DNA of 32,799 nucleotides, from positions 1 through 32,799 of the forward strand of contig CAKZJK010000098.1 in assembly GCA_936942565.1 (NCBI GenBank), read 5' to 3'. Every line of letters begins with the position of its first letter. Positions within the stretch are counted from its first letter, which is position 1. The notes under the pieces are model-generated. The model searched no databases and was not told the DNA's origin. It saw only the letters and a program-made list of their open reading frames with translations. This stretch comes from an uncultured Caulobacter sp. Its GTDB lineage: Bacteria > Pseudomonadota > Alphaproteobacteria > Caulobacterales > Caulobacteraceae. Shown piece after piece: positions 1 through 32,799 of the stretch. The position numbers and the translations under genes are program-made.

Positions 1-1
1 G

Positions 2-2206
2 TTCCGGTTCGAGGTCCTGCCCGCCGATGTGGTCGATCAGATCGAGGTCGCCAAGACGACGACCGCCGACATGGACGAAGGCGCCTTGGGGGGCAATATC
101 GACGTGCGGACCTTCAAGCCGTTGGACCGCGGTCGTCGGACGGTGGTCTCGGCGCGCGCCTCGGAGGGCCAAGCCGGCAAGACCGATCCATCCCTGTCCG
201 GCGTGTGGAGCTGGGTGGACGACAGCGGGCGTCTAGGCGTTCTGGCGGGCGGAGTCGTCGAGCGCCGGAGAATCCGCAACGACCGCCTCTACCAGACCGG
301 CTGGAACCTGAACCGCTTCGCCGCCGTGCTGGGCCCTGGCCTCTACACGCCGACCCGCACGCGACCGACGATCGAACTCGAGGATCGGCGCATGGCGTCG
401 GCCGACTTCACCCTGCAGTGGCGGCCGTCTCCCCACTGGCGGCTAGATGTCGACCTTCTGGCCACGCGGCTGGACGCCCACTACCAGGAGTATGGGCTGG
501 ACATCCACACGGACGACACCTCGATCTCGAACCCGCGCTTCGTGGCCGGCAGCCAGGCGATCAAGGGCGATACCGCGCAGGCCGGAGTCATCGAGGACGC
601 CCGCTGGATGGCCTCGCGGGAAACCAGCCTGAACCGGCATGACCTGCTGGCTCTGGGCGCGCACGAGCAATGGACAGGCGACGCCTGGACGATCGACGCC
701 GACTACGCCTTTTCGCGCGCCCGCAGCTATCACCCGGACGGACATGGCACGATCCGCGCCCGCGTCGCCTTCTACGCGCCGCTGGAATACGACTTTCGAA
801 ACGGACTGAGCGGCGGTCCGACGCTGCGCACCACGCGCGACTACGCCGATCCGGCCAGCTTCGTCGGCCAGACGTTCGACTACACCTGGAAGGATTCTCG
901 CGACACCGATCAGCTTTATCGGCTCGACGCGCGGCGAGAGCTGGGCGCCGGCGGGATTTCGTTCGGAGCCGAGGCGCATATCCGCAAGCGCGACTACCGC
1001 CGACGCGACTGGAACCTGGACACCTTGGTCGGCGTCCCGCTGACGAGCCTGGGCGGTAGGGCCTACGGCCTGACGCCCTTCGACGATTTCCTGAGCGGAA
1101 CTCCCGCGGACCTGCCGCGCCGATGGGTGGCTCCGGACACCCGGTTCTTTTACGACCTGCTCTACACGCCGGCGATCGCGGACCAACCGCCGTCGCTCGC
1201 GGATCGACGCAATTCCTTCGTGGTGCGCGAAGCGATCCGTTCGGCCTACGCGCGCTATGAATTCGCCACCGCCGTATCGGACAGGCCGATCAGCGGAGAC
1301 ATTGGCGTTCGCTACGCGCGCACCCGCCAGACCTCGGTCGGCGTGATCGCGAGCGGCGACCATCCCCTGCCCGCCCAATGGCGCAAGGACTATGGAAACT
1401 GGCTGCCGAGCGCGAACCTGAGGATCGACCTTGGCGCCAACCTCCTGCTGCGCTTGGCGGCCTCGCGCGTGATCAGCCGGCCCAACGTCATCGACAGCGC
1501 GCCCCGCATCACCCTGGCGCGCGACACGCCGACCGCCAGTGGCGGCAACCCCGAGCTGGCGCCGTTCCTGGCCACCCAGGCGGACCTCTCGCTGGAATGG
1601 TACTTCCCTGGCGGCGGCGCGGTCAGCCTGGCCGCGTTCGACCGGAAGCTGGATAACTACATCACCGCCAAGAACACCTTCATCGAGGCGCCAGGGCGCG
1701 GTCAAATCCTGCTCTCGACCAACGTGAATGGCGGAGACGCTCGCCTGCAAGGCCTGGAAGCGACCTTCAGCCGTGTCTTCCGCGCGCTGCCGGCGCCGTT
1801 CGATGGCCTGGGCGTTCAGGGCGCGGCCACGCTGGTGCGGAGCCGCGCCAACTACTTCGCCGGCGACCGCGTGATCCGCAACGCCCTGCTCGGTCTCTCG
1901 CGCTCCAGCTGGAGCGCCGTCATCTTCTACGAGAAGGGGCGCGGCTCGGCGCGGCTCGGCTACAACTGGCGGGGCGCGTACCTGACGTCGATCGGAAGCT
2001 CGATCACGGCGCCATCGACCACGGCGGCGTTCGGCTCTCTGGACGGCGCGGCCTCCTGGCGGTTGAGCCGAACCGCCACCCTTTCCCTGGAGGGCGTCAA
2101 CCTGGCCGACGCCCGCCGCTACGTTTACGGCGAGAGCCGGGACCAGCCGATGGAAATCCACCATTGGGGCCGGTACCTGTCCGCGAGGATGAGATGGGCG
2201 TTCTGA
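2..2206 (+). CDS. TonB-dependent receptor, 5'-truncated by the window edge
   Basis: Frame is open from base 2 (FRFEVLPADVVDQIEVAKTTTADMDEGALGGNIDVRTFKP = plug-domain end) to TGA at 2204-2206; ends in a barrel-like ...YLSARMRWAF. Closely resembles the complete TBDR at 3869-6511. Confidence 0.93.
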   Translation, partial: FRFEVLPADVVDQIEVAKTTTADMDEGALGGNIDVRTFKPLDRGRRTVVSARASEGQAGKTDPSLSGVWSWVDDSGRLGVLAGGVVERRRIRNDRLYQTGWNLNRFAAVLGPGLYTPTRTRPTIELEDRRMASADFTLQWRPSPHWRLDVDLLATRLDAHYQEYGLDIHTDDTSISNPRFVAGSQAIKGDTAQAGVIEDARWMASRETSLNRHDLLALGAHEQWTGDAWTIDADYAFSRARSYHPDGHGTIRARVAFYAPLEYDFRNGLSGGPTLRTTRDYADPASFVGQTFDYTWKDSRDTDQLYRLDARRELGAGGISFGAEAHIRKRDYRRRDWNLDTLVGVPLTSLGGRAYGLTPFDDFLSGTPADLPRRWVAPDTRFFYDLLYTPAIADQPPSLADRRNSFVVREAIRSAYARYEFATAVSDRPISGDIGVRYARTRQTSVGVIASGDHPLPAQWRKDYGNWLPSANLRIDLGANLLLRLAASRVISRPNVIDSAPRITLARDTPTASGGNPELAPFLATQADLSLEWYFPGGGAVSLAAFDRKLDNYITAKNTFIEAPGRGQILLSTNVNGGDARLQGLEATFSRVFRALPAPFDGLGVQGAATLVRSRANYFAGDRVIRNALLGLSRSSWSAVIFYEKGRGSARLGYNWRGAYLTSIGSSITAPSTTAAFGSLDGAASWRLSRTATLSLEGVNLADARRYVYGESRDQPMEIHHWGRYLSARMRWAF

Positions 2207-2784
2207 CCTTCCCCGGCGCGAGCGCCAGCGTCGATCCGCCCGATGGACCTAGCGAATCCGCCCCGGCCAATCCGCCCCTGGAGGCCCCGCGGTTCGAGGC
2301 GCTGGTGTCGCGTTATCGTCGCCCGCTGCAGCGCTTCTTCCAGCGCCGGTCCGTCGGGGTCGAGGACGCCGAGGATCTGACTCAGGAGGTCTTCATGCGG
2401 CTGTCGCAGCGGTTCTCGCGTCTGCACTGGGGTAATCCGGACGGGCTGGTGTTCACGGTCGCCGCCAACACCCTGGTCGATCACGAGCGCCATCAGCGTT
2501 CCCGTCGGCGCGATCGCCATGTCGAGGTCGACCCAGGCCTGCCCGCGGATGAACCGACCGCCGAGGCCGCCCTGGCGGGCCGCCAGCGGCTGGCCAAGCT
2601 GGTCGCGGCCCTGGACCAACTGCATCCCAACGCGCGCGCCGTCTTCGTGCTGTGCCGTTTCGAAAACCTGACCCAAGCCGAGGCGGCGGCGCGCCTGAAC
2701 CTGTCGCTGAGCGCCGTCGAGAAGCACATGATGAACGCCCTGGCGCGCCTGCGCGACGCCATCGAGACCGCGCATGACGCCTGA
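2194..2784 (+). CDS. ECF sigma factor, FecI-like
   Basis: Contains YRRPLQRFFQRRSVGVEDAEDLTQEVFMRL (region 2) and LTQAEAAARLNLSLSAVEKHMMNALARLRD (region 4). The ORF track starts at 2164; ATG 2194 is more likely. Overlaps the end of the upstream TBDR. Confidence 0.9.
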   Translation: MGVLTFPGASASVDPPDGPSESAPANPPLEAPRFEALVSRYRRPLQRFFQRRSVGVEDAEDLTQEVFMRLSQRFSRLHWGNPDGLVFTVAANTLVDHERHQRSRRRDRHVEVDPGLPADEPTAEAALAGRQRLAKLVAALDQLHPNARAVFVLCRFENLTQAEAAARLNLSLSAVEKHMMNALARLRDAIETAHDA

Positions 2785-3742
2785 GCATTCCGAAGCCCGC
2801 CGCCTGATGGCCGCCAGCCTGACCCGCCCCCTGACCGTCGCGGAACGGGCCGCGCTGGACGCTTGGTCGGCCTCGTCCGCCGAGGCGCGCGAGGAGATCG
2901 CCCGCACCCGGGAGGTTTGGCTCTCCATGGCGCTCGCGGCCGACGCGCCCCCGGTGCGCGCCATGCGCCAGGAGGCGCGCCGCCAAGCGCGTCTGGACCG
3001 ATCCGCCCGGCCAGGCCGGCGCGCGGTGGTGGCGGGCCTAGGCCTGTTGGCCGCCGGCCTCGTCGTGGGCGTGGCGATCAATGTTGGACCACGCGTTCAG
3101 AGCTACGACGCGCCGCCACACGCCTCGGCCCGTCTGACGCTCGCCGACGGCAGCCTCGTGGTGCTCAGCCCCGGCGGCCGTCTGACCACCCGCTTCCGGT
3201 CCCATGCCCGGGACGTATCGCTGGAGGCCGGCGACGCGTTCTTCGAGGTGGCTCACGACAAGTCTCGTCCCTTCGCGGTCGCGGCCGCGGGGCGGACCCT
3301 GGTGGTGCTCGGCACGCGCTTCAACGTGGCCGGCGGGGGGCGGTTAACGGTTTCCCTGGTCGAGGGTTCGCTGCGCGTCAGCCAGCCGGGAGCGGCCAGC
3401 GTGCTGCTTCTTCCCGGCCAGCGCTATGTCGGGGCGGCCGGGGTCGGCGGCGATGTCGGGCCCGGTGACGTGAAAGGCGACGCGGCATGGACCGATGGCC
3501 GGGTGGTGCTCGCCGACGCCAACCTTGGTCAGGCGGCCGAGCGATTGTCGCGGGCCTCGGGTCGGCAGGTCCGGCTGACGGATCCTGCGCTGGCGCGTCT
3601 ACGGCTGTCGGGCTCGCTGGATGTCCGCCGGATGGATGACGTCGGCGCGGCGCTGGAGGCCCTGCTGCCGGTGCGGACGTTGGTCACGCGGGAAGGAGGC
3701 CTCGTCGTCTCGCCGATTTCGCGATCCTCCCGGCACGGATAA
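2774..3742 (+). CDS. FecR-family anti-sigma / sigma regulator
   Basis: Overlaps the sigma gene stop; N-terminal DUF4880-like segment, single TM segment (AVVAGLGLLAAGLVVGVAINV), FecR core (LADGSLVVLSPGGRLTTRF...GDAFFEVAHDKSRPFAVAAAGRTLVVLGTRFNV). Confidence 0.9.
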   Translation: MTPEHSEARRLMAASLTRPLTVAERAALDAWSASSAEAREEIARTREVWLSMALAADAPPVRAMRQEARRQARLDRSARPGRRAVVAGLGLLAAGLVVGVAINVGPRVQSYDAPPHASARLTLADGSLVVLSPGGRLTTRFRSHARDVSLEAGDAFFEVAHDKSRPFAVAAAGRTLVVLGTRFNVAGGGRLTVSLVEGSLRVSQPGAASVLLLPGQRYVGAAGVGGDVGPGDVKGDAAWTDGRVVLADANLGQAAERLSRASGRQVRLTDPALARLRLSGSLDVRRMDDVGAALEALLPVRTLVTREGGLVVSPISRSSRHG

Positions 3743-3868
3743 AATCCCGAGTTTTCAACAGGATCGTCGCAAATATTTCACCGATCTCGGACTGAGGGCC
3801 AGGGCGATCGCCTTCGTTCTTCCGTGCTGACCCGCCTCCCTGCGGGCCAACCAGAGATCGGGGGATAC

Positions 3869-6511
3869 ATGTCCAGCTCGAAGTTCCCGTCCGCGCGTTG
3901 CGCGGGCGCCGTCGCCATCCTCGCCTTCGCCGCGCTGGCCGGGAGCCAAGCGCAGGCCGCCGACGCGGCCGCCGCGCCGGCCGCCGAACCGGCGGACGCC
4001 GTGGATGCGATCGTCATCACCTCGTACGGTCGGAGCCTGCAGGCCGCCGCCGCGCTGAAGCGCTCGGCCGACTACGGATTGGACGCCATCAACGCCGAGG
4101 ACATCGGCAAGTTTCCAACCCGCAACGCCGCCGAGGCGCTGCAGCTGGTCACCGGCGTGACCATCGATCGCCAGCGCGGCTCTGGCCTCTATGTGAGCGT
4201 GCGGGGTCTGGGCCCGCAGTTCCAGTACACCGAGCTGAACGGCCGCTCGATCGCCGTGAACGATCTGATCGAGAACGGCGGCGCCCGCGGACGTCAGTTC
4301 CGTTTCGAGGTGCTGCCCGCCGAGCTGATCTCGCAGATCGAGGTCGTGAAGACCCCGACCGCGGACATGGACGAAGGCGCCCTGGGCGGCAACATCAACA
4401 TCAAGACCTTCAAACCGTTCGACCTGGGCAAGAAGGCCGCCTTCTCGGTGCGCGAGACCTACAATGACGTGCGCGAGAAGGCCGACCCGTCGGCCTCGGG
4501 CCTGGTCAGCTGGACCAATCCGGACAAGACGTTGGGCGTACTGGCCTCGGGCCTCTACGACGAGCGCCACGTGCGCAACGACCGCCTCTACATGGTCGGC
4601 TGGAACCTCGATAAGTTCAAATCGGTGCTGGGCTCGGGCCTCTACACGCCCACCCGCACCCGTCCGACGGTCGAGACCGAGCACCGCAAGCTCTATTCGG
4701 GCGCCGTCTCGGGCCAGTGGAAGCCCAACGGCGACTTCCAGACCGACGTCGATGTCATGGTGACGCGCCTGGACGTCGACTACGACGAGTTCGGCCTCGA
4801 CATCTATCCGGACGACACGACCTTCGCCGTCCCGACCTTCGTGGCCGGCTCGCAAAAGGTGGTCGGCGACACCGTCGTCGGCGGCACGATCAACAACGTG
4901 CGCTGGATGGCCTCGCGCGAGACCAGCCTGAACCGCCACGACCTCGCGATCTTCGGGATCAAGCAAGCCTGGACGCCCGGCGCCTGGACGTTCAACGCCG
5001 AGTACGGCTATTCGCGCGCCCGCAGCTATCACCCCGACGGCAAGGCCACGACGCGCGACCGCATCGCCTTCTTCGCCCCGCTGACCTACGACTTCTCGCG
5101 TGGGTACAAGGCCATCCCGCAGCTGACCACCACGGTCGACTACACCAACCCGGCGAACTATGTCGGCCAGGCTTTCGACTACACTTGGAAGGACTCGCGC
5201 GACACCGACGAGACCTTCCGCCTGGACGGCGCGCGGGTGTTCTCGGGCTGGCTCACCAAGCTCGCGTTCGGCGTCGAGCAGCACAACCTGAACCGCACCT
5301 ACCTGCGCCGCGACTGGGTGCTGAACGACATCCTGAACGTGCCGCTGACCACGCTCGGTTCGAGCTTCTATCAGACCATGCCCTACTCGGGCTTCCTGTC
5401 GGATCTGTCGGGTAACTCGCCGCGCGCCTGGGTCTCTCCGACCAGCGACGCCTACTACAACAAGATGTTCACGCCGGCCGTCGCCGCCCAGCCGTGGTCG
5501 AACGCGGACCTGCGCAACACCTTCATCGTCGATCAGAAGATCCACAGCGCCTACGCGCGCGGCGACTTCAAGTTCGACCTGGGCGGCGTGCCGGTCAGCG
5601 GCAACGCGGGCGTCCGCTACGCCGAGACCAAGCAACTGGCCAGCGGCACGCTGATCAGCGGCTCGACGCCGGTGCCGGTCGCCTATCTGAAGGAATACAA
5701 GAACTGGCTGCCCAGCCTGAATATCAAGGCCGAGCTGCGTGAGGACCTGATCGCCCGTTTCGCGGCCTCGCGCGTCGTCAACCGCCCGAACGTCACCGAC
5801 AGCGCCCCGCGGATCACCGTCTCGCGCGACTCGCCGACGGCCTCGGGCGGCAACCCGGATCTGGATCCGTTCCTGGCCGACCAGTACGACGCGTCGCTGG
5901 AGTGGTACCCGGCCCCGACGACGGCCGTGACCGGCGCGGTCTTCGTCAAGACGATGGACAACTACATCACCGCCCAGAACACCACGATCCAGGTGCCGGG
6001 CCGCGGCGATGTGCTGCTGTCCAGCAACGTCAATGGCGGCGACGCCAAGGTGACGGGCTTCGAAGCGGCCTACAACCAGTCGCTGAACTTCCTGCCGGCG
6101 CCGTTCGACGGCTTCGGCGTGCAGGCGTCGGTGACGCTGGTCGACAGCAAGGCGAACTACTTCGCCGGCAACCGTCAGATCAAGGACGACCTCGTGGGCC
6201 TGTCCAAGCGCTCCTACAACCTGGTCGGCTACTATGAGAAGGGCCCGATCAGCGCCCGTCTCGGCTGGTTCTGGCGCTCGCGCTACCTGTCGTCGATCGG
6301 CAGCACCACCCAGGCCCAGTCCTACATCGACGCCTACGGCTCGCTGGACGGGTCGCTCTCGTACCAGATCACCCCGCAATACGCGGTGACCCTGGAGGGT
6401 TCGAACCTGACCGACGAGATCCGCTACGTGTACGGCAAGTCCAAGGACCAGCCGATGGAGATCTATCACTGGGGCCGCACGGTCTCGCTGACGCTCCGCG
6501 GCAAGTTCTAA
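3869..6511 (+). CDS. TonB-dependent receptor
   Basis: From ATG 3869: signal peptide MSSSKFPSARCAGAVAILAFAALAGSQAQA, plug domain (IGKFPTRNAAEALQLVTGVTIDRQRGSGLYVSVRGLG), C-terminal ...GRTVSLTLRGKF. No STN domain seen. ORF track starts at 3824. Confidence 0.94.
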   Translation: MSSSKFPSARCAGAVAILAFAALAGSQAQAADAAAAPAAEPADAVDAIVITSYGRSLQAAAALKRSADYGLDAINAEDIGKFPTRNAAEALQLVTGVTIDRQRGSGLYVSVRGLGPQFQYTELNGRSIAVNDLIENGGARGRQFRFEVLPAELISQIEVVKTPTADMDEGALGGNINIKTFKPFDLGKKAAFSVRETYNDVREKADPSASGLVSWTNPDKTLGVLASGLYDERHVRNDRLYMVGWNLDKFKSVLGSGLYTPTRTRPTVETEHRKLYSGAVSGQWKPNGDFQTDVDVMVTRLDVDYDEFGLDIYPDDTTFAVPTFVAGSQKVVGDTVVGGTINNVRWMASRETSLNRHDLAIFGIKQAWTPGAWTFNAEYGYSRARSYHPDGKATTRDRIAFFAPLTYDFSRGYKAIPQLTTTVDYTNPANYVGQAFDYTWKDSRDTDETFRLDGARVFSGWLTKLAFGVEQHNLNRTYLRRDWVLNDILNVPLTTLGSSFYQTMPYSGFLSDLSGNSPRAWVSPTSDAYYNKMFTPAVAAQPWSNADLRNTFIVDQKIHSAYARGDFKFDLGGVPVSGNAGVRYAETKQLASGTLISGSTPVPVAYLKEYKNWLPSLNIKAELREDLIARFAASRVVNRPNVTDSAPRITVSRDSPTASGGNPDLDPFLADQYDASLEWYPAPTTAVTGAVFVKTMDNYITAQNTTIQVPGRGDVLLSSNVNGGDAKVTGFEAAYNQSLNFLPAPFDGFGVQASVTLVDSKANYFAGNRQIKDDLVGLSKRSYNLVGYYEKGPISARLGWFWRSRYLSSIGSTTQAQSYIDAYGSLDGSLSYQITPQYAVTLEGSNLTDEIRYVYGKSKDQPMEIYHWGRTVSLTLRGKF

Positions 6512-6523
6512 CCCTCTCCCCTA

Positions 6524-6588
6524 ACGCCCTCGATAAGCGAGGGCGTCGCCTCGCGCGGACCGACCTCGAGTTGGTCCGCGCTTCTTTT
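6524..6588 (+). terminator. Tandem hairpins after the TBDR; the second is a rho-independent terminator candidate
   Basis: ACGCCCTCG-ataag-CGAGGGCGT (6524-6546, perfect 9-bp stem), then GCGCGGACC-N11-GGTCCGCGC (6553-6581) followed by TTCTTTT. Confidence 0.75.
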
Positions 6589-6715
6589 CGCCGATCTGAC
6601 CACCCGATCCGCGAGAAGCCACGCCCGATGCGCCGCTCTATAAATCGACGGCCGCTCGAAAGCTGGACAGTACAAGTCGGCCGATGCGACCGACGAGCGC
6701 GGTGCGCCCCAGGCC

Positions 6716-6739
6716 TTACCGTCCTTTACGCCACTTTAC
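6716..6739 (+). promoter_or_regulatory. Three 10-bp-phased TTAC repeats (site A) upstream of OsmC-like gene
   Basis: TTACCGTCCT|TTACGCCACT|TTAC; TAGGCT (6763-6768) starts after 23 nt; start codon at 6832. Confidence 0.7.
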
Positions 6740-6831
6740 GCCAAAGACCGTGACGCGCGGCCTAGGCTGCCGAGGAGGCGCCGTGTCGGCGAGAAGCCGT
6801 TGGAGCGCCTCCCCACGAAGCGGGACGCCCC

Positions 6832-7362
6832 ATGCCAGAAGCCTCAACGACGAACGACCCTGACCTGGACGCCATCCTGGTGCGCGAGACCGGCGCGGGT
6901 CTCTTTCAGGTCGATATCCAGGCCGGCGGCGCGCATTTCATCGCCGACGAGCCAGTCGCGTTCGGAGGCATGGGGTCGGGCCCCGATCCTTACGATCTCC
7001 TGGCCGCCGCCCTGGGGGCCTGCACCACCATGACCCTGCGGCTCTACGCGCGTCGGAAGGCCTGGCCGCTTGAGACGGTTTCTGTGCGCGTGTCCCATGC
7101 CCGCGGAAACCTCGAGGCTCGTGACACCTTCACCCGCGAGGTCACCGTCACGGGCGCGTTGGACGAAGCTCAGCGCTCGAGGCTGGCCGAGATCGCGGAC
7201 CGCTGCCCGGTCCATCAGACGCTCGACCGCGGCGCGGACGTCGTCACCCGCTTCGTTACCCCCGCGGCGCCCGCTGGAGAGGCGGCGACGGGCCTTCACG
7301 CGCGCCACATGACCGAGGCGTGCGGTCCCGAAGCACGAGCCAGACAACACACCGCGTCCTAG
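6832..7362 (+). CDS. OsmC family protein
   Basis: GSGPDPYDLLAAALGACTTMTLRLYARRKAWPLE and ADRCPVHQTLDRGADVVTRF, both characteristic OsmC-like cysteine contexts. Confidence 0.88.
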   Translation: MPEASTTNDPDLDAILVRETGAGLFQVDIQAGGAHFIADEPVAFGGMGSGPDPYDLLAAALGACTTMTLRLYARRKAWPLETVSVRVSHARGNLEARDTFTREVTVTGALDEAQRSRLAEIADRCPVHQTLDRGADVVTRFVTPAAPAGEAATGLHARHMTEACGPEARARQHTAS

Positions 7363-7458
7363 ACTCGCGACCCCGCCGGCAATTCCCTAACTTTCACTGG
7401 AGCCAGCGCGCGTCGATCATGCGACCGTCGGCCTGGCCCGGACGCCAAGGAGACCACC

Positions 7459-7881
7459 ATGAAGATCACCAGGACCGGATCGGCCGCCTGGAGCGGCGGC
7501 ATCAAGGATGGCAAGGGCTCGATCTCGACGGAGAGCGGGGCCTTGCAGGCCTATCCGTACGGTTTCTCCAGCCGCTTCGAGGGCCAGCCGGGCTCAAATC
7601 CCGAGGAGCTGGTCGACGCGGCCTGCTTCACCATGGCGCTCTCCCTGGCGCTTGGCGAAGCAGGTCTGCGCGCGGACCAGATGGACACCTCCGCCAAGGT
7701 CACGCTCGAGCAGGTCGATGGCGGCTACGCGATCACCGCGTCGCACCTGACTCTGAGGGCGAGAATTCCCGGCGCCGACCAGGCGACGTTCGAGAAGGTG
7801 GCCGCCGGCGCCAAGGCGGGCTGCCCGGTCTCCAAGCTTCTCAACGCCGAGATCACCCTGGACGCGGCGCTGGTCGAATAA
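7459..7881 (+). CDS. OsmC family (peroxiredoxin-like) protein
   Basis: SSRFEGQPGSNPEELVDAACFTMALSLALGEAG and AKAGCPVSKLLNAEITLDAALVE match the OsmC two-cysteine architecture. Confidence 0.9.
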   Translation: MKITRTGSAAWSGGIKDGKGSISTESGALQAYPYGFSSRFEGQPGSNPEELVDAACFTMALSLALGEAGLRADQMDTSAKVTLEQVDGGYAITASHLTLRARIPGADQATFEKVAAGAKAGCPVSKLLNAEITLDAALVE

Positions 7882-7918
7882 AGCCCGCCACGCGCGGTAA
7901 GGCGATGAAGGACTTCTC

Positions 7919-8542
7919 GTGAGCCGATACAGCTTCCTCGACCTCGCCAGTTCGCCGAGCGTCAAAGCGGCCCAGGCCGAGATGGGCGTCGACCATCTGT
8001 GGGCGCCTGGACAGGTCGATCGCCCGATGGAGGCGTTCACCGCCCACGAAGGGGCCTTCATCGCCGAACGCGACAGCTTCTACATGGCCAGCGTCTCGGA
8101 GACGGGTTGGCCCTACGTCCAGTACCGAGGCGGGCCGCCCGGTTTCCTGAAGGTCATCGACGAGACCACGCTGGCGTTCGCCGACTTCCGGGGCAATCGC
8201 CAGTACATCAGCGTCGGCAATCTGGACGCCAATGACCGCGTGGCCCTGATCCTGGTCGACTACCCTCGGCGCGCCCGACTCAAGATCCTGGCCCACGCCG
8301 AACGTCTCCCGCTCGACGCCGACCCAGCTCTGATGGCGCGCGTGTCCGACCCCGGATATCGCGCCAAGCCCGAACGCATCTTCCGCCTGAAACTGGCCGC
8401 GTTCGACTGGAACTGCCCCCAACACATCGTGCCGCGCTTCACGGAGGCTGAGATCGCCAGCGCGGTCCAGCCGCTACGCGATCGGCTGGCGGCGTTAGAG
8501 GCGGAGAACAGCGCCCTGCGCGAGCGGCTCGCGGAGCGCTAG
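7919..8542 (+). CDS. Pyridoxamine 5'-phosphate oxidase-family flavin-binding protein
   Basis: GTG start; FIAERDSFYMASVSETGWPYVQYRGGPPGFLKVIDETTLAFADFRGNRQYISVGNLDANDRVALILVDYPRRARLKI is a PNPOx-like split barrel. Confidence 0.85.
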   Translation: MSRYSFLDLASSPSVKAAQAEMGVDHLWAPGQVDRPMEAFTAHEGAFIAERDSFYMASVSETGWPYVQYRGGPPGFLKVIDETTLAFADFRGNRQYISVGNLDANDRVALILVDYPRRARLKILAHAERLPLDADPALMARVSDPGYRAKPERIFRLKLAAFDWNCPQHIVPRFTEAEIASAVQPLRDRLAALEAENSALRERLAER

Positions 8543-9411
8543 GACAGGCGCCGATCCAGGAAATCGAGCATGTGGTCGGCGATCTCGCGCGCGTGGGTCT
8601 CCAGCGCGAAGTGTCCAGTGTCCAGGAAACACACTTCCGCTCCAGGCAGATCGCGACGGAAGGCCTCGGCGCCGGCCGGCAGGAAGAAGGGGTCCTTATC
8701 CCCCCAGACGGCCAGGAGCGGCGGCTGGCGCTCGCGAAAGTACTGGTGGATGCGAGGATAGAGCGCGACATTGCTGGCGTAGTCGGCGATCAGGCGAAGC
8801 TGGATTTCCGCGACGCCCGGCCGCGACATCAGGGCGTAGTCGAGCCAATAGCCCTCGGGTTCGACCTGTGTCTCGTCGGGCGCGCCGTGGGTGTACTGCC
8901 AGCGCGTGGTTTCCAGGGTGAACATGGTCCGCATCGCCTCGCGATTGGCCGGCGAGGGATCGGCCCAATAGGCTCTGGTCGGCGCCCAGCCATCGCTGAG
9001 CCCCTCCTCGTAGGCGTTGCCGTTCTGCGAGATGATCGCCGTGATCGCTCCGGGCCGAGCCATCGCCAGCCGCAGCCCCACGGGGGCGCCGTAGTCGAAG
9101 ACGTAGATGGCGTAGCGGGCCAGTCCGATGACATCGGTGAAGGCCTCGATCGTCGTGGCCAGGCTCGCGAAGCCGTAGTCGAACCCGGCCGGCGCGGTCG
9201 TGAAGCCAAAGCCCGGGAGATCGGGCGCGACCACGTGATAGCGATCCGCGAGGCGCGGGATCAGGTGGCGGAATTGATGGGACGACGTCGGAAAGCCGTG
9301 CAGCAGGAGGATCGTCGGATGTTCTCGACGGCCGGCCTCGCGATAGAAGATCGAGACGTCGCCGACTTCCGCGCGCCTCAGGACGATCTCGGTCTCGACG
9401 GACTTGGGCAT
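8539..9411 (-). CDS. Alpha/beta hydrolase, epoxide hydrolase/dehalogenase-like (cytoplasmic)
   Basis: HGFP oxyanion motif, VFDYGAPVG elbow (Asp), late Asp in WGDKDPFF, His in DTGHFALE. Start refined to the MPKSVETE methionine (9411); the ORF track extends to 9603. Confidence 0.9.
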   Translation of the reverse strand: MPKSVETEIVLRRAEVGDVSIFYREAGRREHPTILLLHGFPTSSHQFRHLIPRLADRYHVVAPDLPGFGFTTAPAGFDYGFASLATTIEAFTDVIGLARYAIYVFDYGAPVGLRLAMARPGAITAIISQNGNAYEEGLSDGWAPTRAYWADPSPANREAMRTMFTLETTRWQYTHGAPDETQVEPEGYWLDYALMSRPGVAEIQLRLIADYASNVALYPRIHQYFRERQPPLLAVWGDKDPFFLPAGAEAFRRDLPGAEVCFLDTGHFALETHAREIADHMLDFLDRRLS

Positions 9412-9467
9412 CGGCGGTCCTTTCCCGTGGCGCGCGTGACGATGGCCCGACGAGGCGATGACCGACA

Positions 9468-9491
9468 GTAAAGCGCGGTAAGGCGTGGTGA
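9468..9491 (-). promoter_or_regulatory. Three 10-bp-phased repeats (site B) upstream of the minus-strand hydrolase
   Basis: Minus strand: TCACCACGCC|TTACCGCGCT|TTAC; 57 nt from the start codon at 9411. Confidence 0.72.
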
Positions 9492-9514
9492 AGCGGTCGG
9501 ACGGAGCCGTCCGC

Positions 9515-11638
9515 TTACCGCGTGACCTGAAGCTCGATCCCCAGAACCCGAGGTGGCGTGATGCTGGCGCGAGGCTCGCCCAGCGTGGGGAAGGCGTGGC
9601 CAATGTATCGCCGGTCGGTCAGGTTCCGGCCAAAGGCCGTCACGGACCACCGTCCGCTAGCTCCGCGAAGCGTGACGCGGCCGTTGAAGACCTGGGTCGG
9701 ATCGCGGGAGAACAGGGCCAGTTCTCCGGGCTGATGATAGATGCGGCTGGCGTGGACGTATTCGGCGCGGAAGATCAGGTCTCCCCCCTCGGTCATGGGG
9801 TGGCGATACTGGGCGTTGAGATTGACCTGCGCCTTGGGCGCTCTGTTCAGCCGCCCTCCGGAATAGTCGACCTGTGAAACGGGATCGACGAAGTGCTTGT
9901 AACGCGCGTCGAGGCGCGCGGCGCTGGCGGTTATCTCCAGGCGTGGGGTCGGACGGACGGCGAGTTCGAGTTCGGCTCCGTCGATGGTGGCGGTCGCCGC
10001 GTTGCGCACGATCAGGAAGCCGAGGCTGTCGGTCGTCCTGACCTGAAGGTTGCGGTAGTCATAGTGAAACAGGCTCGCATTGACTCGCAGGCGGCCGCCC
10101 TGGGAGGCGTGCTTGAGACCCGCCTCGTAGGCCTGAAGGGTCTCGGGCTCGAAGACGTTGGGCTTGGGAGACGTGATCAGGCTGACGGACGTCGAGCCGC
10201 CGCTCTTGAAGCCCTTCGAATAGCTGGCGTAGGCCAACAGATCGTGGCGAGGCCGATACTCCACGCCCAGCCGCGGCGACAGACTGGACCACGTCGTCTT
10301 CTGGCGCGACGGCGGATAAGAAACAAACAGGGGCGGCAGGTCGACCGTGAACTGCTGAAGGAAATCGAACCGCTTCGACTCCCGGCTCCAGCGAAGCCCC
10401 CCCGAAACCGAAAGGGTGTCGGTCAGCCGATAGCGAGCGTCGCCGAAGACGGCCACCGCGACAGTGCGATTGGCCCCGGTGATGTGTTGCGTCGTCGGGC
10501 TGGGCAGACCGAAATTGGCCGTGAAATCGAGATAGATTGGACTTCGGGTGTTGGCCCGTTCGGTGAAGCCGTAGACACCGCCGAGCCATTGCAGGCGGCC
10601 CTCCCCGTCCGAAGCCACCCGCAGTTCCTGACTGAACTGGGTCGTGCGGTCGAATTGGCTGAAGCGGATGGCGTTCAGCGGCGAGGCGTCGGTGTCGATC
10701 ACGTTCGACAGCCTGGCCTTGCGATACCCGCTGATCGAGGTGACCCGCGCGCCGTTCAGGTCGTAGCTCGCCTCCAGCGCGGCGCCCCAGGTCCTTCGGT
10801 CTTCTCGCGGCGACGCATCCAGGGCGATGCGCTTCGGATCGAAGCTCGGGCTCGCGCTGTTGTGGAGCACGACCGGCATGTCGTGCTCGTTCAGGTCCAC
10901 GCTGATTTGAACGTCCAACGCCGCGCTCGGCCGCCAGCGCAGCGCGCCGCGGATGGTGAAGGTGCGCTGGGGATCCAAGTCCTTGCCCGTGAGAACATTG
11001 GTCGTATAGCCGTCGCGCCCGCTCGCCGCGAGCGCCAGCTTTCCAAACCATGCCCCGCCCAGCGGGCCCGCGACCAGCCCCTGCGCGCCCCAGACGTTGA
11101 AGCCGCCGACCCGCGCGCTCGCCTCCGCGGCGAGAACCTCGCTGGGTCGCCGGGTCACGACATTGATGGCCCCGCCCGTGGCGTTGCGGCCGTAGAGCGT
11201 CCCTTGCGGACCGCGCAGAACCTCGATCCGCTCGACATCCACCAGGTCGAAGAGATTCATGTATGGGCGCGCGAGATAGACGCCGTCGAGATAGATGGCG
11301 ATCGGCGCGTCCGCCCCGATGCCAAGATCGTTCTGCCCGACCCCGCGTATGGAAATCGGCACCGCGCCCTGCCCTTCGCCCGTGCCGATCGTCAGACCCG
11401 GCGTATAGGCCGCCAGATCGCTTATGTCGCGCACGCCGCTGCCGGAAAGTTGTTGGCTGGTAAAGGCCGAGACGGCCAGTGGCGTGTCCTGAAGCCGGGT
11501 CCTGAAGTGGGTCGCCGTTATGGTGATCTCGTCCACGCCGTCGTTGGACGATTGGGCGGCGCACGGCGTGGCCACGACACCGATCGCCAGAACCACGCCC
11601 GGCAGGGCGAACCCTCGACAATGGTTCGAGCCTCGCAT
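9515..11638 (-). CDS. TonB-dependent receptor
   Basis: Signal peptide (MRGSNHCRGFALPGVVLAIGVVATPCAAQ), plug motif (VDVERIEVLRGPQGTLYGRNATGGAINVVTRRPSE), C-terminal barrel. ORF track start is 11668. Confidence 0.94.
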   Translation of the reverse strand: MRGSNHCRGFALPGVVLAIGVVATPCAAQSSNDGVDEITITATHFRTRLQDTPLAVSAFTSQQLSGSGVRDISDLAAYTPGLTIGTGEGQGAVPISIRGVGQNDLGIGADAPIAIYLDGVYLARPYMNLFDLVDVERIEVLRGPQGTLYGRNATGGAINVVTRRPSEVLAAEASARVGGFNVWGAQGLVAGPLGGAWFGKLALAASGRDGYTTNVLTGKDLDPQRTFTIRGALRWRPSAALDVQISVDLNEHDMPVVLHNSASPSFDPKRIALDASPREDRRTWGAALEASYDLNGARVTSISGYRKARLSNVIDTDASPLNAIRFSQFDRTTQFSQELRVASDGEGRLQWLGGVYGFTERANTRSPIYLDFTANFGLPSPTTQHITGANRTVAVAVFGDARYRLTDTLSVSGGLRWSRESKRFDFLQQFTVDLPPLFVSYPPSRQKTTWSSLSPRLGVEYRPRHDLLAYASYSKGFKSGGSTSVSLITSPKPNVFEPETLQAYEAGLKHASQGGRLRVNASLFHYDYRNLQVRTTDSLGFLIVRNAATATIDGAELELAVRPTPRLEITASAARLDARYKHFVDPVSQVDYSGGRLNRAPKAQVNLNAQYRHPMTEGGDLIFRAEYVHASRIYHQPGELALFSRDPTQVFNGRVTLRGASGRWSVTAFGRNLTDRRYIGHAFPTLGEPRASITPPRVLGIELQVTR

Positions 11639-11758
11639 TCCCCCTCCCCCGACATCGGTGCAAGTCACCGCGCGGCCGGCGGCCCCATCCGCCCGCGCGA
11701 CCTCAGCCTAGCCCAGGCGCCCGCGCGACGTTGGGCGGTATTGGTCGCGCCGCGCTAG

Positions 11759-11787
11759 ACCATGGTCGAACGAAGCTCGACCATGGT
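11759..11787. repeat. Perfect 11-bp inverted repeat, possible operator
   Basis: ACCATGGTCGA-acgaagc-TCGACCATGGT, in the intergenic region upstream of the minus-strand TBDR. Confidence 0.7.
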
Positions 11788-11833
11788 TGAGGCATGGCGG
11801 CCAGCTTCGCGCCTGGGGCGACCCGCTCGCGCG

Positions 11834-12511
11834 TCAGGCGCCCGCTCTCGCCACCGCCTGGGCCTTTTGGAAGCTCTCCATCACGGCGACGTAGTTGGGC
11901 GCGACCAGACCATAGAGCTTGGCCAGTTCGGCGGCCTCGGGGCGGACCCAGGTGCGATGGAGTTCGCTCAGCAGGGCGTTGGTGGAGGTCGGCTTGACCC
12001 CGCCCTGGACAAAGCGGGCCAGGCTGGTGCGCGAGGCCATCTCGCTCGGATCGCCCGAGGCGTCGACAACGGCGTAGACGTCGTAGCCCGCCACCACCGC
12101 GTCGAGGGCGGGGAACATCACGCAGACACTGGTCCAGACCCCGGCCATGATCAGCGTCTTGCGGCCGGTGGCCTGGACTTGCGCGACGAAGTCGCCGTTG
12201 TCCCAGGCGTTCACCTCGCCCTTGCGGGATACGTAGATCGCGTGCGGAGCGTGTTCGTGAATCTCCGGCATCAGCGGTCCGTTCGATCCCGCCGGCTCGG
12301 ACGCGGTCGTGATCACGGGGATCTTCAGCAAGGTCGCGAGACGAGCGATCATTTCGACATTGCGTCGAAGATCGGCCACGGGGATGTCCTTGACCGTCTG
12401 GAAGAGACCCGACTGGTGATCCAGCAGCAGGATCACCGCGTCGGCGGGGTTGATCAGGGCCGCGCCACCGCCCGTGGGCAGGACTCTCGATTTCTGGTTC
12501 GGCGACGTCAT
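11834..12511 (-). CDS. Isochorismatase-family (YcaC-like) cysteine hydrolase
   Basis: VILLLDHQSGLF (Asp), VSRKGEVNAWDNGDF (Lys), GVWTSVCVMFPALDAVVAGYDVYAVVDASGD (Cys). Start refined to 12511 (MTSPNQKSR). Confidence 0.9.
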   Translation of the reverse strand: MTSPNQKSRVLPTGGGAALINPADAVILLLDHQSGLFQTVKDIPVADLRRNVEMIARLATLLKIPVITTASEPAGSNGPLMPEIHEHAPHAIYVSRKGEVNAWDNGDFVAQVQATGRKTLIMAGVWTSVCVMFPALDAVVAGYDVYAVVDASGDPSEMASRTSLARFVQGGVKPTSTNALLSELHRTWVRPEAAELAKLYGLVAPNYVAVMESFQKAQAVARAGA

Positions 12512-12618
12512 CGGATTTCCTTGCGTGGGGAGTCTGAAGCTCTGGGATCGCGCGCGGGCGGCGCCCAGACGCAAGCCCCGCGCCAATGCAGTCTCGCCCG
12601 GGATCGCGACCTCATCCA

Positions 12619-12632
12619 GTAAAGCGCGGTAA
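12619..12632 (-). promoter_or_regulatory. Two 10-bp-phased TTAC repeats (site C) upstream of the isochorismatase-family gene
   Basis: Minus strand TTACCGCGCTTTAC, identical to the 14-nt cores of sites B and E. GAGACT (12595-12590, minus) starts after 23 nt. Confidence 0.65.
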
Positions 12633-12739
12633 ATTCCCGCGCCCAGCCCCGCATCATCTATTACGGCGGCGTAAAATTTCAGCGGCTTGATACAATAGTT
12701 CGACGCCAGCCCGATCCGCTGGACGCCAATTCATGGCCT

Positions 12740-12763
12740 TGACCGCGCTTTACCACGCCTAAC
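12740..12763 (+). promoter_or_regulatory. Three 10-bp-phased repeats (site D) upstream of the exported hydrolase
   Basis: TGACCGCGCT|TTACCACGCC|TAAC; TACTCC (12787-12792) starts after 23 nt; start codon at 12910. Confidence 0.65.
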
Positions 12764-12909
12764 CAGCGCGGCATCCCCATTGGGAATACTCCTTTGGCGA
12801 TCTCATCGCCCTGGCGGCGGGCGCGTCCAAGTAATCGCGCCGCCAGAAACGCCACGCATCGGGGCCGTGGCTCGGCCTTGCCCTCCCCCGAATTTCCCAG
12901 GAGACTTCC

Positions 12910-13884
12910 ATGACCCGCCTGTTGACCTCTCTGGCGCTCGCCGCCGCCACCCTCGCGGTCGCGCCGCCCGTCCACGCCGCCACGGCTCCCAAGGCCGCCG
13001 TCAGCCGCCCGACGCCGCCCGTCATCCACTATCGTGTCGCCACCGTCGACGGCGTGAAGGTGTTCTATCGCGAGGCCGGCCCGGCCAACGGGCCCGTCGT
13101 GCTGCTGCTGCACGGGTTTCCGACCTCGTCGCACATGTTTCGCAACCTGATCCCGCTTCTGGCCGACAAGTATCGGGTCATCGCCCCGGACTACCCGGGC
13201 TACGGCCAGAGCGACGCGCCTGACCATACCCAGTTCTCCTACACCTTCGCCAACCAGGCGGACGTCATCGACAAGCTGGCGACCCAGCTCGGTCTCAAGC
13301 GCTACACCATGTACGTCATGGATTACGGCGCCCCGATCGGTTACCGCCTGGCGCTGAAGCATCCCGAGCGGGTCAGCGGCCTGATCGTGCAGAACGGCAA
13401 CGCCTACAACGAAGGCCTGCAATCACCGTTCTGGGATCCGATCAAGGTCTACTGGAAGGACCGCTCGCAAAAGAACCGCGACGCGCTGAACAACCTCGTC
13501 ACCCTGGACATCACCAAGTTCCAGTACACCGACGGCATGGGCGACGTGGCGCGGATCAGCCCCGACAACTGGGTGCACGACCAAGCTCTGCTGGACCGGC
13601 CAGGCAACCGCGACATCCAGCTGGACATGCTCGGTGACTACGGCTCGAACGTGCCGTTCTATCCCGACTTCCAGAAGTTCTTCCGCGATCGTCAGCCGCC
13701 GACGCTGATCGTCTGGGGCAAGAACGACAAGATCTTCCCCGAGGAAGGCGCCCACCCCTATCTGCGCGATCTGCCCAACGCCGAGATTCACATCCTCGAC
13801 AGCGGCCACTTCGCCCTCGAGGACCGTCTCGATGTGATGGCGCCGCTCATCCACGACTTCCTCGACCGGAAGGTCAAAAACTAG
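12910..13884 (+). CDS. Alpha/beta hydrolase, epoxide hydrolase/dehalogenase-like, with signal peptide
   Basis: [23 protein letters not shown] signal; [41 protein letters not shown] elbow (Asp); DSGHFALED (His). Paralogue of 8539-9411. Confidence 0.92.
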
Positions 13885-13906
13885 GACCCTTCCGCCTGCT
13901 TCGAAG

Positions 13907-13935
13907 TATCCGCGATGCTCATCGCGTCGCGGATA
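13907..13935. terminator. Hairpin between convergent genes, possible bidirectional terminator
   Basis: TATCCGCGA-tgctcatcgcg-TCGCGGATA, perfect 9-bp stem; overlaps the 3' end of the winged-helix gene. Weak T tract. Confidence 0.5.
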
Positions 13936-14515
13936 TTTCGCCGAGATGCTTGGCGAAGATGTCCTCGATCCAGGCCTCGTCGCGCGGTGTCAGCTCCACG
14001 AACAGAACCCGACGCGGCGGCGCGCCGGCCTTCGCGGCGTCGGTGCCGTCGGGGAGCTCGATGACCCCCGACCGCATGGTCCGCGCCAGCAGGGCCAGGG
14101 CCTCCTCAAGGCCGCTTGGCATCGACGGGGCGGACACTGGTTCGACCTCCGCCGCGATGGCCCGAACCGAGACGTTCCCAGTCGTTGACGCCTCGCTCCT
14201 CTTCACGGGAGCGATGAAGCGGTAGCCACGACCATTCACGGTCGCGATGTACCTCGCGGCGTCGACGTCGTCGTTCAAGGCGCGGCGCAGCGCGGCGATA
14301 TGGACCTTGAGATTGCCCTCGACCACGGTGGTGCTGGGCCAGGCTTCTTCGATCAGCTCGTTCTTGGTCAGGACCTCGCCGGGCCGCTGGACAAAGGCGG
14401 CCAGGAGATCGAGCGCGCGGCATCCGACCCGAACCACCTCGCCATCCCTCAGGAGCAGCTGTCGCCCAGGCGCGAAAACGTAGGCGTCGAAGGAAAAGGA
14501 CGGCGCGGGGGTCAT
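13919..14515 (-). CDS. Winged-helix (OmpR/ToxR trans_reg_C-type) DNA-binding regulator without receiver domain
   Basis: RQLLLRDGEVVRVGCRALDLLAAFVQRPGEVLTKNELIEEAWPSTTVVEGNLKVHIAALRRALNDDVDAARYIATVNGRGYRFIAPV. C-terminus has no obvious receiver or TM segment. Confidence 0.9.
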   Translation of the reverse strand: MTPAPSFSFDAYVFAPGRQLLLRDGEVVRVGCRALDLLAAFVQRPGEVLTKNELIEEAWPSTTVVEGNLKVHIAALRRALNDDVDAARYIATVNGRGYRFIAPVKRSEASTTGNVSVRAIAAEVEPVSAPSMPSGLEEALALLARTMRSGVIELPDGTDAAKAGAPPRRVLFVELTPRDEAWIEDIFAKHLGEISATR

Positions 14516-14918
14516 GGAACCATGGCCCGGCGGGAGAGCGGACGAGCGGCCGCGGCGCGCGGAAGGGCGGATTTCGGAACGCTCGACACCCCACCCTCCG
14601 TTTTCAACCGAACCGGGAAAAGGTACCGCGCCGCGCCGGGGGGCTTCAATTTATCGATGGTCGCGCCGTGCTGGACGGAAGGCGAACCGTACTCGACCTT
14701 CGTCGAGTTGACGCCGCGGGCCGGCGAAGGCCTACCATCGATCTCGCGGAGAGCTGGCTGGCCAAGACGTCGGGCTCGCCGCTCTTGGGCGAAGCCCGCG
14801 CTCCCGTCCGGCGAACTAGACCATCGTCGAGCCTGGATAGTCCTTTGGTCGAGATGGAAGCCGCGGCGGGATCGCGCTAGGTTGCGCCACGCTGGAGAGT
14901 TAGGACAAAGGGCTCCTT

Positions 14919-17900
14919 TTGCCAACGCCGCACCTCAGCCACCCCACAGCCAAAAGCCTCGGACAGGACCCGCTCCTCGGCGACCTCGAGCGGCTGGGCG
15001 AGCTGTCGGACGCCTGGCTGGGCTTGGACCCGACCTCCATCGCCGAGAGCGTGCTGGAGACCTTGCTCGACATGCTGGCGCTGGACTTCGTGGGCCTTCG
15101 CTTCAGCGACGGCGCGCACGTCTTTCTGCGCGTCGGACAAGAGTTCGGCGCGATCGCCTCATTCGACGAAATCCGCAACGCCCTGCCCCCCGCGGCGGAG
15201 AGCGTGTCCCCCGACGACGTCGTGGTAATCGGCCAGGCCCCTGTCGCGGTGTTTCGATGCCCCTTGGGTATCGGCGCGAGCCTGGGCGAGATCATCGCCG
15301 GAGCGCGACGGCCGGGTTTTCCGGATTCGCTCGATCGGTCCAAGCTCAAGCTCGCCGCGATCCAGACCAGCCTCGCCTGTCGCGAGACGCGGGAGCTGAA
15401 TGATCGCAAGACGCCTCCCGACACTCGTGACAAGCCGCTGTCCGAGCAAGACCTGGCCGAGAGTGAGTGGCGTCTCAACCTGACCATCAACACGATCCCG
15501 ACCATGGCGTGGTCGACGACCGCCGATGGGCTGATCGACTTCTGCAACCAAAACTTCGTGGACTTCGTCGGTTGGACCGCCGAGGACATCAGCGGCCAAG
15601 GCTTCTGGCCGATCTTCCACCCCGACGACGTCGAGCATCTCCTGTCCGAATGGCAGGACATCATGGCGACCAAGCGCCCTCGCGATGTCGAGGGCCGCAT
15701 CCGTCGCGCCGACGGCGAATACCGCTGGTTCGTGCTGCGCCAGAACCCGCTGCTCGACGCCGACGGAAACGTGATCAAGTGGTACGGGGCCGGGGCCGAC
15801 ATCGAGGATCGCAAACGGGCGGAGCGGGCGCTGGAGGAGGCTCAGGCGGCCCTGGTGGCCAGCGAACGGAACCTCAACCTGATCATCAATTCCCTGCCCG
15901 TCCTGGTCTGGTCGGCCCGTCCCGACGGCAGCGCCGACTTCATCAATCAGAGCTGGCGAGACTATGCCGGCGAACCAGCGGACAAGATCCTCGAGTGGGG
16001 CTTTCTCGACCTCTATCATCCCGACGACGTGGAAGGGATGATGGAGACCTGGACGCGGGACATCACCCACGGCGACCAAACGGCGCTAAAGGGGCGCGTT
16101 CGCGGCGCGGATGGCCAGTATCGCTGGTTCTACTTCGCGGGCCGAAAGATCACCGACGCCAACGGCATGGTCCGTTGGTTCGGCGTGAACGTCGACATCG
16201 AGGATCTGCAGCGGGCCGAGGACGCGCTTCGGGCCAGCGAGGCGGCCCTGCGCGAGAGCGAACGGGCCTTGAACCTGATGCTCGACGCCATCCCCTGCAT
16301 GGCGTGGTCGGCCACGGCCGAAGGCCACGTCGACTCCGTCAACAAGCAGTTCGGCGACTTCGTGGGCATGACCGCCGAAGAGGTTCTACGGGCCGGCTTC
16401 CACGCCCAGTTTCACCCTGACGACGTCGACAGAATGTTCGTCGAGTGGAAGGCCATGATGGCCACGAAGCAAGGCGGCGACATCGAAGGCCGCTCGCTGA
16501 GGGCGGACGGCGAGTATCGGTGGCTGATGTGCCGCTGCAGCCCTCTGCTGAACACCGACGGAGACGTGGTTCGCTGGTACGGCGTCAACCTCGATATCGA
16601 GGATCGCAAGCGCGCGGAGGCCGCTCTGCGAGCGAGCGAGCAAAATCTCAGTCTGATCCTAGACTCGCTTCCGGTGCTGACGTGGTCCGCCAGGGACGAC
16701 GGCAGCGCGGATTTCGTCAACCAGCGCTACCTCGAGTACGTGGGCCTGCCGGCCGAGGACATCCTCGAGTTCGGCTTCGCCAACCTCCTTCACCCCGACG
16801 ACGTCGACGGCCTGATGGAAGATTGGAATGAAAAACAGAACGGCGCTCGCGTGTCGCTCGCCCAAGGCAGAATTCGTCGGTTCGACGGCGAGTATCGATG
16901 GTTCTATTTCTCGGGTCAGAAATTCGCCGACGCCAACGGCGCCGAGCGCTGGTTTGGGGTGAACCTGGATATCGAGGACCTCAAGCGCACCGAGGCGGCG
17001 CTCAAGGCCAGCGAGGCGGCGCTTCGCAGCAACGAGTTGCGATTGCAGCATATCATCAACGCGGTGCCGGGGCTCGTTTGGTCCGCCGACGCGGACGGGA
17101 CCATCACGTTCCTGAGCCAGCAGTACTTGAACTACATCGGTCTGGACGCCGAGCGGGCTCGTGAAGGCGGCTGGCGAGACGCGCTCCACCCCGAGGACGC
17201 CGAGGGCCTGTTGGCGGCGTGGGATCTGGCGTTCACCGAGGGGCGGGCCAACGAACATGAAGCCAGATTGCGCAAATCCGACGGCAGCTACCGTTGGATG
17301 TTGTTCCAAGCGAGCCCGTCGTTCGACGACGCGGGACGGCTCGCCGGCTGGTTTGGCGTCAACATCGACATCGAAAATCGCAAGCGCGTCGTCGAGGACT
17401 TGCGCCAAAGCCAGAACCATCTGGCTCACATGACGCGCATGACGGCCATGGGCGAACTGGCGGTATCGATCGCTCACGAGGTCAACCAGCCCTTGATGGC
17501 GATCGTCACCAACGCCGGGGCGTGTCTGAGATGGCTGAATGGCGAAGAGCCGGATTTGACGATGGCGCGTCAGGCGGCCGAGCGGATCGTGCGGGACGGA
17601 CACCGCGCCGGCGACATCATCACGAGCCTGCGTAACCTGGCGCGAAAATCCGCGCCGCGCATGGACAGCGTCCACCTGGAGCAAGTCATCCAAGTGGTGC
17701 TGGCGCTGCTCCAGGGCGAGCTGCAGCGCAAGGGGGTTGTCGCCAAGACGCAGCTTGAAATGGGCTCGCTGACCATCCTGGGCGACGTCACCCAGTTGCA
17801 GCAGGTGGTGCTCAATCTGGTCATGAACGCGATCGAAGCCATGGCCGCCCTCGATGACGGCCCTCGCCGGCTCACCGTGCGCGCTCAGGTTCGCAAGGGC

Positions 17901-18140
17901 GAGGCGCTGGTGAGCGTCGGCGACACGGGGCCAGGCCTTGGCGACGATACCGATCGACCGTTCGAAGCCTTCTTCAGCACGAAGGCCGAGGGCATAGGCA
18001 TGGGCCTGTCGATCTGCCGTTCGATCATCGAAGCGCACGGGGGCGAGATCTGGGCCTGCAACAACGGGACCAGGGGCAGCGTGTTCAGCTTCACCCTCCC
18101 TCTGGCGGAAAGAAACAGCGTTGATCGACTCTACAATTAA
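14919..18140 (+). CDS. Soluble multi-PAS sensor histidine kinase (about five PAS domains, HisKA, HATPase)
   Basis: TTG start as in the ORF track (uncertain). Five repeated PAS/PAC blocks from about 15462; HisKA MGELAVSIAHEVNQPLMAIVTNAGACLRWL; HATPase LNLVMNAIEAM, GDTGPGL, GIGMGLSICRSIIEAHGGEIW. No TM helices apparent. Confidence 0.93.
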   Translation: MPTPHLSHPTAKSLGQDPLLGDLERLGELSDAWLGLDPTSIAESVLETLLDMLALDFVGLRFSDGAHVFLRVGQEFGAIASFDEIRNALPPAAESVSPDDVVVIGQAPVAVFRCPLGIGASLGEIIAGARRPGFPDSLDRSKLKLAAIQTSLACRETRELNDRKTPPDTRDKPLSEQDLAESEWRLNLTINTIPTMAWSTTADGLIDFCNQNFVDFVGWTAEDISGQGFWPIFHPDDVEHLLSEWQDIMATKRPRDVEGRIRRADGEYRWFVLRQNPLLDADGNVIKWYGAGADIEDRKRAERALEEAQAALVASERNLNLIINSLPVLVWSARPDGSADFINQSWRDYAGEPADKILEWGFLDLYHPDDVEGMMETWTRDITHGDQTALKGRVRGADGQYRWFYFAGRKITDANGMVRWFGVNVDIEDLQRAEDALRASEAALRESERALNLMLDAIPCMAWSATAEGHVDSVNKQFGDFVGMTAEEVLRAGFHAQFHPDDVDRMFVEWKAMMATKQGGDIEGRSLRADGEYRWLMCRCSPLLNTDGDVVRWYGVNLDIEDRKRAEAALRASEQNLSLILDSLPVLTWSARDDGSADFVNQRYLEYVGLPAEDILEFGFANLLHPDDVDGLMEDWNEKQNGARVSLAQGRIRRFDGEYRWFYFSGQKFADANGAERWFGVNLDIEDLKRTEAALKASEAALRSNELRLQHIINAVPGLVWSADADGTITFLSQQYLNYIGLDAERAREGGWRDALHPEDAEGLLAAWDLAFTEGRANEHEARLRKSDGSYRWMLFQASPSFDDAGRLAGWFGVNIDIENRKRVVEDLRQSQNHLAHMTRMTAMGELAVSIAHEVNQPLMAIVTNAGACLRWLNGEEPDLTMARQAAERIVRDGHRAGDIITSLRNLARKSAPRMDSVHLEQVIQVVLALLQGELQRKGVVAKTQLEMGSLTILGDVTQLQQVVLNLVMNAIEAMAALDDGPRRLTVRAQVRKGEALVSVGDTGPGLGDDTDRPFEAFFSTKAEGIGMGLSICRSIIEAHGGEIWACNNGTRGSVFSFTLPLAERNSVDRLYN

Positions 18141-18771
18141 CGAAGACGCCGGGGCACGCTTTGTCGCCGTCATCGACGATGACGAAAGCGTTCGCGAAGC
18201 TCTCCGCGGACTTTTCCAATCGGTGGGGCTGCAAACCAAGATCTTCGGCTCGGTGCAGGCTTTCGTTGACGCGGGCGGATTGAAGCAAGCCGCTTGCATC
18301 GTGCTGGATATTCGCCTTCCCGGGCGCAGCGGCCTCGAATTCCTCGAGGTCCTGGCCAGAAGCGGCGCGGCCCAGTCGGTCGTGCTCATCAGCGGCCATG
18401 TCGACGTCCAAATGGCCGTTCGCGCGATGAAGGCCGGCGCGGTCGATGTCCTGACCAAGCCAGTGCGCGAGCAGGATCTTCTCGAGGCGGTGAACAGAGC
18501 CATCGGCGCGGATCAGCAGCGTCGCGAGGAGGCCAAGGGCGACGCGGCCTTGCGCGCGCGGCGCCAGAGTCTGTCCGACCGAGAGCGTCAGGTTTTCGCT
18601 CTGGTGGCGGCGGGATTGCTCAACAAGCAAATCGCCCAGCGTGTCGCGATCACCGAAGCGACGGTGAAACTGCACCGCAGTCAGGTCATGAAGAAAATGG
18701 GGGCCGAGTCACTGCCCGATCTGGTGCGCATGGCCGACCGGCTGGCCAAGACGGACGGCTCGGAGCACTAA
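18121..18771 (+). CDS. FixJ-like response regulator with LuxR-type HTH
   Basis: VAVIDDDESVREALRGLFQ, IVLDIRLPGRSGLEFLEVL, ISGHVDVQMAVRAMKAGAVDVLTKP, LSDRERQVFALVAAGLLNKQIAQRVAITEATVKLHRSQVMKKMG. TTG start overlaps the kinase 3' end. Confidence 0.92.
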   Translation: MIDSTINEDAGARFVAVIDDDESVREALRGLFQSVGLQTKIFGSVQAFVDAGGLKQAACIVLDIRLPGRSGLEFLEVLARSGAAQSVVLISGHVDVQMAVRAMKAGAVDVLTKPVREQDLLEAVNRAIGADQQRREEAKGDAALRARRQSLSDRERQVFALVAAGLLNKQIAQRVAITEATVKLHRSQVMKKMGAESLPDLVRMADRLAKTDGSEH

Positions 18772-18820
18772 CCCGGCGGGAGACGGCGGCGAGGCCCGGC
18801 CCCACCACCGTCATGCGGCG

Positions 18821-19789
18821 CTAGGCCTCGTTCATGAAGCCGCGCAGGAGCGCGTTATATCGCTCGGGCTTCTCATTCATCGTCAGGTGCGAGCAGCCCG
18901 CCATCACCGCGAGCCTGGCGCGCCCCGCGACGCCGTCGCGCAGGGTCTCGTGGCAATCGAGCGTCACTTCATCGAACTCGCCGGTGGTGATGAGCGTGGG
19001 CTGCGTGATCGCCTTGAGGTCCTTGCGACGGTCCCAATCCTTGATCTTTCCGACGATGGTGAATTCGTTGGGGCCATTGAGAACACGGTAGGCCGGGGAC
19101 TTGGCGAGCGCCTCCAGCGTCGCCACCACCTCCGGAGTCGGCGGAACCCGAAGCACGAAGTTGTCGTAGAACGCCTGGACCAGCTCGGCATATTCGGGGG
19201 TCCCGGTCTTGCCGGCCTTTTCCAGAGCGTGGATCTTGTCGCCCCATCCGTTTGGCATGGTCGCGAAAAGGCGTTCGAAGCCCGCGATGACTTGCGGGAT
19301 GCTGGCCATGGCTCCGCTGAGGACCAGGCGCTCAACGCCCGCGCCCCGCCCCTGACAGAGGTATTCGACCGCCAGCAGCGCGCCCCACGAATGGCCAAGA
19401 AGAACGACCCGGTCCAAGCCCAGGGCGGCGCGGACGGCGTCCACCTCGTCAACGGAACGCTGGATCGAATAGGCGCTATCCTCCTCGGGCGCGTCGGCCC
19501 TGCCGCATCCAAGTTGATCGTAGAAGATCACCGGACGCTCGTCGGCCAGCGCTTGAAGCGGCAGCAGGTATTGGTGAGAGGACCCTGGCCCGCCGTGCAG
19601 GGTCAGAAGCGGTGTCTTGCCGCCCGCGCCGAACTTTCGCCAATAGATTTTCCCGCCGGGGACCTGGGCGTAGCCCTCGGATCGCGGAACGCCCGCCAAG
19701 GCCTGGCTAGACGGCAAGGCCAGGCCGGCGCCCAGAAGACCGGTCGCGGCCTTCAAGGCGCCGCGTCGCGTGAACCCATTGTTCGTCAT
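18821..19789 (-). CDS. Proline iminopeptidase-like alpha/beta hydrolase with Tat-type signal
   Basis: MTNNGFTRRGALKAATGLLGAGLALPSSQALAG; LLTLHGGPGSSHQYLLPLQAL; LLGHSWGALLAVEYL (Ser nucleophile); GCSHLTMNEKPE. ORF track start is 19987. Confidence 0.88.
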   Translation of the reverse strand: MTNNGFTRRGALKAATGLLGAGLALPSSQALAGVPRSEGYAQVPGGKIYWRKFGAGGKTPLLTLHGGPGSSHQYLLPLQALADERPVIFYDQLGCGRADAPEEDSAYSIQRSVDEVDAVRAALGLDRVVLLGHSWGALLAVEYLCQGRGAGVERLVLSGAMASIPQVIAGFERLFATMPNGWGDKIHALEKAGKTGTPEYAELVQAFYDNFVLRVPPTPEVVATLEALAKSPAYRVLNGPNEFTIVGKIKDWDRRKDLKAITQPTLITTGEFDEVTLDCHETLRDGVAGRARLAVMAGCSHLTMNEKPERYNALLRGFMNEA

Positions 19790-20007
19790 GATGGAAACTC
19801 CTGATGATCGTGAGAGGTCGCTCGCGCCGGGATGCGATCTAGCCCGCGGCTTCCGCCGCCGCGAGCGAGGCCTTGGAAACTCAAGGTTTCCGAGATTGTC
19901 CGTTGCGTGGAACCATTGACCGAGGGTTTCGGCGAACGGCATGGCCTTGGCTTGAATGGATCGGTCTATTGCCGGTCTCGCCGGCAAGGACCGGGAAACT
20001 CTAGACT

Positions 20008-20031
20008 TGACGGGCCTTTACCGCGCTTTAC
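20008..20031 (+). promoter_or_regulatory. Three 10-bp-phased repeats (site E) upstream of the AraC regulator
   Basis: TGACGGGCCT|TTACCGCGCT|TTAC; TAGTCT (20055-20060) starts after 23 nt; start codon at 20094. Confidence 0.72.
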
Positions 20032-20093
20032 GCGCGGGCGGCGCCCCATGCGCCTAGTCTCGCCGGTGAACATCTACGCTAGCGAGAGAGCCC

Positions 20094-20561
20094 ATGGCCC
20101 AGCTTGAAACCACACGAGGCCTTCGCGCGGACGTCGCGCGCCTGCCTCCCTCGCGCGCCGAACAGACAGCGGCCGGCGGGCGTTTGTCGCGCTGGGAAGG
20201 CCTGCTCCCCTGGCAGGTCCGACGGGTTCTCGATTATATCGAGAACGGCCTGAATGGCCGCCCCTCGATCAAGATCGCGGCCGAACACGCTAGGCTGAGC
20301 CCCAGCTACTTTTCCCGCCGCTTTCGCCAGTCGTTCGGCGTGACTTTCGCCCAGTTCGTCGCGCGCCGACGCATCGCGCGAGCCCAGGCAATGATGGTCC
20401 GAAGCAGCTCGAGTCTTTGCCAGATCGCGCTGGCCTGCGGCTTTACCGACCAGGCTCACTTCACGCGCACATTCGGAGGATTGACCGGCGCGACGCCCTC
20501 GCGGTGGCGCAGGAGCGCCATCCGGCCAATCGGGCAAGCCGAAGCCATGGGCTGTTGCTAG
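20094..20561 (+). CDS. AraC-family transcriptional regulator (DNA-binding domain only)
   Basis: VLDYIENGLNGRPSIKIAAEHARLSPSYFSRRFRQSFGVTFAQFVARRRIARAQAMM and LCQIALACGFTDQAHFTRTFGGLTGATPSRWRR; two HTH motifs and no sizeable sensor domain. Confidence 0.92.
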   Translation: MAQLETTRGLRADVARLPPSRAEQTAAGGRLSRWEGLLPWQVRRVLDYIENGLNGRPSIKIAAEHARLSPSYFSRRFRQSFGVTFAQFVARRRIARAQAMMVRSSSSLCQIALACGFTDQAHFTRTFGGLTGATPSRWRRSAIRPIGQAEAMGCC

Positions 20562-20619
20562 CGCCCCGCCCCCAACCCACGCGGTGAAGCGCCAGTCGCT
20601 CCGCGGGGCGTGGATAAGC

Positions 20620-20644
20620 GCGGGCGGACACGAGGTCCGCCCGC
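20620..20644. terminator. Strong hairpin between convergent AraC gene and TBDR, likely bidirectional terminator
   Basis: GCGGGCGGAC-acgag-GTCCGCCCGC, perfect 10-bp stem; + strand continues CTTTGGG. Confidence 0.65.
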
Positions 20645-20651
20645 CTTTGGG

Positions 20652-22939
20652 TTAGAAGCGCCTGCGGACCTGGAAGCCGGCCGTGCGCGGATTGATGCTG
20701 ACGACCTGCTTGGGGTTGTTGACCGCGGACGTCACGCTCATCAGGCCGACTTCGTCGGTGATGTTGTTGACGAACACGTAGGCGCCCCAGTCCGAGCCTT
20801 CGACGCCGGCGCGCACGTTGGCGTAGCCGTAGTCGCCCTGCTTCTCGTAGTAGACATAGGTCGGGCGGAACTGCGAGGCGGACTCGCCGACATAGGCGTA
20901 GTCGGCGCGCACTAGGCCGTTCAGATCGCCCTTGAGCGGCCAGGTGTATTCGACCGAGGCCGAACCGCTGTACTTGGCCACGTTCGGGAACTCGTCGCCG
21001 CGCAAGCCGGTCGAACCGGTGATCAGGATCGTGGAATTGGCCTGGTCCTCGGTCAGCTTGGCGTCGACGACGGCGGCGGTGCCGTTGATCGTCAGACCGG
21101 GGATCGGACGGGCCGTGGCCTCGATCTCGAAGCCCTTGATCTTGGCCTTGCCGGCGTTGGTCAGGTAGCTGAAGGCCCCGTTGGCGCTGGTGGCCGAGAT
21201 CTGCATGTTCGACCAGTCGATCTGATAGGCCGCCGCGTTCAGCGTCAGGCGACGATCAAACCACTGGCTCTTGATGCCGCCTTCGTAGTTCCAGAGGCTG
21301 TCGGGCTGATAGGCCAACAGCGCGCTGGCCAGGCCCGGCACGTTGTTCGCGCCGCCCGGACGGAAGCCCTTGGCCGCCACTGCGTAGACCATGACGTCCG
21401 ACGTGACTTGATAGGACGCGTTCAGCTTGCTGACCCAGCCATCGGCGCTGGCGTCGACTTGAGCGGCCGGACCGACGTAGGACTGGGTGATGAAGTTGCT
21501 GATCAGGACCTGACCCGAGACGGTCTTGTCGTACTTGAAGCGACGCAGGCCGCCGGTCAGGGTCAGCTTCTCGATCGGCTTGTAGGAGACTTCGCCGAAG
21601 AAGGCGGTCTGCTTGGTCTCGGTGCCGACGTGGCGCCAGGCGGTCAGGTCGTTGGGGTTGATGATCCCGGTGGCGGCGTCGCCCTTGGCGACCTTGCTCT
21701 CGATATAGTCGTCGCGCTTCTCGAGATAGACGCCGGCCGTCCAGTCGACCTTGTCGTCGAACAGCGAGCCGTTCGCGCGGAGCTCATGGTTCCACGAGGT
21801 CAGGCCCATCGGCTGATAGAGCGCGCCGGGCGTGCGGCTGTCGGCATAGGCGGTGAAGGCGGTCAGCTGAGCGGCGGTGCAGGCCGGGCGGCCGGTCCGC
21901 CGGCGACCCAGTTGCGGCACGCGGTGGCGTTGGCGCGGCTGCCCGAAAGCGTCGGGCTGTAGTCCGAATTCCGCAGCAGGGTCCATTTGTAATAGGACGA
22001 GGTCGCCGTGATGGTGGCGAAGTCCAGGTCCCACTTGCCCGTAAGGTTGTACATGCGCAGGTTATCGCTGGTCGGCGCGATGACGCGGGCGTTGGTCTTG
22101 TACTCTTCCTTGCCCAGCGCCGGGTACCAGGTGTTCTGACCGTCCAGAGTGGTCTTCTGATAGAGGCCCGAGGCGTTGATCGTCAGGTTCTCGGTGGGCG
22201 TGAAGCCCAGCATCAGGCGACCGCCGCTGGAGTGCTGGTCGTTGATGTCCTTCTTGTTCAGCAGAGCATCGTCGACATAGCCGCCGCCCTCGGTCTTGTA
22301 GAGCACCAGGCGCGCGGCCAGCTTGTCCTCGATCAGCGGCACGTTGACCATGCCCTTGACCGAATAGCCGTTGCTGCCGCCCTTGACGCTCGTGCCCTGG
22401 GCCTCGACCGCGCCGGCGTAGCGGCTGCTGTCGGGCTTGTTGAGGATGACCCGCAGCGTGCCGCCCATCGAGCCCGAGCCATAGAGGGTGCCTTGCGGGC
22501 CGCGCAGCACCTCGACGCGCTCGGCGTCGAACAGGTTGACGTCGGCGCTGGTCGAGCTGGCGTCGGCCGTCGTGCCGGCCGGGCCAGTCAGCGGGGTCTC
22601 GTCGTAGTAGAGGCCCACCGTGGCCTCGCCCGCGCTGCGCACGCCGCGCAGGGTCAGGCGGCGGCTGGTCGGCGAGTTGCCGTCGACCTGCAGGTTCGGC
22701 ACGGTGCGGAAATAGTCCTGGATGCCCGAGGCGCCGAGCGCCTGCAGCGACTTCTCGGTGACCGCGCTGACGCTGATCGGGGTGGTCTGGACCGTGGTCG
22801 AGCGCTTCAGCGCGGTGACGACGACTTCCTCGATCGTGGCGCTGTCGGACGCTTGCCGGGCGAGCGCTTGACCCGCCGCCAGGCTGCTGAGCGCGCTGGC
22901 GCCAAGGGCCAGGGCCCGAAGGCCTCGGAACTGCATCAT
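20652..22939 (-). pseudogene. TonB-dependent receptor gene split by a frameshift (or assembly/sequencing error)
   Basis: N-terminal half (22939-21863: signal peptide, plug, FDAERVEVLRGPQGTLYGSGSMGG) and C-terminal half (ORF 22034-20652, ending ...INPRTAGFQVRRRF) are in different frames. Continuity CRNWVAGG / PACTAAQLTAFTAYADS breaks at about 21880-21905, consistent with one missing base. Confidence 0.82.
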
Positions 22940-23038
22940 GTATTGAACCCCTCTTGTCGGTCCGCTCGAACGGCGGCCTGTAGGGTCAGACGCAAGCTAG
23001 GGCGGGTCCCTCACTCCCCGCGGGCAAAAAGATGCTGG

Positions 23039-25606
23039 TCAGAAGCGGCGCTCGAGCGACAGGCGCGCGACGCGCGGCGTGACGCCGAAGTACTCGACGG
23101 GCCCGGACGTATTGCGCGCCGCCGACGCCCTGCCCGCCCGGTCCAACAGGTTCTCGCTCGACAGGTCGACGCTCCAGTCGCGGTTCTCCAGGCCGGCGCT
23201 GATCCCAAACACCGCATAGCCGCCCATCTTCAGGTAGTCCGCGTTCGTGGCGTTGAAGGCCGAACGCGCCAACCCGGCGTAGTAGGCGTCGAACCGCAGC
23301 CGGCCCGTCAGGCCATCGCCCAGGATCCAGCGCCGCTCGGCCGAGCCCGCCGCCGAAACCTTCGGGACGGTGGGCAGCCGATCGCCCCTCAGCCCCAGGC
23401 CGATGGCGCGGTTGGTCACCTGGTCGGCGGTCAACCGCGCGTCCGTCAGGGTGACGCTGGCCGCCAGGTCCCAACCGACGACCTTCCGCGCGGCGCCTTC
23501 GAGCTCAAGGCCCTGGATGCGCGCGGCCCCAATATTGGTGACGTAGTTGAAGGCTCGGTTCTGGGTCTGGGCCGCGTACTGCATGTCGCGCCAGCGGGCG
23601 CGGTAGAGGGCCAGGTTCAGCGAGAGACGGCGGTCCGCGCTTTGCCCCTTCAAGCCCAGTTCGACGTTGTCGAGCCGGTCGGATCGGTAGACGGCCAGGG
23701 CCTCGGGCAGACCTGGCACCACGTTGACGCCGCCGGGGCGAAAGCCTTGCGAGACCTGCGCGTAGCCGAACAGGCCCGGCGCGATCTGGCGGCTGGCCAG
23801 CGCCTTCAAGCTCCAGCCCCGCTCGTGGCTTCTGGCGTCGATCGCGTAGTCCATCCAGGTGCCCGAGATCACGTTGGCGACCTGCACGGCGCCCCGGTCG
23901 CGCTTGGCGTAGTCGAAACGTCGCGCGCCGATCGTCAGCTGGGTGTCGGGCGCGACGGCGTAGGAGACCTCTCCGAAGACCGCGTGCTGGGTCAGATGGT
24001 TCTCGATATCCCGCCTCCCGATCATCACCGGCGGCTCGACGGGGGCGCCGGTCGCCGGGTCGACGTGACGGACCTGGCTGTCGATGTAGTCCTCGCGCAC
24101 CTCGCTATAGGCGCCGAGGCTCCAACGCAAAGGGCCGGCCCCGACGGAGGCGGCGCGGACCTCGTGGATCCGAGCGGTCAGGTCCGCGGGCTGGTTCAGG
24201 ATCGCCGGATAGACGCTGTCGACATAGGCCGAATAGCGGGAGATTTGGTCGCCGTCGCAAGCCGCCGCGAGCGAGAACATCCGCATGCAGCCGGCTGCGT
24301 TCGTCCGCTCGCCCAGCAGGACGCCGCTGTAGTCGGAACGCCGCACCAGCTTCCAGCGGTACCAGGACGAGACGGCGGTGAGGTCGACGGCGTCGCCGCG
24401 CCACTTCACCACGGCCGACAAGAGATCGATGTCCCCGTCGAACGGCGCGCGCCCGGCGTGGACCGTCCGCCACGGCCCGGCCGTGTCGTTCCAGGCCGAG
24501 ATGTCGCCGCGATGGCTGGACTGGTGAGCGCCCGACAACAGAGCCGAGAATCTTGGGCTCTTCTCCCAGAGCACGGCCAACCGCGCGCCCCGCACGCGCG
24601 TGTCATCGATATCGGAGAGGCCCAGTCGGACATTGTCGATCACCCCGGGCTGGCGCTGATCATAGGCCGTCAGGCGCAGCGCCAAGGTGTCGGGGATGGC
24701 GACGGCGTTCAGCACCACCGCGCCGCTGACGGCCCGCCCGCCGTGGGCGACGCTCGTCGCCGAAACCCCGACCGAACCCGCGTCGCCGCCGAAATCGGGT
24801 CGCTTGAACAGGATGCGTAACGCCCCGCCCATGGCGCCCGAGCCATAAAGCGTGCCCTGAGGGCCGCGCAGAAGCTCGATCCGATCGACATCCACCAGGG
24901 CCAGCTCCGGCGCCATGACGCCCGGGTCGGCCGTGGTGCCCACGGGACCGGTCATGGGTGTTTCGTCGTAATAGAGGCCCGTCGTGGCCTCGCCGGCTCC
25001 ATAGACCCCGCGCAGCACCAGGCGCCGGCCGAAGGCGGTGGAAATCAGCTTCAGCCCGGGCAGTCGCGGCGCGGCCTGCTCGATGTTGATCATGGCCATG
25101 CGCGCGAGTTGCTCGCCGTCGACCACCACCATGCTGACCGGTGTCTGCTGGGCCAGACTCGAGCGCTTCAGCGCCGTGACGACCAAGCCGTCCAGGTCAA
25201 TCGGCGGGGCGACCGGCGCGGGGGGCGCCTCGGGCGCTTCGCGCGGCTTGGGCTCCGGCACCACCAAGAAGCTGCGCCCCTCTAGCCGAAAGGTCAGGCC
25301 CGAGCCGGCCAAGAGCCGGGTCAGAGCCTGCTCCGCCGTGAACGTCCCGTTCAGCGGTGGGCTTTTGCGCCCCGAGGTAAGCGCGGGGGAGAACAGGATT
25401 TCGCGGTCGCCGCGTACGGCCAACTGATTCAGCGCCTGGCTCAAGGGCTGGGCGGGCAGGTCGAACCGCCGCATGGCCTCGGACGGTCGGCTCGGTCCCG
25501 CCAGGGCCACCGCCGGCGCGAAGGCCCCCACGGCCGCCGCGCAAAGCAGGGCCGTGACGAGGCCGCGCCTAGGCGACGCTCCCAACGCTCCGCACCTGAA
25601 CACCAA
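23039..25606 (-). CDS. TonB-dependent receptor/transducer with N-terminal STN domain
   Basis: STN-like MRRFDLPAQPLSQALNQLAVRGDREILFSPALTSGRKSPPLNGTFTAEQALTRLLAGSGLTFRLEGRSFLVV; plug LVDVDRIELLRGPQGTLYGSGAMGGALRI; ends ...PRVARLSLERRF. Confidence 0.94.
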   Translation of the reverse strand: MVFRCGALGASPRRGLVTALLCAAAVGAFAPAVALAGPSRPSEAMRRFDLPAQPLSQALNQLAVRGDREILFSPALTSGRKSPPLNGTFTAEQALTRLLAGSGLTFRLEGRSFLVVPEPKPREAPEAPPAPVAPPIDLDGLVVTALKRSSLAQQTPVSMVVVDGEQLARMAMINIEQAAPRLPGLKLISTAFGRRLVLRGVYGAGEATTGLYYDETPMTGPVGTTADPGVMAPELALVDVDRIELLRGPQGTLYGSGAMGGALRILFKRPDFGGDAGSVGVSATSVAHGGRAVSGAVVLNAVAIPDTLALRLTAYDQRQPGVIDNVRLGLSDIDDTRVRGARLAVLWEKSPRFSALLSGAHQSSHRGDISAWNDTAGPWRTVHAGRAPFDGDIDLLSAVVKWRGDAVDLTAVSSWYRWKLVRRSDYSGVLLGERTNAAGCMRMFSLAAACDGDQISRYSAYVDSVYPAILNQPADLTARIHEVRAASVGAGPLRWSLGAYSEVREDYIDSQVRHVDPATGAPVEPPVMIGRRDIENHLTQHAVFGEVSYAVAPDTQLTIGARRFDYAKRDRGAVQVANVISGTWMDYAIDARSHERGWSLKALASRQIAPGLFGYAQVSQGFRPGGVNVVPGLPEALAVYRSDRLDNVELGLKGQSADRRLSLNLALYRARWRDMQYAAQTQNRAFNYVTNIGAARIQGLELEGAARKVVGWDLAASVTLTDARLTADQVTNRAIGLGLRGDRLPTVPKVSAAGSAERRWILGDGLTGRLRFDAYYAGLARSAFNATNADYLKMGGYAVFGISAGLENRDWSVDLSSENLLDRAGRASAARNTSGPVEYFGVTPRVARLSLERRF

Positions 25607-25838
25607 CGACTCCCGACCTCCCCGGTGGCTTGGATCTCATGCCGCCGAGGGCGCGGACCATGCCTTATTTTGACGAGCGACCATGCCAAAGTCCTTGACG
25701 CCCGCAGCTTAAGATCGCGCGCTGCACAGGCTTTAGGCAACAGGTCAAAGCACGCGTGCGTTCGCGCTCATTGCCCGGCGGCGGCTTGACAGGCGGGAAA
25801 GCGCCATTTCACCTAGTCGTCATGTTGGGGCGGCGGTC

Positions 25839-26414
25839 ATGATCTGGGGCGTCAAAACGTCGAGGGCGTCCGGGGGAACGACGACTCTGGTCGACAGCGG
25901 CGCGCGATTCATTCCGGCGCTGCGGGCCTTCTTCTCGCGTCGCGCGCCCGCCGCCGACGTCGAGGACCTGGTGCAGGAGGTCCTCCTTCGGATCCAGAAG
26001 CGCCAACCCGCGCCCGTCGTGAACAATGTGGAAGGCTACCTGTTCGAGGTGGCCGCCAATGTCCTGATCGACCGCGGCCGCAGGGATCGCACCCGACGCC
26101 GTTCCGATCACTGCGAATTGCAAGAAACGCATCACCCCGTTGATGAAATGTCGCCCGAGCGCGTCTTACAGGGACGCGAACAGGTGGCGCGGGTGATGGC
26201 GGCCTTGAATGCGCTGCCGGAACGCACGCGACGGGTTTTCATCCTCGTGCGCTTCGAGGAGATGAGCTACAAGCTCGTCGCCCAGCGCCTGGGTGTCTCC
26301 GTCAGCGCTGTCGAGAAACATGTGATGAAGGCGCTTCGGCATTTGCACGAACGTCTGCGGGACCAGGATGACGTCGACAACGTCGGAGCAACAGAGACCC
26401 GAAGACCCGGCTAG
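25839..26414 (+). CDS. ECF sigma factor, FecI-like
   Basis: LRAFFSRRAPAADVEDLVQEVLLRIQ; YLFEVAANVLIDRGRRDRTRRR; RRVFILVRFEEMSYKLVAQRLGVSVSAVEKHVMKALRHLHERL. Confidence 0.92.
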   Translation: MIWGVKTSRASGGTTTLVDSGARFIPALRAFFSRRAPAADVEDLVQEVLLRIQKRQPAPVVNNVEGYLFEVAANVLIDRGRRDRTRRRSDHCELQETHHPVDEMSPERVLQGREQVARVMAALNALPERTRRVFILVRFEEMSYKLVAQRLGVSVSAVEKHVMKALRHLHERLRDQDDVDNVGATETRRPG

Positions 26415-27396
26415 CGCGGCGGCGGGTTGGTTCGCGCGGCTGCAAGGCGGCGATGTCTCCCTCCATGAACGACGCGACTTCCAGCGTTGGCTGAACGCCG
26501 ACGCCAGGCACGCCGCCGCCTGGAACGCGATCAACGCCACATGGCATGACCTTCGCGGCGTCGAGGACGATCCAGCCCTGGCGGCGCTGCGGGCCGACGC
26601 GCTGAGCATCGATGCGTCGCGACCGCGCCTTTTGAGCCGGCGGAACCTGGGCCTCGCCGCGGCCAGCGTGGTGGCCCTCGCCGGCGTCGCGGCCTTTGGC
26701 TGGCGCGAGCGCCCGTCCGGCCAAGACGCCGCGCCCGTCGCCGACGAACCTGTCTTCACCACGGCGGTCGGCGAGCGCTCGACGTTCCGCCTGGCCGACA
26801 ATTCGGTGGTGACCCTGAGCACCGACTCCGCCGTCCGGGTCAATCATTGGGGGCGCGAGCGCCGGCTGACGTTGTTGAGAGGCCAGGCCTACTTCCAAGT
26901 CGCCAAGGACAAGACTCGTCCGTTCATCGTCGCCGCGGGAGACAAGTCCGTCACCGCCGTCGGAACGGCCTTCGACGTGCGCCTCGAGCCTGGCAGGCTC
27001 TCCGTGACCCTGGTCGAGGGGCGCGTCCGGATCGCTGGCGCGTCTCCCAAGGGCCCGCGACAGGTCGAGATGTCCGCCGGCTCGCGCTTCGTGGCCGCCG
27101 ATCGCGCCGACTGGAAGATCGCCGTCGTGGACACCGCCAAGGAGTCCGCCTGGCTTCAGGGCCGCCTCGTCTTCGATGGCGAGCCCCTGTCGACCGTGGT
27201 CGCCGAGATGAACCGCTTCTCGGAGCGCAAGCTGGATGTCTCTGATCCCATCCTCGCCGCGACCCCGGTGAGCGGGGTCTTCAAGACCGGTCAGGTCGAC
27301 GCCTTCGCCGCGGCGCTGCGCACCTACGGCCTAGTCGAGGTCGGCCGTAGCGACGACCGCCGGATCGAGCTGGTCCGTCCCGCGCGCGGGCTCTGA
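26368..27396 (+). CDS. FecR-family anti-sigma / sigma regulator
   Basis: AAGWFARLQGGDVSLHERRDFQRWLNADARHAAAWNAI (DUF4880-like); TM segment NLGLAAASVVALAGVAAFGW; FecR core TAVGERSTFRLADNSVVTLSTDSAVRV...RGQAYFQVAKDKTRPFIVAAGDKSVTAVGTAFDV. Overlaps the sigma gene. Confidence 0.92.
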   Translation: MTSTTSEQQRPEDPASAAAGWFARLQGGDVSLHERRDFQRWLNADARHAAAWNAINATWHDLRGVEDDPALAALRADALSIDASRPRLLSRRNLGLAAASVVALAGVAAFGWRERPSGQDAAPVADEPVFTTAVGERSTFRLADNSVVTLSTDSAVRVNHWGRERRLTLLRGQAYFQVAKDKTRPFIVAAGDKSVTAVGTAFDVRLEPGRLSVTLVEGRVRIAGASPKGPRQVEMSAGSRFVAADRADWKIAVVDTAKESAWLQGRLVFDGEPLSTVVAEMNRFSERKLDVSDPILAATPVSGVFKTGQVDAFAAALRTYGLVEVGRSDDRRIELVRPARGL

Positions 27397-27517
27397 GCTC
27401 GACGCGCGATTTTTCTCGCCTCCCCAGGTGAGGTCGCGGCGGCGGGCCGCGTCTTATCTACCGACCGCCTCCATTGTCCGGCGGCGCGATCCTTCGCTTT
27501 CCCGGGGAAACGTTCCA

Positions 27518-29002
27518 ATGAAGCTGTCCACCCTCAAGCTCGCCCTCCTGTCCGCCACGATGGCGAGCGGGATCCTGGCGCCGCAAGCCTTCGCCAAACC
27601 GGTCACCGAGGCCGAGAAGGCTCAGATCCTCAAGGCGGTCGACGCCGACGCGGCCAACATCAAGGACGCGGCCCTGAAGATCTGGGGCTTCGCCGAGGTT
27701 GGCTATCAGGAGACCAAGAGCACGGCCGTGCTGCAGGATCAGCTGAAGGCGGCCGGCTTCGAGGTGAAGGCCGGCGTCGCGGGCGAACCGACCGCCTTCA
27801 TCGCTAGCTACAAGAACGGCGCGGGTCCGGTGATCGCCATCCTGGCCGAGTTCGACGCCCTGCCGGGCCTGGCCCAGACCGCCGATCCGGTGAAGACCGG
27901 CATTCCCGGCCAGGTCGCCGGCCACGGCTGCGGCCACAATCTCTTCGGCGCCGCCTCGGTCGGCGCGGCCGTCTCGCTCAAGGCCTGGATGGTCAAGAAC
28001 AACATCAAGGGCGAATTGCGCGTCTACGGCACGCCTGCCGAGGAAGGCGGCTCGGGCAAGGTCTATTTCGTGCGCGACGGCCTGTTCAACGACGTCGACG
28101 TGACGCTGCACTGGCACCCGGCCAACAGCAACTCGGCGGTCCAGGGCGTGTCGATGGCCAATATCAGCGGCAAGTTCCGCTTCCACGGCGTCTCGGCCCA
28201 CGCCGCCGGCGCGCCTGAAAAGGGCCGCTCGGCCCTGGACGGTGTCGAGGTCATGGATGTGGCCACCAACTTCCTGCGCGAGCACACGCCGGACAAGACC
28301 CGCATCCACTACGTGATTACCGCGGGCGGCACGGCGCCGAACGTCGTGCCGAACTTCGCCGAGGTCTACTACTACGTCCGCCACCCCGACCCTGCCGTGG
28401 TCAAGGACGTCTGGGCGCGCGTCGAGAAGGCCGCCGAGGGCGCGGCCATCGCCACCGGCACCACGGTGGACAAAGAGATCACCGGCGGCGTCTACGCCCT
28501 GCTGCCCAACGACACCTTGGGCCGCGTGATGGACGCCAACCTGCGCAAGGTCGGCGGCATCACCTGGACTCCCGAGGAAATCGCCTTCGCCAAGAAGATC
28601 CAGACGACCCTGGTCAATCCGCCGTCGGTCGACACGGTCAAGACCGTCGAGCCGTACAAGGTCGAACTGGAGGGTGGCGGCGGCTCGACCGACGTGTCCG
28701 ACATCAGCTGGGTCACGCCGACCGTGGGCCTTGGCACGGCGACGTTCGTCCCAGGCTCGGCCGGTCACAGCTGGCAGAATGTCGCCGCCGCCGGCTCGTC
28801 GATCGGCGTGAAGGGCGCGGTCAACGCCGCCAAGACCCTGGCGCTGACGGGCGCGGACCTCTTCGCGAACCCGGATATCGTCAAGAAAGCCAAGGCCGAG
28901 CTCGACCAGCGTCGAGGCCCGAACTTCACCTACAAGGCCATGCTCGGCGACCGGCCGCCCGCCCTCGACTATCGCAAGCCCGCCGGCGCGGCGCACGAGT
29001 AG
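27518..29002 (+). CDS. M20-family (AbgB-like) amidohydrolase with signal peptide
   Basis: [26 protein letters not shown] signal; [83 protein letters not shown] track start 27428. Confidence 0.92.
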
Positions 29003-29030
29003 CGATCGCGCCCACCTGGCGATCGTACAC

Positions 29031-29061
29031 GGCCGGCGCCCTCCCCCTTTTGGCGCCGGCC
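29031..29061 (+). terminator. Hairpin downstream of amidohydrolase
   Basis: GGCCGGCGCC-ctccccctttt-GGCGCCGGCC, perfect 10-bp stem; no strong T tract after it. Confidence 0.45.
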
Positions 29062-29085
29062 GCCCTTGCATCCTTGGAGTTCCCC

Positions 29086-29286
29086 GTGGTCGAGACCATC
29101 ACCATCAGTCGCGAACGCTTCGAGACGCTCAAGGGCGCCCTGCCCGCGATCACCCGCGAACACCTGAACGACGTCTATGGCATCAGCGAAACGACCTGGA
29201 CCAAGCTCCGCCGGGGCGAGCCGATCAAGCTGAACACTTGGCAGCGCATTCAGGCCCGCTTCGCGCGCCTGGGCGCCAGGGCTTGA
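29086..29286 (+). CDS. Small HTH-like hypothetical protein
   Basis: GTG 29086 preceded by GGAG (29076-29079). (M)[65 protein letters not shown]; the [23 protein letters not shown] segment resembles an HTH. ORF track start is 29050. Confidence 0.65.
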
Positions 29287-29649
29287 TGGGCTGCATCATC
29301 GCCGTCGCGTCTCAACCGGAGCTGACGGCTTCGCGCCCGACACGACCCGTGGAAGCGAGGACGGCGAATTCGTAGACTGAAGCGCGGACCTCCGCAGGGT
29401 CGCCCGCCATCCTGGGCGCCAGTCCAGCACATGTCCGACAAGCGCGAAAAACGGATCTTGCTTCTCCCGCCGCGAGGCGGCGTTCAGCGCGCCTAGCGCT
29501 GTATCTGGTGCGCGCTGCACAATATTCGCCCAACCACCCCCACTTACGCGCGCTCGGCCGACTTAGCGCGTGCGCCCTTGCCAATAGATAGTTTTTATTA
29601 TCGTATCGAGGGAAGCAGTCGCAGTACTGGGTGAGATGGGGAGTTAGGC

Positions 29650-31908
29650 ATGAAGTCAGCATGGCTGATGGGCGTATCCGCCTGGGCGATCTGTGGTGGT
29701 CTCGCCGCCGCGCAATCGACCGTAGCGCCTCCGCGGGACGACACCGCGATCGCGGAGATCGTGGTCACCGCGCAGAAGCGCGCCGAGAACCTTCAGGACG
29801 TGCCGGTCTCGGTTACCGCCCTGACTGCCGACACCTTGTCCGCGCGCGGCGTCAACAACGTCCTGGCGCTCAACAACATGGCGCCCGGCATGCGGATCAG
29901 CGCCAACGACGCGGCCGCCAATCCCAAGATCTACATCCGAGGCGTGGGCCTCAGCGACTTCAATCCCAACGCGTCCAGCGGCGTCGGAGTTTATGTCGAC
30001 GGCGTCTATATCGGCTCGCCTCTCGCCCAGATGGCCGGTTTCTACGATCTGGCCCAGGTGGAGATCCTGCGGGGCCCTCAAGGCACCCTCTACGGCCGCA
30101 ACACCAACGGCGGCGCGATCAATATCACCACCAAGCGCCCGACCCAGAGCTTCACCGCCGACGCCTCGGTGGAATACGCCACGTTCAACGCCAAGACTAT
30201 CGAGGCCGCCGTCGGCGGTCCGATCGTCGCCGATAAGCTGGCCTTCCGCGCCGCCGGCCAGTGGGTCAAGGACGACGGCTACACCTACAACCGGGTGACC
30301 GGCCACGACGTCAACGCCGCCGACCACTGGGCCGGCCGACTGTCGCTGCTCTATACGCCAACCGACGATTTCGAGATGCTGACGCAGGTCAATCGCTACG
30401 TGAACCGTGGCGACGCCATCGCGCCCCAGCATCGCGCCCTCTTCCCCGCCACGGCCGAAGCGACCGGCCCCAACGGCCTGTGCGCTCCGAACGCTTACGC
30501 CGGCGGCGCCTGCGCCGATCTCCTCGGCTACGCCGACACCGACAACAACAGCCGCGCGATCGACAGCAATCTCGAAGGCAAGGACAAGGTCGACCTGTTC
30601 GGCGCCTCAAACCAGGCCACCTGGACATTGAACGGCATGCAGCTGGTTTCGGTCACGGCCTGGCAATGGGCCCACCGCAACGATCTCGAGAACACCGACG
30701 GTAGTCCGGCCCAGATGCTGGAGATCAATTATCGCTCCCGTCACCAGCAGTTCACCCAGGAACTGCGCCTGCAGTCCGATGATCCGTCCGGTCGCGTGAA
30801 CTGGGTGCTGGGCGGCTACTTCATGGACGAGACCGTCAAGGACAACACCCGCCAAGACACCTTGCGCGACCTGCGCCCATTGTTCGCCACGCCCGACAAT
30901 CCGACAGGCCTGAGCCCCGAGAACAGCGTCGCGGTCTTCGGCTGGCCCTACACCCAGAAGACCAAGGGCTACGCGCTGTTCGGGCAGGCCGACTACAAGA
31001 TCACCGACAAGCTGACCGGCACCGTCGGCCTGCGCTGGTCGGCCGACGACAAGCACATGAACTACCAGAGCCAGATCGAGGACGGGTTGATCGTCCTACT
31101 GGCTTCGGACCAGAAGAAGACCTTCTCGGCGTTCTCGGGTCGCCTTGGCCTGCGCTATGCGGTGAGCGACGACGCCAATGTCTACGCCACCTACAATCGC
31201 GGCTATAAGAGCGGCGGCTTCTTCGGCGGCCTGGCCACCACGCCCGAGGAGGTCGAGCCCTACGACAACGAGACGCTGGACGCCTATGAAGTCGGAATGA
31301 AGTCCGAGTTCTTCGACCGCCGCGTGCGACTGAACGTGTCGGGCTTCTACTACGACTACAAGAACCAGCAGGTGTTCGCCCAGGCGCTGCGCAACGGTCT
31401 GACCGTGCTGGTGCTGGACAACGCCGCCAACTCCAAGGTCTACGGCGGCGAGGCAGAAATCACGGCGCGGCCGATCCAACCCTTGACCCTCACCGCCGGC
31501 GTCTCGCTGCTGCACGCCAAGTTCGGCGACTACTTCAGCGAGGGCCAGGACTACACCGGCAACCGCCTGCCGCAGTCGCCCAAGGTGACGTTCAACACGT
31601 CCGCCACCTGGGTTTCCCCCTTGGCCAACGGAGCGTCGATCGTCGCCAATGTCGACGCCAACTACTCGTCCAAGGTCTATTTCGACAACTCGAACGCCGA
31701 GCGCCTATCGCAGGACGCCGTGTGGATCGCCGGAGCCCAGGTCAGCTGGCGTTCGCCCGACCAGCGGATCGAGGCCGGCGCCTTCGCCCACAATCTGTTC
31801 GACAAGTCCTATGTCGTCTCGATCTCCAACATCGACAGCCTGGGCGAGGATCTGCTCAGCATGAACCGCCCGCGCAGCCTGGGCGTCTTCCTGCGCTATC
31901 ATTACTAG
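29650..31908 (+). CDS. TonB-dependent receptor
   Basis: Signal peptide ...WAICGGLAAAQS; TonB box-like AEIVVTAQKRAENLQDVPVSVTAL; plug YDLAQVEILRGPQGTLYGRNTNGGAINITTKRPTQ; ends ...SLGVFLRYHY. Confidence 0.95.
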   Translation: MKSAWLMGVSAWAICGGLAAAQSTVAPPRDDTAIAEIVVTAQKRAENLQDVPVSVTALTADTLSARGVNNVLALNNMAPGMRISANDAAANPKIYIRGVGLSDFNPNASSGVGVYVDGVYIGSPLAQMAGFYDLAQVEILRGPQGTLYGRNTNGGAINITTKRPTQSFTADASVEYATFNAKTIEAAVGGPIVADKLAFRAAGQWVKDDGYTYNRVTGHDVNAADHWAGRLSLLYTPTDDFEMLTQVNRYVNRGDAIAPQHRALFPATAEATGPNGLCAPNAYAGGACADLLGYADTDNNSRAIDSNLEGKDKVDLFGASNQATWTLNGMQLVSVTAWQWAHRNDLENTDGSPAQMLEINYRSRHQQFTQELRLQSDDPSGRVNWVLGGYFMDETVKDNTRQDTLRDLRPLFATPDNPTGLSPENSVAVFGWPYTQKTKGYALFGQADYKITDKLTGTVGLRWSADDKHMNYQSQIEDGLIVLLASDQKKTFSAFSGRLGLRYAVSDDANVYATYNRGYKSGGFFGGLATTPEEVEPYDNETLDAYEVGMKSEFFDRRVRLNVSGFYYDYKNQQVFAQALRNGLTVLVLDNAANSKVYGGEAEITARPIQPLTLTAGVSLLHAKFGDYFSEGQDYTGNRLPQSPKVTFNTSATWVSPLANGASIVANVDANYSSKVYFDNSNAERLSQDAVWIAGAQVSWRSPDQRIEAGAFAHNLFDKSYVVSISNIDSLGEDLLSMNRPRSLGVFLRYHY

Positions 31909-31951
31909 CGCGGCGGTTGGTGGGCGGCGGGCATCTTGCTATCAGGACATC

Positions 31952-32644
31952 ATGGCAAGAAGCACCGCCGCCAAGACCACCGTGGCCAAGACCGACGCGC
32001 CCGCGCTCGACACCAAGTCGCGCCCCTCGCGCCGGCGCGGCAAGGACACGTTCGAGGTCATCCTGACCACCGCCGGCGAACTGCTGGCCGAGGTGGGCTT
32101 CGAGCGTCTGACGACCAACCTGGTATGCGAGCGCGCGGGCCTGACGCCGCCGGCCCTCTACCGCTACTTCCCCAACAAGTACGCCCTGCTCAAGGAACTG
32201 GCCCATCGGCTGATGGACGCCCAGGACAAGGTGGTGCTGGCGTGGCTCGAGGCCGGCGGGACGAAATCCTCGACACTCGAAGAGTCGGTCGCCAAGAACC
32301 GTGACCTGCAAAAGCAGATCAACGCCATTACCCGCGACTTCCCGGGCGGCGACTGGATCCTGCGGGCGCTGCGGGCGCTACCCATGCTGCAAGAGGTGCG
32401 CACCACTTCGCGCGACATGGTCGCCCAAACGCTGTTCGAGATCCTGAAGGCCGAGAATCCCAACGCCAGCGAGGACCGCCTGCGCACGGCCACACGGCTG
32501 ACGACGCAAATGATGTACGCCGCCACCGAAATGGTCCTGGAAGAGCCGGACCAGGACGAGGACAAGATCAACGAGGAGATCTGCTGGATGGTGGCCCTGT
32601 ACTACCAGCACCTCACGCGGGCGACTTCGGCCGCAACAGACTGA
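31952..32644 (+). CDS. TetR-family transcriptional regulator
   Basis: TFEVILTTAGELLAEVGFERLTTNLVCERAGLTPPALYRYFPNKYALLKELAHRLMD is a TetR N-terminal HTH. Confidence 0.93.
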   Translation: MARSTAAKTTVAKTDAPALDTKSRPSRRRGKDTFEVILTTAGELLAEVGFERLTTNLVCERAGLTPPALYRYFPNKYALLKELAHRLMDAQDKVVLAWLEAGGTKSSTLEESVAKNRDLQKQINAITRDFPGGDWILRALRALPMLQEVRTTSRDMVAQTLFEILKAENPNASEDRLRTATRLTTQMMYAATEMVLEEPDQDEDKINEEICWMVALYYQHLTRATSAATD

Positions 32645-32798
32645 TCAGGCCCAACGCCAGCGCCAGACAGGCGGCCGACAGGATCAGGGCGCGCCTGACC
32701 GGCCCCTCGCCCACCACCAACGACGCCGCGAGAGGCCCCGCGCTGCTGCCCAAGAGCTGAGCCGCGCCGAGTTGCATCGAAGCGCGGCGGGGCGGGTC
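32613..32798 (-). CDS. Membrane transporter C-terminus, probably MFS, truncated by the window edge
   Basis: Minus-strand frame open from the edge to TGA at 32615-32613: DPPRRASMQLGAAQLLGSSAGPLAASLVVGEGPVRRALILSAACLALALGLISLLRPKSPA. Two hydrophobic segments; overlaps the TetR 3' end tail-to-tail. Confidence 0.6.
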   Translation of the reverse strand, partial: DPPRRASMQLGAAQLLGSSAGPLAASLVVGEGPVRRALILSAACLALALGLISLLRPKSPA

Positions 32799-32799
32799 G

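Follow-up and report, generated by a model that had tools for sequence, protein, structure and literature searches.

A two-component system that may feed a receiver-less winged-helix regulator through its own promoter in an uncultured Caulobacter

Two-component systems that pair a PAS-type histidine kinase with a FixJ/NarL-type response regulator are represented by StyS/StyR and TodS/TodT, which control aromatic hydrocarbon genes. Phosphorylated StyR binds inverted-repeat sites, the strongest of which lies near -40 (PMC2442086), and TodS combines two kinase modules with an internal receiver (PMC4861429). CpxR, an OmpR-type winged-helix (wHTH) regulator, recognizes the box GTAAA-N5-GTAAA (PMC4846824, PMC9600279). 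HilA is of the wHTH type and lacks a membrane segment, and in the VtrA-VtrB pair of Vibrio a second wHTH regulator is turned on by the first (PMC5693285). The SARP/AfsR proteins use an OmpR-like wHTH that reads direct repeats near -35, and their large forms are fused to NB-ARC (PMC7040171). In this study, we analyzed a cluster of regulatory genes in a stretch of 32,799 nucleotides from an uncultured Caulobacter sp. (the window). On balance we lean towards a cascade in which the kinase would act on the FixJ-like regulator, whose phosphorylated form would use a palindrome to set wHTH expression, and the wHTH would in turn act through boxes on enzyme genes and araC.

The sequence-only reading of this DNA had placed four regulators at 13919-20561, and Pfam domains confirmed all of them. 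The kinase (14919..18140, plus strand, 1073 aa, TTG start) has PAS_3 domains in five stretches, a HisKA domain with an H box (HEVNQPL at 853) and a HATPase_c domain with N and G boxes, as in other PAS histidine kinases. It is probably soluble since no clear transmembrane segment was found by hydropathy (KD19 maximum 1.59). The gene of the FixJ-like regulator (18121..18771, plus strand) overlaps the kinase gene by 20 bp. Its product joins a receiver (Response_reg, 1.4e-23) that contains an acidic pocket (DDDES at 19), a phospho-acceptor aspartate (LDIRLPG at 62) and a lysine (TKPV at 112) to a GerE domain (2e-20), which is the architecture of the FixJ/NarL (StyR-like) regulators. The nearest solved structures are 1yio (1e-43), which we take to be StyR, and FixJ (5xso, 1e-36). 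The AraC-type protein (20094..20561, plus strand, 155 aa) consists of a two-HTH DNA-binding domain (HTH_18, 4.5e-22) and belongs with the SoxS/MarA-like proteins that have this domain only; HTH_18/HTH_AraC were the only matches and no effector domain was found, and its matches to the NCBIfam SoxS, MarA and RamA models lie under their cut-offs. Between the FixJ-like gene and araC we also found an alpha/beta hydrolase gene (18821-19789, minus strand) that the earlier reading does not mention.

The fourth regulator, the wHTH (13919..14515, minus strand, 198 aa), is a DNA-binding domain at approximately residues 6-105 followed by a short tail. Trans_reg_C (9e-18) is its sole Pfam domain. The AlphaFold model is confident for the domain, and the pLDDT of the tail is below 50 across most of residues 109-175, which precludes a structure-based reading of the tail. 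The closest PDB folds in Foldseek are the DNA-binding domains of ToxR and CadC, and those of PhoB and CpxR also matched; domain and fold place the protein among the OmpR/PhoB-type winged-helix proteins. Pfam did not detect the N-terminal receiver of the OmpR/PhoB response regulators, nor the BTAD of the SARP/AfsR proteins or the NB-ARC/TPR regions of their large forms, and the 19-residue hydropathy peak of 0.98 indicates that the transmembrane segment following the wHTH in ToxR/CadC one-component regulators is absent. The protein is thus without a receiver and without a CadC/ToxR-like membrane segment, just as had been noted from the sequence alone. Paralogues of this wHTH carry an NB-ARC fusion, and BTAD was not found in them either.

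Five nearby promoters share a box made of two or three head-to-tail YTTAC repeats with a period of 10 bp. Box A (6715..6739, plus strand; CTTAC-N5-TTTAC-N5-TTTAC) lies upstream of osmC (6832-7362), box B (9468..9492, minus strand; TTCAC-N5-CTTAC-N5-TTTAC) upstream of an alpha/beta hydrolase gene (8539-9411), and box C (12619..12633, minus strand), the double repeat TTTACCGCGCTTTAC, upstream of a YcaC-like hydrolase gene (11834-12511). Box D (12739..12763, plus strand; TTGAC-N5-TTTAC-N5-CTAAC) precedes a second alpha/beta hydrolase gene (12910-13884), and box E (20007..20031, plus strand; TTGAC-N5-TTTAC-N5-TTTAC) precedes araC. The distance from the end of the box to a -10-like block is about 21-22 bp across the five promoter classes. 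With up to one mismatch, TTTACN5TTTAC matches the window seven times against 0.10 expected, a count that none of 100 shuffles reached, and all three exact boxes of the 4.2-Mb draft genome are inside the window, with none for reversed-pattern controls. Both the five box-bearing units and the araC box that had been proposed earlier are therefore real. On the opposite strand the box reads as the CpxR box, and direct repeats of 10-11 bp suit OmpR-type wHTH proteins. In relatives, the counterpart of box D precedes an extra hydrolase gene.

Beyond the window, relatives of the wHTH in Caulobacter, Inquilinus and Neoroseomonas have boxes in their divergent promoters, and no similar AraC was found within 10 kb of these loci. 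Among 63 loci retrieved by the wHTH, which include the near-duplicates L214/L216 and L229/L232, the double pattern occurred 17 times and the triple 11 times, with no match for either reversed control. Upstream regions scored p<=0.05 in 15 of 57 cases, with p-values that ignore shared ancestry. Period 10 upstream of wHTH genes gave a combined z of 5.94 against -0.38 in GC-matched control windows; other periods reach about 4.3 in control windows, so that the period-10 test alone is modest. Outside the orthologous clusters there are 44 exact boxes, of which eight have a wHTH homologue within 5 kb (0.19 expected) and three an AraC homologue (0.18 expected). The repeats are thus associated with wHTH genes, and we predict that the wHTH binds the box. 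An H-to-N change in the recognition helix was rejected as an explanation for the altered boxes of G268, because G266 and the boxed paralogues have N yet keep TTTAC boxes.

It is also conceivable, but unlikely, that AraC is the box binder, autoregulating through box E and driving the enzyme genes while the kinase, the FixJ-like regulator and the wHTH act elsewhere. The box is nearly always present in the sense promoter of araC orthologues, and it occurs in that of 12 of 30 AraC homologues. Moreover, in G056 araC and a box persist while no close wHTH is present (best identity 43%), and G266 has kept boxes and araC without the kinase, the FixJ-like regulator or a short wHTH; the wHTH in this cluster of G266 is instead joined to an NB-ARC ATPase. 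However, the boxes beside wHTH relatives in other genera have no AraC match at the locus, and both G091 and the rhizobial locus L199 have boxed hydrolase genes without an araC orthologue nearby. Three 10-bp direct repeats would also be a more natural target for an OmpR-type protein than for a monomeric AraC. Because of the box geometry and the association of boxes with wHTH genes outside Caulobacter, we favor the wHTH as the probable box binder and araC as a box-bearing target. The box is absent from the promoter of the wHTH itself, where autoregulation was sought, with orthologues also inspected.

The divergent promoter between the wHTH and kinase genes contains a conserved 16-bp palindrome, CTNGACNNNNGTCNAG. 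One copy, CTCGACGAAGGTCGAG (14692..14707), is in the wHTH promoter and is the proposed site of the FixJ-like regulator; another, CTCGACGATGGTCTAG (14816..14831), is in the kinase promoter, with a degenerate copy 22 bp away (CTCGACCAAAGGACTA, 14838..14853) that is better preserved in relatives. Two further copies 21 bp apart, CTAGACCATGGTCGAA (11755..11770) and CTCGACCATGGTTGAG (11776..11791), lie upstream of a TonB receptor gene (9515-11668). Of 75 Caulobacter genomes, 10 have an orthologue of the wHTH and the same 10 have one of the FixJ-like regulator; the palindrome is present with up to one mismatch in the wHTH/kinase intergenic region of all 10. Together with the boxes beside wHTH relatives in other genera, these comparisons suggest an order for the cascade. 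As a genome-wide marker of a FixJ regulon the palindrome was rejected: at about one to two copies per genome it is widespread by chance, and most matches are in genomes without a FixJ orthologue.

The earlier reading had left the input of the wHTH unclear. Because a conserved palindrome lies in the wHTH promoter, we suggest that this input is the transcription of the wHTH gene itself, set by the FixJ-like regulator. Alternatively, the FixJ-like regulator and the wHTH could act in parallel on separate targets, with co-occurrence reflecting inheritance as one cluster and the palindrome belonging to another regulator. The chance-like matches elsewhere in the genomes agree with this explanation, and co-occurrence of neighbors is expected in any mobile cluster. 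Nevertheless, we regard it as quite improbable, since the copy at 14692-14707 ranks with the best-conserved 16-mers of an intergenic region that is otherwise poorly conserved (0.87 against a mean of 0.64), an identical site is retained in the rhizobial L199, which belongs to another bacterial order, and a second set of kinase, NarL-type regulator and short wHTH recurs in G138 and G082. Finally, a single-tier two-component system in which the boxes are bound by the FixJ-like regulator itself, with the wHTH as a side target, is very unlikely. This regulator is paired with the kinase and is invariably found with the short wHTH, but boxes occur without a FixJ orthologue in G266, G270 and G056. Its closest solved relative is of a type that binds inverted and not direct repeats, and it is the wHTH/kinase promoter that contains such palindromes.

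From the observed genes and DNA sites, with their conservation, positions and co-occurrence, we infer the steps of the two-tier circuit as follows. The soluble multi-PAS kinase would sense an intracellular signal and phosphorylate the FixJ/StyR-like regulator, which would bind the palindromes in the divergent promoter, raising expression of the wHTH and the kinase, and in this strain probably also those before the TonB receptor gene. The wHTH would then bind the YTTAC repeats just upstream of the -10 and activate osmC, the alpha/beta hydrolase genes, the YcaC-like hydrolase gene and araC, presumably for detoxification, with AraC as a possible third-tier or amplifying regulator. A cascade running from the kinase and the FixJ-like protein to the wHTH or AraC and on to detoxification genes had been proposed earlier; the cascade and its order find partial support in the sequence, and the choice between the wHTH and AraC now leans to the wHTH.

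The proposed circuit offers an answer to how a wHTH lacking both receiver and membrane segment could obtain its signal, namely through its own expression. More tentatively, and a little short of an even chance in our judgment, the receiver-less wHTH proteins with an NLKV[HN]IAA recognition helix may form a proteobacterial regulator family that has not been described, recognizes the CpxR-like box and receives its input in different ways, either through fusion to an NB-ARC ATPase or, in the cluster studied here, through two-component transcriptional control that replaces a sensor domain. If the proposed circuit is right, targets of a regulator family that is widespread in Caulobacter and other Proteobacteria and little studied could be predicted from two readable DNA codes, the palindrome and then the direct-repeat box. 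The cluster would also show in simple form how a two-component system drives an activator of the second tier.

A full-text search of a limited literature collection returned no paper on this gene set in Caulobacter. StyS/StyR and TodS/TodT share the pairing of kinase and regulator types with the cluster, but they target a catabolic operon, whereas the proposed target of the palindrome here is a second regulator; the window kinase also differs from TodS in having five PAS domains and one kinase module. CpxR, OmpR and PhoB have the DNA-binding fold of the wHTH in common but possess a receiver domain, and the likeness of the boxes does not equate the wHTH with CpxR. ToxR and CadC likewise begin with a wHTH but contain a membrane segment. 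The cluster resembles HilA in its membrane-segment-free wHTH and VtrA-VtrB in its regulator-to-wHTH cascade, although here the regulator that would act on the wHTH gene is FixJ-like and part of a two-component system, and the wHTH tail is short and of low confidence. The NB-ARC fusion of the large SARP/AfsR forms recalls the paralogues of the window wHTH, but SARP/AfsR repeats are heptamers with 4-bp spacers and a period of 11, against 10 in the box. The circuit would combine known types of parts in a new arrangement; what looks new is the wiring, as read from DNA sites that several genera have conserved.

The region 13919-20561 of the window holds the four regulatory genes proposed by the sequence-only reading, and the Pfam domains of each product agree with that proposal. 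The winged-helix protein (wHTH; 13919-14515, minus strand; 198 aa) has Trans_reg_C as its sole domain and no TM segment, which bears out its description as lacking both a receiver and a TM segment. The multi-PAS kinase (14919-18140, plus strand; 1073 aa) has five PAS_3 stretches, HisKA and HATPase_c, with no clear TM segment, and its gene overlaps by 20 bp that of the FixJ-like regulator (18121-18771, plus strand; 216 aa; receiver and GerE domains). Kinase and receiver motifs were found in the respective proteins. The AraC-type protein (20094-20561, plus strand; 155 aa) has an AraC-type DNA-binding domain only, and its gene does carry its own box. An alpha/beta hydrolase gene between the FixJ-like and araC genes (18821-19789, minus strand) carries no box and no palindrome. 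The genome is a draft (676 contigs, 91.6% complete, 5.2% contamination), and its closest named relatives are C. zeae, C. hibisci and C. endophyticus.

The box consists of head-to-tail YTTAC repeats with a period of 10 bp at the promoters of osmC (box A, 6715-6739), an alpha/beta hydrolase (box B, 9468-9492), a YcaC-like hydrolase (box C, 12619-12633), the alpha/beta hydrolase at 12910-13884 (box D, 12739-12763) and araC (box E, 20007-20031). With at most one mismatch, seven matches occur in the window against 0.10 expected. All three genome-wide copies of the exact double box lie inside the window, and the absence of further boxes elsewhere is provisional because the genome is a draft. The triple pattern recurred at the same promoters of orthologous clusters in a search of 390 Caulobacteraceae genomes. 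In five promoter classes, about 21-22 nt separate the end of the last repeat from a conserved -10-like block (CCTAG, CTATTCC, GAATTGTC, CATCGTC); this position would suit an activator substituting for the -35 element. CpxR is an OmpR-type winged-helix protein. On the opposite strand the box reads GTAAA-N5-GTAAA, identical to the published CpxR box (PMC4846824, PMC9600279). A reading frame at 12790-12834, ending in GDLIALAAGASK and a stop, resembles the C-terminal end of an additional hydrolase, intact in relatives, between box D and the equivalent of the 12910 gene; it may be the scar of a deleted alpha/beta hydrolase, leaving box D directly before 12910-13884.

Three regulators (wHTH, AraC and FixJ-like) were candidate binders of the box, and the data favor the wHTH over AraC as the probable one. 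Among 63 loci retrieved by the wHTH alone, using a search pattern that covers the recognition helix, the double box occurred 17 times, the triple 11 times and reversed controls never, although these and the other counts and E-values ignore shared ancestry and near-duplicate loci (L214/L216, L229/L232). In Caulobacter, Inquilinus and Neoroseomonas, several boxes precede, by about 90-165 bp, a wHTH relative encoded on the other strand, and these loci contain no AraC match. The box scored p<=0.05 in 15 of 57 wHTH upstream regions. When repeats of any period were searched, 10 bp stood out in the regions preceding wHTH genes (combined z 5.94); the same period gave no signal in GC-matched windows (-0.38). 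G268, a genome whose wHTH is down to 49% identity, has TTCAC in place of TTTAC in its boxes. Of 44 exact boxes located outside the orthologous clusters, 8 have a wHTH homologue (0.19 expected) and 3 an AraC homologue (0.18 expected) at a distance of no more than 5 kb. That AraC itself binds the box is unlikely. Two observations speak against the wHTH: the sense promoters of 12 of 30 AraC homologues carry the box, and genome G056 retains box and araC without a close wHTH. Both fit AraC as a target, but also as an autoregulator. As for the FixJ-like regulator, it is absent from three genomes that keep the boxes (G266, G270, G056).

Boxed wHTH paralogues have a TonB receptor as divergent neighbor in the two Caulobacter genomes checked. 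At L042:14840-18980 (where the paralogue has an NB-ARC ATPase domain by Pfam) and L089:2978-7868 (a 484-aa wHTH), the box lies between the paralogue and a divergent TonB receptor. A similar wHTH-NB-ARC protein lies inside a hydrolase cluster without kinase and FixJ (L092:4709-7828). 'Mycobacterium sp. KBS0706' and Inquilinus limosus (L214, L216) have an almost identical boxed wHTH promoter; the former record may be misnamed or contaminated.

Of 75 Caulobacter genomes, the 10 with a full-length wHTH orthologue are also the 10 with a FixJ orthologue. The wHTH/kinase divergent promoter has low overall conservation (mean 0.64), but some blocks in it are strongly conserved, and one of these is the palindrome CTCGACGAAGGTCGAG at 14692-14707 (0.87). 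As CTNGACNNNNGTCNAG, with at most one mismatch, the palindrome is present in this promoter in all 10 genomes; in several it is also found near the kinase start, there sometimes in duplicate at a distance of about 21 bp. A Rhizobiales contig (L199) combines kinase, FixJ orthologue (78%), wHTH and a hydrolase (89%) with box and palindromes, content that suggests transfer between orders; the palindrome before its wHTH is identical. Two further rhizobial genomes (65-66% FixJ homologue) have a related pair upstream of the kinase. The window has a further pair of palindrome copies, spaced 21 bp, in front of the TonB receptor at 9515-11668. A separate TonB receptor, at 20652-22939 (minus strand), is broken by a frameshift, either real or a draft assembly error, into the frames 20652-22034 and 21863-22939, which overlap. 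The nearest solved structure to the FixJ-like protein is 1yio (1e-43), which we take to be StyR. Since phosphorylated StyR binds inverted repeats, most strongly near -40 (PMC2442086), and its structure is the nearest, the palindrome was assigned to the FixJ-like regulator as its putative site.

The sequence-only reading had placed the kinase and FixJ-like regulator above the wHTH or AraC, and these above detox genes. The order kinase, FixJ-like regulator, wHTH, boxes is the one favored by the sequence data, while AraC is probably a box-bearing target. On a presumed signal, the kinase would phosphorylate the FixJ-like regulator, which would bind the palindrome and raise wHTH expression; the wHTH would then bind the boxes and activate the enzyme genes and araC. 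The cluster enzymes (OsmC-type peroxiredoxins, haloalkane dehalogenase-like and proline iminopeptidase-like hydrolases, a YcaC-like hydrolase and a flavin-binding PNPOx-like protein) suggest a putative role in handling reactive or xenobiotic small molecules. A second set in two Caulobacter genomes (G138, G082; L054:10052-14510, L052:9876-14341), with a different type of kinase (Reg_prop/Y_Y_Y/HisKA_3), a NarL regulator and a 191-192-aa wHTH, supports the link between FixJ/NarL-type regulators and short wHTH proteins.

Every part of this proposed circuit belongs to a known kind. Response regulators have a receiver, ToxR/CadC a TM segment and SARPs a BTAD, whereas the window wHTH has none of these and is therefore classed only as an OmpR-type winged-helix protein. 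HilA is a functional precedent for a soluble regulator of this type, and VtrA-VtrB for a winged-helix protein switched on by another regulator (PMC5693285). Since the parts are known and no FixJ-like system atop a wHTH with two separate DNA codes was found in the literature searched, the new element is taken to be the arrangement itself.
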